A DNA stretch of 64,000 nt, from positions 496,001 through 560,000 of the forward strand of contig NC_017857.3 of the NCBI RefSeq assembly GCF_000260985.4. The letters are read 5' to 3'. The position numbers and the translations under genes were made by a program. Position 1 is the first letter of the stretch, and each line of letters starts with the position of its first letter. This DNA is from Methylophaga nitratireducenticrescens (GTDB lineage: Bacteria > Pseudomonadota > Gammaproteobacteria > Nitrosococcales > Methylophagaceae). Under the pieces are notes generated by a model that searched no databases, was not told the DNA's origin, and saw only the letters and a list, made by a program, of their open reading frames with translations. This document shows, piece after piece, positions 1 to 64,000 of this stretch.

Positions 1-144
1 TTCTTCTCGGGCGCTGTTGTGAACTAAAAAACGCCATTCTGCCAAGTCTACGAGGAGGTCAGAAGGCTGAGTAGAATGCGGAAGCTTTGTTCGTCGCTTG
101 GTTAAAATGTCTGCGAAAATGCCGGAAAGCCAGGTTTCCGACAT
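1..144 (-). CDS. Partial hypothetical protein downstream of norD (N-terminus only)
   Basis: An ATG at 144 on the minus strand opens a frame that stays open for 48 codons to the window edge. It lies 43 bp after the norD stop and in the same direction, so it could be the next gene of the nor operon. The peptide begins MSETWLSGIF and is mildly basic in its middle part. I see no clear ribosome binding site and do not recognise the family. Being so short and cut by the edge, it could also be a chance open frame. Confidence 0.4.
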   Translation of the reverse strand, partial: MSETWLSGIFADILTKRRTKLPHSTQPSDLLVDLAEWRFLVHNSAREE

Positions 145-187
145 AAATTTTGTGTAAACACGTTTGATGAAACAACACCAAGGTCAC

Positions 188-2236
188 TTAAGCACTCACC
201 AGTCGCCTCATCCAATCTAACAAGGCTGTCGATAATAATTCGGGTTTGGTCAAGAGCGCATATCCACCAGACCCAAAAATACGAGGAAGGTAGTTCGCCG
301 CCTGACGATCGATGGTCAAACAGAAGCAATGAATGCCTTGCAACTTTGATTCAGTGACTGATTGACGCATATCCTCTACACCATAACGACCTTCATAATC
401 GTCTTTGTCACTAGGTTTACCATCGGAAATCAATAATAGCAGTCTGTGAGCTGCAGGCTGATGCATAAGGCCTGATGTCGCATGACGTATGGCGGCTCCA
501 GTACGAGTATAGTGCTGTGGCTCTAAGGCACTAATTTTAAGGGCAATATCATTGTTATAGCGCTCATCAAAGTCTTTGATTTGTCGAATAGTAACTGCAT
601 TGGGGCCTTCACCGGAAAAGGCCTGAACGGAATATGGTTCGCCCAGGCCCTCAAGAGCAACGCAAACCAGAAGAAGCGCTTCTCTTTCTACATCAATTAC
701 TCGTCGGTTCGCTGAAACCCAACTGTCGGTGGAGCCACTGATGTCAATAAGGAGAGTGATAGCCATGTTACGATCAGTATAACGTCGTGTTTGGTACAAA
801 GCCTCGGCCAAATATTTACCGGCACGAAAATCCGCATAACTGTCTGTGTAAGCATTAAGATCAATATCATCCCCGTCAAGCTGTTTACGACGCGTTACTC
901 GGCGTGCCTGTAGCATTTCGAAGCGTTTGCGTATTGACTGAAGCATGGATTCATGGGCGGCCAGGGTATTGTCGACCCAGTTTTGTGAGCCCTCCTGAGA
1001 AGAAAGTACTCGAATAGTCGCTCCTGGTTCACGGTAAATTTGCTCGCGATAGTCCCATTCTGGATAGCTGAAACCTTTACCTTCAACTATTGCCGCTTTA
1101 AGTTCCTTTCGTGCACGAGCATCTGGAGGATCGTCTGATAGAAGCACTTCCTTTGGCCGACCTGGTGTAGAAACCAGGCGTGCATTAGCGAGCTCGGAAA
1201 CCATTTCACCAAATTCATCGGCGCTGGTGTCCCGATCTCGATCTGTTGGTCGTTGAAGTCCAAAGGGATCTTCTGCATGTGGATGTGACTCATCGGCCTG
1301 AACCATCCAGATCCCCGATTCTGGGTTCTCGTTTTGTTCCTCTTTTGTGGCTTCGCGTTCATCGGGGCGGCGGGAAAGCCTTGCTGATCTCGGCGTACTG
1401 TTTAGATCTTCGCCATTATCTTGTTCCATTGCTGTCGGAATAACGTCATGTTGTGGGGAGGGAGGCCGGAGTTCACCTGTCCACCAATCCTTCACTAATG
1501 GAGAGGGACCAAGATAACGTTCATCAACACCGGTTGGCAATAGTTGAAAAGTTCGTATAACTTCCGAGACATTGTTCAAAGAACCATCTGGTGTGATGGT
1601 AAGAGGAATATCCTTATCTGGATGACCACATTGCGTTTTTAAAAGTCTACGCAGGAATAGTTCGAGCGGTTTCCGCGCATCAGAAAACGTTGCTAAAGCG
1701 GGTCTTTTTTTAAGAGCTTTCCCGCGTAACTTGTTTACTGTTTCCGTGATGCCGGGTAATAGCGTTACCAATTCCTCGTCGGCGGCATAGGCCTCAAGCA
1801 AAAGATAGACATCATTTTGCAAAGCGCTCCTCTCAATATTTGCATATGCTGCTCCACCCCGATGAGCTCTAATCGCCTGTTGAAGGACCATAGCACGATA
1901 AATTTCTGTAGCTTGGGTTGAATCTGCGATTTCTAAGTCCGGTGGTAACCAGATAGATGAGCCATTAGTTGCGGGTATTGGATCTTGTCGACGGGGCTCT
2001 CGGTCATATCGAAATAGCATCGCGAGCAAGGTGGCCCGTGATGGCCGTTGCGCTGAACGTAAATTATAACTGCTGCCGAATATCGCTGTTATCAACAGAT
2101 CCAGACGTGCTGCAACATCGCACAGAGTAACCGCTTGTCTTTGCTCTGGTGGTGTTCTATGTTTGCGCCAAAACTTTTGTACAAATATCGTCGCATGGCG
2201 AGCAGCATCAGAGATGAGTTCTTCAGCTTCTGCCAT
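188..2236 (-). CDS. norD: NorD: VWA-domain activator of nitric oxide reductase
   Basis: A protein of about 682 residues needed in other bacteria to assemble or activate NorCB; it partners the MoxR-type ATPase NorQ. The C-terminal third is a von Willebrand factor A domain with a MIDAS motif (IDISGSTDS, near residue 490), followed by a DGKPS stretch typical of NorD/CbbO proteins. The long N-terminal part is helical and poorly conserved. The start at 2236 is chosen over an upstream GTG because GAGGAG lies four bases before this ATG. It is the last recognised gene of the operon, 32 bp after norQ. It resembles cbbO (35641-37983) in domain plan but is about 100 residues shorter. NorD identity rests on the norCBQ context and is secure. 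Confidence 0.93.
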   Translation of the reverse strand: MAEAEELISDAARHATIFVQKFWRKHRTPPEQRQAVTLCDVAARLDLLITAIFGSSYNLRSAQRPSRATLLAMLFRYDREPRRQDPIPATNGSSIWLPPDLEIADSTQATEIYRAMVLQQAIRAHRGGAAYANIERSALQNDVYLLLEAYAADEELVTLLPGITETVNKLRGKALKKRPALATFSDARKPLELFLRRLLKTQCGHPDKDIPLTITPDGSLNNVSEVIRTFQLLPTGVDERYLGPSPLVKDWWTGELRPPSPQHDVIPTAMEQDNGEDLNSTPRSARLSRRPDEREATKEEQNENPESGIWMVQADESHPHAEDPFGLQRPTDRDRDTSADEFGEMVSELANARLVSTPGRPKEVLLSDDPPDARARKELKAAIVEGKGFSYPEWDYREQIYREPGATIRVLSSQEGSQNWVDNTLAAHESMLQSIRKRFEMLQARRVTRRKQLDGDDIDLNAYTDSYADFRAGKYLAEALYQTRRYTDRNMAITLLIDISGSTDSWVSANRRVIDVEREALLLVCVALEGLGEPYSVQAFSGEGPNAVTIRQIKDFDERYNNDIALKISALEPQHYTRTGAAIRHATSGLMHQPAAHRLLLLISDGKPSDKDDYEGRYGVEDMRQSVTESKLQGIHCFCLTIDRQAANYLPRIFGSGGYALLTKPELLSTALLDWMRRLVSA

Positions 2237-2268
2237 TGAGCTCCTCACTCATTATCAACGAGTCAGCT

Positions 2269-3087
2269 TTATACAAAAGTGGCGTCAACCAGATCACGCA
2301 TGGCACCGACCAGTGATTCATCATCAGACAAAGGTGAAATTAAACCGGCGTAGCAGGCTTCACGAATTGGAATGCCTTTTTCGACTAACAAAGCAGTAGC
2401 TATCAGCAACCGAGTGCTGGGTACTTCTGCAAGCCCACGGTCTTTAAGGGCACGAATTCTGTGCGCCAGTGATACCAGGGCATGCGCCGTCGAATAATCT
2501 GCGCCACTTTCTTCGCGAATAATGGTGAGTTCATGCCTGGCAGACGGAAAGTCCAGATCCATGGCGACAAAACGCTGGCGGGTGGAAGGTTTAAGATCTT
2601 TTAGCATCCGTTGATAGCCAGGGTTGTAGGAAACCACCAGCTGAAATCCTGTCGCTGCTTTGACGGTTTCACCCGTTTTATCAATCGGAAGAATACGTCT
2701 GTGATCTGTTAATGCATGTAACACAACGATAGTATCCTGTCGGGCCTCAACGATTTCATCGAGATAGCAGATTGCACCTTCACGTACCGCCTGAGTTAGT
2801 GGCCCATCGTACCATTGTGTTCCATCGTGCCGAATCAGAAACCGGCCAATAAGATCACTGGCGGCTAAATCGTCATGACAGGGAATGGTAATCAGTGGTC
2901 GACCAAGCCGCCAGGCCATATGTTCAACCAAACGGGTTTTACCACAACCCGTCGGGCCTTTAAGCATGACGGCAAGATTTTGTGCATGACATTGCGCAAA
3001 AATGTCTACTTCATTGCCCGATGGCAAATAGAAAGGTTCAGCTTTAACTTCAGGCACAGAGCGTTTATGCAGAAATTCAGCTGTCAC
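2269..3087 (-). CDS. norQ: NorQ: MoxR-family AAA+ ATPase for nitric oxide reductase
   Basis: A cytoplasmic AAA+ ATPase of 272 residues that, with NorD, is thought to insert or activate the non-heme iron of NorB. Walker A (GPTGCGKTRLVEHMA, about residues 43-57) and Walker B with sensor (CYLDEIVEARQD) are intact. The start is a GTG that overlaps the norB stop (GTGA), implying translational coupling. Near-identical motifs occur in CbbQ (34789-35601), so the two are paralogs of the same MoxR subfamily. Length and motifs match full-length NorQ. Confidence 0.95.
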   Translation of the reverse strand: MTAEFLHKRSVPEVKAEPFYLPSGNEVDIFAQCHAQNLAVMLKGPTGCGKTRLVEHMAWRLGRPLITIPCHDDLAASDLIGRFLIRHDGTQWYDGPLTQAVREGAICYLDEIVEARQDTIVVLHALTDHRRILPIDKTGETVKAATGFQLVVSYNPGYQRMLKDLKPSTRQRFVAMDLDFPSARHELTIIREESGADYSTAHALVSLAHRIRALKDRGLAEVPSTRLLIATALLVEKGIPIREACYAGLISPLSDDESLVGAMRDLVDATFV

Positions 3088-4445
3088 CGTTCTACAGTTT
3101 CTTTGTTAACCGGATCTTCTTCATGTGATGTTTCAAAATGAGGCCGGTACCTGAAAAAGTCGAATATGAATAATGCAACTCCAATAGTAAAAATTGATGC
3201 CGTTGCAATTAGCATCAGAAAATGAACCTGAATTTTAAGTTGGGCATCCAAATATCCCATGCCCATGATCCGTTCCAGATAAACCTGCCCGAGGCCTGCA
3301 GTAGCAAAAGATAAAGTCATACCAAACATACCCGCAAGCTGTAGCCAGAAAGCCCAATAGCCCAATGTGGAACCCTCTTCTGAACGATTAGTCATCTTCG
3401 GTAGAATATACGTTATCATTGCTAGCACAATCATGGCGTAGGCACCATAAAAAGCCGCATGACCATGCATCGCCGTAATTAGCGTCCCATGCGTCCATTT
3501 ATTGACTGCTGGCCAAGTGTGTGCAAGACCCAACAATCCCGCACCAAAAAGCGCAAATACTGTGCTGCCAATGGTCCAGTGTAATGCTAGCGTATTGGGG
3601 TGGGCCAAACCTGAGCGGCGCATGGCTGCATATGCAAACGCGGCCATGCCAACTAGTGCTGCTGGTTCAAGAGCACTAAAAAAACCACCGATCGGAAGCC
3701 AATACTGAGGCACTCCTACCCAGTAGTAATGATGCGCAGTTCCGAGAATTCCCGCGATAAACACTAATCCGACAATGACATAAAGCCATTTTTCCATGAC
3801 CTCCCGATCCGCTCCGGACAGACGAATCAGGAGATAGGCAAGAAATGACCCCATAATCATCATCCAGACGCCTTCCACCCAAAGATGAATTGTCCACCAC
3901 CGATAGAAAATGGAAATCGTATAATTTTCGTAATGAAGTAATGCTGGGAAAAATAACAATGCAGAGCTACCCAACCCTAGTAATAAGACCCCTTCGGTGG
4001 TGGTAAAGCGACCAGACTTTTTAATTGTCATAGCGATGTTATAAAGAAAAATCAACATACAGATTACGATGATGATTTTGTGCGGCAAGGGTTGCTCCAA
4101 TAGCTTGTTGCCTGTGCCATAACGAAAAAGATAGCCAATGATGGCGGCCACACCCATACCCGTCCAGAGAATCAGTTGTAGGTAAGCAAGCTTGACGCTA
4201 TGTAGTTCAGTACGCGACTCATCGGGAACCATCCAATAGGTCCCCCCCATAAAGCCTGTTAATACCCATACAATAAGAAGGTTGGTGTGTATGACCTTGG
4301 TCACGTCGAACGGCAGAATGTAAAGCAGAGGATCCGGACCCAAATACTTGGTGGCAGATAAAAGACCGAATACCAGCTGTAATCCAAACAAGACCATAGC
4401 AACAGCAAAGTACCAATACGCAACTGATTGCGATTTATACCGCAT
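3084..4445 (-). CDS. norB: NorB: nitric oxide reductase, large cytochrome b subunit
   Basis: Catalytic membrane subunit (453 residues) of the cytochrome c-dependent NO reductase, which reduces two NO to N2O. It belongs to the heme-copper oxidase superfamily and has about twelve predicted membrane segments. Conserved histidines expected for heme b, heme b3 and the non-heme iron are visible in VIHTNLLIVW, GTAHHYYWVG and MHGHAAFYGAY. The start follows a good AAGGAG site. It overlaps norQ by four bases and follows norC by 60 bp. With no nitrite or nitrous oxide reductase in the window, its role could be denitrification or NO detoxification. Confidence 0.96.
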   Translation of the reverse strand: MRYKSQSVAYWYFAVAMVLFGLQLVFGLLSATKYLGPDPLLYILPFDVTKVIHTNLLIVWVLTGFMGGTYWMVPDESRTELHSVKLAYLQLILWTGMGVAAIIGYLFRYGTGNKLLEQPLPHKIIIVICMLIFLYNIAMTIKKSGRFTTTEGVLLLGLGSSALLFFPALLHYENYTISIFYRWWTIHLWVEGVWMMIMGSFLAYLLIRLSGADREVMEKWLYVIVGLVFIAGILGTAHHYYWVGVPQYWLPIGGFFSALEPAALVGMAAFAYAAMRRSGLAHPNTLALHWTIGSTVFALFGAGLLGLAHTWPAVNKWTHGTLITAMHGHAAFYGAYAMIVLAMITYILPKMTNRSEEGSTLGYWAFWLQLAGMFGMTLSFATAGLGQVYLERIMGMGYLDAQLKIQVHFLMLIATASIFTIGVALFIFDFFRYRPHFETSHEEDPVNKETVER

Positions 4446-4505
4446 CGTTATTCTCCTTGAGGTTTCTGTCGTCTTGCATCACACAAGCTAATCGGTCGTG
4501 AAACA

Positions 4506-5336
4506 TCATTTCAGTGTTGCCAGAAAGGCTGTTAATTGCTCGAGTTCTTCCTTTGAAAGGCTCTGTTCATAACCTGTCGGCATGAATGATGTTTCACCGG
4601 AAGAATACATTTCTCCGGGCACCAAATAAGCACTAGGCGCGATAATGGATTCTCGTATGTACTCTTCAATATTGGTAGCTTCTCCGTCGTATTCCGGTGA
4701 TTCAATAATTTCAGCCGCCCGCTTTGCTAAGCCAGCCATGGACGGGCCAGCCATATTGACGTCAGGTTCTGTGGAGTGACATGAGGCACAAGCTGGCTGA
4801 GCTGTTCGGAAAATGTGCTCCCCTATTGCACGTGGATCGTCATTCCCGTCTACTGGAGTAACTCCCTGGGGGGCTGCATCCGCTATTACACCACCAGAAA
4901 CACCGCTTCCCGTGACGGTTATGGGACGAGGAGGCCATCCTTGATTATCTACATTGGAAACCCACTCGAGAAAAGTAATCAGATCGGCAATCTCCTTTTC
5001 GCTCAAATTTTGAGTGGGCATGAGCCGGCGATGCTTTTGCTCATCATAAAATTTTGAAGGGTCTCGCATATAAGCGGTGAGATAATCTACTGTTCGGTGT
5101 TTTGTTATCTTAGTCAGATCAGGTGCGTAATAAGCACCTTCACCAAAAATCGTATGGCAGTTAATGCAATTGTATTTGTGCCATACGTCTTTCCCGTGGA
5201 TCACTTCATCGTTGATATTTTCAGCATGCGTCAGATCGTCAATTTGACGGTGAGTATCCAGGGTAAGTACTAGAAATATAAAAGCAGCAATGCCAGTGGA
5301 TGCAATTGCAAAAATTCGAGCCTGCCGATTAGTCAT
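4506..5336 (-). CDS. norC: NorC-type cytochrome c subunit with an extra C-terminal heme domain
   Basis: Electron-input subunit of NO reductase. Residues 1-130 look like classical NorC: an N-terminal membrane anchor (about 8-27), heme site CINCH at 57-61 and a likely axial Met in LMPTQN. Unlike the usual NorC of about 150 residues, this protein has 276: after a Gly/Pro-rich linker (about 135-165) there is a second cytochrome c domain with CASCH at 183-187 and a distal FMPTGY methionine. The start at 5336 is preferred over one 12 codons upstream because GAGGG precedes it at normal spacing. The extra domain could take electrons from a soluble cytochrome. NorC identity is firm; the tail's role is inferred. 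Confidence 0.92.
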   Translation of the reverse strand: MTNRQARIFAIASTGIAAFIFLVLTLDTHRQIDDLTHAENINDEVIHGKDVWHKYNCINCHTIFGEGAYYAPDLTKITKHRTVDYLTAYMRDPSKFYDEQKHRRLMPTQNLSEKEIADLITFLEWVSNVDNQGWPPRPITVTGSGVSGGVIADAAPQGVTPVDGNDDPRAIGEHIFRTAQPACASCHSTEPDVNMAGPSMAGLAKRAAEIIESPEYDGEATNIEEYIRESIIAPSAYLVPGEMYSSGETSFMPTGYEQSLSKEELEQLTAFLATLK

Positions 5337-5350
5337 AGTTATCCCTCGTA

Positions 5351-5476
5351 CTAGACGCTGATGCCACCCCAATAAAGAATTGAGATTGAAGTAGCGTAGA
5401 TAATGCCCGATGCCATCAGCAATAACACAACAAAGCTAAATATTCGGAGTGGCCCATAAAATTTTTTCTGTTGCAT
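5351..5476 (-). CDS. 41-residue single-span membrane protein at the head of the nor operon
   Basis: A short frame translating to 41 residues, MQQKKFYGPLRIF at the start and YWGGISV at the end. It has a basic N-terminus followed by a hydrophobic stretch of about 20 residues, so one membrane span with the N-terminus inside is predicted. A strong AGGAG lies 6 bases before the ATG, and norC starts 14 bp after its stop, so it should be the first gene of the operon. Good translation signals and operon position argue it is real. I do not recognise the family; it could be a small accessory subunit of NorCB. Confidence 0.65.
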   Translation of the reverse strand: MQQKKFYGPLRIFSFVVLLLMASGIIYATSISILYWGGISV

Positions 5477-5940
5477 ACGAGCTCCTGTCAAAAGATGTAC
5501 GTGATAGCTACTCAGTCCTTCTTTTAGTTTTTTGTGGGGCTGTTAGCTGCTACATTTCTAAGCCATCTCATCTGCACGGCCTACCAACAGAGGAAAGATG
5601 AATAACTGCTTTTTATGACTTGTAAAACTAAGGGGAACCCCTTTTTGAGGACATTGCCTCAATATTTAGCCCTTTTATCGCCGAGAGCCCTGAAGGGCTA
5701 TGCTTGCTGTTAACGTTGTGAACCGAGGTTTGAGATATCTCTGAGTTTCAAAGAGTTTAAGAGGCTTTTGACCTGACCCTACCATCTCTCTTTTGGTTTT
5801 GTCAAGATAGTGCTCGTAGAGCTGTTCCCGGCTCTCTCAAAGCTTGTTGTTTGCCTTCATGTCCATACTGAAAGTCACTCTTTGTCAACTTACGTTTGAG
5901 TTCAAGCGGAAAGAGTTTTATTTGATGTCAATCGGGGGGC
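5477..5940 (-). promoter_or_regulatory. nor operon upstream region with a possible NsrR half-site
   Basis: About 460 bp without a convincing gene, upstream of the nor operon. The octamer AAGATGTA at 5492-5499 matches one half of the NsrR operator (an NO-responsive repressor of nor genes), sitting just upstream of the ribosome binding site of the small first gene. The second half-site is poor. No FNR/Dnr-type palindrome with correct spacing was found. The promoter itself could not be assigned. Confidence 0.25.
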
Positions 5941-5972
5941 AAAAAAGCCCCAACACTTCAATATTGGGGCTT
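5941..5972 (-). terminator. Rho-independent terminator beside the tRNA-Leu 3' fragment
   Basis: On the minus strand a 9-bp perfect stem (AAGCCCCAA with TTGGGGCTT, loop of 10) is followed by a run of six U. It sits just downstream of a tRNA 3'-end fragment, and an imperfect version of the same terminator follows the intact tRNA-Leu at 7511-7543. The fragment and terminator were therefore probably duplicated together. Confidence 0.75.
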
Positions 5973-5984
5973 AAATATTTCTAA

Positions 5985-6013
5985 TGGTGTCGAGGCCGGA
6001 CTCGAACCGGCAC
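5985..6013 (-). pseudogene. 3'-end fragment of a tRNA (T-arm, acceptor strand, CCA)
   Basis: The minus strand reads GTGCCGGTTCGAGTCCGGC and then an acceptor strand ending in CCA, i.e. a complete T-arm plus 3' acceptor half. I found no matching 5' acceptor strand (TGTCGAG) or anticodon arm upstream, so this is not a whole tRNA. It resembles the 3' end of tRNA-Leu(TAA) at 7557-7643, and the terminator downstream is shared too. Such a fragment is what an integrase leaves at one end of an element inserted in a tRNA gene. Confidence 0.6.
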
Positions 6014-6350
6014 AGCCGACTTGACCTCGGAAAGCTCTGCCGTCTGGTAATTGATCAGAGGGTCACTATAAATTAATTGTGGCCGCTGCGGCTTTGGCTT
6101 TCTGCGTAACTCTATCACCTGCACCCATGCAGGCGAAATTTTCAGAATGCCAGAGTTGGCAAACAATTTATAGAGGTCCCCCGAACTGGCAGGATCTCTG
6201 CTGTAGATACTTCCCCGGGGAGCGGCTGGCAGGTTTGGCCCATCACAAAACGGTTGAGGGGGCCGCCAAAGCACCATTTGTTATGCCAGAATCTGGTCGA
6301 ATTCTGAGGGCTCGCCCGTTGCCTTTCCCTCGCCTATGAGAGCAAGGCGA

Positions 6351-6776
6351 CTAACCGACTTCCAAGGCCATGGGGGCCCCCTGACGGTCGAACACCAGAA
6401 ATTGATTGATGCGCCCATCGCGAATAGCCTGAACCATGCGTTCCAGCTCTTGGTCGATGTTCGCTTCCCGGGGCGCCTGCCCGTTCTGTCCGAGCAGGGC
6501 GGCTACAAAAACGGCGTCCCAGTCCTGAACCATCTGGCTAGCTTCGCTGACCAGTCCAGAAAAGTTGGTCAGCTCCTCGGGGCGTTTGTCGACAGCGGCC
6601 TGCGGTGCTAGGTGTCCACCCTCTCCACGATCAAACCGCTGCTTCTGTTCTTCGGTGTAGCCAGTGGGCAACTCACGTCGCGCGAGCACTATCAGCAGCG
6701 TTTGGGGCTCTTCTTGCTGTCGGGCGATGGTGAGAAAATCGTTAAAGTGTGCCAGTTGAAAGGTTGTTTCTTGCAT
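6351..6776 (-). CDS. Conserved hypothetical protein, about 140 residues
   Basis: A soluble 141-residue acidic protein without signal peptide or membrane segment. The pattern QTLLIVLARRELP in the first third, the central VDKRPEEL, and FLVFDRQG near the end match my memory of a small proteobacterial family that databases sometimes label ribonucleotide reductase subunit alpha. None of the known catalytic features of that enzyme can be seen, so the label should not be trusted. It lies alone on the minus strand inside the tRNA-flanked islet, and its GC content is higher than that of nearby sequence, suggesting separate acquisition. Function unknown. Confidence 0.7.
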   Translation of the reverse strand: MQETTFQLAHFNDFLTIARQQEEPQTLLIVLARRELPTGYTEEQKQRFDRGEGGHLAPQAAVDKRPEELTNFSGLVSEASQMVQDWDAVFVAALLGQNGQAPREANIDQELERMVQAIRDGRINQFLVFDRQGAPMALEVG

Positions 6777-7003
6777 GGGGATCTCGTATTTGAAGGTTGT
6801 AGGAGTTTGGTATTATGACAGGTGACAAAAGGATGAGGAAAACGGCCGCCATTTGCCGACGGTCGTGAAGGGGTCATAGAGGCTGCAGATGGGCTTAAAG
6901 TGATCACTTGTTCAAAACATTTAGTGATTCTGCCAGTTAATTTTTGTCAGAGAAACGGGCGCGCGTAACTAACTTAAAAATGATATGCAGTTTTGAACCT
7001 TTT

Positions 7004-7312
7004 TTAAACCGCCCGTAGAAACGGGGTAGAGCCCTGATTAGATACCTTTATCAATACATAGATCAGAGGACGCTCTTCATCAGGGATAAGTTTAGATACG
7101 ACCCCACTTAGCTGTTTATTCTCTAGAAGTTGTCTGATCTCTGAGGACACTACTCTATTCACATTGTCAATTTGCACACCGTTGCAAAATACAGCGATAG
7201 CATTTTTGTCCTTTGGATTGTCGGACTCATGTTCAAATTGAACCTTGCTGCCAATTTCGATACTTTTCATATTATTTGCGCTGAGATAGTAGCGTGTTCC
7301 AGCAATTTCCAT
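7004..7312 (-). CDS. Stand-alone HIRAN-domain protein
   Basis: A 102-residue protein that consists almost wholly of one HIRAN-like domain: GTRYYLSANN near the start, then EHESDNPKDKNAIAV (about 28-42), where the D-N-P-x-D-x-N-A-I core is the family signature, and a terminal beta stretch YVLIKVS. HIRAN domains bind DNA ends or stalled forks in Rad5/HLTF-type helicases and also occur alone in bacteria. An in-frame stop lies shortly before the ATG, and upstream sequence in another frame shows no obvious continuation. It could be a free-standing small protein or the surviving piece of a larger gene. It lies in the islet next to tRNA-Leu. Confidence 0.6.
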   Translation of the reverse strand: MEIAGTRYYLSANNMKSIEIGSKVQFEHESDNPKDKNAIAVFCNGVQIDNVNRVVSSEIRQLLENKQLSGVVSKLIPDEERPLIYVLIKVSNQGSTPFLRAV

Positions 7313-7556
7313 GTAGTAGTCATATGGGGGCCGACTGAGGATAGGTCAGGAATTAATGTAAAACCGTCACTAGGAAGCTTCGCGCTAGTGTGGTGCGTAG
7401 AGAAGGGCAAAGTGCATGTTTTTAAATTTAAATACTCAGTATTCCAACACGTTTCTATAATCTTTAGTAGTTGGGTTCTCCTAATTTGTTGAAAAGGATT
7501 TAGTAAAAACAAAAAAGCCCCAACATGTTTCCATATTGAGGCTTAAATATTTCTGT

Positions 7557-7643
7557 TGGTGCCCGGGGCCGGAATCGAACCGGCACGACCGCAAAGTCGA
7601 GGGATTTTAAGTCCCTTGTGTCTACCAATTTCACCACCCGGGC
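7557..7643 (-). tRNA. tRNA-Leu (anticodon TAA)
   Basis: The minus strand gives an 87-nt tRNA with encoded CCA: acceptor GCCCGGG pairs with CCCGGGC, the anticodon loop CTTAAAA carries TAA, there is a long variable arm as in class II tRNAs, and a standard T-arm. An imperfect hairpin with a U-run follows at 7543-7511. Its 3' end is duplicated at 5985-6013, marking it as a likely past integration target. Confidence 0.95.
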
Positions 7644-8326
7644 AGCAAGCCGAACATTATAAACAAGATTTCACAATTGTTCACACCAAATTACTTTATT
7701 TTTTGCAGAAGAGGGTAATTGTTAATGCCTTTCAATCATTTTGAGGACCTCCTCCTTAAGGAAACTCTGTCGATCATCAGGGTAGCTTGTCAACTTGATG
7801 TACATCGCATCGCCTTCATATTGATATTAAGCACCTGGCAGGCTTTGTGGCTGCTATTTAATGAGATTTTATGTCATTTTGTATGCTGTTCGAGATTTAT
7901 ATCAAATTTGGTTTTGATGTCTCTGCATCTTTTTAGCTCTCTGGCCAGGTCGTTGGCGAGCATTAAGGCAATCGAAAGACGTTCTTGGGGGATTAAAATT
8001 CATTCTGGATTGTTTTCGATAGCGTGCGAGGTCAGCTCACAATTGAGTTGTTGATTTAAGATGCCGAGATTGCGTTGCATCGCTGTGCCAATGCTAATTT
8101 TGCGAAGTGTTTGGGAGAGGTATTGCAAAAAGCCAGTCTTTTTAATCGCATTATGTTGACGAATAAAGGTTCCAGTTTGAAGGCGTTATGAATTATCAAA
8201 CCGGAAGAGACGATGGGGTGCATATCTGGGCGAATAATTTCCGGGTTACCGGTGCGTTTCAGCATACAGCATAGTTAACGTCGCAAGAGTTGCTTTCAAT
8301 GTTGTGGAATTTTTCCAGTATCGGCC
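7644..8326. other. 683 bp with no confident gene; fragments of open frame
   Basis: No recognisable gene. The minus strand carries three successive protein-like but short frames: 8056-8265 (69 residues), a second frame overlapping it that ends at ENNPE, and a third beginning near ILIPQERLS. A 27-residue frame follows at 7722-7805 (MYIKLTSYPDDRQ). Frame changes and stops interrupt all of them. This is what a decayed gene would look like, but I could not identify a parent family, so chance is not excluded. Confidence 0.3.
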
Positions 8327-9700
8327 TTATATAACTTTGGAGAATCTCTGTTTTGCTTGTTGGCTGTATTTATCAAAGGCCATACAAATATTACGTATCA
8401 ACAAGCGGCCTGCGGGTAAAACCGAAATATTTTGCCGGTTATATTCCAACAAACCGTCTTCGGCAAATTGTTCGAGTTGAAGGTAAGCCTCTGTGAAGTA
8501 TTCTTTAAATTGAATACTGTAGTCCTGTTCTATTTCCACTATATCCAAAGCAAAATCACAGATTAAACGGGTAATAATGGTTCGCCGTAACTTATCATCT
8601 TCGGTAAGGCTGATACCTCGCATTAAGGGCAACTGATTTTGTTTAAGCAGATTATCGTATTCGAGTAGTGTTTTGACATTCTGAACATAAGCATCGCCGA
8701 TTTGCCCAATCGAAGTAATGCCAAAGCCGATAAGGTCACACTCGGCATGGGTGGCATAACCTTGAAAATTTCGATGTAATCGATTTTGTTGTTGTGCCAC
8801 ACTCAGTTCATCATCTGGTTTGGCAAAGTGATCCATACCAATATATAGATAACCAGCATCGGTTAGTTTATTGATTGACAGTTGCAGGATGCTCAGCTTT
8901 TGTTCTGGAGTCGGTAAGTCTTCACTATTGATCTGACGCTGAGTTTTAAAAAGCTTAGGCATATGAGCATAGTTAAACAATGAGATACGATCAGGATCTG
9001 CAGCGATAATTTTATCGATCGTGGTACTAAAGCCTGCTAACGTTTGCAGTGGCAGACCATAGATTAAATCTACACTTATAGATCGAAACTCTTGCTGGCG
9101 AGCCGCATCAATCACCGCTAATGTTTCGGTTTCTGATTGAATGCGGTTGACGGCTTTTTGCACTGCAGGGTCAAAATCCTGAACGCCAAGGCTGATACGG
9201 TTAAAGCCTATTTTTTTTAACAGGGCGATAGTTTCGGCATTTGCTTCACGTGGATCAATTTCAATCGAGATATCAGCATCGTCAGCAATATGAAAATGAC
9301 GACGGGTTTCATTCATCAGATCCTGCATTTGCTGTTCGCTGATAAATGTTGGTGTGCCACCGCCCCAGTGCAGTTGCGTCACCGGTCTGCTGGTATCAAC
9401 TAATGCGGCCTTAATAGCTAGTTCTTTATAAAGGTTTTCAAGATAGGGTGTGGCATGGTCGCGATTTTTAGTAATGATTTTGTTGCAGGCACAGTAAAAA
9501 CATACGGTATCGCAAAAAGGCAGGTGAAAATACAGAGATAATGGCCCCCCTCGCTGATTGGATATTTCAGCATGCTCTATAAATTCCTTTGCCTTAAAAT
9601 TTTCATGGAATTCCAAAGCGGTGGGGTAGGAGGTATATCTCGGCCCAGCGGTATCATATTTTTGAATAAGTAAGCGGTTTATAATCAGCTCATTTTGCAT
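8327..9700 (-). CDS. hemN: HemN: oxygen-independent coproporphyrinogen III dehydrogenase
   Basis: Radical SAM enzyme (457 residues) converting coproporphyrinogen III to protoporphyrinogen IX without oxygen. The [4Fe-4S] motif CDTVCFYC appears at about residues 60-67, followed by the HWGGGTPTF stretch of the SAM-binding barrel. The C-terminal HemN domain is present and the length is normal. The start at 9700 is an ATG with TAGGGG upstream; an in-frame GTG six codons earlier is less likely. It complements the aerobic enzyme HemF at 13408-14334, giving heme synthesis with and without oxygen, which fits an organism that also has NO reductase. Confidence 0.95.
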   Translation of the reverse strand: MQNELIINRLLIQKYDTAGPRYTSYPTALEFHENFKAKEFIEHAEISNQRGGPLSLYFHLPFCDTVCFYCACNKIITKNRDHATPYLENLYKELAIKAALVDTSRPVTQLHWGGGTPTFISEQQMQDLMNETRRHFHIADDADISIEIDPREANAETIALLKKIGFNRISLGVQDFDPAVQKAVNRIQSETETLAVIDAARQQEFRSISVDLIYGLPLQTLAGFSTTIDKIIAADPDRISLFNYAHMPKLFKTQRQINSEDLPTPEQKLSILQLSINKLTDAGYLYIGMDHFAKPDDELSVAQQQNRLHRNFQGYATHAECDLIGFGITSIGQIGDAYVQNVKTLLEYDNLLKQNQLPLMRGISLTEDDKLRRTIITRLICDFALDIVEIEQDYSIQFKEYFTEAYLQLEQFAEDGLLEYNRQNISVLPAGRLLIRNICMAFDKYSQQAKQRFSKVI

Positions 9701-9780
9701 AGCAAAGCCCCTAAACACGTAAGGTTAAGATTATACAGCAGATTTTTGCTCGAGGGGTTAATGCCTGTTTTGTGTCATGC

Positions 9781-10467
9781 TCAGACTGGAAAACGTTGGT
9801 CGTTTTCAGGATGAGCACCTAAATCAGCAAAATGTTTCTGAATAATCGGTAACACGTCTTCGGGTTTATCTACCAGATGGAAAATATTCAGATCGTCTTC
9901 TTTGATACAGTCCATTCGCAGCACTTCAGCCCGAAGCCAGTCGATCAGTCCTTTCCAGTATTCTGAGCCATACAAAATTACCGGGAAGTGACGGATTTTG
10001 CGGCTTTGGATAAGTGTTAATGCTTCAAAGAATTCATCCAAAGTACCAAAACCACCGGGAAACACTACATAGCCCATCGAGGATTTAACAAACATCAGTT
10101 TGCGCACAAAAAAATAGCGAAAACTTAAACTGATATCTTGATTCGGGTTGGGTTTTTGTTCCATCGGCAGTTCAATGTTGAGGCCAACAGAGTGTGATCC
10201 TTGTTTGAACGCACCGGCATTGGCGGCATGCATAATGCCGGGACCGCCACCGGTAATAATGGAAAACTTTGCCTGGGAAAGAGACTGGGCAACCTGTTTA
10301 GCCGCCTGATAATACGGCGAGTCTTCTGTTAAACACGCACTGCCAAAGATGGATACGGCCGGACCAAGCTCATTTAGGGTTTCAATACCGTCAATCAGTT
10401 CAGATTGGATGCGGAAGACGCGCCAGGCTTCCGATGTTTTTAAATCTTCCACTCGTATTTTTCTCAC
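9781..10467 (-). CDS. LOG-family (TIGR00730) nucleotide 5'-monophosphate phosphoribohydrolase
   Basis: A 228-residue Rossmann-like protein with the signature PGGFGTLDEFFE (about 122-133) and the GGGPGIMHAANAGA motif, both diagnostic of the LOG / YgdH-type family. Members split the base from nucleoside monophosphates, such as cytokinin ribotides or AMP. The bacterial physiological substrate is usually unknown. It runs divergently from purD; the shared 10468-10629 gap must hold promoters for both, but I could not assign them. Confidence 0.85.
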   Translation of the reverse strand: MRKIRVEDLKTSEAWRVFRIQSELIDGIETLNELGPAVSIFGSACLTEDSPYYQAAKQVAQSLSQAKFSIITGGGPGIMHAANAGAFKQGSHSVGLNIELPMEQKPNPNQDISLSFRYFFVRKLMFVKSSMGYVVFPGGFGTLDEFFEALTLIQSRKIRHFPVILYGSEYWKGLIDWLRAEVLRMDCIKEDDLNIFHLVDKPEDVLPIIQKHFADLGAHPENDQRFPV

Positions 10468-10629
10468 TTGGCAAAGGCTTTAGATCACAATAATCAAAAG
10501 CCGCCATAGTTACAATCTATGCCTTATATAAGCTGACTTGGGTATGTCATAACCATGTATTAATGTTTGGTTATACAGTCATCTACGGTATCATTGCCGC
10601 TTTATTTCAGCAGGTGTGGCAACAAGATA

Positions 10630-11922
10630 ATGAAAGTTCTGGTCATTGGTAGTGGCGGTCGTGAGCATGCGCTGGCTTGGAAACTGAAACAATCACCGCG
10701 TTGCAGTGACGTTTTTGTCGCTCCAGGCAATCCGGGAACCGCAAATGAGGCAGGTGTCAGCAATGTCAACATCGCAGTTGATGATATTGATGCGCTGGTG
10801 GCCTTCGCACGGCAGAATGATATCGGTTTAACCGTTGTTGGCCCTGAAACTCCATTAGTTAAAGGTGTCGTCGATGCCTTTGAAAAAGCCGGTTTACGCT
10901 GTTTCGGCCCAAGTATGGATGCCGCTCAACTGGAAGCTTCCAAATCATTCACCAAAGATTTTCTGGCCCGTCATCAAATTCCCACCGCTGCCTATCAAGT
11001 CTTTACCAATATCTCCAATGCTATTGAATACATTCTGCAGCGTGGCGCGCCTATCGTGGTGAAAGCTGATGGTCTGGCTGCCGGTAAAGGTGTGATCGTT
11101 GCGCAGACGGTTGAAGAAGCGATTGCGGCAGTTGAAGACATGTTGTCCGGTAATGCCTTTGGTGAAGCAGGTCACCGTGTAGTTATCGAAGAGTTTATGG
11201 CCGGCGAAGAAGCCAGTTTTATTGTGATGGTGGATGGCGAGCATATTCTGCCGCTGGCAACTTCTCAGGATCACAAGGCCCGCGATAATGGCGATAAAGG
11301 ACCAAATACCGGTGGCATGGGAGCATATTCGCCTGCTCCGGTTGTGACAGATAGCGTCTTTGAACGGGTGATGAGTGAAGTCATCGAACCTACTGTTAAA
11401 GGTATGGCAGCAGATGGACGGCCCTACACTGGTTTTTTATATGCCGGGTTGATGATTGATGAAATGGGGGCACCACGGGTAGTGGAATATAACTGCCGTT
11501 TTGGTGATCCGGAAACCCAACCAATATTGATGCGTCTGCTTTCTGATTTAGTCGAGTTATGTGAAGCGGCACTGGATAAACGCCTGGATCAAGTCACCGC
11601 TGAGTGGGATCCCCGTGCTGCCGTAGGTGTCGTCATGGCTGCTGGTGGTTATCCGGACAGCTATAAAAAAGGCGATGTGATTAGCGGATTGGATGTCGTG
11701 GATTCAGTTGATACTCGTGTATTCCATGCAGGTACGGCATTTGATCAAGATAAAGTTGTCACCGCTGGTGGCCGTGTTTTATGTGTGACCGCTCTGGGCG
11801 AAGGTGTTGCTGCTGCTCAGCAACAGGCTTATGCTGGAGTCGCAAAGATTCAATGGCAGGATGCTTATTATCGAACTGATATTGCCTATCGTGCAGTTGC
11901 CCGAGAGCAACAAAAAGGCTGA
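10630..11922 (+). CDS. purD: PurD: phosphoribosylamine-glycine ligase
   Basis: ATP-grasp enzyme of purine synthesis, joining glycine to 5-phosphoribosylamine to form GAR. The N-terminal MKVLVIGSGGREHALAW motif fixes the start at 10630; a longer frame upstream adds 21 residues not seen in the family. The ATP-grasp core includes VVKADGLAAGKGV and GPNTGGMGAYSP. Full length at 430 residues. A gap of 28 bp with an AAGGAG site leads to phosphoribulokinase, so the two may be co-transcribed; phosphoribosylamine and ribulose bisphosphate pathways both draw on pentose phosphates, but no direct link is implied. Confidence 0.96.
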   Translation: MKVLVIGSGGREHALAWKLKQSPRCSDVFVAPGNPGTANEAGVSNVNIAVDDIDALVAFARQNDIGLTVVGPETPLVKGVVDAFEKAGLRCFGPSMDAAQLEASKSFTKDFLARHQIPTAAYQVFTNISNAIEYILQRGAPIVVKADGLAAGKGVIVAQTVEEAIAAVEDMLSGNAFGEAGHRVVIEEFMAGEEASFIVMVDGEHILPLATSQDHKARDNGDKGPNTGGMGAYSPAPVVTDSVFERVMSEVIEPTVKGMAADGRPYTGFLYAGLMIDEMGAPRVVEYNCRFGDPETQPILMRLLSDLVELCEAALDKRLDQVTAEWDPRAAVGVVMAAGGYPDSYKKGDVISGLDVVDSVDTRVFHAGTAFDQDKVVTAGGRVLCVTALGEGVAAAQQQAYAGVAKIQWQDAYYRTDIAYRAVAREQQKG

Positions 11923-11950
11923 TATATTGCGACTTTAAGGAGAAGGCGGA

Positions 11951-12823
11951 ATGTCTGTATCCCATCCGATTATTGCAGTTACAGGGTCTTCCGGCGCAGG
12001 CACTTCGAATGTAAAACATGCATTTGAAGACATTTTTCGTCGTACCAATGTTAAGCCTGCTGTTATCGAGGGTGACAGCTTTCACCGATATAATCGTGAG
12101 GAGATGCGTGCCGCTGTAGTTCAGGCGGAAGCCGAAGGTCGCGCGTTGACGCATTTCGGTCCTGAAGCCAATTGTCTTGATCGACTGGAAAGATTGTTTC
12201 AGACCTACTCAGAAACCGGCCGTGGCGAAAAACGTTATTACATTCACGACGAATCCGAAGCAGTTAAATTCAATCAACCACCCGGAACATTTACCGAGTG
12301 GGAAGAGTTGGATAATGACAGTGATCTGCTGTTTTACGAGGGGCTGCACGGCGGTATGGTTACCGATGAAGTGAATATTGCCCAACATACCGATCTGTTA
12401 ATTGGTGTGGTGCCGGTTATCAATATCGAGTGGATCCAGAAGATCAAACGTGACTGTGCCAACCGTGGATATTCTCAGGATGCCGTTGTCGATATTATTT
12501 TGAAACGTATGCCGGATTACATTCACCACATTACGCCTCAGTTTTCCCGCACCCATATCAACTTTCAGCGGGTGCCGTTAATTGATACCTCAAACCCGTT
12601 TGTGATGCGGGAAATTCCCACCCCGGATGAAAGTCTGTGTGTTATCCGTTTTAAAGATCCCAAGATGGCAGATTTTCCGTATTACCTATCAATGCTGAAG
12701 GATTCATTTATGTCACGGCCCAACAATATGGTTGTGCCAGGAACCAAAATGGGCCTGGCTATTGAAATTATTCTAATGCCGTTTGTTGAGGAAATGATGC
12801 AGAAAAAACGGCAACGTGTTTAA
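11951..12823 (+). CDS. cbbP: Phosphoribulokinase (Calvin cycle)
   Basis: Phosphorylates ribulose 5-phosphate to ribulose 1,5-bisphosphate, the RuBisCO substrate. The 290-residue protein is of the proteobacterial type: P-loop variant GSSGAGTSN at about 12-20, EGDSFHRY (catalytic Asp region), and FYEGLHGG for the acidic Walker B-like site. A close AAGGAG site precedes the ATG. It is not beside the cbbLSQO operon (about 20 kb away) but lies in a housekeeping run with purD and tsaC. With a complete RuBisCO operon in the same window, a Calvin-cycle function is more likely than an orphan PrkB role. Confidence 0.92.
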   Translation: MSVSHPIIAVTGSSGAGTSNVKHAFEDIFRRTNVKPAVIEGDSFHRYNREEMRAAVVQAEAEGRALTHFGPEANCLDRLERLFQTYSETGRGEKRYYIHDESEAVKFNQPPGTFTEWEELDNDSDLLFYEGLHGGMVTDEVNIAQHTDLLIGVVPVINIEWIQKIKRDCANRGYSQDAVVDIILKRMPDYIHHITPQFSRTHINFQRVPLIDTSNPFVMREIPTPDESLCVIRFKDPKMADFPYYLSMLKDSFMSRPNNMVVPGTKMGLAIEIILMPFVEEMMQKKRQRV

Positions 12824-12856
12824 TTAATCTTTTAAAAGTAGCGATCTGCACCGAAT

Positions 12857-14576
<1,720 letters not shown>

Positions 14577-15665
14577 CTAGGAATCTTTAGATAATAAGGC
14601 CAGCTGATCGGCTTGGTATTCGCTGATTAACGGATCAATGACCTGATCCAGCTGACCTGACATGACTTCATCCAATTTATATAACGTTAAATTGATTCGA
14701 TGGTCGGTAATACGGCCTTGTGGATAGTTATAAGTACGGATGCGTTCGCTGCGATCACCGCTACCGACTAATAATCTGCGGGTTTCGGCTTGTTCGGAGG
14801 CTTGTTTTTCCTCTTTCGCTGCCATGATGCGTGACTGCAGAACGGACATCGCTTTGGCGCGGTTTTTATGTTGTGAACGTTCTTCCTGACATTCAACGAT
14901 AATGCCGGTTGGAATGTGCGTGATACGCACGGCGGAATCAGTAGTATTAACATGCTGGCCACCGGCACCGGATGAACGGAAGGTATCCATTTTGATATCC
15001 GCCGGGTTGATTTCAATCTGATCAATTTCATCGGCTTCCGGCAAAATCGCTACCGTACAGGCTGAGGTATGAATCCGCCCCTGGGATTCAGTTTCCGGAA
15101 CCCGTTGTACCCGATGGGCGCCGGATTCAAATTTCAGCCGTGAGTAAGCCCCATCACCAACAATACGGGCGATGATTTCTTTATAACCGCCATGCTCGCC
15201 TTCCTGAGCATTGAGCACTTCAACCTGCCAGCGACGTGATTCAGCATAACGGGTGTACATTCGAAATAAATCACCGGAAAAAATGGCGGCTTCATCACCA
15301 CCGGTACCGGCGCGGACTTCGAGAAAGATATTACGTTGATCATTTGGATCTTTAGGTAACAACAATTTCTGCAAATCAATGGCAAGCTGTTCCTGTTTTT
15401 CCTCAGCAATGGCCAGTTCTTCCTTGGCCATTTCACGCATTTCCGGATCACTTTCCTGCATCATTGCCTGAGCATCTTTCAGATCACTCAAAGTCTGCAG
15501 ATATAAGCCAAAGTGTTTAACAACAGGCTCCAGCTGTGCGTATTCCTGCGATAAAGTGCGAAATTTGTTCTGATTGGCCATGGTTTCCGGATCAGATAGC
15601 AGGCCACTGATCTCTTCATGACGATCAACTAATGCTTCAAGTTTATGCCTGATGGAATCTTTCAC
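14577..15665 (-). CDS. prfA: PrfA: peptide chain release factor 1
   Basis: Reads UAA and UAG stop codons and triggers peptide release. The 362-residue protein has the catalytic GGQ loop ([10 protein letters not shown] at about 231-240) and the codon-recognition domain before it. The start is GTG, three bases after the hemA stop, so the genes are coupled. The final TAG is formed by the CTAG target repeat next to the MITE-like element, which implies that the insertion fell at the very end of the gene. The usual downstream prmC is absent here. Confidence 0.96.
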
Positions 15666-15668
15666 AGA

Positions 15669-16928
15669 TCAATCCTTAATATTAAATAAACGGCGGGCAG
15701 CATCAATCATCGGATTATTTTCATCAGATTCAAATGCTGATTGCCGCAGTTGTCTACTGGGTTCATGTAATAGTTTGTTGGTCAGGGTGCGGGCCAGTTC
15801 AGTCATCACCATTTCCGCATTCATGCCCTGTTCGAGCTGGCGTAAGGCTTTATCGACGGCCTGAGTGCTGAACATTTGTCCCTGATCACGAATCGCTCTG
15901 ATAACCGGTACTGCATCCTGACTGCGCATCCAGCCGGCAAAATGATCAGCCTGCGTATCAATGATTTCCTCTGCCTGCTTGGCTGCATCGCGCCGTGACT
16001 GCAGGTTTTCTTCAATAATGTCATGCAAATCATCAACGGTGTATAAATAGATGTCTTCAAGTTGTCCGACTTCTGCTTCGATATCACGTGGAACCGCAAT
16101 ATCTACCATGAAAATTGGTTTTCGTTTGCGCAGCTTTAAGGCACTTTCGACCGTGCCTTTGCCAAGAATGGGCAGCTGACTGGCGGTGGAGCTGATCACA
16201 ATATCCGCTTCGGCGAGATGGGCCGGAATTTCACTCAGACTAATCGCATATCCATTCACTGAGGTTGCCAGAAGATGGGCTTTTTCAACGGTGCGATTGG
16301 CAATAATCAGACGCTTGATGCCGTTATCAAACAGATGACGGGCTACCAGTTCGATGGTTTCACCGGCACCGATTAACAGGGCGGTTGATTCGGCCAGATT
16401 ACTGAAGATCTGTTTTGCCAGACTGACAGCAGCAAAGGCGACAGAAACCGGACTGTTGCCAATGGCGGTATCGGTTCGCACCTGTTTGGCTACGCCAAAG
16501 GCATGTTGAAACAAACGACCCAGCGATTTCCCCAGCGCTTTTGCGTTAAGGGCCTGGGTGTAGGCGGTTTTTAACTGACCGAGAATTTGCGGTTCGCCTA
16601 AAACTAACGAATCCAGACCACAGGCAACCCGGAATAAATGTCTTACCGCATCAGCGCCTTCATAACAATAAAGATAGGACTTGAGGGCATTGGCATCCTG
16701 TTGTTGAAAGTTATGCAACCATAACAGGACACTATTGTCATAATCTTCGTCCAGATGACAGTATATTTCGGTGCGGTTGCAGGTTGAGACAATGACTGCT
16801 TCAATCACGCTTTCATTCAGCATCAGTGACGCTAAAGCCAAAGGTAATTTATCAGCATCAAAGCTAAGCTTCTCGCGCACATCAACCGGTGCGGTTGTGT
16901 GATTAATGCCGTAAGTGACAAGATGCAT
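15669..16928 (-). CDS. hemA: HemA: glutamyl-tRNA reductase
   Basis: First committed step of C5-pathway tetrapyrrole synthesis: NADPH-dependent reduction of glutamyl-tRNA to glutamate-1-semialdehyde. The 419 residues include GINHTTAPVDVREKL, the catalytic Cys in VSTCNRTEIY (about residue 50), the NADP site LIGAGETIELVARH, and a C-terminal dimerisation domain. It is divergent from the TPR lipoprotein gene and upstream of prfA, a standard gammaproteobacterial arrangement. Expression probably meets the strong heme demand for cytochromes seen elsewhere in the window. Confidence 0.96.
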   Translation of the reverse strand: MHLVTYGINHTTAPVDVREKLSFDADKLPLALASLMLNESVIEAVIVSTCNRTEIYCHLDEDYDNSVLLWLHNFQQQDANALKSYLYCYEGADAVRHLFRVACGLDSLVLGEPQILGQLKTAYTQALNAKALGKSLGRLFQHAFGVAKQVRTDTAIGNSPVSVAFAAVSLAKQIFSNLAESTALLIGAGETIELVARHLFDNGIKRLIIANRTVEKAHLLATSVNGYAISLSEIPAHLAEADIVISSTASQLPILGKGTVESALKLRKRKPIFMVDIAVPRDIEAEVGQLEDIYLYTVDDLHDIIEENLQSRRDAAKQAEEIIDTQADHFAGWMRSQDAVPVIRAIRDQGQMFSTQAVDKALRQLEQGMNAEMVMTELARTLTNKLLHEPSRQLRQSAFESDENNPMIDAARRLFNIKD

Positions 16929-17050
16929 AATTTAGGAGTCGTGTTGTATGCTGTTAAAATTTACAGCCGTGAGCTAAGTTGTCTTATATCTCGGTCTGGA
17001 CAAGACTAATTCGCCATTCTATCAAACTCAATCAGTCAGGTCGTTGAATT

Positions 17051-18826
17051 ATGGATTTATTGCAACAGTTACGCTGTCATTCAAAACAGTTCGCTACATC
17101 TGCGGGCTGGGTGATGATACCTATTTTATTGTTTGGATGCGCCGCAACTGCTAAACAATCAGACGAAAAAACGCCCCTGCAGCCGGTGGAGTTAAATGAA
17201 ACAACGACCGTTGATACTACGCAGCCTGAATTAGCTTTACCGCTTACTCCCGAACTGGTTTATTACGTGTTAACGGCTGAAATTGCGGGTCAGCGCGGTC
17301 AACTTGATATTGCGGTCGATCTATATAACCAGGCAGCAGAGTTGACCGACTCGCCAAATCTGGCGGGACGTTCTGCACGAATTTCGACATTTTCCCGTGA
17401 TCCAAAGCGTATCGACCGGGCGTTGACCCGCTGGCAGGAAGTCTCGCCGGAAGAGGCTGAGGTCTATGTGATGCGGGTTCCATTTTTATTAATGGAAGAT
17501 AATTATCCCGAAGTCGTTGTGAACATGAACAAAGCGCTCGCATTGGAGCCGGAGAACAAAGAAAAATATCTGGAAAGTTTGGCCGCCAATTTAAGCGAGA
17601 AAGGTGATCCAGAAAGAGGTCTGCAGACGATTCTGGAATTGGACCTGTACAAAAATGATGATCCGGCAGCTCGCTTTACCTATGCCCGATTAGCGGCTTA
17701 TTTCCAGCGCTTTGATGTGGCTGAAATCGCCGTCGATGAATTGCTGGAAGAAGACCCAAACAACGAAGCTTATCTGAGCCTTAAAGCAGATTTGCTGCAA
17801 ACCTTTGATAAGAATGAAGAAGCATTAAAGTTAATTGCCAAAGCAGCTCAGCGTGATGGAGCGAGTGAATCCTTACGTTTTACCTACGGAAAACTGTTAG
17901 GTGAAAGTGGCGAATCGGAAAAAGCAAAACGCATATTTGAAGAATTGCATTTGGAGAATCCGGAAAACCCGGATGTGGTATTTGCGCTGGGATTGCTGGC
18001 TCTGGAACGTGATGATGGACAAACGGCCAAGTCGTATTTCACTCAGTTATTACAAATGGGGGATGCTGGCGGTCAGGCCAGCTATTTTATGGGGCTTGCC
18101 GAGGAAATGAATGATAACGTGGATTCTGCTTTGGTGTGGTTTGCTTCTGTGCCTGTAGACAGCCAGCGTTTTGAAATGGCGCAAACCCGTTATATCAATT
18201 TACTCGCCGATCAAGGTGATATTGATAAAGCACGACAGCATCTGCAACTGCTGCGTCAGGAGCGTCCTCAGCAGGCGATAGATTTTTATTTGTTTGAAGC
18301 CGCTTTTTTGCGGGAGCACGACATGCCTGAAGAGTCTGTTGAGGTGTTAACGGAAGCTCTGACCAATCACCCGGGCAATCTGGACCTGTTATACAGCCGC
18401 GCCATGGTGGCCGAATCAATTGGCAGACTGGAGATGCTAGAACAGGATCTGCGCACCATTTTAAAAATTGACCCGGAAAATGCTCAGGCGATGAATGCCT
18501 TGGGTTATACCCTTACCGATCGTACTGATCGACATGAAGAAGCTTTGCAATTAATTAACAAAGCTTTGGAACTGCGCCCTAATGATCCTTATTATCTGGA
18601 TAGTCTGGGTTGGGTGTATTACCGGATGGGTAATTTGGAAAAAGCTGAATATTACCTGCGTGAAGCGGTGGAGATTCAGGCCGATGTAGAGTTTGTTGCC
18701 CATCTGGGTGAAGTGCTGTGGATGCAGAATAAAAAAAATGAAGCCAGAAAGTATTGGGATCAGGGCGTGAAGCTGGATCCGAATAATAAAGTACTTCAGG
18801 AGACCCTGCAGCGGTTAACCAAATGA
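17051..18826 (+). CDS. TPR-repeat outer-membrane lipoprotein
   Basis: A 591-residue tetratricopeptide repeat protein. The N-terminus has a hydrophobic stretch ending in the lipobox LLFGC (Cys near residue 30), so it should be a lipoprotein. Numerous TPR units run from about residue 65 to the end, with canonical repeats such as ALGYTLTDRTDRHEEAL and SLGWVYYRMGNLEKAEYYL near the C-terminus. It overlaps lolB by four bases, and this order beside hemA is common in gammaproteobacteria. The precise role is not established; an envelope scaffolding or assembly function is inferred. Confidence 0.85.
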   Translation: MDLLQQLRCHSKQFATSAGWVMIPILLFGCAATAKQSDEKTPLQPVELNETTTVDTTQPELALPLTPELVYYVLTAEIAGQRGQLDIAVDLYNQAAELTDSPNLAGRSARISTFSRDPKRIDRALTRWQEVSPEEAEVYVMRVPFLLMEDNYPEVVVNMNKALALEPENKEKYLESLAANLSEKGDPERGLQTILELDLYKNDDPAARFTYARLAAYFQRFDVAEIAVDELLEEDPNNEAYLSLKADLLQTFDKNEEALKLIAKAAQRDGASESLRFTYGKLLGESGESEKAKRIFEELHLENPENPDVVFALGLLALERDDGQTAKSYFTQLLQMGDAGGQASYFMGLAEEMNDNVDSALVWFASVPVDSQRFEMAQTRYINLLADQGDIDKARQHLQLLRQERPQQAIDFYLFEAAFLREHDMPEESVEVLTEALTNHPGNLDLLYSRAMVAESIGRLEMLEQDLRTILKIDPENAQAMNALGYTLTDRTDRHEEALQLINKALELRPNDPYYLDSLGWVYYRMGNLEKAEYYLREAVEIQADVEFVAHLGEVLWMQNKKNEARKYWDQGVKLDPNNKVLQETLQRLTK

Positions 18827-19422
18827 AACAGCTTCTCGTAGTAACTGGTCTGCTGTTGATGACTGCCTGTACCCCGTTCTGGCAGACAAAGCCGCTGGAA
18901 CCTGCAGAACTGTTGTGGGAAAACCGCCAGACAGCATTAAAACAAATGGATGATTGGTCATTTCGTGGTCGTACGGTTATTCGTCAGGATAAAGAAGGCT
19001 GGAATGTTGGCGTGACCTGGCAACAGCAGCAGGAAAAATTCAATATCGGCCTGTTTGGTCCCTTTTCTCAAGGGGCGGTGGAGTTAGCAGGTGATGACAA
19101 ACTGGTCACCATGACCTTTTCTGATGGTGAAACCTATTCTGCTGCTACACCGGAAGAGCTTCTGGCAGAAGTGCTCGGCTGGTTATTACCGGTTAGCGCT
19201 TTGCGTGACTGGGTCAGAGGCTTGCCGCATTCACCTATCAAGGTTGATGAGAAAACCCTGGATGAAAAAGGCCGCTTAACTACGCTTTCCCAGGCAGGGT
19301 GGCAAGTGGAGTTTGTTGATTATGCACCGCTGGAAGGCAATGATGTGCCGGCCAAGATTTTTATCGAACATCCCCAGTTAAGTATTCGCCTGATTATGAA
19401 TGGATGGAAAGCTGGTAAATGA
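18823..19422 (+). CDS. lolB: LolB: outer-membrane lipoprotein receptor
   Basis: Accepts lipoproteins from LolA and inserts them into the outer membrane. A 199-residue protein with signal peptide and lipobox LLMTAC (Cys near 16), followed by the family segment [11 protein letters not shown] and the half-barrel motif [14 protein letters not shown] overlap with the TPR gene upstream and with ispE downstream places it in a tightly coupled operon. Confidence 0.9.
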
Positions 19423-20288
19423 ATAAATGGTGGCCTGCACCGGCAAAACTAAATCTGTTTTTACATATCACCGGCAGACGGCCAGATGGGTATCATGAGT
19501 TACAGACGGCATTTCAGTTTCTTGATCATGGTGACAAACTTAAATTTACTATCACCGAAAACGCACAGATCACGCTAAAAGCCGATCTTCCTGAGGTTGT
19601 TGAAGAGGATAATCTGATTGTAAAAGCTGCCCGTCTTTTACAGACAAGCTGTAAAAGTCGATCAGGAGCCATTATCCAACTGGAAAAAAACCTGCCAATG
19701 GGAGGCGGTCTGGGAGGGGGCAGTTCGGATGCAGCGACAACCCTTGTTGCGCTAAATAAGCTTTGGCAATGTGGTTTAACAGAAGATCAATTAGCGAGCC
19801 TGGGGTTGCAGCTAGGCGCAGATGTACCGGTTTTTGTGCGAGGTCACGCCGCCTGGGCCGAAGGTGTGGGAGAAATTTTTACTAAAATTGAACCACCAGA
19901 ACCGTGGTATTTAGTTATCTTCCCCGAATGTGCCGTCTCAACAGCAGAAATATTTTCTGCAACGCAATTGACACGTGATTGTGAACCCATCACAATAGCG
20001 GGCTTCCTTGCGGGGGAAGGCAGTAATATATGCGAATCGGTGGTAACAAAATTGCATCCACCAGTTGCACAAGCACTGGCATGGTTGGCACAATATGCAA
20101 CCATTCCACGAATGACCGGAACGGGTTCTTGTGTTTTTGCCCGCTTTGAATCGGCCAGTGCGGCTGAAAATGTTTTAGAACATGTGCCGGCACACTGGCA
20201 TGCTTTTACTGCAAAAGGCTGCAACGAATCACCGTTGAGTTTTTGTGCAAAAGACTTCGATAGACGTCTTGATGTAACTGCAATTTGA
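19419..20288 (+). CDS. ispE: IspE: 4-diphosphocytidyl-2-C-methyl-D-erythritol kinase
   Basis: GHMP kinase of the MEP isoprenoid pathway. N-terminal [22 protein letters not shown], the ATP loop [15 protein letters not shown] at about 92-106 and the C-terminal [12 protein letters not shown] motif are intact, and the 289-residue length is normal. It is translationally coupled to lolB and followed after 20 bp by tRNA-Gln and prs, the classical gammaproteobacterial order. Confidence 0.95.
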
Positions 20289-20308
20289 TAGAGTTGAGTA
20301 AAAACAGT

Positions 20309-20383
20309 TGGGGTATCGCCAAGCGGTAAGGCAACGGGTTTTGATCCCGTCATTCCCAGGTTCGAATCCTGGTACCCCAGCCA
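20309..20383 (+). tRNA. tRNA-Gln (anticodon TTG)
   Basis: A 75-nt tRNA with encoded CCA. Acceptor strands TGGGGTA and TACCCCA pair, the anticodon loop TTTTGAT contains TTG, and the T-loop reads TTCGAAT. It sits between ispE and prs as in many gammaproteobacteria. Confidence 0.96.
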
Positions 20384-20471
20384 CTCTTTTTGTTTATTGA
20401 ACGAACTCGGCATCTCTATAGTGACTCAAAACCGACTCCTCCAGTTACAACAGCGTACCGCAGATGGCAAT

Positions 20472-21407
20472 ATGATGGTCTTCACCGGTAACGCTAATCG
20501 TAAACTGTCAGAAAGTATCGCCAATTTTCTGAATATCAGCTTGGGTAAAGCCACAGTTGAAAAGTTCAGTGATGGCGAGATCATGGTTGAAATTCTCGAT
20601 AATGTTCGAGGTAAGGACGTGTTTATTGTCCAACCAACCTGTATGCCTACCAATGATCACCTGATGGAATTAATGGTCATGACCGATGCTATCCGTCGTG
20701 CCTCAGCCAAACGGATTACTCTGGTTGTTCCATATTTTGGTTATTCCCGTCAGGATCGTCGTCCTCGTTCAGCCCGTGTTGCCATTACCGCCAAAGTTGT
20801 TGCAAATATGCTGACCGGTGTGGGTGCCGATCGAGTGTTAACTGTAGACTTACATGCTGATCAGATTCAGGGATTTTTTGATTGCCCTGTTGATAATGTC
20901 TATGCCTCACCCGTATTGTTGGGGGATATCTGGAAACACAAATATCAGGATTTGGTTGTGGTTTCTCCGGATGTTGGGGGCGTGGTCCGTGCCCGTGCAT
21001 TAGCCAAGCATCTTGATGTCGAACTGGCAATTATTGATAAACGACGTCCACGTGCCAATGTGGCGAAAGTGATGAATATTATTGGTGATATTGATGGCCG
21101 TACTTGTGTGATGGTTGATGATATGGTCGACACTGCTGGCACCTTGTGTGCCGCATCGGCCGCTTTAAAAGAACATGGTGCTACCAATGTGGTTGCTTAT
21201 TGTACACACCCCGTTTTATCGGGAGCAGCCATTGAAAATATCAGTAATTCTTTGCTGAATGAATTAGTCGTGACAGATACCATTCCACTGCAGCCAGCTG
21301 CGGCAGCATGTGACAAAATTCGCGTATTGAGCATTGCAGAAATGCTCGCAGAAGCGATGTACCGAATTAGTAATGAAGAGTCTGTTAGCTCTCTATATAT
21401 GGATTAA
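20472..21407 (+). CDS. prs: Prs: ribose-phosphate pyrophosphokinase
   Basis: Makes PRPP from ribose 5-phosphate and ATP for nucleotides, His and Trp. Landmarks: [35 protein letters not shown] (catalytic loop), [12 protein letters not shown] and the PRPP-binding [13 protein letters not shown] set the start at 20472 because [12 protein letters not shown] aligns with the usual family N-terminus; a GTG at 20421 and an ATG at 20397 would add 17-25 residues and begin almost at the tRNA end. The true start among these is uncertain. Confidence 0.94.
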
Positions 21408-21520
21408 CCAAAAAATTTATTTTGGTTGTATGTGCTGAACCTGGTCGCGGGGGAAGCGAAAAGCCGTAAATCGGCATATTTAACGGGCTTCGTGTCCGTT
21501 TTTTAGTCTTGGAGAAAAAG
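21408..21520 (+). promoter_or_regulatory. rplY leader with two hairpins, the second terminator-like
   Basis: The 113-bp gap between prs and rplY has a small hairpin GCCG-TAAAT-CGGC followed by AACGGG (21482-21487) pairing with TCCGTT (21495-21500) and a T-run to 21504, about 17 bases before the rplY start. It can simply terminate prs transcription. Because it lies in the rplY leader, an attenuator controlling L25 is also possible. Confidence 0.45.
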
Positions 21521-22195
21521 ATGGAAAATTTATTTGAAGTACATGCTGAAGCGCGTACTGACCAGGGGAAAGGTGCGAGCCGCCGCCTACGTCATTCGGG
21601 CAAAGTACCAGCAGTAGTCTATGGTGCTGAAAAAGAACCTGTTTCAATTTCAATAAACCATAACCAGTTGATTCGCCATTTGGCAGAAGAAGCATTTTAC
21701 GCGCATATTCTGACATTGGTTATTGATGGCAAGAAAAATCAGGTTGTATTGAAAGATCTGCAACGTCATCCAGCAAATGATAACAAAATCATTCATGCAG
21801 ACTTCCTGCGTATTGATTCCAAGCACGCAATGACAATGACCATTCCACTGCACTTTGTCAATGAAGAAAAAGCGGTTGGTGTTAAAGCCGGTGGTTTGAT
21901 TTCGCATCTGATGACCGAGGTTGAAATCTCTTGCCTGCCTAAAGACCTGCCAGAATACATCGAAGTTGATGTTGCAAAACTGGCTATGGATGAAGCCATC
22001 CACCTGAGTGAATTGAAACTGCCTAAAGGTGTCACGCTGACTGCCTTGACGCATACTCAGGATGAGCAGTTGGAAGAAGGGGAACGTTCTTCTTACGATC
22101 AAGCCGTTGTCAGTATTCATGAGCCACGTGTTGCTAAAGTGGATCTGGACGAAGATACAGAAGCTGATGATGAGGAAGAAGCGGCTGAAGATTAA
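21521..22195 (+). CDS. rplY: Ribosomal protein bL25 (Ctc form)
   Basis: Binds 5S rRNA in the large subunit. At 224 residues this is the long, two-domain Ctc/TL5 form rather than the ~95-residue E. coli form: an N-terminal 5S-binding domain (GKGASRRLRHSGKVPAVVYG) and a C-terminal beta domain, ending in an acidic tail rich in Asp and Glu. The start is the ATG at 21521 with GGAG upstream; an in-frame TTG four codons earlier is less likely. Placement before pth is typical. Confidence 0.95.
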   Translation: MENLFEVHAEARTDQGKGASRRLRHSGKVPAVVYGAEKEPVSISINHNQLIRHLAEEAFYAHILTLVIDGKKNQVVLKDLQRHPANDNKIIHADFLRIDSKHAMTMTIPLHFVNEEKAVGVKAGGLISHLMTEVEISCLPKDLPEYIEVDVAKLAMDEAIHLSELKLPKGVTLTALTHTQDEQLEEGERSSYDQAVVSIHEPRVAKVDLDEDTEADDEEEAAED

Positions 22196-22215
22196 TTCAG
22201 TCGTCGGGAACCGTT

Positions 22216-22788
22216 ATGGCAAACTGGATTATCGCCGGTCTGGGCAATCCCGGTTCTCAGTATGAACAGACCCGGCACAACGTCGGGTTCTGGTGGTTGG
22301 ATCAGTTGGCTAGTGATTTTGGGCTGAGTTTTAAAACAGAGTCCCGATTTCATGGTCAACTGATTCAATACACAAATCCTGAACACAAAGTCTGGTTGAT
22401 CAAACCACTGACCTTTATGAATCGCAGCGGTCAATCTGTTGCGGCGCTGGCCAACTTTTATAAAATCCCTGCAGAAAATATTCTCGTTATCCACGATGAG
22501 TTGGATTTACCCGCCGGTACGGTACGTCTGAAACGTGGTGGTGGTCATGGTGGACACAATGGTCTGCGTGACATTATCAGCCAACTGGGCAGCAAAGATT
22601 TTTTACGTTGCCGGATTGGTATTGATCATCCGGGCAATAGTAAGCAAGTTGCCGATTATGTGTTGAGTAAACCCTCTGCAACAGATCGGGAAAATATGAT
22701 GGCAGGCATTGATAACAGCCTGCGTGTTTTACCTGATGTACTCTCAGGAAACCTCGACAAAGCCATGAACTGGCTGCACTCACAGTAA
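22216..22788 (+). CDS. pth: Pth: peptidyl-tRNA hydrolase
   Basis: Releases tRNA from dropped-off peptidyl-tRNA. A 190-residue protein with GLGNPGSQYEQTRHNVGF (catalytic His in RHN), KPLTFMNRSGQSV, and DELDLPAGTVRLKRGGGHGGHNGLR. It follows rplY by 20 bp. After its stop comes a fragment of the MITE-like repeat, then ychF. Confidence 0.97.
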   Translation: MANWIIAGLGNPGSQYEQTRHNVGFWWLDQLASDFGLSFKTESRFHGQLIQYTNPEHKVWLIKPLTFMNRSGQSVAALANFYKIPAENILVIHDELDLPAGTVRLKRGGGHGGHNGLRDIISQLGSKDFLRCRIGIDHPGNSKQVADYVLSKPSATDRENMMAGIDNSLRVLPDVLSGNLDKAMNWLHSQ

Positions 22789-22802
22789 GAATCGTTTTTT
22801 TA

Positions 22803-22872
22803 CCTCTCTTATTGTGACCTGTAAAACACCTGCATAAGGTGCGAGGAAAGAATTTTGTCATTGTTATAAATA
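22803..22872. repeat. Degraded fragment of the MITE-like repeat
   Basis: About 70 bp between pth and ychF align with the left-central part of the full copies at 14315 and 37984: CTCT-ATTGTGAC, then a TGTAAAACACC/GGTG stem region, GCGAGGA and a TTATAAATAA tract. Terminal repeats are missing or decayed, so this is an old or internally deleted copy. Confidence 0.5.
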
Positions 22873-22889
22873 ACCCCTAAGGATTTCTC

Positions 22890-23981
22890 ATGGGATTTAA
22901 ATGCGGTATTGTCGGTTTACCTAACGTAGGCAAGTCAACGTTATTTAATGCGTTGACGCAGGCGGGTATCGAAGCACAGAACTATCCGTTCTGTACCATC
23001 GAGCCTAATGTTGGCATCGTGCCAGTGCCAGATCCGCGTATGGATAAACTGGCTGCGATCGTCAATCCACAACGTGTTTTGCCGACGACAATGGAATTTG
23101 TTGATATTGCCGGCCTGGTTGCCGGGGCTTCCAAGGGAGAAGGGTTAGGAAATAAATTTCTGGCCAATATCCGTGAAACCGATGCTATCGCCCATGTTGT
23201 TCGCTGTTTTGAAGATGAAAATGTGGTGCATGTGGCCGGTAAAGTCTCACCAGTGGATGATATTGAAGTGATCAATACTGAACTCGCACTGGCTGATCTT
23301 GAGTCTGTAGAAAAAGCGATCACCAAAACGACCAAAGACGCCAAAGGCGGTGATAAGGTCGCCAAAGCACGCCTGGATTTATTGACACAGATCCGTGAAC
23401 ATCTGGACCAGGGCGCACCTGTTCGGGCAATGAATCTTGATGATGATCAGTTGGCATTATTGACGGGGTTGCATTTATTGACCATCAAACCAACAATGTA
23501 TATTGCCAATGTTGCTGAAGATGGCTTTGAAAACAATCCTGCTTTGGATGCAGTAATGGCATTGGCTGACAAAGAAAATGCTATTGTTGTGTCAATATGT
23601 GCTGCTATTGAATCGGAAATTGCTGATCTGGCAGATGAGGATAAAGCAGAATTCCTTGAGGAACTTGGCCAGGATGAGCCCGGTCTGAATCGAGTAATTC
23701 GTAGTGGTTACCAATTGCTTGGTTTACATACCTACTTTACCGCTGGTGTTAAAGAAGTGCGTGCCTGGACTGTTGAAGTCGGCGCGACCGCACCGGAAGG
23801 TGCCGGTGTCATTCATACTGATTTCCAAAAAGGCTTTATTCGCGCAGAAGTTATCGGCTATGAAGATTTTGTGCAGTTTAATGGTGAACAGGGTGCTAAA
23901 GATGCCGGAAAATGGCGTCTGGAAGGCAAAGAATATGTCATCAAAGATGGCGATGTAATGCATTTCAGGTTCAACGTTTAA
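22890..23981 (+). CDS. ychF: YchF: OBG-family ribosome-associated ATPase
   Basis: A 363-residue P-loop protein of the Obg/OLA1 family, binding ATP rather than GTP and associating with ribosomes. G1 motif [15 protein letters not shown] at 8-22, DIAGLV for G3, and a C-terminal TGS-like domain ([13 protein letters not shown]). Its position after pth is the rule in proteobacteria. Length and motifs are complete. Confidence 0.96.
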
Positions 23982-24038
23982 TTCAACTTTCTGCTGCTCA
24001 GGTAATCCTCGAGTCGCTCTGAATTTCAAGGAATAATC

Positions 24039-25106
24039 ATGAACAAATGGTTTGCCGGGGCGATATTCACATCAATCATGATGAGTTCAGCACATGCCGA
24101 CCAGGCCATGGATGAATGCATACTGTCAAAAATGGCCACATCTGATGATAGTGTCACTGTCGGCAATATTCGTGAAATCTGTATAGCAGAAATTTCCATG
24201 CAAAAGCAAGAGCAGACTGAGCCGGCATATCTTTCTGAGATGACTGAGGATGATCAGGAAAGCATTTCAATTGATGAGAACGAGGCTACAAAAATCGAAA
24301 CAGCCGATGGTTCAGCGTTATCCAGACGTTTGGTTCTGGAAAAAAGCCAGTCAAATAACCCGTTTGCTTTCTTGCCACATCGTCCGAATTATTTCATTTT
24401 CAGTAATAATGTCGGTTCATATAACGAAGCCCCATTTGACGCAGCCGATCCAGATCGAGATTATGATTTTCAGTCATGGGAAAGCAAGTTTCAGATCAGC
24501 TTGAAACTCCCTGTTGTCAGAGGATTGTTCAATGATCGGGCTGATGCGTTTATCGCCTACACCAACCGCTCTTTCTGGCAAATGTTTAATAACGATAATT
24601 CACAGGCATTCCGAGATTCCAATCACGAACCAGAAGCATGGCTCTCTTTTGCCAATGATACGGAGTTATTCGGGTTTAAAAACTCACTGATTAATGTCGG
24701 TTTTAATCATCAATCGAATGGACAGAATGGGGCGTTATCGCGTAGCTGGAATCGTATATTTGCCGAGTTTATTGTAGAAAAAGGTGATTTTTACTTCTCC
24801 GTTCGCCCCTGGTATCGGGTTCCTGAAAGAGATAGTTCAGACGATAACCCGGATATTGAAAAATATATGGGGAATTTTGATTTCACGTCAGTTTATAAAT
24901 ATGGCGACCACAGCTTTGACCTGATGATACGCAATAACCTGCGCAGCGATAATAAAGGCGCTACTCAACTGGGATGGAGCTTTCCGCTCTATAAAAACTT
25001 CAGAGGTTATGTGCAGTGGTTTAATGGCTATGGCGAAAGCATGATTGATTATGATCACCGCACCAACAGCATAGGGTTTGGTATCCAGTTCAGCGACTGG
25101 TTATAA
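24039..25106 (+). CDS. pldA: PldA: outer-membrane phospholipase A1
   Basis: A 355-residue beta-barrel enzyme that hydrolyses phospholipids in the outer leaflet. The catalytic signature FNHQSNGQNGALSRSWNR (His and Ser in HQS) is at about residues 226-243. The N-terminus has a signal peptide ending around SAHA, and then a family-variable region of about 90 residues. The last residues, ending in Trp-Leu, suit a barrel terminal strand. It follows ychF by 57 bp; whether they are co-transcribed is unclear. Confidence 0.9.
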   Translation: MNKWFAGAIFTSIMMSSAHADQAMDECILSKMATSDDSVTVGNIREICIAEISMQKQEQTEPAYLSEMTEDDQESISIDENEATKIETADGSALSRRLVLEKSQSNNPFAFLPHRPNYFIFSNNVGSYNEAPFDAADPDRDYDFQSWESKFQISLKLPVVRGLFNDRADAFIAYTNRSFWQMFNNDNSQAFRDSNHEPEAWLSFANDTELFGFKNSLINVGFNHQSNGQNGALSRSWNRIFAEFIVEKGDFYFSVRPWYRVPERDSSDDNPDIEKYMGNFDFTSVYKYGDHSFDLMIRNNLRSDNKGATQLGWSFPLYKNFRGYVQWFNGYGESMIDYDHRTNSIGFGIQFSDWL

Positions 25107-25196
25107 ACCTTCTCCTCAGCCTTTCAGGCTGTGCGAGATTAACAGGCTCTTAATGTTGATATTTATTGCCCAGCAACGTAAAATGCTCGGCTTCGT

Positions 25197-25273
25197 GGCT
25201 ACATAGCTCAGTTGGTTAGAGCACATCACTCATAATGATGGGGTCCCTAGTTCGAATCTAGGTGTAGCCACCA
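25197..25273 (+). tRNA. tRNA-Met (elongator, anticodon CAT)
   Basis: A 77-nt tRNA with encoded CCA. Acceptor GGCTACA pairs with TGTAGCC, the anticodon loop CTCATAA carries CAT, and the body closely resembles the enterobacterial elongator tRNA-Met rather than the initiator. Confidence 0.95.
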
Positions 25274-25411
25274 CTTCTTTTCCACGAGTTTACACAACAA
25301 CCGTTGTTTGGTTTGTGTCAGTTAACTTCCTTTCTACCTGCTCGATATTTTGCCTTCATTGCAAGCTTCTTAAGCGGTAAAATCTTATTCATCGGACCTT
25401 TTTGAAAAGGC

Positions 25412-26524
25412 TTATGAACTTTCACTTTTTACCTGTTCACTATGTCGTCTATCGGGCATCGGTATATCATCTAGAAACTCAATCGAACGCACAGGCATGG
25501 CAAATCTGATTTCTCTTTTGTCCAGCTCTTCCAGCAACGTAAAATTAATGTTTTGCTGGATATCCATATAGATATTGTAGTCTGAGCTCAGCACATAATA
25601 GACAACCTCGAATCTCATCGAAAAATCATCAAATTTGAATAAATGTGCGCGATCAAATCGGGTTTTATCGTGAGACTCGATAATCTCCTTTATTAAGCCA
25701 GGTACCTGTCTGGCTTTGGCGACTGGCGTACGGAATGAAATAGCCAGAAAGAAAACCACTCGGCGTTCATCCATTCGTTTGTAATTGTGAATGATTTGCT
25801 GCAGCAGGTTGGTATTACCGCAAATGATCTGTTCGCCACTCAGGCTTCGAATACGCGTGGTTTTCAGCCCGATGTATTCAATGGTGCCAGCAACATCATT
25901 AAATACAATAAAATCACCTGTCCTGAATGGCTTGTCGACGCCGATTGAAGCTGAAGCAAACAAATCCCCAAGCAGCGTCTGAAGTGCCAGAGCGATGGCA
26001 ATACCACCAATACCCAGGCTGGCAACCAGTGCGGTGATATTGACTCCCAGATTGGCCAGTACGGAGAGCAATACCACCGCCCAGATGCTGGTACGAACCA
26101 GTAAGGAAACTATGGTGACGGTTAATTGATTTTCACGGTCTACCCGCGTTTCGATGGTTTCTTTTTTCCACATTGCAATGGCAGCATCAATCCATAGTCC
26201 GAGTTGCAATGCGAGAACCAGAAACCAGATATGACTGAACCGATTATCCCAGTCGGGACCAAGTTCAACGAGTGCCAGCCCAATTTGTACGGCCATGGCG
26301 GCTATTAATAATCGACTGGTATGCCTGAAAACTTTAGCGCCATATCGACCCCAACGTCCTTTGGAGCGTGAGAGCAGATCGACGCTGCGGGTAATAAAAA
26401 AACGCATCACCATGCGAAGTAACATGTAGCTTACAACTGCAATTGCGAGCACCAGGAAGAAATTCACTACGGCTGGTTGAGATATCCATGTCTCCCAATC
26501 ACTCCCTAAATTCCAGTCAAACAT
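25412..26524 (-). CDS. MscS-family mechanosensitive channel (large variant)
   Basis: A 370-residue inner-membrane protein with about four or five hydrophobic spans before the pore helix. The MscS core is recognisable in NITALVASLGIGGIAIALALQ and the following FASASIGVDKPFRTGDFI beta domain. The extra N-terminal spans distinguish it from the smaller MscS paralog at 60573. Likely an osmotic safety valve, fitting a marine or salt-exposed habitat along with mscL in this window. No operon partner. Confidence 0.88.
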   Translation of the reverse strand: MFDWNLGSDWETWISQPAVVNFFLVLAIAVVSYMLLRMVMRFFITRSVDLLSRSKGRWGRYGAKVFRHTSRLLIAAMAVQIGLALVELGPDWDNRFSHIWFLVLALQLGLWIDAAIAMWKKETIETRVDRENQLTVTIVSLLVRTSIWAVVLLSVLANLGVNITALVASLGIGGIAIALALQTLLGDLFASASIGVDKPFRTGDFIVFNDVAGTIEYIGLKTTRIRSLSGEQIICGNTNLLQQIIHNYKRMDERRVVFFLAISFRTPVAKARQVPGLIKEIIESHDKTRFDRAHLFKFDDFSMRFEVVYYVLSSDYNIYMDIQQNINFTLLEELDKREIRFAMPVRSIEFLDDIPMPDRRHSEQVKSESS

Positions 26525-26810
26525 TAATGTTCTCCAAATAAATGATGAAAAAACGCAATGAACAGCTGGGGCTGTGTTAACACAAAACTGATTGGAATCC
26601 AGTTAACGCGGTGACTCAGGATGGTTAACGGATTCAATCACAATAAAGGTTTAGCGGGGATTAATTTATCAGGCCTGAAAAATTGCAGTTGCCTGCTTAA
26701 ATAAACTATCGGGTTGTTTTCGATCAATCAAGTTTCCTGCTTCAGGACAGTTGCCTGAATGTTTTTGAACCATAAATATTCTTTATTCCTGAGTCATCTA
26801 GATAGTGTCG

Positions 26811-27179
26811 TCACGAAACATTGAGCCAGAGCACCAAACATCTGATCTGCACGGCAGCCAAAAAGGACGCCAGATTCTTGGCATAGCGCGTCGCAATGCC
26901 GCGCCAACGCTTGAGATGCAGAAAGGCATTTTCAATCAGGTGGCGCTGCCGGTAGAGATGTCTGTCGTATTCACGTTGCGTCTTCCTGTTCTTTCGCGGC
27001 GGGATGACCGCTTGCATCCCCCGGTTTTTTGCTTTCTCAACAATGGCATCGCTGTCGTAACCCTTGTCGGCTATCAAGTGCTGTGCCTCAAGGCCATCAA
27101 TCAATGCGTCAGCTTGAGAGCAATCCGCTCGGGTAGCCTCTGTAGCAATAATTCGGACCGGCATACCATGCGCATCCAC
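26811..27179 (-). CDS. IS5-family transposase, downstream frame (ORF B)
   Basis: C-terminal part of the DDE transposase: ADKGYDSDAI supplies the second Asp, and RHLIENAFLHLKRWR the Glu and the conserved helix. The usable frame continues upstream beyond this ATG to the slippery site near 27215. Independent translation of this fragment is unlikely to yield an active enzyme; the expected product is the ORF A-ORF B fusion. Confidence 0.8.
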   Translation of the reverse strand: MDAHGMPVRIIATEATRADCSQADALIDGLEAQHLIADKGYDSDAIVEKAKNRGMQAVIPPRKNRKTQREYDRHLYRQRHLIENAFLHLKRWRGIATRYAKNLASFLAAVQIRCLVLWLNVS

Positions 27180-27574
27180 GGCCAGGTGTACCTTGGTGTT
27201 GAGCCCCCTTTTGTGCGGCTCATCCCCTGATTGCCGCCTCGTGCGCCCGCCGCATGAGGATGAACCTTGCAGTGACTGGCATCAATCATCAGCCACTCAT
27301 AGTCGGGCTCATCAATTAGGCATTCCAGCAGCGCCTCCCATACCCCCCGATCTCGCCAGCGACAGAAGCGCCGGTGGGTGTTCTTCCAATCTCCGTAACT
27401 GGCGGGCAGGTCTCGCCAGGGCGCTCCCGTGCGCAGTATCCAGAACACCGCGTCAATGAACTGCCGGTTGTTGTGCGCAATGCCGCCCCATTGGCCGCGC
27501 TGTCCCGGGAGGTGCGGCTCCAGCAGTGCCCAGGTTGCATCCGAAATGTCATGTCGTCGCGTGCTCTCCACCAT
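27101..27574 (-). CDS. IS5-family transposase, upstream frame (ORF A)
   Basis: The N-terminal part of the transposase: an IS5-type DUF4096-like region (ATWALLEPHLPGQRG, FIDAVFWILRTGAPWRDLP) and the first catalytic Asp in MIDASH. The frame leaves homology after MSRTKGG. At that point the codons run over A-AAA-GGG-GGC, a slippery string, and a -1 shift would join it to ORF B as KGGLNTKVHLAVDA. A full transposase therefore needs frameshifting, as known for several IS5-family elements. Confidence 0.85.
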   Translation of the reverse strand: MVESTRRHDISDATWALLEPHLPGQRGQWGGIAHNNRQFIDAVFWILRTGAPWRDLPASYGDWKNTHRRFCRWRDRGVWEALLECLIDEPDYEWLMIDASHCKVHPHAAGARGGNQGMSRTKGGSTPRYTWPWMRMVCRSELLLQRLPERIALKLTH

Positions 27575-27738
27575 CGAAAATACCTCGCCCAGATTGATTT
27601 GAGGGCAATTATAATAAATCTCGTGACGACATTATCTAGGGATGATGTCCTGACTTTTGTTCAGGGTGAAACTTTGATTCTTGGCGCTGAGTCAGGACTT
27701 AGCTATGAACCCTAATTTGATTCAGGAGTAAAATTTTT

Positions 27739-28125
27739 ATGCTCACTAAACTTTCTACTGCCAGTTTGTTTGTTTTTACCGGGGGGCTATTTTGCCTTGC
27801 AAACAGCTCAGTTTTAATGGCAGAAGCAAATGAAGCAACTCACTATATTGAGTTTTATGAAGAGTGGGATGAGGATTGTGAGGAGAAAGGTGGGGCCAGA
27901 GTATTTGTAAAAAATACTCACCAGACACACATCATAGATTTACAACTGGATCGTTATTTTTATGATGTAAGACAGGCAGGAATATCAATGTTTCCGCTTA
28001 AACCTGATACATCACAGGCATTAGGTTGTAGCCGGGTTTTTGATGCTGAACAGCGCTGGGAGTTGGTTGCAGCTATGTATATTAGTCCTTCTGCTGTAAA
28101 AGAACGTTATGGAAATTTTGAATAA
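27739..28125 (+). CDS. Small secreted hypothetical protein
   Basis: A 128-residue protein with a hydrophobic N-terminus (about 8-27) ending near LMAEA, consistent with Sec export. The mature part is acidic, with YEEWDEDCEEKGG and a second Cys in LGCSRV that could form a disulfide. A GGAG site precedes the ATG. I do not recognise the family. It starts about 100 bp after the insertion sequence. Confidence 0.6.
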   Translation: MLTKLSTASLFVFTGGLFCLANSSVLMAEANEATHYIEFYEEWDEDCEEKGGARVFVKNTHQTHIIDLQLDRYFYDVRQAGISMFPLKPDTSQALGCSRVFDAEQRWELVAAMYISPSAVKERYGNFE

Positions 28126-28200
28126 ACCATTCTTCCCACATCAATACTTTAACTTCGAAGGATGCATGCGTGGCTTTTCATCCGCAACGGAGCATTGGAT

Positions 28201-28626
28201 ATGCAGGAGCTGATCAATAGCCTGCTGGTCTGGGTTGTAGCGTCAACCGGTTATGAACAGCCAGTTGAATTGCCTAGGATTGAAGCAGTGACGCATCAAC
28301 AGCTGATACAGACATTATGTAATGACCAGTTCTGTACGGCTGTAGCGTATTACGACAGCAATCTGCAGACTATTTATTACGATGAACGTATGCAACTGAC
28401 TCATGACGCAAATGCCAGAGGATTTATTGTCCATGAAATGGTGCATTATCTTCAGGATATTAATGGTGAACTGGCAGCCGATGAGATGAATTGTGAACAG
28501 CGCATCGAAAAAGAGCGGCAGGCCTATCGGGTGCAACAACATTTTCTGCAGGAGAATCAACAATCGACTCACCAGATTGATTTGGCTGTCACGTTATTAG
28601 GTAAAATATGCCAACATCTGGACTAA
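28201..28626 (+). CDS. Secreted HExxH zinc-peptidase-like hypothetical protein
   Basis: A 141-residue protein with a hydrophobic N-terminus and the motif HEMVHYLQDI (about residues 79-88). HExxH is the hallmark of zincin-type metalloproteases, and the upstream ARGFIV stretch fits the helix before it. The start at 28201 is preferred because GGAG lies 8 bases before; an ATG 13 codons upstream lacks proper spacing. Four Cys residues may form disulfides. A third zinc ligand is not obvious. It ends in a 4-bp convergent overlap with the next gene. Confidence 0.65.
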   Translation: MQELINSLLVWVVASTGYEQPVELPRIEAVTHQQLIQTLCNDQFCTAVAYYDSNLQTIYYDERMQLTHDANARGFIVHEMVHYLQDINGELAADEMNCEQRIEKERQAYRVQQHFLQENQQSTHQIDLAVTLLGKICQHLD

Positions 28627-29360
28627 GTTATTGGTAAATCAATATATTCGTCATTAACGTCGTTGCTTTCTATCGGGATGCTTTTCACCGAACTGGTCAT
28701 TTCATTTTCCGGAATCTCACAGTCTTGCTGAAATTCCTCAAGCTTAAACGTATCTGTAGCATGTTGATTAACACTGATCCGAAATGCTGTGTGTTTGCTG
28801 TCTTCACGAATGGCTGCACAATTGTCTAGGACAAGTGGCATTCTGCCTAATAACACCGCTTTATCAGCCGGCAGTGAAACAATACTTACCGAGCTTTCAT
28901 TACTACCGCCCATGCCGAAACTGCTGATCAGAGCCAATTCATCCAAGTTATCATGATTAATATCTGCCACGGTATACAAATGATGAGTGCCACCGGAAAA
29001 TACAATATTACGGATAAGTTGATCCTCTTCGAGGATGGCTAGCCCCATATTACTGCAACAGCGTGGCCACCGGCTTAACAGATACAGAACGGCTGTTTGT
29101 TTACTTTGTGGCCGGGTAAAGTCACCTTGGCTGCTAGCCATAATGCGAAAATCTTCTTCGTAAACGCTATTCTGTTCTTGCCAGTATGGTCTTGCCTTAT
29201 TAGCCGCTTGCAAAACTGCCGGGTGGGTTAACCAATGGCCCTGATCGGGACTCTCAAGTGGCACGCGACCATCAGCAATAACATGCATATCAGATTGTTG
29301 TGCGTTAGAAAAATGAGGGATGCCTAGGCAAATCAATAAAGCAATAGAATAATTTTTCAT
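28623..29360 (-). CDS. Periplasmic hypothetical protein
   Basis: A 245-residue protein with a clear signal peptide (ALLICLGIPHFSNA). In the middle, VADINHDNLDELALIS resembles a calcium-binding FG-GAP / VCBS-type repeat, but only one such unit is visible. Adjacent cysteines occur in RWPRCCSN. It overlaps convergently with the HExxH gene. Family not recognised; a role outside the inner membrane is all that can be inferred. Confidence 0.6.
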   Translation of the reverse strand: MKNYSIALLICLGIPHFSNAQQSDMHVIADGRVPLESPDQGHWLTHPAVLQAANKARPYWQEQNSVYEEDFRIMASSQGDFTRPQSKQTAVLYLLSRWPRCCSNMGLAILEEDQLIRNIVFSGGTHHLYTVADINHDNLDELALISSFGMGGSNESSVSIVSLPADKAVLLGRMPLVLDNCAAIREDSKHTAFRISVNQHATDTFKLEEFQQDCEIPENEMTSSVKSIPIESNDVNDEYIDLPIT

Positions 29361-29438
29361 TACTCAGCTCCCTCATAAACACTATTTCGGACTTTTCAAC
29401 AAATCAGTTTTAGCACTGACTGATTCAAGTCTATAATA

Positions 29439-30422
29439 TTACTCCGGTTTTTTGGTTTCGGCATCCACATTATCAAAGCTGACGATAGGTTCTTTACGAG
29501 TCGTTTTTTCCGATGTTTCAGTTACATTTTCCGGTGCAGTAACGACAGGTTCCTTTCGCTCAGATCTATTTTGTTGAATAGGGGCAGAAACCTCATCCAT
29601 CACCACTGGATCCTTGCGAACTGTATTCTGTCTTGCCGCTTCGATACCCGTTTTCATTCCTTTAGGCAGCTGTTCAAAGAATAGCGGATCCAGCCTGCCA
29701 TTAATGTAACTCAGTGGTTGTGAGTGTTTTTGCTGCTGACAATAACGAATCACCCCAATCAAGACTTGCCGTACTGCTTCAATATCATTGAGGCTGCCGC
29801 GTTTATCTTCTGCAAAATAAGCGGCCATAAAACTGAAGCGGTTATCAATGGCAAATGGCAATATCTGGCGCCATAAACTATAAATATCTTCAACTTTGAT
29901 AATTTCTCCGGCAACGGATCGGTCCAGGCGACGGAACCAGAATAATATTTCATCCAGCAAACTGGCGGTCAGCAAATCTTGTTGATCTGTAATCGTGATC
30001 AGTCGATCTCCCATATGCCATGATGTTTCAACTGTTTGAGGGACCTGCCAACGTACCTCCGGCGTCAATGCCAGTGAGAATTCATAGACCAGTTTTGCGT
30101 CAAAATTAGATCTGTTGGTTAACCATACTGCGGGTTGATTGCTGATAGCCAGAAATTGGCTTTCCAATTCCTGTAATACACGTTGACGTTCCAGTTCTTT
30201 ATTTGCCGTTGTAGTGGGATTTGCACGTCGTTTCAGAATCCATAAAACAAAGAATGCGATCAGCAAAGCTCCAGCAAGCGTGAGCAAAATGGTCGAAAAA
30301 TATAATGCCAATTCTGAGGACAACTGCGACAGTTGTTCGGCCGTTAATGAGGTTGTATCGTCAGAGTTCGCAACATTGTCGATAATCTCTTCAATACGTT
30401 TTTGAAAAAAACCAATAGCCAT
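29439..30422 (-). CDS. Single-span membrane protein with C-terminal RKxPVV repeats
   Basis: A 327-residue protein with one strong transmembrane segment (about 40-62) followed by RRxN, so the bulk should be cytoplasmic. The middle is a helical domain of unknown family. The last 60 residues are low-complexity and contain three spaced copies of a short motif: RKDPVV, RKEPVV and RKEPIV, each about 20 residues apart. Such repeats could bind a partner protein. No operon partner; function unknown. Confidence 0.6.
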   Translation of the reverse strand: MAIGFFQKRIEEIIDNVANSDDTTSLTAEQLSQLSSELALYFSTILLTLAGALLIAFFVLWILKRRANPTTTANKELERQRVLQELESQFLAISNQPAVWLTNRSNFDAKLVYEFSLALTPEVRWQVPQTVETSWHMGDRLITITDQQDLLTASLLDEILFWFRRLDRSVAGEIIKVEDIYSLWRQILPFAIDNRFSFMAAYFAEDKRGSLNDIEAVRQVLIGVIRYCQQQKHSQPLSYINGRLDPLFFEQLPKGMKTGIEAARQNTVRKDPVVMDEVSAPIQQNRSERKEPVVTAPENVTETSEKTTRKEPIVSFDNVDAETKKPE

Positions 30423-30607
30423 ATAGTAAGCCTTATAACTTTATCGAGTGATGAAGTAAGTGTCGGTGGAAAATCACATTGCTTCCATTGTCCGCTAATT
30501 TTTACCGACAAATAATTATTTATGTCATATATTCTAAACTGCTGATATAAAAGCCGTAAAAAACTGTTTTATCGGGAAATTTATTAAAGTCAAAAAGGAG
30601 AGCAGAT

Positions 30608-31009
30608 ATGGGCATGGTACAAGAATTCAAGAAATTTGCGATGCGTGGCAATGTGATAGAGATGGCCGTCGGTATTATCATTGGTATCGCTTTTGGCAAA
30701 ATTGTTTCTTCATTTGTAGCTGATGTGATTATGCCGCCACTGGGCTTATTAATGGGGGGAGTGGATTTCAAAGATCTGGCAATAGTGCTTAAAGAAGCGG
30801 TTGGTGATACGCCGGCCGTGGTTATCGCTTATGGACAGTTTATTCAAACCATTGTTGATTTTGTGATTATTGCCTTTGTGATTTTTTTGGTGATTAAAGC
30901 AATGAACTCACTGAAAGCAAAAGAAGAGGCTGCTCCTGCAGCCCCGCCAGCACCAACTAAAGAAGAAATTCTGTTAACTGAAATTCGTGATCTGCTCAAA
31001 GAAAAATAA
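30608..31009 (+). CDS. mscL: MscL: large-conductance mechanosensitive channel
   Basis: A 133-residue channel opened by membrane tension on hypo-osmotic shock. [20 protein letters not shown] and the second span with the [21 protein letters not shown] segment are classic; the C-terminal helix ends [15 protein letters not shown] strong AAGGAG precedes the ATG. A short hairpin with CCGGA / TCCGG at about 31024-31046 follows and may terminate it. Confidence 0.96.
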
Positions 31010-31063
31010 GCTTTCCAAAATAAACCGGAGATCTTTTGATTTCCGGTGGTTTAGTTGTGCTGC

Positions 31064-31678
31064 ATGATGTTATTGCTTGCCAGAGTTGCTGTAAGTCTTC
31101 TTGCTGCTTTATTGCTTGGCGGGATATTTTTTTATGGCTATTTGGCTGGGCTAATCGGTAACCCTTCACATTATGCAAAATGGCTGGTTCCGCTTTTTTT
31201 CTATGCGGGCATTTTATTGTGCCTTACCGGCGTTATCTTCACGCTAGTCGAGAAGCTGAATTGGGCTCGCAGATCATTTGCTGCCGCAATCGTGTTGGTG
31301 GTGATATTTGCAGGATACCTGCTTTTGATAGAGCCAAAGCTGCAACAGCGGGAGCAGCAAAATCAAATCAAAACGATGCAGCAGTTATATCAACAATATT
31401 CTCTGCAGCAGCTGGACTGTGATGATAAATTCCAGGCACACCTGAGTAAAATCGAACAGCGTCCGGCTGAGGTAGTGTTATTTCAGAAAGCCAATTTTTC
31501 GCAACCCGTTCAATACCTGGCGGGATGGGATAAATCTGCATCAATGAATAACTGTCGATTTATTGAAAATACTTATGCACTTGGCACTCAGAGAAGCTTT
31601 CTCAGCCGATGCCAGAATCAACAGCATACTACGGTGGCCGACTTGATTGCCCAGGCTAAACGTCTGGGTTGTCAGTAA
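31064..31678 (+). CDS. Inner-membrane hypothetical protein with periplasmic domain
   Basis: A protein of about 204 residues with three hydrophobic segments in the first 95 residues and a soluble C-terminal half that contains four Cys, compatible with disulfides. The start is uncertain between two adjacent ATG codons (31064 and 31067); a TTG three codons upstream is also open. Its 3' end overlaps the convergent cbbR by 23 bp. Family not recognised. Confidence 0.6.
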   Translation: MMLLLARVAVSLLAALLLGGIFFYGYLAGLIGNPSHYAKWLVPLFFYAGILLCLTGVIFTLVEKLNWARRSFAAAIVLVVIFAGYLLLIEPKLQQREQQNQIKTMQQLYQQYSLQQLDCDDKFQAHLSKIEQRPAEVVLFQKANFSQPVQYLAGWDKSASMNNCRFIENTYALGTQRSFLSRCQNQQHTTVADLIAQAKRLGCQ

Positions 31679-32606
31679 GAATAGACGCATCATGCGTCAG
31701 TAAATGCTCGATTTCCTGCTCACCTTCCTGTTGCAGATACTCCAGAAATGTTTGTGCGGCAAGCGATAGTCTTTTGCCTTGCCGATGCACAGCATACCAG
31801 CGCCGCCTTAATGGAAAGTTCTCCACATCCAATACCACCAGTTTTTTTGCCGCCAGTTCTAACCGCAGGCTATGCAGTGATAATACTGCCAGCCCCAACC
31901 CTGCCATCACGCCGTGCTTGATTTCATCCGCTCCGCCTAGTTCCATATACGGCGAGACTTTTAAACCGCTTTTGGCGAATAACTCTTCCACCGCTTTGCG
32001 TGTGCCCGAACCTGGTTCGCGGCCAATCAGACGTTGTTCAGAGATAGTTTTTAATGAAATATTTTTTTGTTTGGCCAATGGCTGGTCGGGCCGGGCGACG
32101 ATAACCAGAACATTTTCTAAAAACGGATATTCAACCACGGGCAGATCGTCTGGCACCTGACCCATGATATAAAGATGATCTTCATTGGCATCCAGCCGTT
32201 CGAGTAGTCTGGCTCGATTCGTTACCTGTAGCCGTGGTTCAACTTTGGGATAGCGCGCAATAAAATTGCCCAGAAGATAGGGTAGAAAATATTTGGCAGA
32301 ACTGACAACAACAAGGTTTACTGGGCCAGCAACCTCACCTTGTAAATCGGCTAATGCGGCGTCCAGATCGGCAAGACGTTGTAAAACATCTCGGCAGGCA
32401 TCATAGAGTTCATTACCTGCGACAGTAAGATGTAACTGCCGCCCGACGCTTTCAAATAAAGGCATGCCGACAGATTCTTCCAGTTTTTTCATCTGAATTG
32501 ACACGGCGGGTTGGGTTAAATGTTTTTCTTCAGCCGCGCGGGTAATGCTCTTCAGGCGTGCAACCGCTTCGAATAGGCGTAACTGTTGTAATGAGGCATG
32601 TAACAT
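31656..32606 (-). CDS. cbbR: CbbR: LysR-type regulator of the cbb operon
   Basis: A 316-residue LysR-type activator: winged helix at the N-terminus (LRLFEAVARLKSITRAAEEKHLTQPAVS) and a periplasmic-binding-like effector domain. It is transcribed divergently from cbbL with a 245-bp gap, the standard position for CbbR, which senses metabolites such as RuBP or NADPH and activates RuBisCO genes. Identity is drawn from context plus family; related LTTRs are hard to separate by sequence alone. Confidence 0.9.
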   Translation of the reverse strand: MLHASLQQLRLFEAVARLKSITRAAEEKHLTQPAVSIQMKKLEESVGMPLFESVGRQLHLTVAGNELYDACRDVLQRLADLDAALADLQGEVAGPVNLVVVSSAKYFLPYLLGNFIARYPKVEPRLQVTNRARLLERLDANEDHLYIMGQVPDDLPVVEYPFLENVLVIVARPDQPLAKQKNISLKTISEQRLIGREPGSGTRKAVEELFAKSGLKVSPYMELGGADEIKHGVMAGLGLAVLSLHSLRLELAAKKLVVLDVENFPLRRRWYAVHRQGKRLSLAAQTFLEYLQQEGEQEIEHLLTHDASILTDNPDV

Positions 32607-32851
32607 ATATAACTTTAATTTATGATAAGGATAAAAACTATTAACTTGTTTTAATGGGTAAAGTCAACTATTTTTACCACAGACATGAAATAGTCGCTGG
32701 GTTACACTTGGATAAAATTCGCTTTCACAGCCACCATGGCTGGAGACAAAATTTGTCCATCTCAAGATACCTGTGAGAGATATACAGGCTCTGACTAACC
32801 CAAAGTAACAGTTTGATTAATCTGCTTGCGCATATACCTGGAGAGAGCACC
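32607..32851 (+). promoter_or_regulatory. cbbR-cbbL divergent control region
   Basis: Contains AT-rich inverted half-sites of the LysR T-N11-A style: TTAT (32620-32623) with ATAA (32631-32634), and TTAA-N6-TTAA at 32641-32654. These are about 200 bp upstream of cbbL and next to the cbbR start, as expected for a CbbR operator. The promoter elements themselves are not clear; TAAAAT near 32713 is only a weak -10 candidate. Confidence 0.4.
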
Positions 32852-34270
32852 ATGGCAAAAACTTACCAAGCGGGTGTAAAAGAGTATCGCGAAACATACT
32901 GGATGCCCGATTACACCCCCAAAGACACCGATTTTCTGGCCTGTTTCAAGGTCATTCCTCAAGAAGGTGTGCCACGCGAAGAAGCGGCTGCTGCGGTAGC
33001 GGCGGAATCATCAACGGGTACCTGGACCACAGTCTGGACCGATTTGCTGACTGATCTGGATTACTACAAAGGTCGTGCTTACGCTATTGAGGATGTTCCC
33101 GGCAACGATGAAGCGTTCTATGCCTTTATTGCATACCCGATTGATTTGTTTGAAGAAGGTTCAGTGGTTAACGTGCTGACTTCTCTGGTGGGTAACGTGT
33201 TCGGCTTTAAAGCCGTGCGTTCATTGCGTCTGGAAGATGTGCGAATTCCGGTTGCGTACGTCATGACATGCGGTGGCCCTCCTCATGGTATCCAGGTTGA
33301 ACGTGACATTATGAACAAATATGGTCGGCCATTACTGGGCTGTACCATCAAACCAAAACTGGGTCTGTCTGCAAAAAACTACGGTCGTGCCGTATATGAA
33401 TGTTTGCGTGGCGGTCTGGATTTCACCAAAGACGATGAAAACGTTAACTCACAGCCATTTATGCGCTGGAGACAACGTTTTGACTTTGTTATGGAAGCGA
33501 TCGACAAAGCTGAAATCGAAACGGGTGAACGTAAAGGCCACTATCTGAACGTCACAGCGCCAACCCCTGAAGAAATGTACAAACGTGCCGAGTATGCCAA
33601 AGAACTGGGCGCGCCAATCATCATGCATGACTACCTGACCGGCGGTTTCACGGCCAATACAGGTCTGGCCAACTGGTGTCGTGATAACGGCATGTTGCTG
33701 CATATTCACCGGGCAATGCATGCGGTACTGGATCGCAATCCGAACCATGGTATCCACTTCCGTGTATTGACCAAAATGCTGCGTCTGTCAGGTGGTGACC
33801 ATCTGCACTCAGGCACTGTGGTTGGTAAATTGGAAGGCGATCGTGCTGCGACATTGGGCTGGATCGATATCATGCGTGATTCTTACATCAAAGAAGATCG
33901 CAGCCGCGGCATTATGTTTGATCAGGATTGGGTATCCATGCCTGGTGTTATGCCAGTCGCTTCCGGTGGTATTCACGTATGGCATATGCCGGCCCTGGTC
34001 AGCATCTTTGGTGATGATTCGGTATTGCAGTTTGGTGGCGGTACATTGGGTCACCCATGGGGTAATGCGGCGGGAGCTGCAGCAAACCGTGTGGCTTTGG
34101 AAGCATGTGTAGAAGCACGTAACCACGGCAGAGAGTTGGAAAAAGAAGGTAAAGAAATCCTGACCGCCGCTGCTGAACATAGTCCAGAGTTGAAAGTGGC
34201 CATGGAAACCTGGAAAGAAATCAAATTCGAATTCGACACTGTCGACAAATTAGACGTTGCACACAAGTAA
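32852..34270 (+). CDS. cbbL: RuBisCO large subunit, form IA
   Basis: Carboxylates ribulose 1,5-bisphosphate. The 472-residue protein starts [17 protein letters not shown], typical of proteobacterial form IA. Catalytic landmarks are intact: [11 protein letters not shown], carbamylated Lys region [20 protein letters not shown], loop 6 [11 protein letters not shown] and the C-terminal [11 protein letters not shown]. The start at 32852 is supported by GGAGAG six to seven bases before; a frame opening at 32813 is unlikely. No carboxysome genes follow, and cbbQ-cbbO do, placing this in the non-carboxysomal IAq type. Confidence 0.98.
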
Positions 34271-34339
34271 TTGATGTTGGTCGGTACTGCTGACCATCGT
34301 TAACTGATACCGAATTTGACATTATTTGAGGAAATGACA

Positions 34340-34696
34340 ATGAGTGAAATGCAAGATTACGCGTCAAGCCTGGCTGATACATCAAGCCGTAAGTTTGAAA
34401 CCTTCTCGTATTTGCCAGAAATGGATGCTGCACGCATCCGTAAACAGGTTGAATACATCGTCAGCAAAGGCTGGAACCCTGCAGTAGAACACACTGAACC
34501 TGAAAACGCGTTTGGTCACTACTGGTACATGTGGAAGCTGCCTCTATTCGGTGAAACCGATGTGGACCGCATTCTTGCTGAAGCTGAAGCCTGCCACAAG
34601 GCGCATCCAAAAAACCATGTGCGTTTGGTGGGGTATGATAATTATGCTCAGTCTAAAGGAGCAGAGATGGTCGTGTTCCGCGGTCAGTCTGTATAA
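34340..34696 (+). CDS. cbbS: RuBisCO small subunit
   Basis: A 118-residue small subunit that caps the L8 core. Typical segments are [24 protein letters not shown] and [13 protein letters not shown]. The start is the ATG at 34340 with GAGGA upstream; an ATG eight codons earlier gives a non-conserved extension. It follows cbbL by 69 bp and is itself followed by a terminator-like hairpin before cbbQ. Confidence 0.97.
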
Positions 34697-34713
34697 CATC
34701 AAATCGAATCAGT

Positions 34714-34741
34714 CCCTGACCGCAGCGTCAGGGGCTTTTTC
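34714..34741 (+). terminator. Terminator between cbbS and cbbQ
   Basis: CCCTGAC (34714-34720) pairs exactly with GTCAGGG (34727-34733) around a six-base loop, and a five-T run follows. It lies 17 bp after the cbbS stop. If it is leaky, it would let the abundant enzyme subunits be made in excess over the CbbQO activase. Confidence 0.8.
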
Positions 34742-34788
34742 AAATACGTACCACCAATTTTCCCAATGAATATCCTGAGGATACTGCG

Positions 34789-35601
34789 ATGAGCGAGAAA
34801 ATTGCTGAACAGTATAAAGTCAAAACAGAACCTTTTTACCGTCCGGTCAGTAATGAAGTGGAGCTGTATCAAGCCGCTTACGCGCGCCGTATGCCGGTAA
34901 TGCTGAAAGGTCCGACTGGCTGCGGTAAATCCCGTTTCGTCGAATATATGGCCTGGAAACTGGGTCGCCCGCTGATCACAGTTGCCTGTAATGAAGACAT
35001 GACCGCCTCCGATCTGGTCGGGCGTTTTCTGCTCGATAAGGATGGCACCAAATGGCAGGATGGCCCTTTGACCACGGCAGCCCGTATCGGAGCAATCTGT
35101 TATCTGGATGAAGTGGTTGAAGCACGTCAGGATACAACGGTGGTTATCCATCCTCTGACCGATCATCGTCGCAGTCTGCCGCTGGATAAAAAAGGTGAGC
35201 TGGTTGAGGCTCACAAAGATTTTCAACTGGTGATTTCCTATAACCCCGGTTATCAAAGTTTGATGAAAGATCTCAAGCAATCGACCAAGCAACGTTTCGG
35301 TGCGATGAATTTTGATTATCCGGACGCCGTGCTGGAAGCCGAAATTGTCGCCAAGGAAGCCGGTGTCGACGCCGATATTGCCAAGAAACTGGTACAAATC
35401 GCCCATCGTGCACGTAATTTGAAAGGCCATGGCCTGGATGAAGGTATTTCCACTCGTCTGCTGGTCTATGCAGGACAAATGATTGCAGAAGGGGTTGAGC
35501 CTTTGGCTGCCTGCCAGATGACATTAGTCACCCCATTGACGGATGATCCGGATATGCGTGAAACGCTGGAAGCCGCTGTTCATACCTTCTTTGTTAGTTG
35601 A
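34789..35601 (+). CDS. cbbQ: CbbQ: MoxR-family AAA+ RuBisCO activase subunit
   Basis: A 270-residue AAA+ ATPase that, as a ring with CbbO, remodels inhibited RuBisCO. Walker [16 protein letters not shown] is at about 40-54, Walker B / sensor in [12 protein letters not shown], and arginine-finger candidates follow. It closely resembles NorQ (2269-3087). An AGGAT site lies upstream. Context with cbbLS and cbbO makes the assignment firm. Confidence 0.95.
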
Positions 35602-35640
35602 TAAAGGCCGACCCGGTTTCTCCGGTTTGGATATTACATC

Positions 35641-37983
35641 ATGAGCGTCAATCTAAACGATTACCGCGAACAGCTTGAAAAAATAGCGCCAGAACTGGTG
35701 CATACGCTGGATAGTACTTTTCAAGATGCAGCCAGAAGCATGTCACCTGCTGGTTTACAGGAATATATGGGAGGTGCGAAAGGCCTGGCAGATCTTGGCC
35801 GTGGTAAAGAGCTGGTGGTTGCCTTTCTGGAAGATATTCCGCAAGTGGTCAAAGAATGTGGCGAGGATGTAATCCGCGATTGCATCAATGCGGCAATGAA
35901 ATTATCGTCAATGACCTCGGGCGAGGTGATAGCGCTGATGATTCATAGTCTACCGACTGCTGCTCGGCGGTTGGGCGACCCGGAGTTATTACGCGGTTAT
36001 TTAAGCCTGATTCATCAACTGTCTGCCAAAGCTTCACGAGGCTTAAGGCCGATGTTGGGCATTATTGATGAATTATTGTCTAAACTCACCTTATCCGGTT
36101 TAAGACGCTGGGCCAATTTTGGTGCTGAAGCCTACCGTCGTGATCTGAATAATCTCGTCAAATACTTTGCCCTGGAAACGGCAGACAGCAAGAAAATGCT
36201 ACAGAAAGAACGCCGTGGCACGCTGTTTATTGATACCCAGCGTAAGCTGAATTTTTACCTGCGTGCATTGTGGGGCAGGGATTTCTTTCTACGACCCACT
36301 GCAGCGGATTATGAAGGGTTCAAACCGTATATTGAACACTTTGTTATGCATCTGCCAGATGCGGTGGATGATATTGACGGTGTCAGTGGTCTGGAGCTGT
36401 ATCGGGCTCAGGCGGCACATTTGGCAGCTCATATTCAGTACACCCGTGCGCCTATTTCTGCTGAGCAGCTCAGTCCGGCGCAGATGTTTTTTATCGGACT
36501 GCTGGAAGACGCCCGCGTTGAATATCTGGCGATACAGGCTTTCCCCGGTTTGCAGAAACTCTGGGGCTGCCTGTTAACTATCGAACAAAGTCAGGATGTC
36601 GAGCATAAGGGTCTGCTAAAACTCGAACAGTTTGCCCGCAGCCTGCATGATGCATCGATTAAAAACAACGATGACCCATTGAATGCCTTGGCGGACAGAT
36701 TCCATCAAAACATTGCTGAGCAAGCACAAAATAACCAGTTCAGCTGGGATCTGGGCATGGAATTATTTCATCTGTTTGCCGAACAGCGGCAGGTACCCAG
36801 CTTACGAATTTTAGAATCCATTCGTTTGCCTTATCGCGACGATAACCGTTTTATCTGGGAGTTTGAAGAATTCGATTTCCTGATGCACGGAGCGGAATAT
36901 ATTCCAGCGAGCCAGCGACAGGTACGTAAATATGTCAGCGCGGTTGAAATGGCCAATGAAGTGGATTGTGAGCTGGCTGGCGATGATGCCCAGGAAATCT
37001 GGGTGTGTTCTACCAAGTTCATGCCGTATGAAGATGCCGGTGAGGCCACGGTCAGCTTTAATGAGATGTGGGGCAAAGCTCCCGTCTCAGAATCGTATCA
37101 TTATCAGGAATGGGATTATCAGGTGCAGCTGTATCGTCCGGACTGGAGCACGGTCTATGAATATCGTCCCAAAAAAGGCGATCCGGATGACATCGATAAT
37201 ATTCTGAAAGAATACAAACCGGTGGCACATCGTATCCGGCAGATCATCGATTTGCTGTCGCCGGCCGGTGTCCAGCGGGTTCGCAATATGGAAGATGGTG
37301 ATGAGATTGATATCAATGCGGCCGTCGATGCGATGATTGCTATCCGTATGGGCGAGCAACCCAATACACGTATCACCATGCGTAATGTGATAAAAAATCG
37401 TGATTTAGCCGTAACAGTGTTATTGGATTTATCGGAATCAACCAATGATGTTATTGAAGGTAGTGATAAGACGGTTCTGGATTTGACGCGTGAAGCAGCA
37501 ACCTTAGTGGCTACGGCCATTAATGGCATCGGTGATCCATTTGCTTTACATGGCTTTGCCTCTGATGGCCGTCATGATGTGCAGTATTTCCGTTTCAAGG
37601 ATTTTAATCAGCCATTTGATGATGAAACAAAAGCCAGATTGGCCGGCATGAAAGGTGGTTTATCGACCCGGATGGGGGCGGCTATGCGACATGCCGCTCA
37701 ACATTTGTTAAAACAGCCGGAACGCCGCAAGCTATTATTGCTGGTGACCGATGGTGAACCTTCGGATATAGATGAACGTGATCCTCAACATTTACGTCAT
37801 GACACTCGCAAAGCCGTCGATGAGCTGTGGAGCAGAGGCGTTATGACCTATTGTCTGACGCTGGATGCCAATGCTGACAGCTATGTTAAACGTATTTTTG
37901 GCGAAAATAACTACACCATTGTTGATCATGTGGATCGATTGCCTGAAAAACTGCCCACTTTATTTGCCAGCCTGACCCGTTAG
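35641..37983 (+). CDS. cbbO: CbbO: VWA-domain RuBisCO activase adaptor
   Basis: A 780-residue partner of CbbQ that binds RuBisCO. The C-terminal VWA domain has the MIDAS DLSESTND (about 597-604) and the DGEPSDIDERDPQ stretch; the long N-terminal region is helical. In domain plan it matches NorD at 188-2236. The stop TAG coincides with the YTAG target at the left edge of the second MITE-like element, so nothing coding appears lost. Confidence 0.95.
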   Translation: MSVNLNDYREQLEKIAPELVHTLDSTFQDAARSMSPAGLQEYMGGAKGLADLGRGKELVVAFLEDIPQVVKECGEDVIRDCINAAMKLSSMTSGEVIALMIHSLPTAARRLGDPELLRGYLSLIHQLSAKASRGLRPMLGIIDELLSKLTLSGLRRWANFGAEAYRRDLNNLVKYFALETADSKKMLQKERRGTLFIDTQRKLNFYLRALWGRDFFLRPTAADYEGFKPYIEHFVMHLPDAVDDIDGVSGLELYRAQAAHLAAHIQYTRAPISAEQLSPAQMFFIGLLEDARVEYLAIQAFPGLQKLWGCLLTIEQSQDVEHKGLLKLEQFARSLHDASIKNNDDPLNALADRFHQNIAEQAQNNQFSWDLGMELFHLFAEQRQVPSLRILESIRLPYRDDNRFIWEFEEFDFLMHGAEYIPASQRQVRKYVSAVEMANEVDCELAGDDAQEIWVCSTKFMPYEDAGEATVSFNEMWGKAPVSESYHYQEWDYQVQLYRPDWSTVYEYRPKKGDPDDIDNILKEYKPVAHRIRQIIDLLSPAGVQRVRNMEDGDEIDINAAVDAMIAIRMGEQPNTRITMRNVIKNRDLAVTVLLDLSESTNDVIEGSDKTVLDLTREAATLVATAINGIGDPFALHGFASDGRHDVQYFRFKDFNQPFDDETKARLAGMKGGLSTRMGAAMRHAAQHLLKQPERRKLLLLVTDGEPSDIDERDPQHLRHDTRKAVDELWSRGVMTYCLTLDANADSYVKRIFGENNYTIVDHVDRLPEKLPTLFASLTR

Positions 37984-38246
37984 GGCTTGTTGATCTTTCA
38001 TCTCCGCCTCTGTTGTGAGCTGAAAAAACGTCAATCAAGGCACGAGGAGCGCTTTTTAGTTGTTCTAAATAAGTGACGAGCAACGAAGAGTGGCGTTTTT
38101 TCAGTCACAACCCAAAGGGCTGGGGCTATTTTTCCGCCCTACGGCGTTGGAAATGACTTATGTAGAACAACTACATCGCATCATTTCCGTATTGTAGGAC
38201 GAAAAAATAGCCGCCAGCAGTGGTGGATATGAAAGATCAACAAGCC
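37984..38246. mobile_element. MITE-like element, copy 2 (after cbbO)
   Basis: A 263-bp element with an 18-bp perfect terminal inverted repeat (GGCTTGTTGATCTTTCAT) flanked by TTAG on the left and CTAG on the right. It matches copy 1 (14315-14576) throughout, most strongly in its right half. The first internal stem is TGAAAAAACGTCA (38021-38033) with TGGCGTTTTTTCA (38091-38103); this differs in sequence from copy 1 but still pairs. A second hairpin has ATGTAG / CTACAT inside GGAAATGA / TCATTTCC, enclosed by a long GGCTATTTTT / AAAAAATAGCC stem. No coding potential. Confidence 0.85.
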
Positions 38247-38258
38247 CTAGGAAAAATC

Positions 38259-38570
38259 ATGAAAGATCAAAAACGTTACGTTGGTATTGATAAAGAAATA
38301 AATGGTGGCATGACCGACACCGGAAAAATCATTCGTGATGCCTGGGTATTCGGTTTAATACCGGAGACCGAAACCTGCGAAGGCTGGGTGGTTCAAGGTC
38401 TTGAGGATCTTTGGGGCAAGGTGAATCTGGAATGGGAAAAATATGGTTTCAAGGTGGCAAACCTGCCACCGGAAATGCAACAGAAATTTATGCATATTCA
38501 TGATGCAGCAATTACTCAAGCCAAACAGTCTGGCTGGGATGCCGAACGGGATCTTATTGACGAAGTCTGA
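38259..38570 (+). CDS. Small conserved-looking hypothetical protein after cbbO
   Basis: A 103-residue soluble protein. The start at 38259 (MKDQKRYVGIDKE) is preferred; the in-frame extension to 38220 would be encoded by the end of the mobile element. Features are GGMTDTGKIIRDAWVFGLIP and EGWVVQGLEDLW. It is co-directional with cbbLSQO, but the inserted element separates it from cbbO and may affect its transcription. I do not recognise the family; a link to the Calvin cycle is inferred only from position. Confidence 0.6.
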   Translation: MKDQKRYVGIDKEINGGMTDTGKIIRDAWVFGLIPETETCEGWVVQGLEDLWGKVNLEWEKYGFKVANLPPEMQQKFMHIHDAAITQAKQSGWDAERDLIDEV

Positions 38571-38683
38571 TGGTTTTGTATGTATATCCAACATCATGCG
38601 ATTCCAGTTTTTGAAATGTGATCTGGAAAATCTGACTGAAATTTGAAAATCCACCGGTAGTTAAACGTGGTTATTACTCAACA

Positions 38684-41600
38684 TCACCACTGTGATGGTG
38701 ACGCCAGCAGCTGCTGAATTTCAGCATATAACGTTTGTAAATCCTCAATACCTTTGCGGGCTAACGCTATTTCATTTTCTTCGAATTGATTCCGTAAACC
38801 GGCAGCGGCATGAAATAACTCGTAATAGGCTAATTTAAGTCGATCCAGCCATAACTGATTAAATAGCTCTTCCTGCTTACCCTGCTCCAGCCAGTGAGTA
38901 AAGTGGCTGCGTTTGGGATTCATTAATGGCCAGCTGCTGATTTGAGCAGGACTACTGTGCAGATTATCAATTACCCGCTGTAACCACTGCTCGCCCTGCA
39001 TTTGCATTAATGCCAGCAAGCGCTGTTGGGGGGATAAGGTATTATGGGCATGATTCAGCCAACGTGATTCGGGCTGGTAATCCTCCATCCACAGGCCTAA
39101 TTCATCCGCTGGCATGGGTTGGGCAATGACATATCCCTGTGCCATATCGCAACCGATAGTCATCAGCATCAAACCATGTTCAATACTTTCTACCCCTTCG
39201 GCGATGACCTGGTGCTGAAATGCATGACTTAACCCAATAACACCTTCCACTATGGTGAAATCATTGGGGTCATCCATGATGTCGCGAACGAAACTCTGGT
39301 CAATTTTAATGACATCAACCGGCAAATGCCGTAAATGGCTTAATGATGAGTATCCGGTGCCAAAGTCATCCAGTGCTATTCTTACCCCAAGGCCTTCACG
39401 GCAGGTGCTGATAATCGCCGAAATATTCTGGATATCGGTTAACACACTGCTTTCAAGCACTTCAAGTTGCAAATATTCGGCAGGCAAGTCCGGATATTTG
39501 GCCAGTAGACGATCAAGATGGTCAAAAAATCCTGGCCATTGCAGGTGATGAGCGGAAATATTCACGCTGATTTCAATGACTCTGTTTTGCTGATGAAAAT
39601 TTTGTAACTGTTTTAACGTCTGATCAATGACCCAGTTACCAATACGGATTTCCAGTTCGGTGCCCGCCATTGAACTTAAAAATGTCGCAGGCTCCAGGAT
39701 TCCTTGCTGAGGGTGGTTCCAGCGAAGCAGCGCTTCTGCGCCATGAATACGCCCATTTCGCATATTAATTTTCGGCTGGTAATACAGGCAAAACTGATTT
39801 TTGTTGAAGGCTTGATGTAAATTGTCCAATTGACTTTGCTTAAGCAGAATTTGCTTATCATGCACAGCATCAAAGATTGAGTAGCGATTTCGACCGGTCT
39901 GTTTAGATTGATACATGGCCTGATCAGCATGACGCAACAACGTATCTGCATCGGACTGATCCAACGGGTAGAGGGTTACCCCCATACTGGCCCCTAACTG
40001 GATGATATCGCCATCAATCCGATAAGGCAGTTGAATGGTACGTAATAGTCGGCTGACCAATCTTTCGCAATGTTCTACTGAACTGATGTCATTGAGCAAA
40101 AGAGCAAATTCATCTCCACCCAGTCGTGATGCGGTGTCATCCAGACGAATACAGGCTTTTATTCGCTGGGCCACCTCAATCAGTACTTGATCGCCGATTT
40201 CATGACCATAGTTATCATTGATCGGTTTGAACCCGTCCAGATCCAGAAATATCACACCCAGCAGACTATGTTGCCGAATACTGTGTGCAATGGACTGCTG
40301 GAAGCGGTCTGCAAATAATGTACGGTTGGGCAGCTGGGTGAGCATGTCATAATGCGCCATCATTTCCAGCGCCTGCTGTTGTTGCTTAATTTCAGTTATA
40401 TCGGAAAATAAGCCAAGATAATGCAAGGTATCACCTTGATCATCCATCAAGGTAGAGATGGTTAGCAACTCTGCAAATAACTCGCCATTTTTGCGTCGAT
40501 TCCATATTTCTCCCTGCCAGTAACCTTTTTCAAGCAGGTTTTGCCATATATTTCGATAAAACGCTTCATTATGTTTACCCGATTTTAGAATAGAAGGATG
40601 TTGGTTAATCACTTCATCACGACGGTAACCGGTAATGTCACAAAAAGCTGGATTTACATCAACAATTCGACCTTCTGGATTCGTAATCAGAATTCCTTCA
40701 TGCGCTTGATGAAAAACACGACCGGATAGTTTCAGTTTTTCTTCGGCCCGCTTGCGTTCACTGATGTCATAAAAAATAGTGATAAACACATTCGATTGAC
40801 CATCGTTGATTACGGTGCTGGAAATCAACACCTGTTTGACTCGCCGCGGGTGGGTCGTAATTTTAACTTCAACAGCCTCCCCTCTATAAGGGAGTGATTG
40901 TTGCAGCGCGTCAACAACAAAGTCATCCCAGATTTTTTTGATTTTCTGACGATACTTTGGATCGGGATAGGCCTTGTCAAACCATGCAGTCAAGTTTGGA
41001 ATATCTTTTAAAGTCACTCCGAAAGTATCGATAAAAGATTGATTTACATAAAATACTTTATTTTTTCCATCGGATAGGACATGTGGTATTGGCGAGGCAT
41101 TCACAATCGTGCGTAATTTTGATTCGTTACGAGCTAGCGCCTGTCCAGATTGTTTAAGGCGATAGATCCAGAAGGTAAATATTAAAATAATGACCAAAAT
41201 ACTTAACAGAATGTTGATCAAAGTCGTTCTTGAAATGCCTTTTTCAATGCTCAGTCCCATCCAGGTTTGTTCAATTCGTTGTTTTTCTTCGTCCGAAAGA
41301 TTATTGACAACCTTATTGATGATGGATTGCAGCTGGGGATGCGAGGGGTTTATTCCCATTCTGTATGCATTATATTGCTGCGTCTGTCCGGAAAATTGCA
41401 AGTTGATCAGGTTGGCTTGTTTGATGGCATAGTTGGCATATGCAGCATCTCCCACATAGGCATCGGCTTCGCCGGTACTGACCTTTTTTAAAGCGTCGAG
41501 GGTGGTATCGGTAAGTAAAAGCTTTATTTCAGGATAGTTCAGAGCCAGATTTTCCTGGACATGATAATTCTTTTCAACGGCGACAGTTTTCCCCTTCAGA

Positions 41601-42940
41601 TTATCCAGGTGACCGATATAGCCGAAGCGATTAGCGTTGACGATGACCACTGGATTAGTGATATACGGCTGACTGAACAATAAATACTCGGAACGTTCCG
41701 GACTCATATGCAGACAGGAAAGCATATCCAGCTCACCCCGTTGTGCCATTGCGATAATTTCATGCCAGGGCTTATTATCTATGATGTCAAATTCCACCCC
41801 GAGTTTTGCCTGCAATAACTGAATGTATTCAGCTGCCAAGCCTTGATAATTCCCTTTGCTGTTAATCCATTCGTACGGTGCAAAATCACGATCAATACCG
41901 AGTTTGATGACAGGGTTATCCTCTAGCCAGGCTTGTTCTTCTGGCGTCAGTCGTAACGCGGCATTGGATTGGTAGATAAAGCCCTCTAATTGCGCCTCGG
42001 AGAGTGGAGGTGCAATATTCAGCCGTTCGTATATCTGAGCACTGTGACGAAGACGAGCTGGATCCAATTGGCCCAAAGGAATCAGGTCTGGCAAAATCAG
42101 TTTTTGAATTTTCCTGGCTTCATGTTGTAGCTGTTCGCGGCTGGTCTGACTGCCATACTGATTGATTATCAAATCAATCATTTCTTCAGGATTTTCCAGT
42201 GCGTAGCGCCAGCCCTTTAACGAAGCCCGGCGAAACCGCTCTGCTCGTCCAGGATTATTGCGAAGCTCTCTATCCCCGGTAAACAAAATGTCACCATAAA
42301 AATCAAAACCATAGCTTTGGGGATTAATGATATTGAGCTTTACGCCCAACTGTTCCAGCGTGAAAAGCTGATCGGTTCGGTAAATTGAGATAGCATCAAC
42401 CCGATCATTGATAAAACTATCCAGTTGCAGATCCTGCGGGATGAGTTTGTAGTCGTGGGGGGAAATACCGGCATCAGCAAACATAGCGAGGAAAACAGCA
42501 TCGTTGCCTGCCGAATCATCAAACATGATGCGCTTACCAATCATTTCATACGGACTGACAATGCCGGATTGAGCTTTGCTGACCAGCACTAAGGCATCAT
42601 GCTGAAAAATGGCAGCCAAGGCTCTAATGGGTGATCCAGCAGCATATTCTGCCAGTAGTCCGATACCACCAATGCCATAGTCTGCACGGCCACTGGTGAC
42701 TTCATTGATAACATTAATACCGGGTTGGCGTTCTCGCAGCGTAACCTGCAAATCTTCCTGTTCGAAGTAGCCTTGCTGAATAGCGGCGTAATAACCGGCA
42801 AACTGAAATTGATGTCGCCATTTAAGCTGCAGCGTAACGGATTCCGTCGATGCAGCTTTGGCTTCGCCAAATAAGCATACAAGCAGAATAAACAGCAGAA
42901 AAAAAGTAAACCTGTGAGGTATAACGCGCATGGGATCCAT
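38684..42940 (-). CDS. Multidomain receptor: NMT1/THI5 + SBP_bac_3 + PAS-PAS-GGDEF-EAL
   Basis: A very large membrane receptor (about 1418 residues). After a signal peptide come a NMT1/THI5-like ligand-binding domain (about 30-290; QFAGYYAAIQQGYF) and a family-3 solute-binding domain (about 330-570), then one membrane span (near 580), two PAS domains, GGDEF (motif GGDEF near 941, with an RxxD inhibitory site before it), and EAL (EALLRW near 1068; DDFGTGYSS near 1190). A helical tail of about 120 residues ends the protein. Both catalytic motifs look intact, so it could make and break cyclic di-GMP. It lies 53-90 bp after mxaL, co-directional. The start is uncertain (ATG at 42940 or 42931, TTG at 42976; no good ribosome site). 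Confidence 0.85.
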   Translation of the reverse strand: MDPMRVIPHRFTFFLLFILLVCLFGEAKAASTESVTLQLKWRHQFQFAGYYAAIQQGYFEQEDLQVTLRERQPGINVINEVTSGRADYGIGGIGLLAEYAAGSPIRALAAIFQHDALVLVSKAQSGIVSPYEMIGKRIMFDDSAGNDAVFLAMFADAGISPHDYKLIPQDLQLDSFINDRVDAISIYRTDQLFTLEQLGVKLNIINPQSYGFDFYGDILFTGDRELRNNPGRAERFRRASLKGWRYALENPEEMIDLIINQYGSQTSREQLQHEARKIQKLILPDLIPLGQLDPARLRHSAQIYERLNIAPPLSEAQLEGFIYQSNAALRLTPEEQAWLEDNPVIKLGIDRDFAPYEWINSKGNYQGLAAEYIQLLQAKLGVEFDIIDNKPWHEIIAMAQRGELDMLSCLHMSPERSEYLLFSQPYITNPVVIVNANRFGYIGHLDNLKGKTVAVEKNYHVQENLALNYPEIKLLLTDTTLDALKKVSTGEADAYVGDAAYANYAIKQANLINLQFSGQTQQYNAYRMGINPSHPQLQSIINKVVNNLSDEEKQRIEQTWMGLSIEKGISRTTLINILLSILVIILIFTFWIYRLKQSGQALARNESKLRTIVNASPIPHVLSDGKNKVFYVNQSFIDTFGVTLKDIPNLTAWFDKAYPDPKYRQKIKKIWDDFVVDALQQSLPYRGEAVEVKITTHPRRVKQVLISSTVINDGQSNVFITIFYDISERKRAEEKLKLSGRVFHQAHEGILITNPEGRIVDVNPAFCDITGYRRDEVINQHPSILKSGKHNEAFYRNIWQNLLEKGYWQGEIWNRRKNGELFAELLTISTLMDDQGDTLHYLGLFSDITEIKQQQQALEMMAHYDMLTQLPNRTLFADRFQQSIAHSIRQHSLLGVIFLDLDGFKPINDNYGHEIGDQVLIEVAQRIKACIRLDDTASRLGGDEFALLLNDISSVEHCERLVSRLLRTIQLPYRIDGDIIQLGASMGVTLYPLDQSDADTLLRHADQAMYQSKQTGRNRYSIFDAVHDKQILLKQSQLDNLHQAFNKNQFCLYYQPKINMRNGRIHGAEALLRWNHPQQGILEPATFLSSMAGTELEIRIGNWVIDQTLKQLQNFHQQNRVIEISVNISAHHLQWPGFFDHLDRLLAKYPDLPAEYLQLEVLESSVLTDIQNISAIISTCREGLGVRIALDDFGTGYSSLSHLRHLPVDVIKIDQSFVRDIMDDPNDFTIVEGVIGLSHAFQHQVIAEGVESIEHGLMLMTIGCDMAQGYVIAQPMPADELGLWMEDYQPESRWLNHAHNTLSPQQRLLALMQMQGEQWLQRVIDNLHSSPAQISSWPLMNPKRSHFTHWLEQGKQEELFNQLWLDRLKLAYYELFHAAAGLRNQFEENEIALARKGIEDLQTLYAEIQQLLASPSQW

Positions 42941-43029
42941 TTTCGAATTGCTTGCCGATAATAACAAGAATTTCAATTCGTTGGCGGATTATTGGTGTCC
43001 GGATGAGTGATTCAACGGAGCGAACTGTT

Positions 43030-44043
43030 TTAACCTGAGTTAAGAGGTATGCGCTCGTTGATGTTTGGTTTGTGTAAGGTTTTTTTACGGGAAAAAATAT
43101 GTTCAGGCAGATAGGCCAGAAATAATAAAAACAGCGACAAACTTGCCGGGATATAACTTAAATCGGTTTCCCGGATGTGGCGTTGGGAGAAATCATCGTG
43201 CGTGAGTGCATTCAACAAAGCCGTCGATGTTTGTAAATGATGGTAGTGAAATTTGGCTGGTTCAGCCAGCGATTTCAAATAGTCTTCTTTTACGCTGGAA
43301 AGGTGTTCATTCCCAGCACGACTTTGATTTCCCCATGGAGCATTCCGAGGGACATAGCCTTCAATTTTGCCGGGATCTTCCGGCAAACCAAAAGTTGTTC
43401 CCTGTGGTACATCCTCCGCCGTATAGAAGCCAATCTGGATGCCATCTTCATCATATTTAGGGATCCGGCTCAATGCATGATCACCGACGCCCACAATCAG
43501 ACCGTTGATGAGTGCCTGGTTATTATTTTCATCAGTGGATTGTAGTTCGGCAAGATCTGGCGCATACCGTGTGTTCATCGGAGGTGCTTCCTGCCCATCG
43601 GTAAAAAACACCAAAGTGGCATCGGTTAATTCAACAATGCGCATCAACTCCAACGTGTTGGCAAACGCCTGAATAATATTACTGTCGGCAACCCAGGCCA
43701 TTCTCCAGTCAATACGTCTGATGCTCTCCCGGATTTCAGGGTAGTCTGAACACGCTTCCATGGGGGTATAGAGCAGGGTGGGCATACGTTCAGTAAACAC
43801 GCCTAGCCCAACTCGTGAGCCGCAGGGAAGTTGTTGTATGGCAGCTAACGCATCCGCTTTGACTTTTTCCAGCCGACTAATGGGATCACCGTTATTATCA
43901 CGATAATCTTCTACATTCATGCTGCGGGTGATATCCACCATAAAAAAATAATCATATTTTTTACTGGGGAATGGCAGGTTTGGCATTAAAACGGCAATAA
44001 TCAGTAGCACTGCAGAACTACCCAGCAACCAGATAGATTTCAT
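43030..44043 (-). CDS. mxaL: MxaL: VWA-domain methanol dehydrogenase maturation protein
   Basis: A protein of about 337 residues with a hydrophobic N-terminus and a VWA domain that starts FFMVDITRSMN, a MIDAS variant (DxTxS). Another hydrophobic span lies near the C-terminus (LSLFLLFLAYLP), so the VWA domain probably faces the periplasm. In Methylorubrum, mxaACKL are needed to insert calcium into MxaFI. The start at 44043 has AAGGGA upstream and lies 11 bp after the mxaK stop. It is the last mxa gene of the operon. Confidence 0.88.
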   Translation of the reverse strand: MKSIWLLGSSAVLLIIAVLMPNLPFPSKKYDYFFMVDITRSMNVEDYRDNNGDPISRLEKVKADALAAIQQLPCGSRVGLGVFTERMPTLLYTPMEACSDYPEIRESIRRIDWRMAWVADSNIIQAFANTLELMRIVELTDATLVFFTDGQEAPPMNTRYAPDLAELQSTDENNNQALINGLIVGVGDHALSRIPKYDEDGIQIGFYTAEDVPQGTTFGLPEDPGKIEGYVPRNAPWGNQSRAGNEHLSSVKEDYLKSLAEPAKFHYHHLQTSTALLNALTHDDFSQRHIRETDLSYIPASLSLFLLFLAYLPEHIFSRKKTLHKPNINERIPLNSG

Positions 44044-44054
44044 CAGACAATCCC

Positions 44055-44627
44055 TTAGGGTAAACCAATGGGAAAGCCAGGCATTGCCGACCATAACTCG
44101 GTACTGGCATCCTGAGATTCTTCACTGATGGTGACATCACCCAGAGGCAAATCCCGCGACAGACGTTGGGCGGCTTCCAGATTGTATTTAGCCTCCCAGA
44201 AGGAGGGCTGGTTTTTCAGTGCTGAGCGATAAAAGTCCTTTGCCACATCCGCCATCGCCACCGCCCGATCAACAGAGAGGTTTTCTGCCAAATCGATAGC
44301 CTGAACCAAATAAAGATTGCCAAGGTTATAGTGGATATGGACAAGTTGTTGCGGGTTAGCCAGCCGCTCAGTGCCGCTGTAGGTTTCTACTGCTTCATCA
44401 AATAAGTTCAATTTGCCCTGCAGATAGGCATAAGCAATTCTGACTTCGGGTGATTGCATATTCAATTGTTCAGCACCAACCAGCTCACCTTTATTCAGCA
44501 GGAGGATTTGTTGGTTGATTTGCTGCTGTTGTTGCAGGGTATAGAGACTGAATATCAGTGCAGTGATAACAGCCAATGCCAACAGGCTAATCAGATAAAT
44601 AAAATGATTTCGATTCAAAAACATCAT
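44055..44627 (-). CDS. mxaK: MxaK: methanol dehydrogenase maturation protein
   Basis: A 190-residue membrane-anchored protein: one N-terminal span (about 10-28) then a Gln-rich helical region with TPR-like character (HIHYNLGNLYLVQAIDLAE, SFWEAKYNLEAAQRL). The start at 44627 overlaps the mxaC stop as ATGA and has GGAGG before it. The position between mxaC and mxaL matches the canonical mxa order, which is the main reason for the name. Confidence 0.85.
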   Translation of the reverse strand: MMFLNRNHFIYLISLLALAVITALIFSLYTLQQQQQINQQILLLNKGELVGAEQLNMQSPEVRIAYAYLQGKLNLFDEAVETYSGTERLANPQQLVHIHYNLGNLYLVQAIDLAENLSVDRAVAMADVAKDFYRSALKNQPSFWEAKYNLEAAQRLSRDLPLGDVTISEESQDASTELWSAMPGFPIGLP

Positions 44628-45601
44628 TTTGCCTCCAGCGCTTTGATGCCCAGTAAAATAAGAACGGCAAACAGGGCAGTCAAAAAACATAAGCGCGTCA
44701 TATCGTTGCGGGGTATCAGTTCGTTATAAACCAGTGGCATGCTTTCCAGATTATCCAGCTGGTGAATGGCTGCTTCCATAGATTCCGGTGTATCCACCTC
44801 ATATGCGTGATAGGGGATCGGCAGGGTACGGAAAAACTGATCAAGATAACGCTCCGGCATCACCCGGGGATTATCATCTCGCGCTGTTTCAGGTTCAGAG
44901 GTGATACCTAATCCGTTTTCGGTACGCAGAAAAAACCAATATAAACTTACCTGATAACGCTCAAACCACTCACGCAACACTCGCTGTGCACGGTGATCAA
45001 GTGTCGCTGCGCCATCAGAGACCAATACAATGACACGGGAACCGGTATGCGGTTGATCCTCAAAGTAACTCAAGCCCATGCCGAGTCCTTTGGCTACATT
45101 GGTAAATGCCAGGCCGGGACTGGTCAGACTGTTTATCGCCGCCTGGGTGGCAGATTTGTGCTCTGTGAGGGGACTGATAAAAAAAGGTTGTGTACTGAAC
45201 CCGACAACGCCAAATAAGTCATGCGGCCTATTATTCACAAATTCAGACAATAAACGACGTGCGACCTGACTTTTGGCTGGCGTAGCGTTATCCGGGACCT
45301 TGCCCCCAAATGTTTCATTCATGCTGGCGCTACGATCGAGGACAAAGACAATATGTGCGCCAGTACCGATTCGGGTAAAGGTTTTTTCCGTTTGATTAAG
45401 TCCTGCCAACCCCAGCACGATGCTGATAAATGCCAGTACCCCCAAGAGTTTAATGAGTCGATTAACCCATCGAGTTGTATTGGATGCTGGAATTAGCCGA
45501 TTCCAACTGGTGAGCCGTTGCTTGAATATACCTGACATAAATGGCAACAAGACTAGTAGTAATAAAACGAGCACCCATGGGTGGGCAAATGCGATGTTCA
45601 T
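44624..45601 (-). CDS. mxaC: MxaC: VWA-domain methanol dehydrogenase maturation protein
   Basis: A 325-residue protein with N-terminal hydrophobic spans, a VWA domain with intact MIDAS (VFVLDRSASMNE, about 83-94) and a C-terminal span. The plan matches BatA-type proteins. It overlaps mxaA by four bases. MxaC is required with MxaA, MxaK and MxaL for calcium insertion in model methylotrophs; here it is inferred from order and domains. Confidence 0.9.
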   Translation of the reverse strand: MNIAFAHPWVLVLLLLVLLPFMSGIFKQRLTSWNRLIPASNTTRWVNRLIKLLGVLAFISIVLGLAGLNQTEKTFTRIGTGAHIVFVLDRSASMNETFGGKVPDNATPAKSQVARRLLSEFVNNRPHDLFGVVGFSTQPFFISPLTEHKSATQAAINSLTSPGLAFTNVAKGLGMGLSYFEDQPHTGSRVIVLVSDGAATLDHRAQRVLREWFERYQVSLYWFFLRTENGLGITSEPETARDDNPRVMPERYLDQFFRTLPIPYHAYEVDTPESMEAAIHQLDNLESMPLVYNELIPRNDMTRLCFLTALFAVLILLGIKALEAK

Positions 45602-46563
45602 GATTTTTTCAGCGCCAGTTTTTCCGCACCAGCCAATTGTTTGCAGAGCTTCATTAATTGGTCAAAGTCTTTCTCTGACGCTAGCTTTTGCTCGGAGTAG
45701 AGCGCTTCTGTGGATAACTGGTAAAAACTATCAATTTGATCCTGGTAGCCAGAAAACTCTTTATGTTTATTAATAAACTGATCTGTTTGGTGAGCAAACA
45801 GGGCATGGCCGGCCAATCTGTTAAAAGCCCGATGTACCGCTTGTAAGGCCTGATTAAATGCCGACTCGTCGTTATGGTATTTGCGTAGCTTTTTGACTTG
45901 ATGATAAGCCTGCTGAAACGGTGATCGCGTCAGTGCAAACAGAAATCCCTTAAGGGTTAACCATAAGATCACCAGAATCAGTAGCATAATAGACAGTATC
46001 CAGATTTGTTGCTGCAAATCTTTGGTGGGAATAGTGGATGGAGCTAAATCTGCCTTCATAAAGGCATTCTGGTTGGAGTCTTTGGCCACACCACGAGGCG
46101 CAATTTCTTTTAACGGGGACATGGTGAAGTTCCAGGCCGGTATGGTGAGCTGCTCGGTTTTGTCGCCAGCGTTAAAACTTACCGTTAATGGGGGCGTTGC
46201 TAATGCCCGGACATCCAGTGGCGCATAAAATGTCTGAAACGTGAAATGCAGTCGGTATTGGCGTAACTCAGCAGTTTCGCTGATGAGTTCATAGTCACTG
46301 TCGAGTAATAACAACCAATAATCTAACTCTCCATCAGGAGGAAGTGAGGCTGGCGTTAACCTATATTCTGCCGGTACCTGAACAATATAATAATGTTCAA
46401 TGACATCACCGACCAGAATGCCAAAGTCTCTTCCCAATGATTGCTGAACAATGCCGGTACGGACTTGGTCAGCATACAAAGCTGTGTTGCAAAAAACAGC
46501 TAACAACACAGCCAAAAACATCGGCACGTACATTTTTTGTTTTAATAGCTTATTAATGGCCAT
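45598..46563 (-). CDS. mxaA: MxaA: methanol dehydrogenase maturation protein
   Basis: A 321-residue protein with a signal peptide (VPMFLAVLLAVFCNTALYA), a periplasmic beta-rich domain containing RDFGILVGDVIEHYYIV, a membrane span near 190-210, and a helical cytoplasmic part. This layout and its place between mxaS and mxaC identify MxaA. It overlaps both neighbours (11 bp with mxaS, 4 bp with mxaC), so expression is closely coupled. In other methylotrophs loss gives calcium-free, inactive methanol dehydrogenase. Confidence 0.87.
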   Translation of the reverse strand: MAINKLLKQKMYVPMFLAVLLAVFCNTALYADQVRTGIVQQSLGRDFGILVGDVIEHYYIVQVPAEYRLTPASLPPDGELDYWLLLLDSDYELISETAELRQYRLHFTFQTFYAPLDVRALATPPLTVSFNAGDKTEQLTIPAWNFTMSPLKEIAPRGVAKDSNQNAFMKADLAPSTIPTKDLQQQIWILSIMLLILVILWLTLKGFLFALTRSPFQQAYHQVKKLRKYHNDESAFNQALQAVHRAFNRLAGHALFAHQTDQFINKHKEFSGYQDQIDSFYQLSTEALYSEQKLASEKDFDQLMKLCKQLAGAEKLALKKS

Positions 46564-47386
46564 GGAAGAATTCGCTTAATTGTTGTGCTGAGAATTGATC
46601 AATCATCCAAAACGCTCTGCAATTGTGCTTTTGGAATTGATGATTAAGGAAAACCTTCCGATCAGCGAAAGTCGATTCGATCAGTTTTTTCTGCTTGGGT
46701 GTCACAAAAATCAAACTGTTCTCGCCTGTCTCAGCATCGTTGATCTGAACAAAGCGCCATAGTGGATAGTCGTTGTATTCGGCGGAACGCCAGATAACAA
46801 TTGGCACCAGATAGTGTCCTGATAAGCTATTGAGAATCCGGTAGAGTTTTTCATTACTCCAGTGAAAATCAGAAAGCAAAAATACTAAACAACGACGCGC
46901 TGGTAACAACCGCTCTATTTCGTTAAACGCCTCAGCTTTATTATGATTTGAGACCTGCTCGGTAGCAGACTTGAAATGCTGTGGCAGTATTTCGGAATTG
47001 GTAATTGACTGTATGGACTGACTCAGCAAATAACTTTGATGATTATCATTTCTGGCAGCCACAGAATAAGCAATACTCTTTTCAGTTAAATTGACCAGTT
47101 GTGTTTTATCCTGAACAGTCATTGAGTCAGAGCCATCGACCAAAGTCAGTACGTCAAGTTTGCTGCGTTGACGAAAGGTTTTGACGTAAATCGATTCAAA
47201 CGGATCTGTCACGCTCATAGCAAGATCAATACGCGCAGGATTCGGATCCGCTAAAAATGGAGACTTTTTATAAAAATCACTGCCGGGCCCCTGACGTTTG
47301 CTTTTATGCTCACTTTCACGCAGTGCATTCAGCAGAAAAGGTGATCTGTAATCAAAGATCAGATGTTGAATTTCGTGCTGATTCAT
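46553..47386 (-). CDS. mxaS: MxaS: DUF58-type partner of MxaR
   Basis: A 277-residue protein of the DUF58 / VWA-like class. It contains VLTLVDGSDSMTV, a DxSxS-like metal site near residue 80, and LVFLLSDFHWS later. DUF58 proteins regularly pair with MoxR ATPases, and this gene overlaps mxaR by four bases. The inferred job is as substrate adaptor for MxaR in methanol dehydrogenase maturation. Confidence 0.88.
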   Translation of the reverse strand: MNQHEIQHLIFDYRSPFLLNALRESEHKSKRQGPGSDFYKKSPFLADPNPARIDLAMSVTDPFESIYVKTFRQRSKLDVLTLVDGSDSMTVQDKTQLVNLTEKSIAYSVAARNDNHQSYLLSQSIQSITNSEILPQHFKSATEQVSNHNKAEAFNEIERLLPARRCLVFLLSDFHWSNEKLYRILNSLSGHYLVPIVIWRSAEYNDYPLWRFVQINDAETGENSLIFVTPKQKKLIESTFADRKVFLNHQFQKHNCRAFWMIDQFSAQQLSEFFHGH

Positions 47387-48417
47387 GGGGATGGAATAGT
47401 ATTCAGTACACCACTAATCAGTTCTTCGATAATCGCTTCACCGTTATAGTTGTAAACAGGATTGATAAAAATGCGATGTTTACTGATGGCCCGAATGACT
47501 GCATGGAAATCCTCTGGGGTGACGCTATTACGTTGATTGAGCCATGCATGAGCGCGAGCACTTCTGGCAAGATAACTTATGCCACGCGGCCCCATGCCTC
47601 CCAGTACTAACTTTTCTGTGTCTATATCGCTGATCTGGATACCGTAATCCTGTGGTTTTCGAAGTGCCTGACACAGATGAAACCCGTAATCCTGAATAGT
47701 GTCACTGGAATGGATATAAGACTGAATGGCCACAGCGATATCATTGAGCTGATGAAATGGCAGTACCGCTTTGTCAGCACTGTCGATCAGTTTATCGGCA
47801 TCATAATATCGGCTATTAAACATCAACTCTTTAAGCTGTTCTTCTGCTGTGGGTTGTTTTATGTGCAGTTCCATCATAAAACGGTCCCGGGCAGCTGCCG
47901 GTAATTCAAAGGTTTCGTCTTTTTCAATGCGGTTACGATCAGCAAAAACCTGCAGATGAGGAAAAAAGAACGTTTTATTAAATGCACTGACGCTACGTTC
48001 AGCCATTACCCGAAGCAGTAATGAATGTACTTGAGGTCTGGCACGATTGATTTCGTTAAAGAAAAATATCGATAAATTTTCGCCATGTTTGAGTAAAGGT
48101 CCTTCACTCACAGCGGGTTTACCGTCATTGGCAATATGGGTGTAATAGACCAAATCATGCGGCATTAAATCAATGGTGCCTTCAATACGCTCAAAATTAC
48201 CACCCAGACTTTCTGCCGTTGCTCTCAGCAAGGTCGTTTTGCCGACGCCAACATCACCTTCAAGCAGGATATGGCCACGACAGAAAATAGCCACAACCAT
48301 TAAATCAATGATGTGTTCCTGACCTAATATTGTTTGATTGATATTTTTTTGCAGGGTGATGGCTTGTTGATGCCAGTCGGTTAAAAGATTTTCGGAATTT
48401 TCAGCGACATTGCTCAT
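47383..48417 (-). CDS. mxaR: MxaR (MoxR): AAA+ ATPase of methanol dehydrogenase maturation
   Basis: A 344-residue founder-type MoxR ATPase. Walker A is LEGDVGVGKTTLLRA (about 60-74) and Walker B FFFNEINRARPQ; the lid domain has GGMGPRGISYLARSARA. The start is the ATG at 48417 (MSNVAENSENLL); a longer frame begins beyond it inside the terminator region. Upstream is a terminator after mxaI, so transcription must come from read-through or a local promoter. No strong ribosome site is seen. Confidence 0.93.
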   Translation of the reverse strand: MSNVAENSENLLTDWHQQAITLQKNINQTILGQEHIIDLMVVAIFCRGHILLEGDVGVGKTTLLRATAESLGGNFERIEGTIDLMPHDLVYYTHIANDGKPAVSEGPLLKHGENLSIFFFNEINRARPQVHSLLLRVMAERSVSAFNKTFFFPHLQVFADRNRIEKDETFELPAAARDRFMMELHIKQPTAEEQLKELMFNSRYYDADKLIDSADKAVLPFHQLNDIAVAIQSYIHSSDTIQDYGFHLCQALRKPQDYGIQISDIDTEKLVLGGMGPRGISYLARSARAHAWLNQRNSVTPEDFHAVIRAISKHRIFINPVYNYNGEAIIEELISGVLNTIPSP

Positions 48418-48458
48418 GGTGATAATTGCCCAAACTGACTCGCAGGTCAGAAACAAAA

Positions 48459-48491
48459 CAAAAAAAGAGGCCAGTCGTTAAAACTGGCCTC
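48459..48491 (-). terminator. Terminator between mxaI and mxaR
   Basis: On the minus strand a 9-bp perfect stem (GAGGCCAGT with ACTGGCCTC, loop of seven) is followed directly by a run of seven U. It begins 10 bp after the mxaI stop. It would cap the strongly expressed structural segment mxaFJGI and reduce transcription of the accessory genes mxaRSACKL. Confidence 0.88.
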
Positions 48492-48500
48492 AGCTTGGGT

Positions 48501-48776
48501 TTAGTAAGACCACTTACCCGATTTTTTGAAGTTTTCTACGCGTTTAGCGTTACGAGCTTCCATTGCTTCCATTGCACTGTCTTGTTTATCCAGTTCAGCT
48601 TGGCTATGTTTAGGATCAAATTTTGATCCTTTGATTTTTTCAGGAAATCCTGGTTTAGCTTCCCAGCATTTTCCTGCTTCTTGGCATTTTGTACCATCGT
48701 ATGCCATTGCTGACATACCTACTGATAACAAGAGTGCTGTAGCGCCGGTAACGGCAAGTGTTTTAATTTTCTTCAT
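48501..48776 (-). CDS. mxaI: MxaI: methanol dehydrogenase small (beta) subunit
   Basis: A 91-residue precursor with a signal peptide ending near SAMA. The mature part starts YDGTKCQEAGKCWEAKPGFPEK, with the conserved Cys pair and aromatic residues of the beta subunit that wraps MxaF, and then a long Lys-rich helix. A good AGGAG site precedes the ATG. Its presence next to mxaF confirms a calcium-type alpha2-beta2 enzyme rather than XoxF. Confidence 0.97.
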   Translation of the reverse strand: MKKIKTLAVTGATALLLSVGMSAMAYDGTKCQEAGKCWEAKPGFPEKIKGSKFDPKHSQAELDKQDSAMEAMEARNAKRVENFKKSGKWSY

Positions 48777-48907
48777 ATTTCTCTCCTTTAGGTTTTGACG
48801 ACATAATGCTTGGTAGCGTAGTAGTTACCCTTTAGTGGTTATGGACCACACTACCAATCACTAATCTTTATAATCTGCCAATTGGCACATTAAATGGTTA
48901 ACCATCT

Positions 48908-49492
48908 TTAATGGGTTTTATTAAAGTTGTCTAAAGCTTCTCTGAAGTCATCTGGCATTTCAGCAGGAACCAACTCAGCACGTTCCTCTTCTGATAACCA
49001 TAAGGCTTTTTCCGGATCATCCCAGTAGACGCTACGGACGTACGCCATCACTTTCAGAATTTCATCAATACTGAGGTTGTTACGTTGAGGACCCATCATG
49101 GCGCGGGCGCCGTCATAAATAATTTCAAAAAAACCTTTATCATAACGACCTGCAGGATAGGTCCAGTACGCATCCCCTAAAGCGGGACCAAGTTTGCCTT
49201 CAACATGATGACCATGGCAGCCAGAACAGGCCGTCATATACAAATCTTCACCCACCTTGATGGCTTCTTCATCCTGGTTATATTTATTTTCTGCTGTTTC
49301 CATAAAATGTTTTACGGCTTCAGTTTCTTCACCTTTTTTGCCAAAAGAAAAATCAATCAGCACCCCGGTCGTTGCATTGCGAAATTGCACCTGAGCTTCT
49401 GCTGTTACTGGTGTCATACTGACAGCTGTCAACATTGATAATCCCAGCATAAATACTGTCTTACGACTAAAAAGTTTTACATTACTAATCAT
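48908..49492 (-). CDS. mxaG: MxaG: cytochrome cL, electron acceptor of methanol dehydrogenase
   Basis: A 194-residue periplasmic c-type cytochrome. Signal peptide (about 1-32), one heme site CSGCH (near residue 97) and the family-specific C-terminal stretch MAYVRSVYWDDPEKALWLSE. It takes electrons from PQQ-dependent MxaFI and passes them to cytochrome cH. The start at 49492 is chosen because the MISNVKLFSRKT signal peptide begins there; an in-frame ATG 17 codons upstream overlaps mxaJ. The mxaF-J-G-I order is canonical. Confidence 0.95.
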   Translation of the reverse strand: MISNVKLFSRKTVFMLGLSMLTAVSMTPVTAEAQVQFRNATTGVLIDFSFGKKGEETEAVKHFMETAENKYNQDEEAIKVGEDLYMTACSGCHGHHVEGKLGPALGDAYWTYPAGRYDKGFFEIIYDGARAMMGPQRNNLSIDEILKVMAYVRSVYWDDPEKALWLSEEERAELVPAEMPDDFREALDNFNKTH

Positions 49493-49539
49493 GGTTTTTT
49501 TATAATCCTGTTGAATTAAAGAGGTTGCATGACGACAAG

Positions 49540-50409
49540 TCAAAGCAGTGGAATCCCTTCTTTTTTGAGGATGGCAGCAATCTTCGGTGCAGCATCTGCC
49601 AATCCTTTATTAATGGCATCAAGCAAGGCTTTATCACCTTCACGAACAGCTACTGATTGATCATAGTGCTGCACAATACCTTCACCACCTTCGACTTCTT
49701 CGAATTCAGGAGATAACACCATTTCTAATGGAGTATCTGAATCACGAACATAACGGGCTACTTCTGGAGCCCATAGATGAGCGATGTCACCTTTACCTGA
49801 GGTCACTTCGCTGATCAGTTTTTTAGGTTCCAGACGAATATATTTATTGCGTGGGGATTTGAAACCTGACAGAGATTTGGTGTAATTGAAGTTGCCTTCA
49901 TATTTACCCACTTCTCGTAACATCACTTCTGATGGGCTACCTGGTACTACTACAAAACGGTTCAGTTTTTGAATGTCAGGGCTATCCCAGTCACTGATGT
50001 CCAGATTTTTATCGGTACGATAGACAAACACATAGCCGGATTTGTAGTAAGGATAGCTGGTGGCAACGCGAGGATCATCGGAATCTACCCCCATAACCAC
50101 ATCACATTCATTTTTTAATAAATGTTCGGTCACTAAAAAAATTGCTGCTTTGTCTGACCAGACAAATTCCAAAGGCATCTCCATGCTCTCTGCGAGCGTT
50201 TCGGCGATTTCATTTTCGAAACCCTGCTGCTGTTTGTTTGAGTAGGGCATTTCATTCGCCGCTGCACAGACTTTTAAGGTTTCCGGTAATCCATTGTTTG
50301 CATGTGCTGGAGTCAGTACAGACAGCAGTGAAGCCATTATCAGGCTGCATTGCGTTAAGTGTTTTGAACTGACTGCTTTGTTATTGGTTTTAGTATGGTT
50401 GTTTAACAT
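49540..50409 (-). CDS. mxaJ: MxaJ: methanol dehydrogenase-associated periplasmic protein
   Basis: A 289-residue periplasmic protein with a family-3 solute-binding fold. A signal peptide ends near TPAHA; LKVCAAANEMPYSNKQQQGFENEIAE is the first lobe signature. MxaJ interacts with MxaFI and helps its assembly. It follows mxaF after 104 bp that hold a strong hairpin, so it is probably made at lower level than MxaF. Confidence 0.93.
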   Translation of the reverse strand: MLNNHTKTNNKAVSSKHLTQCSLIMASLLSVLTPAHANNGLPETLKVCAAANEMPYSNKQQQGFENEIAETLAESMEMPLEFVWSDKAAIFLVTEHLLKNECDVVMGVDSDDPRVATSYPYYKSGYVFVYRTDKNLDISDWDSPDIQKLNRFVVVPGSPSEVMLREVGKYEGNFNYTKSLSGFKSPRNKYIRLEPKKLISEVTSGKGDIAHLWAPEVARYVRDSDTPLEMVLSPEFEEVEGGEGIVQHYDQSVAVREGDKALLDAINKGLADAAPKIAAILKKEGIPLL

Positions 50410-50428
50410 GTCTTACACTCTCAGAAGG

Positions 50429-50459
50429 GGCTGGCAACACAGTCTTTGTGTTGCCAGCC
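50429..50459 (-). promoter_or_regulatory. 13-bp hairpin in the mxaF-mxaJ gap
   Basis: GGCTGGCAACACA (50429-50441) pairs perfectly with TGTGTTGCCAGCC (50447-50459) around a five-base loop. There is no U-run after it on the minus strand, so it is not a standard terminator. A stable 3' hairpin at this point could protect an mxaF transcript from exonucleases or stall polymerase. Confidence 0.75.
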
Positions 50460-50513
50460 GGATTGAATACGACGATATAACTTGATGTACTAAGTTATAT
50501 TGCGAGTCAGTGA

Positions 50514-52400
50514 TTACATTTCGTATTCACCAACACTCAGATCGTCGTAAGGTCCTTTACCATCCAGAGCAAAGACCATCAGACCACCACCCATTTGAGT
50601 GTTACGTGCCAATTCTTTAAAGGCACCTACAGCACCCAGACCAGCAGATGGGTCATTCAAGTCAAACACCAGACCAACGGCAGGCCAACCACCTACGCCA
50701 TAGTTAATGGCAACATACTGAACACCATCTTTGGTGTAAGTCATTGGATGACCGATAGCGCCTGAAGGAAGTTTGAATTTCCACAGCAAGTCACCATTGT
50801 CTGCATCACGAGCTTTGATGAAGCCATCGAGTGTGCCGTAGAATACCAAGCCACCAGCGGTTGCCATGGTGCCACCCCAGATTGAGAATTTTTCCATTTT
50901 CTCCCAAGCAAACTCACCCGTAATGGCGTTGTAAGCTTTCACCTGGCCAGAACCAATACCACGCTGGCGATCACCTTTAGGTCCAGGGTAACTCCATACG
51001 TTTGCACCTACGAAGAACTGGCCTGCACGGTAAGGCAGCATGAACGGTTCCCAATCCATACACAGATGGTTGATACCCAAGTAGAAATTTTGTCTTTCAG
51101 GATCGTATGAATCCATACCCTGGTTGTGGAAACCCATGGCTGAAGGACAGATATCACGTGAACGGTGACCCATTCTGGTGCTGAATTCCGGGTCACGAAT
51201 TGGCAGACCTGTTTCCAGATCAACTTTTTTCACCCAGTTTGCAGTGTCATCCATTTTGTCTGCAGAAACCAAATCACCTGTTTCACGATCCAACGTATAA
51301 ATAATGCCGTTACGATCAGGGTGAGTCAGCAATTTACGCATTTTGCCGCTTTTGTCTTTTTGCTCAGAAAGCATCATGACGTTAACGCCAGCGTAGTCCC
51401 ACTCATCATGAGGTGTTTTTTGATAACCGAATTTGGCTAAACCAGTATCAGCATCACGACCCCAGATAGTCATGGTCCATTTGTTATCACCAGGACGCAT
51501 GGTTTCGTTCCATGGAGCAGGGTTACCTGAACCGTAATAGAACATTTCTAAGTCAGGGTCATATGCATACCAACCCCAGTTAGTACCACCACCAATTTTC
51601 CATGCTTCATCTTCCCAGGTTTTCAGACCCAGATCTTTTTGGCCGTAATGTGGGTTTTCACTGTTAAAGTCTTTAGCCAGACCGATTTCTGAATCAGGAC
51701 CCGTTGCATACCAACGCCAGGCCATTTCACCAGTGTGAATGTCAAACGCGGTGACATAACCACGAACACCCAGCTCAGCACCAGAAGAACCTTGGATAAC
51801 CAGGTCTTTTACAACAAATGGTGCTTGTGTCTGGGTTTGACCAACACTGATATCACCATTTTCAACCTGCCAGTGAAGTTCACCTGTTTCGGCATTCAAT
51901 GCAACCACATGACCATCCAGCTGGCTTTTCACGATCATGGCAGGTGTTTTATCATCACCAGGCCAGTAAGCCAGACCACGATTGACCACGTCACAACATG
52001 CAACTGCACGAGCTGCTGGATCTTGTTTTGGTTTATGTTCCCAGACGATGGTGCCAGGATCATTCAAGTTGATAGCAAACGTGTTGTTTGGAAATGGCGA
52101 GTGGATGTACATCATGTCACCAATAACCAAAGGCGCACCTTCATGACCACTTAATACACCGGTGGAGAAAGTCCAAGATGGCGCCAACTTACTGACGTTC
52201 TTTTTGTTGATTTGTTTTGAAGAACTGTAATGATCAGCAGAATAGTTCTTACCCTGCATAACCCAGTTAGCTTCATCCTTTTGAAGTTCAACCAGCTTGT
52301 CATTGGCGAATGCAGCGCCTACTGTCATCATGCCGATGACAGAGCTGACCAATGCAGCTGAACCGGTTTTTGTTAACCGGCTTAGTTTTTTCTCTCTCAT
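50514..52400 (-). CDS. mxaF: MxaF: calcium- and PQQ-dependent methanol dehydrogenase large subunit
   Basis: Oxidises methanol to formaldehyde in the periplasm. The 628-residue precursor has a signal peptide (cleaved near residue 32) and an eight-bladed propeller. Active-site features: adjacent cysteines in AVACCDVV (135-136), calcium ligands Glu209 (SSGAEL) and Asn293 (SGNPAPWN), and catalytic Asp335 in EWDYAGVN. Position 337 is Ala, where XoxF-type lanthanide enzymes have a second Asp, so this is the calcium type. An AGGAGG site precedes the ATG. Confidence 0.98.
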
Positions 52401-52604
52401 ATATCCTCCTATTTTAACTGGATGTCAGCTTGCGCTGACCCTGTGTCTCAGCACACATTCGGAAATGTGGCTGTGCACCAGTGTTATCATCAGTTTTTAC
52501 TAGGGGTATGGGATAGAGAGCCTTGCCATCTCTGTTATAGGGAAGTCGTCACATAATGATTAGGGTGATAAGATTTTGTCTTGTTATAAGGCTCTTTACA
52601 GAAA
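52401..52604 (-). promoter_or_regulatory. mxaF promoter/leader region with two inverted repeats
   Basis: The 204-bp mxaB-mxaF gap has GTCAGC-N4-GCTGAC (52424-52439) about 25 bp before the mxaF ATG and CACATT-N4-AATGTG (52454-52469) further up. The first would form a tetraloop hairpin in the mRNA leader; the second could be a regulator site or a hairpin. The mxaF promoter was not securely identified, though strong regulated expression is expected here. Confidence 0.45.
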
Positions 52605-53258
52605 CTATTGATTATTTGGTGGATGGATCAAACCAATTTTCTGTGCCAGAAATATAATATCTGCAAGCTTAGATGTACCCAGTTTTCGCATCATATTGGT
52701 TTTATAATTTGAGACAGTTTTAGGGGCCAACGTGAGACTTTTGGAAATTTCCTCGATACTCATTCCTTCAGCAACCATCCTGAAAACGGCAAATTCCTGA
52801 TGTGACAGGGAATCGATTTTCTGATCCGTTTTGATTAATTTTTCCATTGCAATGGAGCGTGCAACTTCGGCACCGAGATAATGACGTTTCTCGGCGACAG
52901 ATTTTACTGCTTCAATCAACACATCAGATGAGCAGGATTTGGTGATATAGCCAATTGCGCCAAGTTCCAGTGCTCTCATGGCCAAAGTCGTTTCTTCATG
53001 CATGCTGCAGACCAGGATGCGGGCATCTTTATCACGGTTACAGATCCTTCTGACACACTCCAATCCACCCGTTCCAGGCATGGTCAAATCGATAATGCAG
53101 ACTTTAGGTTGTAGTGCAATAAACGCTTGATAACCCTCTTCAGCATTTCCAGATTGTCCGATGACTTCAAAGCCTGCCGATTCAAGTAGTTGCTGGTATC
53201 CCTCTCTGAGAATGGCATGATCGTCTATTAATAGTATGGTGGTACGTTGTTTGTTCAT
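52605..53258 (-). CDS. mxaB: MxaB: NarL/FixJ-type response regulator
   Basis: A 217-residue response regulator. The receiver domain has the phospho-acceptor Asp in CIIDLTMPG (about 57) and Lys in YITKSCS; the LuxR-type helix-turn-helix is MSIEEISKSLTLAPKTVSNYKTN. It lies between mxaY and mxaF. In other methylotrophs MxaB (MoxX in Paracoccus) controls methanol dehydrogenase expression, so this pair probably activates the cluster. A gap of 46 bp follows mxaY. Confidence 0.88.
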   Translation of the reverse strand: MNKQRTTILLIDDHAILREGYQQLLESAGFEVIGQSGNAEEGYQAFIALQPKVCIIDLTMPGTGGLECVRRICNRDKDARILVCSMHEETTLAMRALELGAIGYITKSCSSDVLIEAVKSVAEKRHYLGAEVARSIAMEKLIKTDQKIDSLSHQEFAVFRMVAEGMSIEEISKSLTLAPKTVSNYKTNMMRKLGTSKLADIIFLAQKIGLIHPPNNQ

Positions 53259-53304
53259 TTCTTCTGATGCCTCATTATTAACATGTATTGTTTACGGTAG
53301 GTTT

Positions 53305-54276
53305 TCATAACGGAATATGCAGCGCTAAAACCGTGCCTCGGGGATCTGCTGGATGCAGGTTGAACTGGCCATTTAAAGCATGTATCCGTTCTCGGATGCC
53401 AATGAGTCCAAGCCCTTTACCCATTCCTTCATTGGGATCAAACCCTATTCCGTTGTCACGGATGGTCAGGCTGATATCGTTACATTGAGCTGATTTGTTT
53501 TGGGTACATAGATCAATGTGAATTATGCTGGCTTCTGCATGACGGGTTATGTTGGTTAATGCCTCTTGCATGCAACGATAAATTGTTAATGCCGTGTCAT
53601 AGTCAACAAGCTGATCATCCACTTCAATAGCAATATTAATCTCGTAATCTGGAAACGACATTTGCCACTGTGAAATAAGATCTTCAATCGCTGCTGAAAG
53701 CCCAACAGTTTCCAGACCAGGAGGTTTTAAACTGCGCAACTGTGAACGGGTAACATTTCGAAGGAAGCTCGCGCTATCCTGGATGGTTTTTAATATAGAT
53801 TGCAGTTTGGGATCAATGACCGTGCTGTATTTGATGGCGACCGAGGCATTTACATCAATTGCTGCAAGATACTGGCCGAAAACATCGTGCAATTCAGCAG
53901 CAAGATGATTACGTTCTGCTTCCCTGACCTGTGTTATGTGTTTGATAAGAGCACGATTTTGTAGCAATAATTTTGCATTATCAGCATTTTGTACTTCAAG
54001 TTTGGTTTTAATTTCAAGGTTACGCTTTAAGGTCTCTTGCAGTTCAATATAACGTCTTCTGCCAAACCACATTAATCCGGCACTGAAGACCAGCAAAACA
54101 AAAATAATTTCATCCAGCTGATAAAACTCCCCTAATGCGGCCCAATTAATCCAGCGTTCAGCCAAATCAAAATATCCAGCAACAAAATAGGTAAATAGTG
54201 ACGCGCCTATAATGACAACTAAATCCGTTTTGCCCCTGTTGCTTCTATCGGCAGGGGATAATTTAGGTGACATCAT
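53305..54276 (-). CDS. mxaY: MxaY: sensor histidine kinase (HisKA_3)
   Basis: A membrane sensor kinase of about 323 residues: two hydrophobic spans near the N-terminus (VVIIGASLFTYFVAGYF and IIFVLLVFSAGLMWF), a coiled-coil linker, the dimerisation box with phospho-His in AAELHDVFGQ, and a HATPase_c domain (ALTNITRHAEAS; RDNGIGFDP). No sizeable periplasmic sensor domain is present. The start is taken at 54276 (MMSPKLSPADRS); the longer frame adds a 43-residue extension with unusual composition. It is the presumed partner of MxaB. Confidence 0.88.
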   Translation of the reverse strand: MMSPKLSPADRSNRGKTDLVVIIGASLFTYFVAGYFDLAERWINWAALGEFYQLDEIIFVLLVFSAGLMWFGRRRYIELQETLKRNLEIKTKLEVQNADNAKLLLQNRALIKHITQVREAERNHLAAELHDVFGQYLAAIDVNASVAIKYSTVIDPKLQSILKTIQDSASFLRNVTRSQLRSLKPPGLETVGLSAAIEDLISQWQMSFPDYEINIAIEVDDQLVDYDTALTIYRCMQEALTNITRHAEASIIHIDLCTQNKSAQCNDISLTIRDNGIGFDPNEGMGKGLGLIGIRERIHALNGQFNLHPADPRGTVLALHIPL

Positions 54277-54498
54277 GTAGTTTCGCCCATATTTAATTTT
54301 GAGATAAACGACTATTCTATGACGATTATTTTTGATATGTATATGCAAATAATGATGAAAATTATAAAAAAATAAAAAACAGGAAAAAGTCATAACTATA
54401 ACCATGACATATTCCCTAAATGATGCGAGCCATCTGCTCTATTTGAGGAATGCAGACAATCTGTAGGATAAGTCGAGATTTTATGGGAGCCAAATTGA

Positions 54499-54831
54499 AT
54501 GAAAATTTTTTTAAACACAGTAGTACTGTCGGCATTCATTGCCTTATTTTCTATGAATGTTGCCTATTCTGAAGAGGCGTTAGCGTTACCTGTAGCCGAA
54601 TTCGAGTTTGTCAAAATATTTTCAGGTAAAGATGCTGATTTTATAAGAGAAAAATTGGGAGAGCCTGCAGAGATAATGAAGCGTGAAAATGAAAGTGGAA
54701 CAGTAGAGTTCTGGGTTTATAAAAATATTGTTAAAGTTGGCAATACTGATAAAACATATAAATACACACAGATTGGAATTATAAATAATTATATTGAGAC
54801 TCTAGGTAATACAAATAGAAGTCCTAAGTAA
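54499..54831 (+). CDS. Small secreted protein beside mxaD
   Basis: A 110-residue protein with a signal peptide (NTVVLSAFIALFSMNVAYS). The mature part, ADFIREKLGEPAEIMKRE then VEFWVYKN and TQIGIINNYIE, resembles the BamE/SmpA-like fold in pattern, but no lipobox is present. AT-rich compared with neighbours. It starts the plus-strand group with mxaD, 30 bp upstream, and diverges from mxaYB. Function unknown; a link to methanol oxidation is inferred from position. Confidence 0.65.
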   Translation: MKIFLNTVVLSAFIALFSMNVAYSEEALALPVAEFEFVKIFSGKDADFIREKLGEPAEIMKRENESGTVEFWVYKNIVKVGNTDKTYKYTQIGIINNYIETLGNTNRSPK

Positions 54832-54860
54832 ATTTATTTTTTTATGATAAAGGTTAGAAC

Positions 54861-55385
54861 GTGAATAAAATGATTAATAAACTATCGCTGGCAGGTTTGA
54901 GTTTAGTGCTATTGAGCAGCAGTGTTTTTGCTCATGGACCAACGCCACAACGGGTTGATGAACAGATTAATATTGATGCGGATGTTGCCACTGTCTGGCA
55001 AAAAGTTAATGCCTTTGACCAATTGGATAAATGGCATCCAGCGGTGGAATCAATCACCATGCAGGATAAAACGACCAGAATCGTGACCTTAAAATCCGGC
55101 GGTGAAATTACCGAAAGTCTTGATGAATCAGATGCCGAGCGACATTACATCGGATACCGTTTATTAACGGAAAATATTGAAGCCATACCTGTCAGCTTTT
55201 ATACCATCGGTATCGAAGTAGAAGCAGCTGACACCGGCAGTAAAGTAAGTTGGAGTGGTCGTTTTTATCGTGCCGACACCGGCAATTTTCCGCCGGAAAA
55301 CCTGAATGATGAAGCCGCCGTTAAAGCCATGACGGAATATGCAAAGTCCGGGCTGGAAGGTTTAAAAGCCAGTTTGGAAAAATAA
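54861..55385 (+). CDS. mxaD: MxaD: periplasmic SRPBCC-family protein of methanol oxidation
   Basis: A 174-residue exported protein (signal peptide to about SSVFA) with a START/polyketide-cyclase fold: INIDADVATVWQKVNAFDQLDKWHPAV is the characteristic first helix-strand segment. In model methylotrophs MxaD aids interaction between methanol dehydrogenase and cytochrome cL. Here it is separated from the rest of the mxa operon and divergent, but only 2 kb from mxaF. The GTG start is probable. Confidence 0.85.
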   Translation: MNKMINKLSLAGLSLVLLSSSVFAHGPTPQRVDEQINIDADVATVWQKVNAFDQLDKWHPAVESITMQDKTTRIVTLKSGGEITESLDESDAERHYIGYRLLTENIEAIPVSFYTIGIEVEAADTGSKVSWSGRFYRADTGNFPPENLNDEAAVKAMTEYAKSGLEGLKASLEK

Positions 55386-55391
55386 TCAGTG

Positions 55392-56327
55392 ATGTCTATT
55401 AAACCACTTATTTTTTGCCTGGGAATATTACCTGCTGTGGCACTGGCTGACGATTTTTATATCAGCAGCCAGGCAGGTAGTCATCTTTCTCTATTTGATT
55501 CAAAAACAGATGAAATAACCAAAGCGATAGAGGTTTCTGCTGGTCCGGTAATGTTAGCTGTCGATAAATCCAACGACGCTATTTATCTTTCGCATCCCGA
55601 GCAAGGTAAATTGTCGGTCATTGATTTGAATAGTTTTGAATTAATCAATGAGATAAAAACTGGTGGACAACCTTTTGCTATGATTCTGGATAGCCAAAGG
55701 TCTCAACTTTTTGTGACAGACTGGTCCAGAAATGCACTATTAGTGATTAACACTACCAGCAGGCAATTGGTGGACCTGCTTGCGGTTGGGGAAAGTCCTG
55801 CCGGTATTGCAATAGATCCCGACGGACGCAAGGTGTTTGTGGCAAATCGTGAAAGCAATTCTGTAATGGTGCTTGATGCTGATACGCCGGATCTGCATGC
55901 AACCATAGAAACAGGCGAGCGTCCTTATGCGGTTGCCTTTAATCCAATTAATGGTCATTTATACGTTACTTGTGTGAAAGATAATTCACTGACGGTCATT
56001 GACACGAAAACCTATGAAAAAATTGCTGCTCTCAAACCTGGTAAAGCACCTTATGGTGTTACGGTGAGCGACGACGGCAATCGGTTTTATGTGGTAAATC
56101 AGAATGACAACACTCTGGTGGAGTTTGATGCAGTAAGTCTGCAAATAACACAGACTATCAAAACCGAGAAAATGCCGGAAAGCGTTGAGCTATCAACTGA
56201 TCAACAGCATGCTTACGTCACCAATTGGTTTAGTAACTCATTATCGATTATTGATTTACAGCAAGGAAAACAAACCAGCTCCATCCCACTTAAGGATGGG
56301 CCACGTAAGATTAGTCTGGCTCATTAG
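55392..56327 (+). CDS. Periplasmic YVTN-type beta-propeller protein
   Basis: A 311-residue exported protein with a signal peptide ending near VALA. It is made of about seven repeats of a 40-residue YVTN-type unit, e.g. QLFVTDWSRNALLVIN, KVFVANRESNSVMVLD and HAYVTNWFSNSLSIID. It starts 6 bp after mxaD and should be co-transcribed. Propellers of this kind accompany PQQ enzymes in several methylotrophs, where their role is not well defined. The ATG at 55392 is preferred to the GTG just before. Confidence 0.8.
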   Translation: MSIKPLIFCLGILPAVALADDFYISSQAGSHLSLFDSKTDEITKAIEVSAGPVMLAVDKSNDAIYLSHPEQGKLSVIDLNSFELINEIKTGGQPFAMILDSQRSQLFVTDWSRNALLVINTTSRQLVDLLAVGESPAGIAIDPDGRKVFVANRESNSVMVLDADTPDLHATIETGERPYAVAFNPINGHLYVTCVKDNSLTVIDTKTYEKIAALKPGKAPYGVTVSDDGNRFYVVNQNDNTLVEFDAVSLQITQTIKTEKMPESVELSTDQQHAYVTNWFSNSLSIIDLQQGKQTSSIPLKDGPRKISLAH

Positions 56328-56359
56328 AAAATAGAAATCTTAAATCAGGGGGCGGTATT

Positions 56360-56824
56360 TTATACCGCTCCGTTATAGTCAAGTTGCCGCCAGGCTTCAT
56401 ACAGAATAATTGCCGTAGCATTGGAAAGATTCAGGCTACGGCTTTCTGGATTCATGGGGATCCGAATTTTCTGCCTATCAGGCAAACTGTCCAATATCGT
56501 TGCTGGCAATCCACGTGACTCCGGACCAAACAGCAGAATACTGTCTTCGATAAAGGTTGCCTGATGGTAAAATTGTTTCGCCTTAGTGGTGCAGGCAAAC
56601 AAAGGTCGATTTTGCTGCCATTGTTGAAACGCTGCAAAATCAGCATGTACTTTTACCGGTGCAAATTCATGGTAGTCCAGTCCGGCTCTTCTGAGACGTT
56701 TATCATCCAAAACAAAGGCTAATGGCTCAATCAGATGGAGCTGTGCACCGGTGTTGGCGCATAGGCGGATAATATTACCGGTGTTGGGCGGGATTTCAGG
56801 CTCATAGAGCGCGATGTGTAACAC
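56360..56824 (-). CDS. trmL: TrmL: tRNA (cytidine/uridine-34-2'-O)-methyltransferase
   Basis: A 154-residue SPOUT methyltransferase that 2'-O-methylates the wobble base of tRNA-Leu. Family motifs: [19 protein letters not shown] at the N-terminus, [11 protein letters not shown] in the knot, and [20 protein letters not shown] at the C-terminus. Its end overlaps a small GCGGTAT / ATACCGC hairpin shared with the convergent propeller gene. It follows mltD with a 2-bp gap. Confidence 0.94.
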
Positions 56825-56826
56825 GA

Positions 56827-58434
56827 TTAACTATGGCTGATTTGGACGGTTGGATCGACGTACAGGGTCAGTTTTTGGCCTGGTTGTAATAAAGTGCGAT
56901 CGCTTAAACCATTCCATTCCTTAACTTTATCCACCGTAACATTAAATTTACGGGAAATCGTCCAAAGTGAGTCACCATTACGGATGGTGTAATTGATGGC
57001 TTTTAGCTTAGAAACAGTTTGATTGGGTTGCCAGATAATCAATTGCTGACCTGAATGCAACACATCCGAAGGGTTTTTTTTGTTCCATTGGGTTAATTCA
57101 AGCACATCAACAGTATGCGCTTTGGCAATGTTCCACCAGGTATCACCCGCTTTCACCGAATAATTAAATTTTTTCCCCTGCTGCAATTTCCGTTTCGCCA
57201 AGACAGTTGCTTCAGCTTCATCTGCCATAGCAGTGGAAACGGGTATTAACAGATGTGCACCTGCACGGATAAAGCTACTGTTCATTTTGTTTGCTTTTTT
57301 CAGCTCGGCGACCGTCGTGTGATGCATCGCGGCGATTTTGCTCAGTGATTCTCCGGGTTTTACTTCATGGCGTTTCCAACGCAGCCGATCTTTTTCCGAA
57401 AGATCCAGTAATGCTGTTTCAAATGCTTCTGCCTTGGACGACGGCAGAACCAGCTGGTGCGGCCCTTGTGGAGCTGTCGCCCAGCGATTAAAGCCAGGAT
57501 TTAACAGATAAAGCTCATCAAGTGTGATATCTGCCAGATTGGCAGCCAGAGATAAATCAATCTGGCTACCGACATTTACCACGCTCAGATAGGGTTTATT
57601 AGCCACCGGCGCCAGTTGCAGATCATAATGAGCCGGTTGTTTTACCAGCTGTGCTACGGCCAACAATTTGGGGACATAGGCCGTGGTTTCTGCCGGCAAT
57701 TCCAGAGACCAGAAGTCTGTCGGCAAACCGGCATCCCTATTTCGTTTGATGGCGCGACCCACGGTGCCCTCACCGGCATTGTAAGCGGCTAAGGCAAGCT
57801 CCCAATCGTTAAAGTCGTTATGTAACTTTTGCAGATAGTCCAGCGCCGCATTGGTGGATTGAATAACATCACGGCGACCGTCATACCACCAATTCTGATC
57901 CAGTCCGAATACACGACCAGTTGCCGGAATAAATTGCCAGATACCGGCAGCTTGGCCAGATGACAGTGCAAAAGGTTGGTAGCCACTTTCAATAATTGGC
58001 AATAAAGCAATTTCCAACGGCATATCGCGACTTTCAAGTTCTTCAACGATATAGAAAAGATAGGGGCGGGCACGCTCGACAACTTTATTGAAATATTCCG
58101 GGTGGTTGGCAAACCAGGTAAGGCGACTTTGGGTTTCTGGATCCAGATCCTGATATTCAGCCAGCTGATAACCATTACGAATACGTTGCCAGACATCAGT
58201 GACTTGAGGATCAGTTTCCGGTTCATCAAGAACCGATAAATCCAAATCCAGTGGACTCAGTTGTGTCAGCTGATTTTTTTTCCAGTTGGTGTGTTTTGTT
58301 AAAGGACCATGAGAGGTTTTTTGAGACGGTTCAGCGCTGACAGTTTCAGTATGTTTAGGGGTTGAGCTACAGCCAGTAAAGAGCACCGAAAGCACTGCAA
58401 ACAGGGGCCATAGTAGATTTTTAGTTTTTAACAT
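56827..58434 (-). CDS. mltD: MltD: membrane-bound lytic murein transglycosylase D
   Basis: A 535-residue lipoprotein (lipobox LFTGC, Cys near 22) that cleaves peptidoglycan. The SLT catalytic domain includes [19 protein letters not shown] (catalytic Glu) and [13 protein letters not shown]. Three LysM repeats follow in the C-terminal half (around residues 340, 425 and 480: e.g. [18 protein letters not shown]), one more than the usual two in E. coli. Its stop is 2 bp before trmL. Confidence 0.94.
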
Positions 58435-58712
58435 AAAGGTTTATCATAATATCGTAAGCATATATTTGTGCTAAATATATACCGGAATAAATAGTTAAAG
58501 ACCAGCCTTTAAACTAACCGAATGTTTCTGTCTGTAACTGAAGCCTCAGCATTACATTGCCAATTCCCTTCACAATCGTTGCTCTGCGAGAGAGGGATAA
58601 AATTTATAAAACGGAGGTAATCTCAGGCTTTTGAATAAATAATCAAGAGTTGATAGGTCTGGCTGTCCGGCTACGTTAAACTACCTTCTAATTTGTAGTA
58701 AAGGTTCCCTTC

Positions 58713-59546
58713 GTGACAGAACTAGCAGGACAACTTAACAAGATGCAGGCGACCCTGCCAGAAACTGGTGGGTCAGTAAGTTATCAAATGATAGTGGGAG
58801 AACAGCAGCTCCCGATGAATCCGCTGATTGGATCGAATATACAGCTGATTTATGCGGGTGAGATTCGTTGCCAGAACTGCCAGCGAATGACCAAGAAAAG
58901 TTACAGTGGTGGTTTTTGTTTTCCCTGTTCACAAAAACTGGCGCAATGTGATTTGTGCTTTATGAAGCCAGAGTTATGCCATTTTGCTCAAGGGACCTGT
59001 CGTGAACCTGAGTGGGGTGTTCAGGTCTGTATGCAGGATCATATTGTTTATCTGGCGAATAGTTCAGGGATCAAAGTGGGTATTACCCGAATTTCGCAAA
59101 TGCCGACACGCTGGCTGGATCAGGGAGCAACCCAGGCGTTGCCTATTTTTCGTGTGAGCAGCCGCTATCATTCCGGTTTGGTTGAAGTCATGTTTAAAAA
59201 TCATGTTTCGGACCGCACGGACTGGCGAAAAATGTTGCGCGGCCCTGCTGCAGCAATTGATCTTGCAGAGAAGCGTGATCAATTACAGGCTAAATGTGCT
59301 GATCAAATCAAGCTTTTACAGCAAGAGTTAGGCGAGGATGCCATCACCACACTGACGGATGGTAAAACCCTGGAAATAAACTACCCTGTGCAGCAATATC
59401 CAGAAAAAGTCAGTTCTATGAATTTTGATAAAACACCGGAAATTGCGGGTAAATTATTGGGTATAAAAGGGCAATATCTGATTATGGATAAAGGCGTTTT
59501 AAATATCCGTAAGTTTACTGGCTATCAAATATCAATGAAGGCTTGA
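58713..59546 (+). CDS. DUF2797 family protein with zinc-binding cysteines
   Basis: A 277-residue cytoplasmic protein starting at GTG. The cysteine groups CQNC, CFPC, CDLC and CREPE between residues 52 and 98 could bind zinc. The segment GIKVGITR and the following TRWLDQGA recall the GIY-YIG-like core noted for this family. The function is not known. It overlaps pyrD (TGATG). Confidence 0.8.
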   Translation: MTELAGQLNKMQATLPETGGSVSYQMIVGEQQLPMNPLIGSNIQLIYAGEIRCQNCQRMTKKSYSGGFCFPCSQKLAQCDLCFMKPELCHFAQGTCREPEWGVQVCMQDHIVYLANSSGIKVGITRISQMPTRWLDQGATQALPIFRVSSRYHSGLVEVMFKNHVSDRTDWRKMLRGPAAAIDLAEKRDQLQAKCADQIKLLQQELGEDAITTLTDGKTLEINYPVQQYPEKVSSMNFDKTPEIAGKLLGIKGQYLIMDKGVLNIRKFTGYQISMKA

Positions 59547-59551
59547 TGTAT

Positions 59552-60571
59552 ATGTACCCGTTACTACGAAATCTGATGTTTAAACTGGATGCTGAAACAT
59601 CACATCACCTAGGCATGAACAGCCTGAAGTGGATGGAAATGTCTGGAGTGTTGGGCTTGCTAATGCCCAAAATGCCGACGGTACCAGTGCATGTGATGGG
59701 ATTGCGTTTCCCTAATCCAGTGGGATTAGCTGCGGGTCTTGATAAAAACGCTGACTACCTGGAAGCGTTATCGGTTTTGGGGTTTGGTTTTATTGAAGTG
59801 GGTACTGTGACACCCCGACCTCAACCGGGTAATGCCAAGCCCAGACTTTTTCGACTTCCAGAAGCACAGGCGATTATTAACCGGATGGGCTTTAATAATC
59901 TGGGTGTAGATCATTTGCTGGAACAGGTTCAGGCCGCTCAAACAGATGCAATTATTGGCATCAATATTGGCAAAAACGTTGATACGCCGGTAGATAAAGC
60001 GCTGGATGACTATCTGATAGGACTGGAAAAATCCTATCCTCATGCAGATTACATTACTATCAATATCTCCTCTCCCAATACTCCCGGTTTACGTAATCTG
60101 CAATTTGGTAAAGCACTGGATAATCTTCTGAGCGCTTTGAAAAATCGTCAGGCGGAACTTGCGGAAAAATTTCAGCGTTATGTACCGATGGCGGTCAAAG
60201 TCGCACCGGATTTAACCCTGGAAGAAGTTCAGCAACTGTCAGAATGTTTCAGTCGTGTCGGGATTGATGCGGTGATTGCCACCAATACGACGCTTTCCCG
60301 CGAAGCTGTCGCAGGCTTGCCTCATGCTGATGAAGCTGGTGGCTTGAGTGGTAAACCGGTATTTGCCAAATCGACAGAAATTGTCCGACAATTCCGACAG
60401 GCTTTACCGGCTGACATGCCGATTATTGCTGCTGGCGGCATTATGAGCGCAGAAGATGCGATGCAAAAGCTGGAGGCGGGGGCTCAACTGATTCAAATAT
60501 ACAGTGGCCTGATTTATCAGGGGCCAAAATTAATTCAAGATATCGTTAAAACCATTCAAAAGAGGAGATAA
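59552..60571 (+). CDS. pyrD: PyrD: dihydroorotate dehydrogenase (quinone), class 2
   Basis: Membrane-associated FMN enzyme of pyrimidine synthesis. The amphipathic N-terminal helix (MYPLLRNLMFKLDAE) that defines class 2, then NPVGLAAGLDKNADYLEAL, TVTPRPQPGNAKPRLFRLP, and INISSPNTPGLRNLQ with the catalytic Ser. The length of 339 residues is normal. The start at 59552 fits family N-termini; ATG at 59546, overlapping the previous stop, is possible. Confidence 0.96.
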   Translation: MYPLLRNLMFKLDAETSHHLGMNSLKWMEMSGVLGLLMPKMPTVPVHVMGLRFPNPVGLAAGLDKNADYLEALSVLGFGFIEVGTVTPRPQPGNAKPRLFRLPEAQAIINRMGFNNLGVDHLLEQVQAAQTDAIIGINIGKNVDTPVDKALDDYLIGLEKSYPHADYITINISSPNTPGLRNLQFGKALDNLLSALKNRQAELAEKFQRYVPMAVKVAPDLTLEEVQQLSECFSRVGIDAVIATNTTLSREAVAGLPHADEAGGLSGKPVFAKSTEIVRQFRQALPADMPIIAAGGIMSAEDAMQKLEAGAQLIQIYSGLIYQGPKLIQDIVKTIQKRR

Positions 60572-60572
60572 C

Positions 60573-61412
60573 ATGGAAACCGGAACTGGCAGCGTCATTG
60601 GTGACATTCTGCTGAATATTTTCTTTGCCGCTGTCATTGTCATTGTGGGGCGCACAGTGGTTAGCTGGTTAGTAAAGCTGTCTCGAAAAATTATGGTCCG
60701 GGCCAATATGGATCCGATCCTGATTAATTTTTCCAGCTCGATCATTAATATCCTATTGTTGCTGTTTGTGTTGATCGCGGTTTTGGATCAATTGGGTGTA
60801 AACACCACCTCGATGATAGCGGTGCTGGGTGCTGCCGGCTTAGCTGTGGGGTTGGCGCTAAAGGATTCATTACAGAATTTTGCTGCCGGCGTAATGTTGA
60901 TCATGTATCGACCATTCAGAATTGGTCACTTTGTAGAGGTTGCTGGCGTACTCGGTATTGTTGAGCAAATCACCATCTTTAACACTGTGATGCGAACACC
61001 GGATAACCGCGAAATCATTGTACCGAACGGCAATATCTATGCAGGTGTTATTACCAACTACTCAGCAAGAGATACCCGACGTATTGATATGGTATTTGGC
61101 ATCGGGTATGACGATGATTTGCTCAAAGCCAAACAAATCATTACCGATATTGTCACGGGTCATGAATTGGTGCTTAACGATCCCGAGCCAATTATCCGTG
61201 TTGCCGAACTGGGCGATAGCAGCATTACTTTCAATGTCTGGCCATGGGTAAACGCATCGGATCTAGCCACAGTAAGAGCTGATCTGATTGAAACAATCAA
61301 ACTGGCGTTTGATGCAAATGGCATCAGTATTCCCTATCCACAAATGGATGTGCATTTTAATAATGTGGATGCTGCCAATGAATCAAGCCAGACTAAAAAC
61401 GAATCGGCCTAG
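60573..61412 (+). CDS. mscS: MscS: small-conductance mechanosensitive channel
   Basis: A 279-residue channel with three membrane helices; the pore helix is MIAVLGAAGLAVGLALKDSLQNFAAG, and the beta domain follows with YRPFRIGHFVEV. Size and motif match E. coli MscS. It starts 1 bp after pyrD (AGGAG site inside the pyrD end). It is the third mechanosensitive channel in the window, with mscL and the larger homologue at 25412-26524. Confidence 0.94.
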   Translation: METGTGSVIGDILLNIFFAAVIVIVGRTVVSWLVKLSRKIMVRANMDPILINFSSSIINILLLLFVLIAVLDQLGVNTTSMIAVLGAAGLAVGLALKDSLQNFAAGVMLIMYRPFRIGHFVEVAGVLGIVEQITIFNTVMRTPDNREIIVPNGNIYAGVITNYSARDTRRIDMVFGIGYDDDLLKAKQIITDIVTGHELVLNDPEPIIRVAELGDSSITFNVWPWVNASDLATVRADLIETIKLAFDANGISIPYPQMDVHFNNVDAANESSQTKNESA

Positions 61413-61424
61413 GAGCTTTAGATC

Positions 61425-62195
61425 CTAGAAATCATCCTTCCAGGCGCGTAATACCTTAAATACCGCCAAAGGAGAATCAAGCGGCTGATCAGCGTAAGCT
61501 TCAGCCGCTTTTTTTATCGCAGCATCATCACACCGCAAAAATGGATTAGTGCGTTTTTCCACTTTTAGCTGTGATGGTACGGTGGCGATCTGCTGTTCCC
61601 TTAACGCCTCTGTTTTGGCTAAGCGTTCAAGCAGGTTGTTATTTTTGGGATCAACGGCTGTGGCAAACTGCAGATTAGCCAGCGTATATTCATGCGCACA
61701 ATAAATCCGCGTATCGTCAGCTAATTGTTTTATTTTTTGCAGTGAATCAAAGAGTTGTTCTGCTGTGCCTCCGAGCAGGCGACCACAACCACCAGCAAAT
61801 AATGTGTCGCCACAGAACAGGTTAGTCTCTACCAGATAGCTGATATGACCTGGCGTGTGCCCAGGAGTATCGATTACTCTGAAGTGCGGAAAAGATGGAT
61901 GCAGTTGTTGGTCAGCCTGAGCATACAAAGGTGTATCGACTGTTTTGATATGTTCATGTTGCGGACCAAAAACGGGCAGATCATACAGATCGTCGAGGCG
62001 ACGGATACCGCCAACGTGATCATTATGATGATGGGTGACTAAGATGGCCGCAGGAAGCAGATCGTTTTTTTCGATAAAGTTAATCACTGGACCCGCATCA
62101 CCCGGATCAACAATTAATACGTCCTGATTCCCGGCTGACTGGATCAACCAGATATAATTATCATTAAATGCCTTAACGGCATGAATTTGTAACAT
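61425..62195 (-). CDS. gloB: GloB: hydroxyacylglutathione hydrolase (glyoxalase II)
   Basis: Metallo-beta-lactamase-fold hydrolase finishing methylglyoxal detoxification. Metal motif THHHNDHVGG (about residues 54-63), GHTPGHISY, and GCGRLLGGTAEQLFDSL; C-terminal substrate-binding part ends NPFLRC. The 256 residues match the family. It is divergent from the methyltransferase and rnhA, the typical order next to dnaQ in gammaproteobacteria. Confidence 0.95.
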   Translation of the reverse strand: MLQIHAVKAFNDNYIWLIQSAGNQDVLIVDPGDAGPVINFIEKNDLLPAAILVTHHHNDHVGGIRRLDDLYDLPVFGPQHEHIKTVDTPLYAQADQQLHPSFPHFRVIDTPGHTPGHISYLVETNLFCGDTLFAGGCGRLLGGTAEQLFDSLQKIKQLADDTRIYCAHEYTLANLQFATAVDPKNNNLLERLAKTEALREQQIATVPSQLKVEKRTNPFLRCDDAAIKKAAEAYADQPLDSPLAVFKVLRAWKDDF

Positions 62196-62248
62196 TTCTA
62201 ACTCCGCCGGAATGGCCTATGTGTAATTATAAAGAGCAAGACCGCGAG

Positions 62249-62944
62249 ATGACACAATGGTGGCAATCTTCGCTTGCCCGTTATATACAAAGCCAGGAAC
62301 AACAATGGCTGAAGTATCAACAGGCAAAGTTGCATGGTTTTTTTCAGCTGCAGCTTGGCGGACAAATGCTTATTCTACCGACTTCATTGCGACCTTGTTA
62401 TCAGGCTTTAATGGGAAGCAGCGGACAATTTTATGCGCAAAGTGAACAACTGCCATTTAAGTCTGACAGTGTTGATGTGATGCTGTTGCAACATGTGGTG
62501 GAATTTTCGCGCCAACCGCATCAATTGTTACGAGAAGCCGACAGAGTGTTAAACGAAGACGGCACAATGGTAATACTATGTTTTAACCCGTTTAGCGTAT
62601 GGGGTTTACGTCGATTATTTTCCTGGCAGGATAGTTTGCCGTGGCGGGGACAGTTTTTTTCACGTCAGCGGTTAAAAGATTGGCTGTCATTGTTGGATTT
62701 TGATGTAGTGGAAGCCCGATCGATCATTTATTGTCCCCCATGGCAAAATGAACGCTGGATAAAACGCGGTGGTTTTTTAGAAAGATGGGGGCGACGTCTC
62801 TGGCCATATCTTGGTGGCGTCACCGCAATTGTCGCTAAAAAGCGCACTTTTCTGGTGACCCCATTACAAAGCCGGTGGCAAAATAGGAAATTATTTCCCA
62901 GACCACAACTGGTGAATCCCTCAGCAACACGAAAAGAGCATTAA
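62249..62944 (+). CDS. SAM-dependent methyltransferase (type 11)
   Basis: A 231-residue class I methyltransferase. The motif [38 protein letters not shown] is the Methyltransf_11 core, though split here as [14 protein letters not shown] and LREADRVL; the glycine-rich SAM loop is weak, replaced by a degenerate stretch. It belongs to the conserved gene between gloB and rnhA in gammaproteobacteria, whose substrate is unknown. The start at 62249 is preferred; ATG at 62219 is an alternative. Its stop overlaps rnhA (TAATG). Confidence 0.8.
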
Positions 62945-63387
62945 TGGAACACGTTGAAATTTTTACCGATGGTGCCTGCAGTGGTAATCCGGGGCCGGGA
63001 GGTTGGGGAACCATTCTTCGTGCCAAAGATAACGAAAAGGAGTTATCCGGCGGCGAAAAAATGACCACCAATAATCGAATGGAAATGATGGCAGTTATAG
63101 CCGGTCTGGAAGCATTGAAAAGACCCTGTCATGTCACCATTACCACCGATTCACAATATGTGATGAAAGGTATGACGGAATGGTTGAAAGGCTGGAAAGC
63201 CAAAAATTGGCGAACTGCCGGCCGACAACCAGTGAAAAATGCTGATTTATGGCAACGTATGGACGCAGCTTCCCAGCCACATAAATTATCCTGGCAATGG
63301 GTTCGGGGTCATGATGGTCATCCGGAAAATGAACGTGCCGATCAGCTGGCGGTAGCAGCACGTACTCAAATTGCATTACAGGACTAA
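62944..63387 (+). CDS. rnhA: RnhA: ribonuclease HI
   Basis: Degrades RNA in RNA-DNA hybrids. The 147-residue protein has the complete catalytic set: Asp in [16 protein letters not shown], Glu in [10 protein letters not shown], Asp in TTDSQYV and the final Asp in ENERADQLA. It overlaps the methyltransferase stop and is followed at once by dnaQ, as in many gammaproteobacteria. Confidence 0.97.
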
Positions 63388-63390
63388 CCG

Positions 63391-64000
63391 ATGGCAGAGC
63401 AAACCAGTCAACGACAAATTGTTTTAGATACTGAAACCACCGGCCTCAGTACAGCAGATGATCACCGCATTATTGAAATCGGCTGTGTTGAATTAGTGAA
63501 TCGACGGCTGACTGGTGAGACGTTTCATCAATATATAAATCCACAGCGGGAAATTGATGCCGGGGCGATAGAGGTTCATGGCATTACCAATGAATCATTA
63601 GCCGATAAACCTTTATTTGCAGACATAGCTACAGATTTTCTGCGGTTTATTGAAGGGGCTGAATTGATTATTCATAACGCCGCGTTTGACGTGGGATTCT
63701 TAAATCATGAACTAACCAAGTTAGGCCACACCACCAAAATTGACGATATTTGTTCAGTGATGGACACGCTAAAACTTGCGCGGGATAAACATCCGGGTCA
63801 GAAAAACAACCTGGATGCGTTATGTAAACGCTATGGGGTGGATAATTCCAACCGGGAATTACATGGTGCCTTATTAGATGCCGAGATTCTGGCAGACGTC
63901 TATCTGATGATGACAGGTGGTCAGGTCAGCTTGTCACTGGCAGCCGAGCAATTCGAACCGCAACACGATGCACAGCAAAATGAGCTCACGACAATTGAAC
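63391..64000 (+). CDS. dnaQ: DnaQ: DNA polymerase III epsilon subunit (partial, runs off the window)
   Basis: 3'-5' proofreading exonuclease of the replicative polymerase. At least 203 residues are present, open to the right edge. Exo I is LDTETTGLS, Exo II is IIHNAAFDVGFLNHEL and Exo III includes RELHGALLDAEILADVY with the catalytic His and Asp. The start is 3 bp after the rnhA stop. The C-terminal alpha-binding part begins but is cut off. Confidence 0.95.
   Translation, partial: MAEQTSQRQIVLDTETTGLSTADDHRIIEIGCVELVNRRLTGETFHQYINPQREIDAGAIEVHGITNESLADKPLFADIATDFLRFIEGAELIIHNAAFDVGFLNHELTKLGHTTKIDDICSVMDTLKLARDKHPGQKNNLDALCKRYGVDNSNRELHGALLDAEILADVYLMMTGGQVSLSLAAEQFEPQHDAQQNELTTIE

Follow-up and report, generated by a model that had tools for sequence, protein, structure and literature searches.

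In cytochrome bd, CydX (37 aa), CydY and CydZ are reported to be shorter than 50 residues, to be poorly annotated, to spread with their operon and to go each with one structural type of CydA (PMC4325964). Among the small subunits of cbb3 oxidase, CcoQ stabilises the two-heme CcoP on CcoNO, and CcoM is needed for stability and not for activity (PMC8267372). The NO reductase cNOR, which makes most of the N2O of denitrification, is described as a two-subunit enzyme, while the classical nor cluster also encodes NorE and NorF, small membrane proteins of unknown function (PMC13036017), of which NorF has 79 residues in Marinobacter hydrocarbonoclasticus (PMC6152468).

Here we describe a small gene placed directly before norC in a 64,000-nt stretch of the Methylophaga nitratireducenticrescens genome (hereafter the window), whose 41-residue product is short, forms one predicted helix, is conserved and is linked to one structural-subunit type. 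These traits make CydX, CydY and CydZ, likewise tied to one structural-subunit type each, its closest parallel in kind, although they belong to an unrelated enzyme and their genes follow cydAB, whereas the small gene heads its unit. KdpF, a single-helix subunit of about 29 residues, is encoded by the first gene of kdpFABC; the likeness lies in the single helix and the leading position, while KdpF serves an ion pump and no relation between the two has been shown. The small protein would share with CcoQ and with the single-span CcoM (PMC8267372) the standing of a small subunit of a heme-copper enzyme, but it has no sequence match to either (PDB at E<=10; Pfam and NCBIfam lists), and its gene sits before rather than among the structural genes. 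NorE and NorF differ from it in gene position as well, and with 41 residues and one helix it is well below the 70-80 or so residues of a NorF.

Layout of the nor unit and form of the small protein

The small gene occupies 5351..5476 on the minus strand, stop included (ATG at 5476-5474, stop TAG at 5353-5351), and its predicted product is a protein of 41 aa with one transmembrane helix. The original prediction had placed a strong AGGAG site ahead of this frame and the frame itself 14 bp before norC without naming the strand, and both hold: the AGGAG ribosome-binding site lies on the minus strand at 5482..5486, 5 nt before the ATG, and 14 nt separate the small-gene stop from the norC ATG (at 5336). 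An upstream in-frame TTG would extend the protein to 46 aa, and we prefer the ATG as the start because the AGGAG spacing fits it. The small gene is preceded by a Shine-Dalgarno of its own in the window and in many related loci. Ahead of it in the window, neither a confident -35/-10 promoter nor an FNR box was found; FNR-type boxes (strict pattern) lie upstream in only two loci, the window not among them, and the upstream-motif search of small-gene loci returned no convincing terminator site. The small gene heads a five-gene unit, being followed on the minus strand by norC (4506..5336; 276 aa, two-heme type with CxxCH at 57 and 183), norB (3084..4445; 453 aa, with the motif HLWVEGVWMMI), norQ (2269..3087; AAA_5 and CbbQ_C domains) and norD (188..2248), whose VWA domain match falls slightly below the Pfam cut-offs and which appears as norD in the published nor2 table.

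The single membrane span that had been proposed from the letters was borne out by a best 19-residue Kyte-Doolittle mean of 2.23 and by an AlphaFold2 prediction (47 homologues) of one helix at residues 7-34, with a mean pLDDT of 84.9, a pTM of 0.52 and pLDDT block means of 96 and 97 for residues 11-30. Across residues 10-33 conservation was one-sided on the helix, with a permutation p of 0.003 at 100 degrees and of 0.024 as the best of all angles, the conserved face being formed by V17, M21, A/G24 and A28. The N-terminal part was more positive than the C-terminal part in 44 of 47 homologues, and this charge suggests an N-inside topology.

Library searches placed the protein in no described family. 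The best Pfam match of the window copy (PF13239, E 0.14) was under that family's cut-off, and the 47 members gave no credible match to Pfam (28 families, none in more than 3 members) or to NCBIfam (7 families, with a best E of 0.0015 in one member). CcoQ/FixQ, CcoM and CydX were not among the matches listed (25 of the 28 Pfam and the 7 NCBIfam families, E<=1), and the family profile found no chain at E<=10 in the PDB, where a CcoM chain is presumably deposited. Titles and opening parts of abstracts in the literature yielded no report of a 41-residue protein of this kind. The small gene is real and conserved, yet the libraries covered here contain no described family for it.

Conservation, selection and association with the two-heme NorC

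A search started from norC drew 62 loci related to that of the window from 84,980 species genomes. Sixty of these (L030-L089) match along NorC, and 58 have enough upstream DNA, L055 and L056 having been left out of the upstream test with only 38 nt upstream each; the other two, L090 and L091, are other cytochromes or distant NorC (35% identity, part matches) and have no such ORF upstream. A homologous small ORF precedes norC in 58/58 testable relatives, 57 found by script and one (L084) by eye, ending 9-78 nt and in most loci 9-16 nt before norC. The L084 protein is divergent, lacks W36 and lies 78 nt from norC, and was accepted on position. The hosts are gammaproteobacteria, betaproteobacteria and myxobacteria, with copies in Marinobacter, Pseudidiomarina, Stutzerimonas, Luteimonas, Noviherbaspirillum and others; the 58 script-found copies, window included, represent 46 distinct proteins, as many Stutzerimonas copies are near-identical. 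One contig filed as Candidatus Saccharibacteria (L088) carries a small gene one residue off the copy of a Cellvibrio assembly (L037), and its assignment is probably a binning error.

I39 and V41 do not vary across a 49-row alignment, in which at least 90% of rows conserve V17, M21, Y27 and W36. The original prediction held that the frame should be conserved in relatives with synonymous change favoured, which agrees with the 58 loci above and with the comparison of the window to Marinobacter salicampi, where dN/dS is 0.10 (dN 0.147, dS 1.40) and the differences at codon positions 1/2/3 number 9/4/18. Pairs with dS<2 (n=574) gave a median dN/dS of 0.42, with 64% below 0.5, 97% below 1 and a few pairs above 1, and dS is saturated in 29 of the 45 pairs that include the window; the substitution fraction at the three codon positions is 0.44/0.30/0.58. 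These patterns of sequence change confirm the small ORF as a true gene under purifying selection, and we infer that it is translated. The 41-residue query alone, run against 58 genomes of the same genus, family, order and class, recovered only its own copy (all others E>=0.059), because those relatives do not have this norC, so the blank search is no argument against the frame. The originally suggested search by tblastn ahead of norC in other methylotroph genomes would for the most part fail in the same way, since the own genome is the only one among 57 in the family with a two-heme norC of the window type.

The NorC of this locus matches P. aeruginosa NorC across residues 13-137 (PDB 3o0r_C, E 4e-22) and continues into a second domain with its own CxxCH, in place of the single heme site of cNOR NorC. 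Two CxxCH sites are present in 62 of 63 NorC, the 63rd sequence being incomplete. A NorC-like match at E<=1e-12 is present in 74 of 369 genomes of the GTDB class Gammaproteobacteria and covers the whole length in only three, G000, G222 and G231, and these are the only genomes of the 369 matched by the small-protein profile at E<=1e-3 (1.1e-21, 3.6e-14 and 4.7e-4, respectively), each directly ahead of norC. The G231 match is weak alone and was accepted on position. The small gene is thus found in 3/3 genomes with the two-heme NorC and in 0/71 with only other NorC-like matches (Fisher 1.5e-5), a count in which some weak members of the 71 (E near 1e-13) may be other cytochromes. At E<=0.1 the profile matched in 59 of the 369 genomes, mostly at E 0.001-0.1; judging them as a group, we read these further matches as noise because of their weak E-values and mostly long, unrelated frames.

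A sample of 398 Pseudomonadota, which overlaps the first and shares G000 and G222 with it among others, has a NorC match at E<=1e-20 in 39 genomes and over full length in G000, G222 and G706. These are also the three with a small-protein match below 1e-13, giving 3/3 genomes with the two-heme NorC against 0/36 others (Fisher 1.1e-4), and the profile had been built without the copies from G222, G231 and G706. Five other matches in this sample (E 9e-4 to 0.004) were taken as chance, one of them in G758, whose one-heme norC is 1.2 Mb away. A one-heme norC is present as well in each of G000, G222 and G706, and no membrane ORF lies before it. Likewise, no such ORF was found upstream of 27 norC genes of other types, namely 26 one-heme genes and that of L125; L148 has an unrelated hydrophobic frame 107 nt upstream of its norC. 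Because the two-heme NorC of L125 (G273, frame from 1321) is independent, differs in its second domain and is not preceded by a small gene, the small gene goes with the window-type NorC clade and not with every two-heme NorC.

A tblastn of the 41 residues (E<=10) against 72,556 plasmid records gave matches in two, from Aquabacterium olei and Eleftheria terrae, which are also the two plasmids with a complete two-heme NorC; in five further plasmids, where NorC is matched in part, tblastn gave no small-protein match. Neither plasmid record lists the small gene, which agrees with the expectation that gene finders skip a frame of this size, within the limits of two annotated records, the only ones found, and of a gene table declared to be incomplete. 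The small gene is tied strictly to one NorC type, that of a NO reductase subclass with a second c-type heme domain. The original appeal to the small hydrophobic subunits common in heme-copper oxidases was too broad and is best limited to this subclass.

Proposed role of the small protein and competing explanations

The small protein very probably functions with the two-heme-NorC NO reductase and is probably an overlooked third subunit of it. Of the original guess of an accessory subunit of NorCB, the part that concerns a real, unlisted single-span protein tied to norCB is strongly supported, and subunit status is the best-supported reading of what the sequences offer. In the proposed arrangement the N-terminus of the helix would be cytoplasmic and its C-terminus, ending W..I.V, on the periplasmic side; the conserved small-residue face would pack on a membrane helix in NorC, NorB or both; and the helix may clamp the enlarged two-heme NorC onto NorB, as CcoQ does with the two-heme CcoP. 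We propose a clamp because the helix has one conserved face and is always encoded with a NorC bearing an added heme domain. A one-sided conserved helix would equally fit another binding partner, which speaks against packing on NorC or NorB specifically, and ordinary cNOR works with two subunits, which speaks against a third. Taken together as a true gene, a helix packing on NorC/NorB and an accessory subunit stabilising the two-heme enzyme, the proposal seems to us reasonably likely.

The catalytic subunit of the unit is recognisably that of a cNOR: window NorB matches 4xyd_A at E 3e-108 and 3o0r_B at E 6e-105 and keeps HLWVEG and FSALEP, with the ligand and second glutamates of cNOR present. 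Where P. aeruginosa NorB reads HLWVEGVWELI, the window reads HLWVEGVWMMI, with Met aligned to Glu215, which belongs to a trio of glutamates in the cavity beneath the active site (PMC3431322). This aligned residue is Met in 42 of 58 NorB and Glu in 16, and the change from Glu to Met, which a tree of 48 NorB sequences places once (support 98/96; recovered in 97% of bootstrap trees), offers a natural test of the third glutamate's role. A tentative extension, which we consider doubtful as a whole, would be a three-subunit NOR with two c-type hemes in which an obligate helix locks a longer electron-input arm on NorB and the gammaproteobacterial Glu-to-Met change has rebuilt the cavity, altering proton and electron delivery.

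Several other readings of the small frame have to be weighed against a third subunit. The main rival is an assembly or stability factor, resting transiently on NorC or NorB and absent from the finished enzyme. Whether it brought heme to the second site, helped insertion or joined NorC to NorB, such a factor would show the same conservation and co-occurrence, and the cluster also encodes assembly factors in norQ and norD, NorQD having a role in Fe-B insertion (PMC13036017). We think it unlikely, as the small gene precedes the structural genes and is not placed with norQD in 58/58 loci, and the protein has no soluble, metal-binding or heme-binding part, its window copy containing neither Cys nor His. 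A place on the electron-supply side, in which the helix anchors or docks the donor or NirK at the membrane, would draw on the order nirK, small gene, norCB seen within up to 3 kb upstream in 16/62 related loci, two of them with nirK confirmed by TIGR02376 (L046, 1442-2821; L039, 1239-2615). A gap of 44 nt separates nirK from the small gene that follows it in the Stutzerimonas group (small gene from 2866 in loci of the L035 type), which fits the reported nirK clade II followed by an extra norCBQD in Stutzerimonas (PMC13086519). Yet nirK was not found in the other 46/62 loci, a count limited by short flanks, nor anywhere in the 64-kb window, and strain JAM1, reported to be without NirK (PMC4689864), keeps the small gene, leaving this role very improbable.

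The remaining explanations deny the product any role. A short ORF directly before norC, at 9-16 nt in most loci, could be a leader peptide or a translational-coupling ORF whose product is irrelevant, but the invariance of I39 and V41 in 49 sequences, the codon-position pattern and the dN/dS values speak for a selected protein, and we reject the leader peptide on these grounds; the distance to norC, moreover, varies from 9 to 78 nt and one-heme norC has no such ORF before it, so that we give this reading hardly any credence. A chance ORF has in its favour that 56 of 2000 first-order Markov sequences, modelled on the 320 nt upstream of norC in the window alone, yield a similar frame; the ORF is present in all 57 loci that offer 320 nt or more upstream, counting the window, against 1.04 expected under this simple chance model, and together with the residue conservation this leads us to reject it as next to impossible.

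If the small protein is a third subunit, enzymes of this subclass have been cloned, expressed or modelled in incomplete form. The small gene together with the two-heme NorC provides a signature that separates the subclass in genome surveys, and denitrifiers with both enzyme types, such as Stutzerimonas, are a ready setting for testing the third subunit.

Identity, expression and origin of the nor2 cluster

Because the two cnorB2 primers published for M. nitratireducenticrescens (printed in PMC5710167) match window norB exactly, the cluster is the species' nor2, given as Q7A_0485-0488 in a table of PMC4689864; strains JAM1 and GP59 are 99.94% identical across the nor2 region (PMC5918138). In JAM1, nor2 is transcribed anaerobically and more weakly than nor1 (norC2, 195 reads, 1.9 relative to mxaF; norC1, 1618 and 16.0; PMC4689864), and the growth-phase rise was 1.6-fold for cnorB2 and 18.5-fold for cnorB1 (PMC5710167). 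The nor2 accounts in PMC4689864 and PMC5710167 name four genes and, in the parts that describe the cluster, nothing ahead of norC. Horizontal transfer of nor2 is likely on sequence comparison, as window NorB shares 93% identity with its Marinobacter salicampi counterpart and this norC is absent from the rest of the 57 family genomes.

Between tRNA-Leu(TAA) (7557-7643, minus) and the nor2 cluster lies a copy (5940-6013) of an 86%-identical near-repeat whose other copy (7510-7586) spans the 3' end and downstream flank of that tRNA gene, and the pair looks like an old integration scar. Beside this repeat, 7004-7312 on the minus strand encodes a stand-alone 102-aa HIRAN-domain protein (Pfam PF08797, E 1e-10). 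Farther along the window of this methylotroph, 11951-12823 on the plus strand encodes a 290-aa putative phosphoribulokinase, assigned to the phosphoribulokinase/uridine kinase family by its Pfam match (PF00485, E 1.7e-65).
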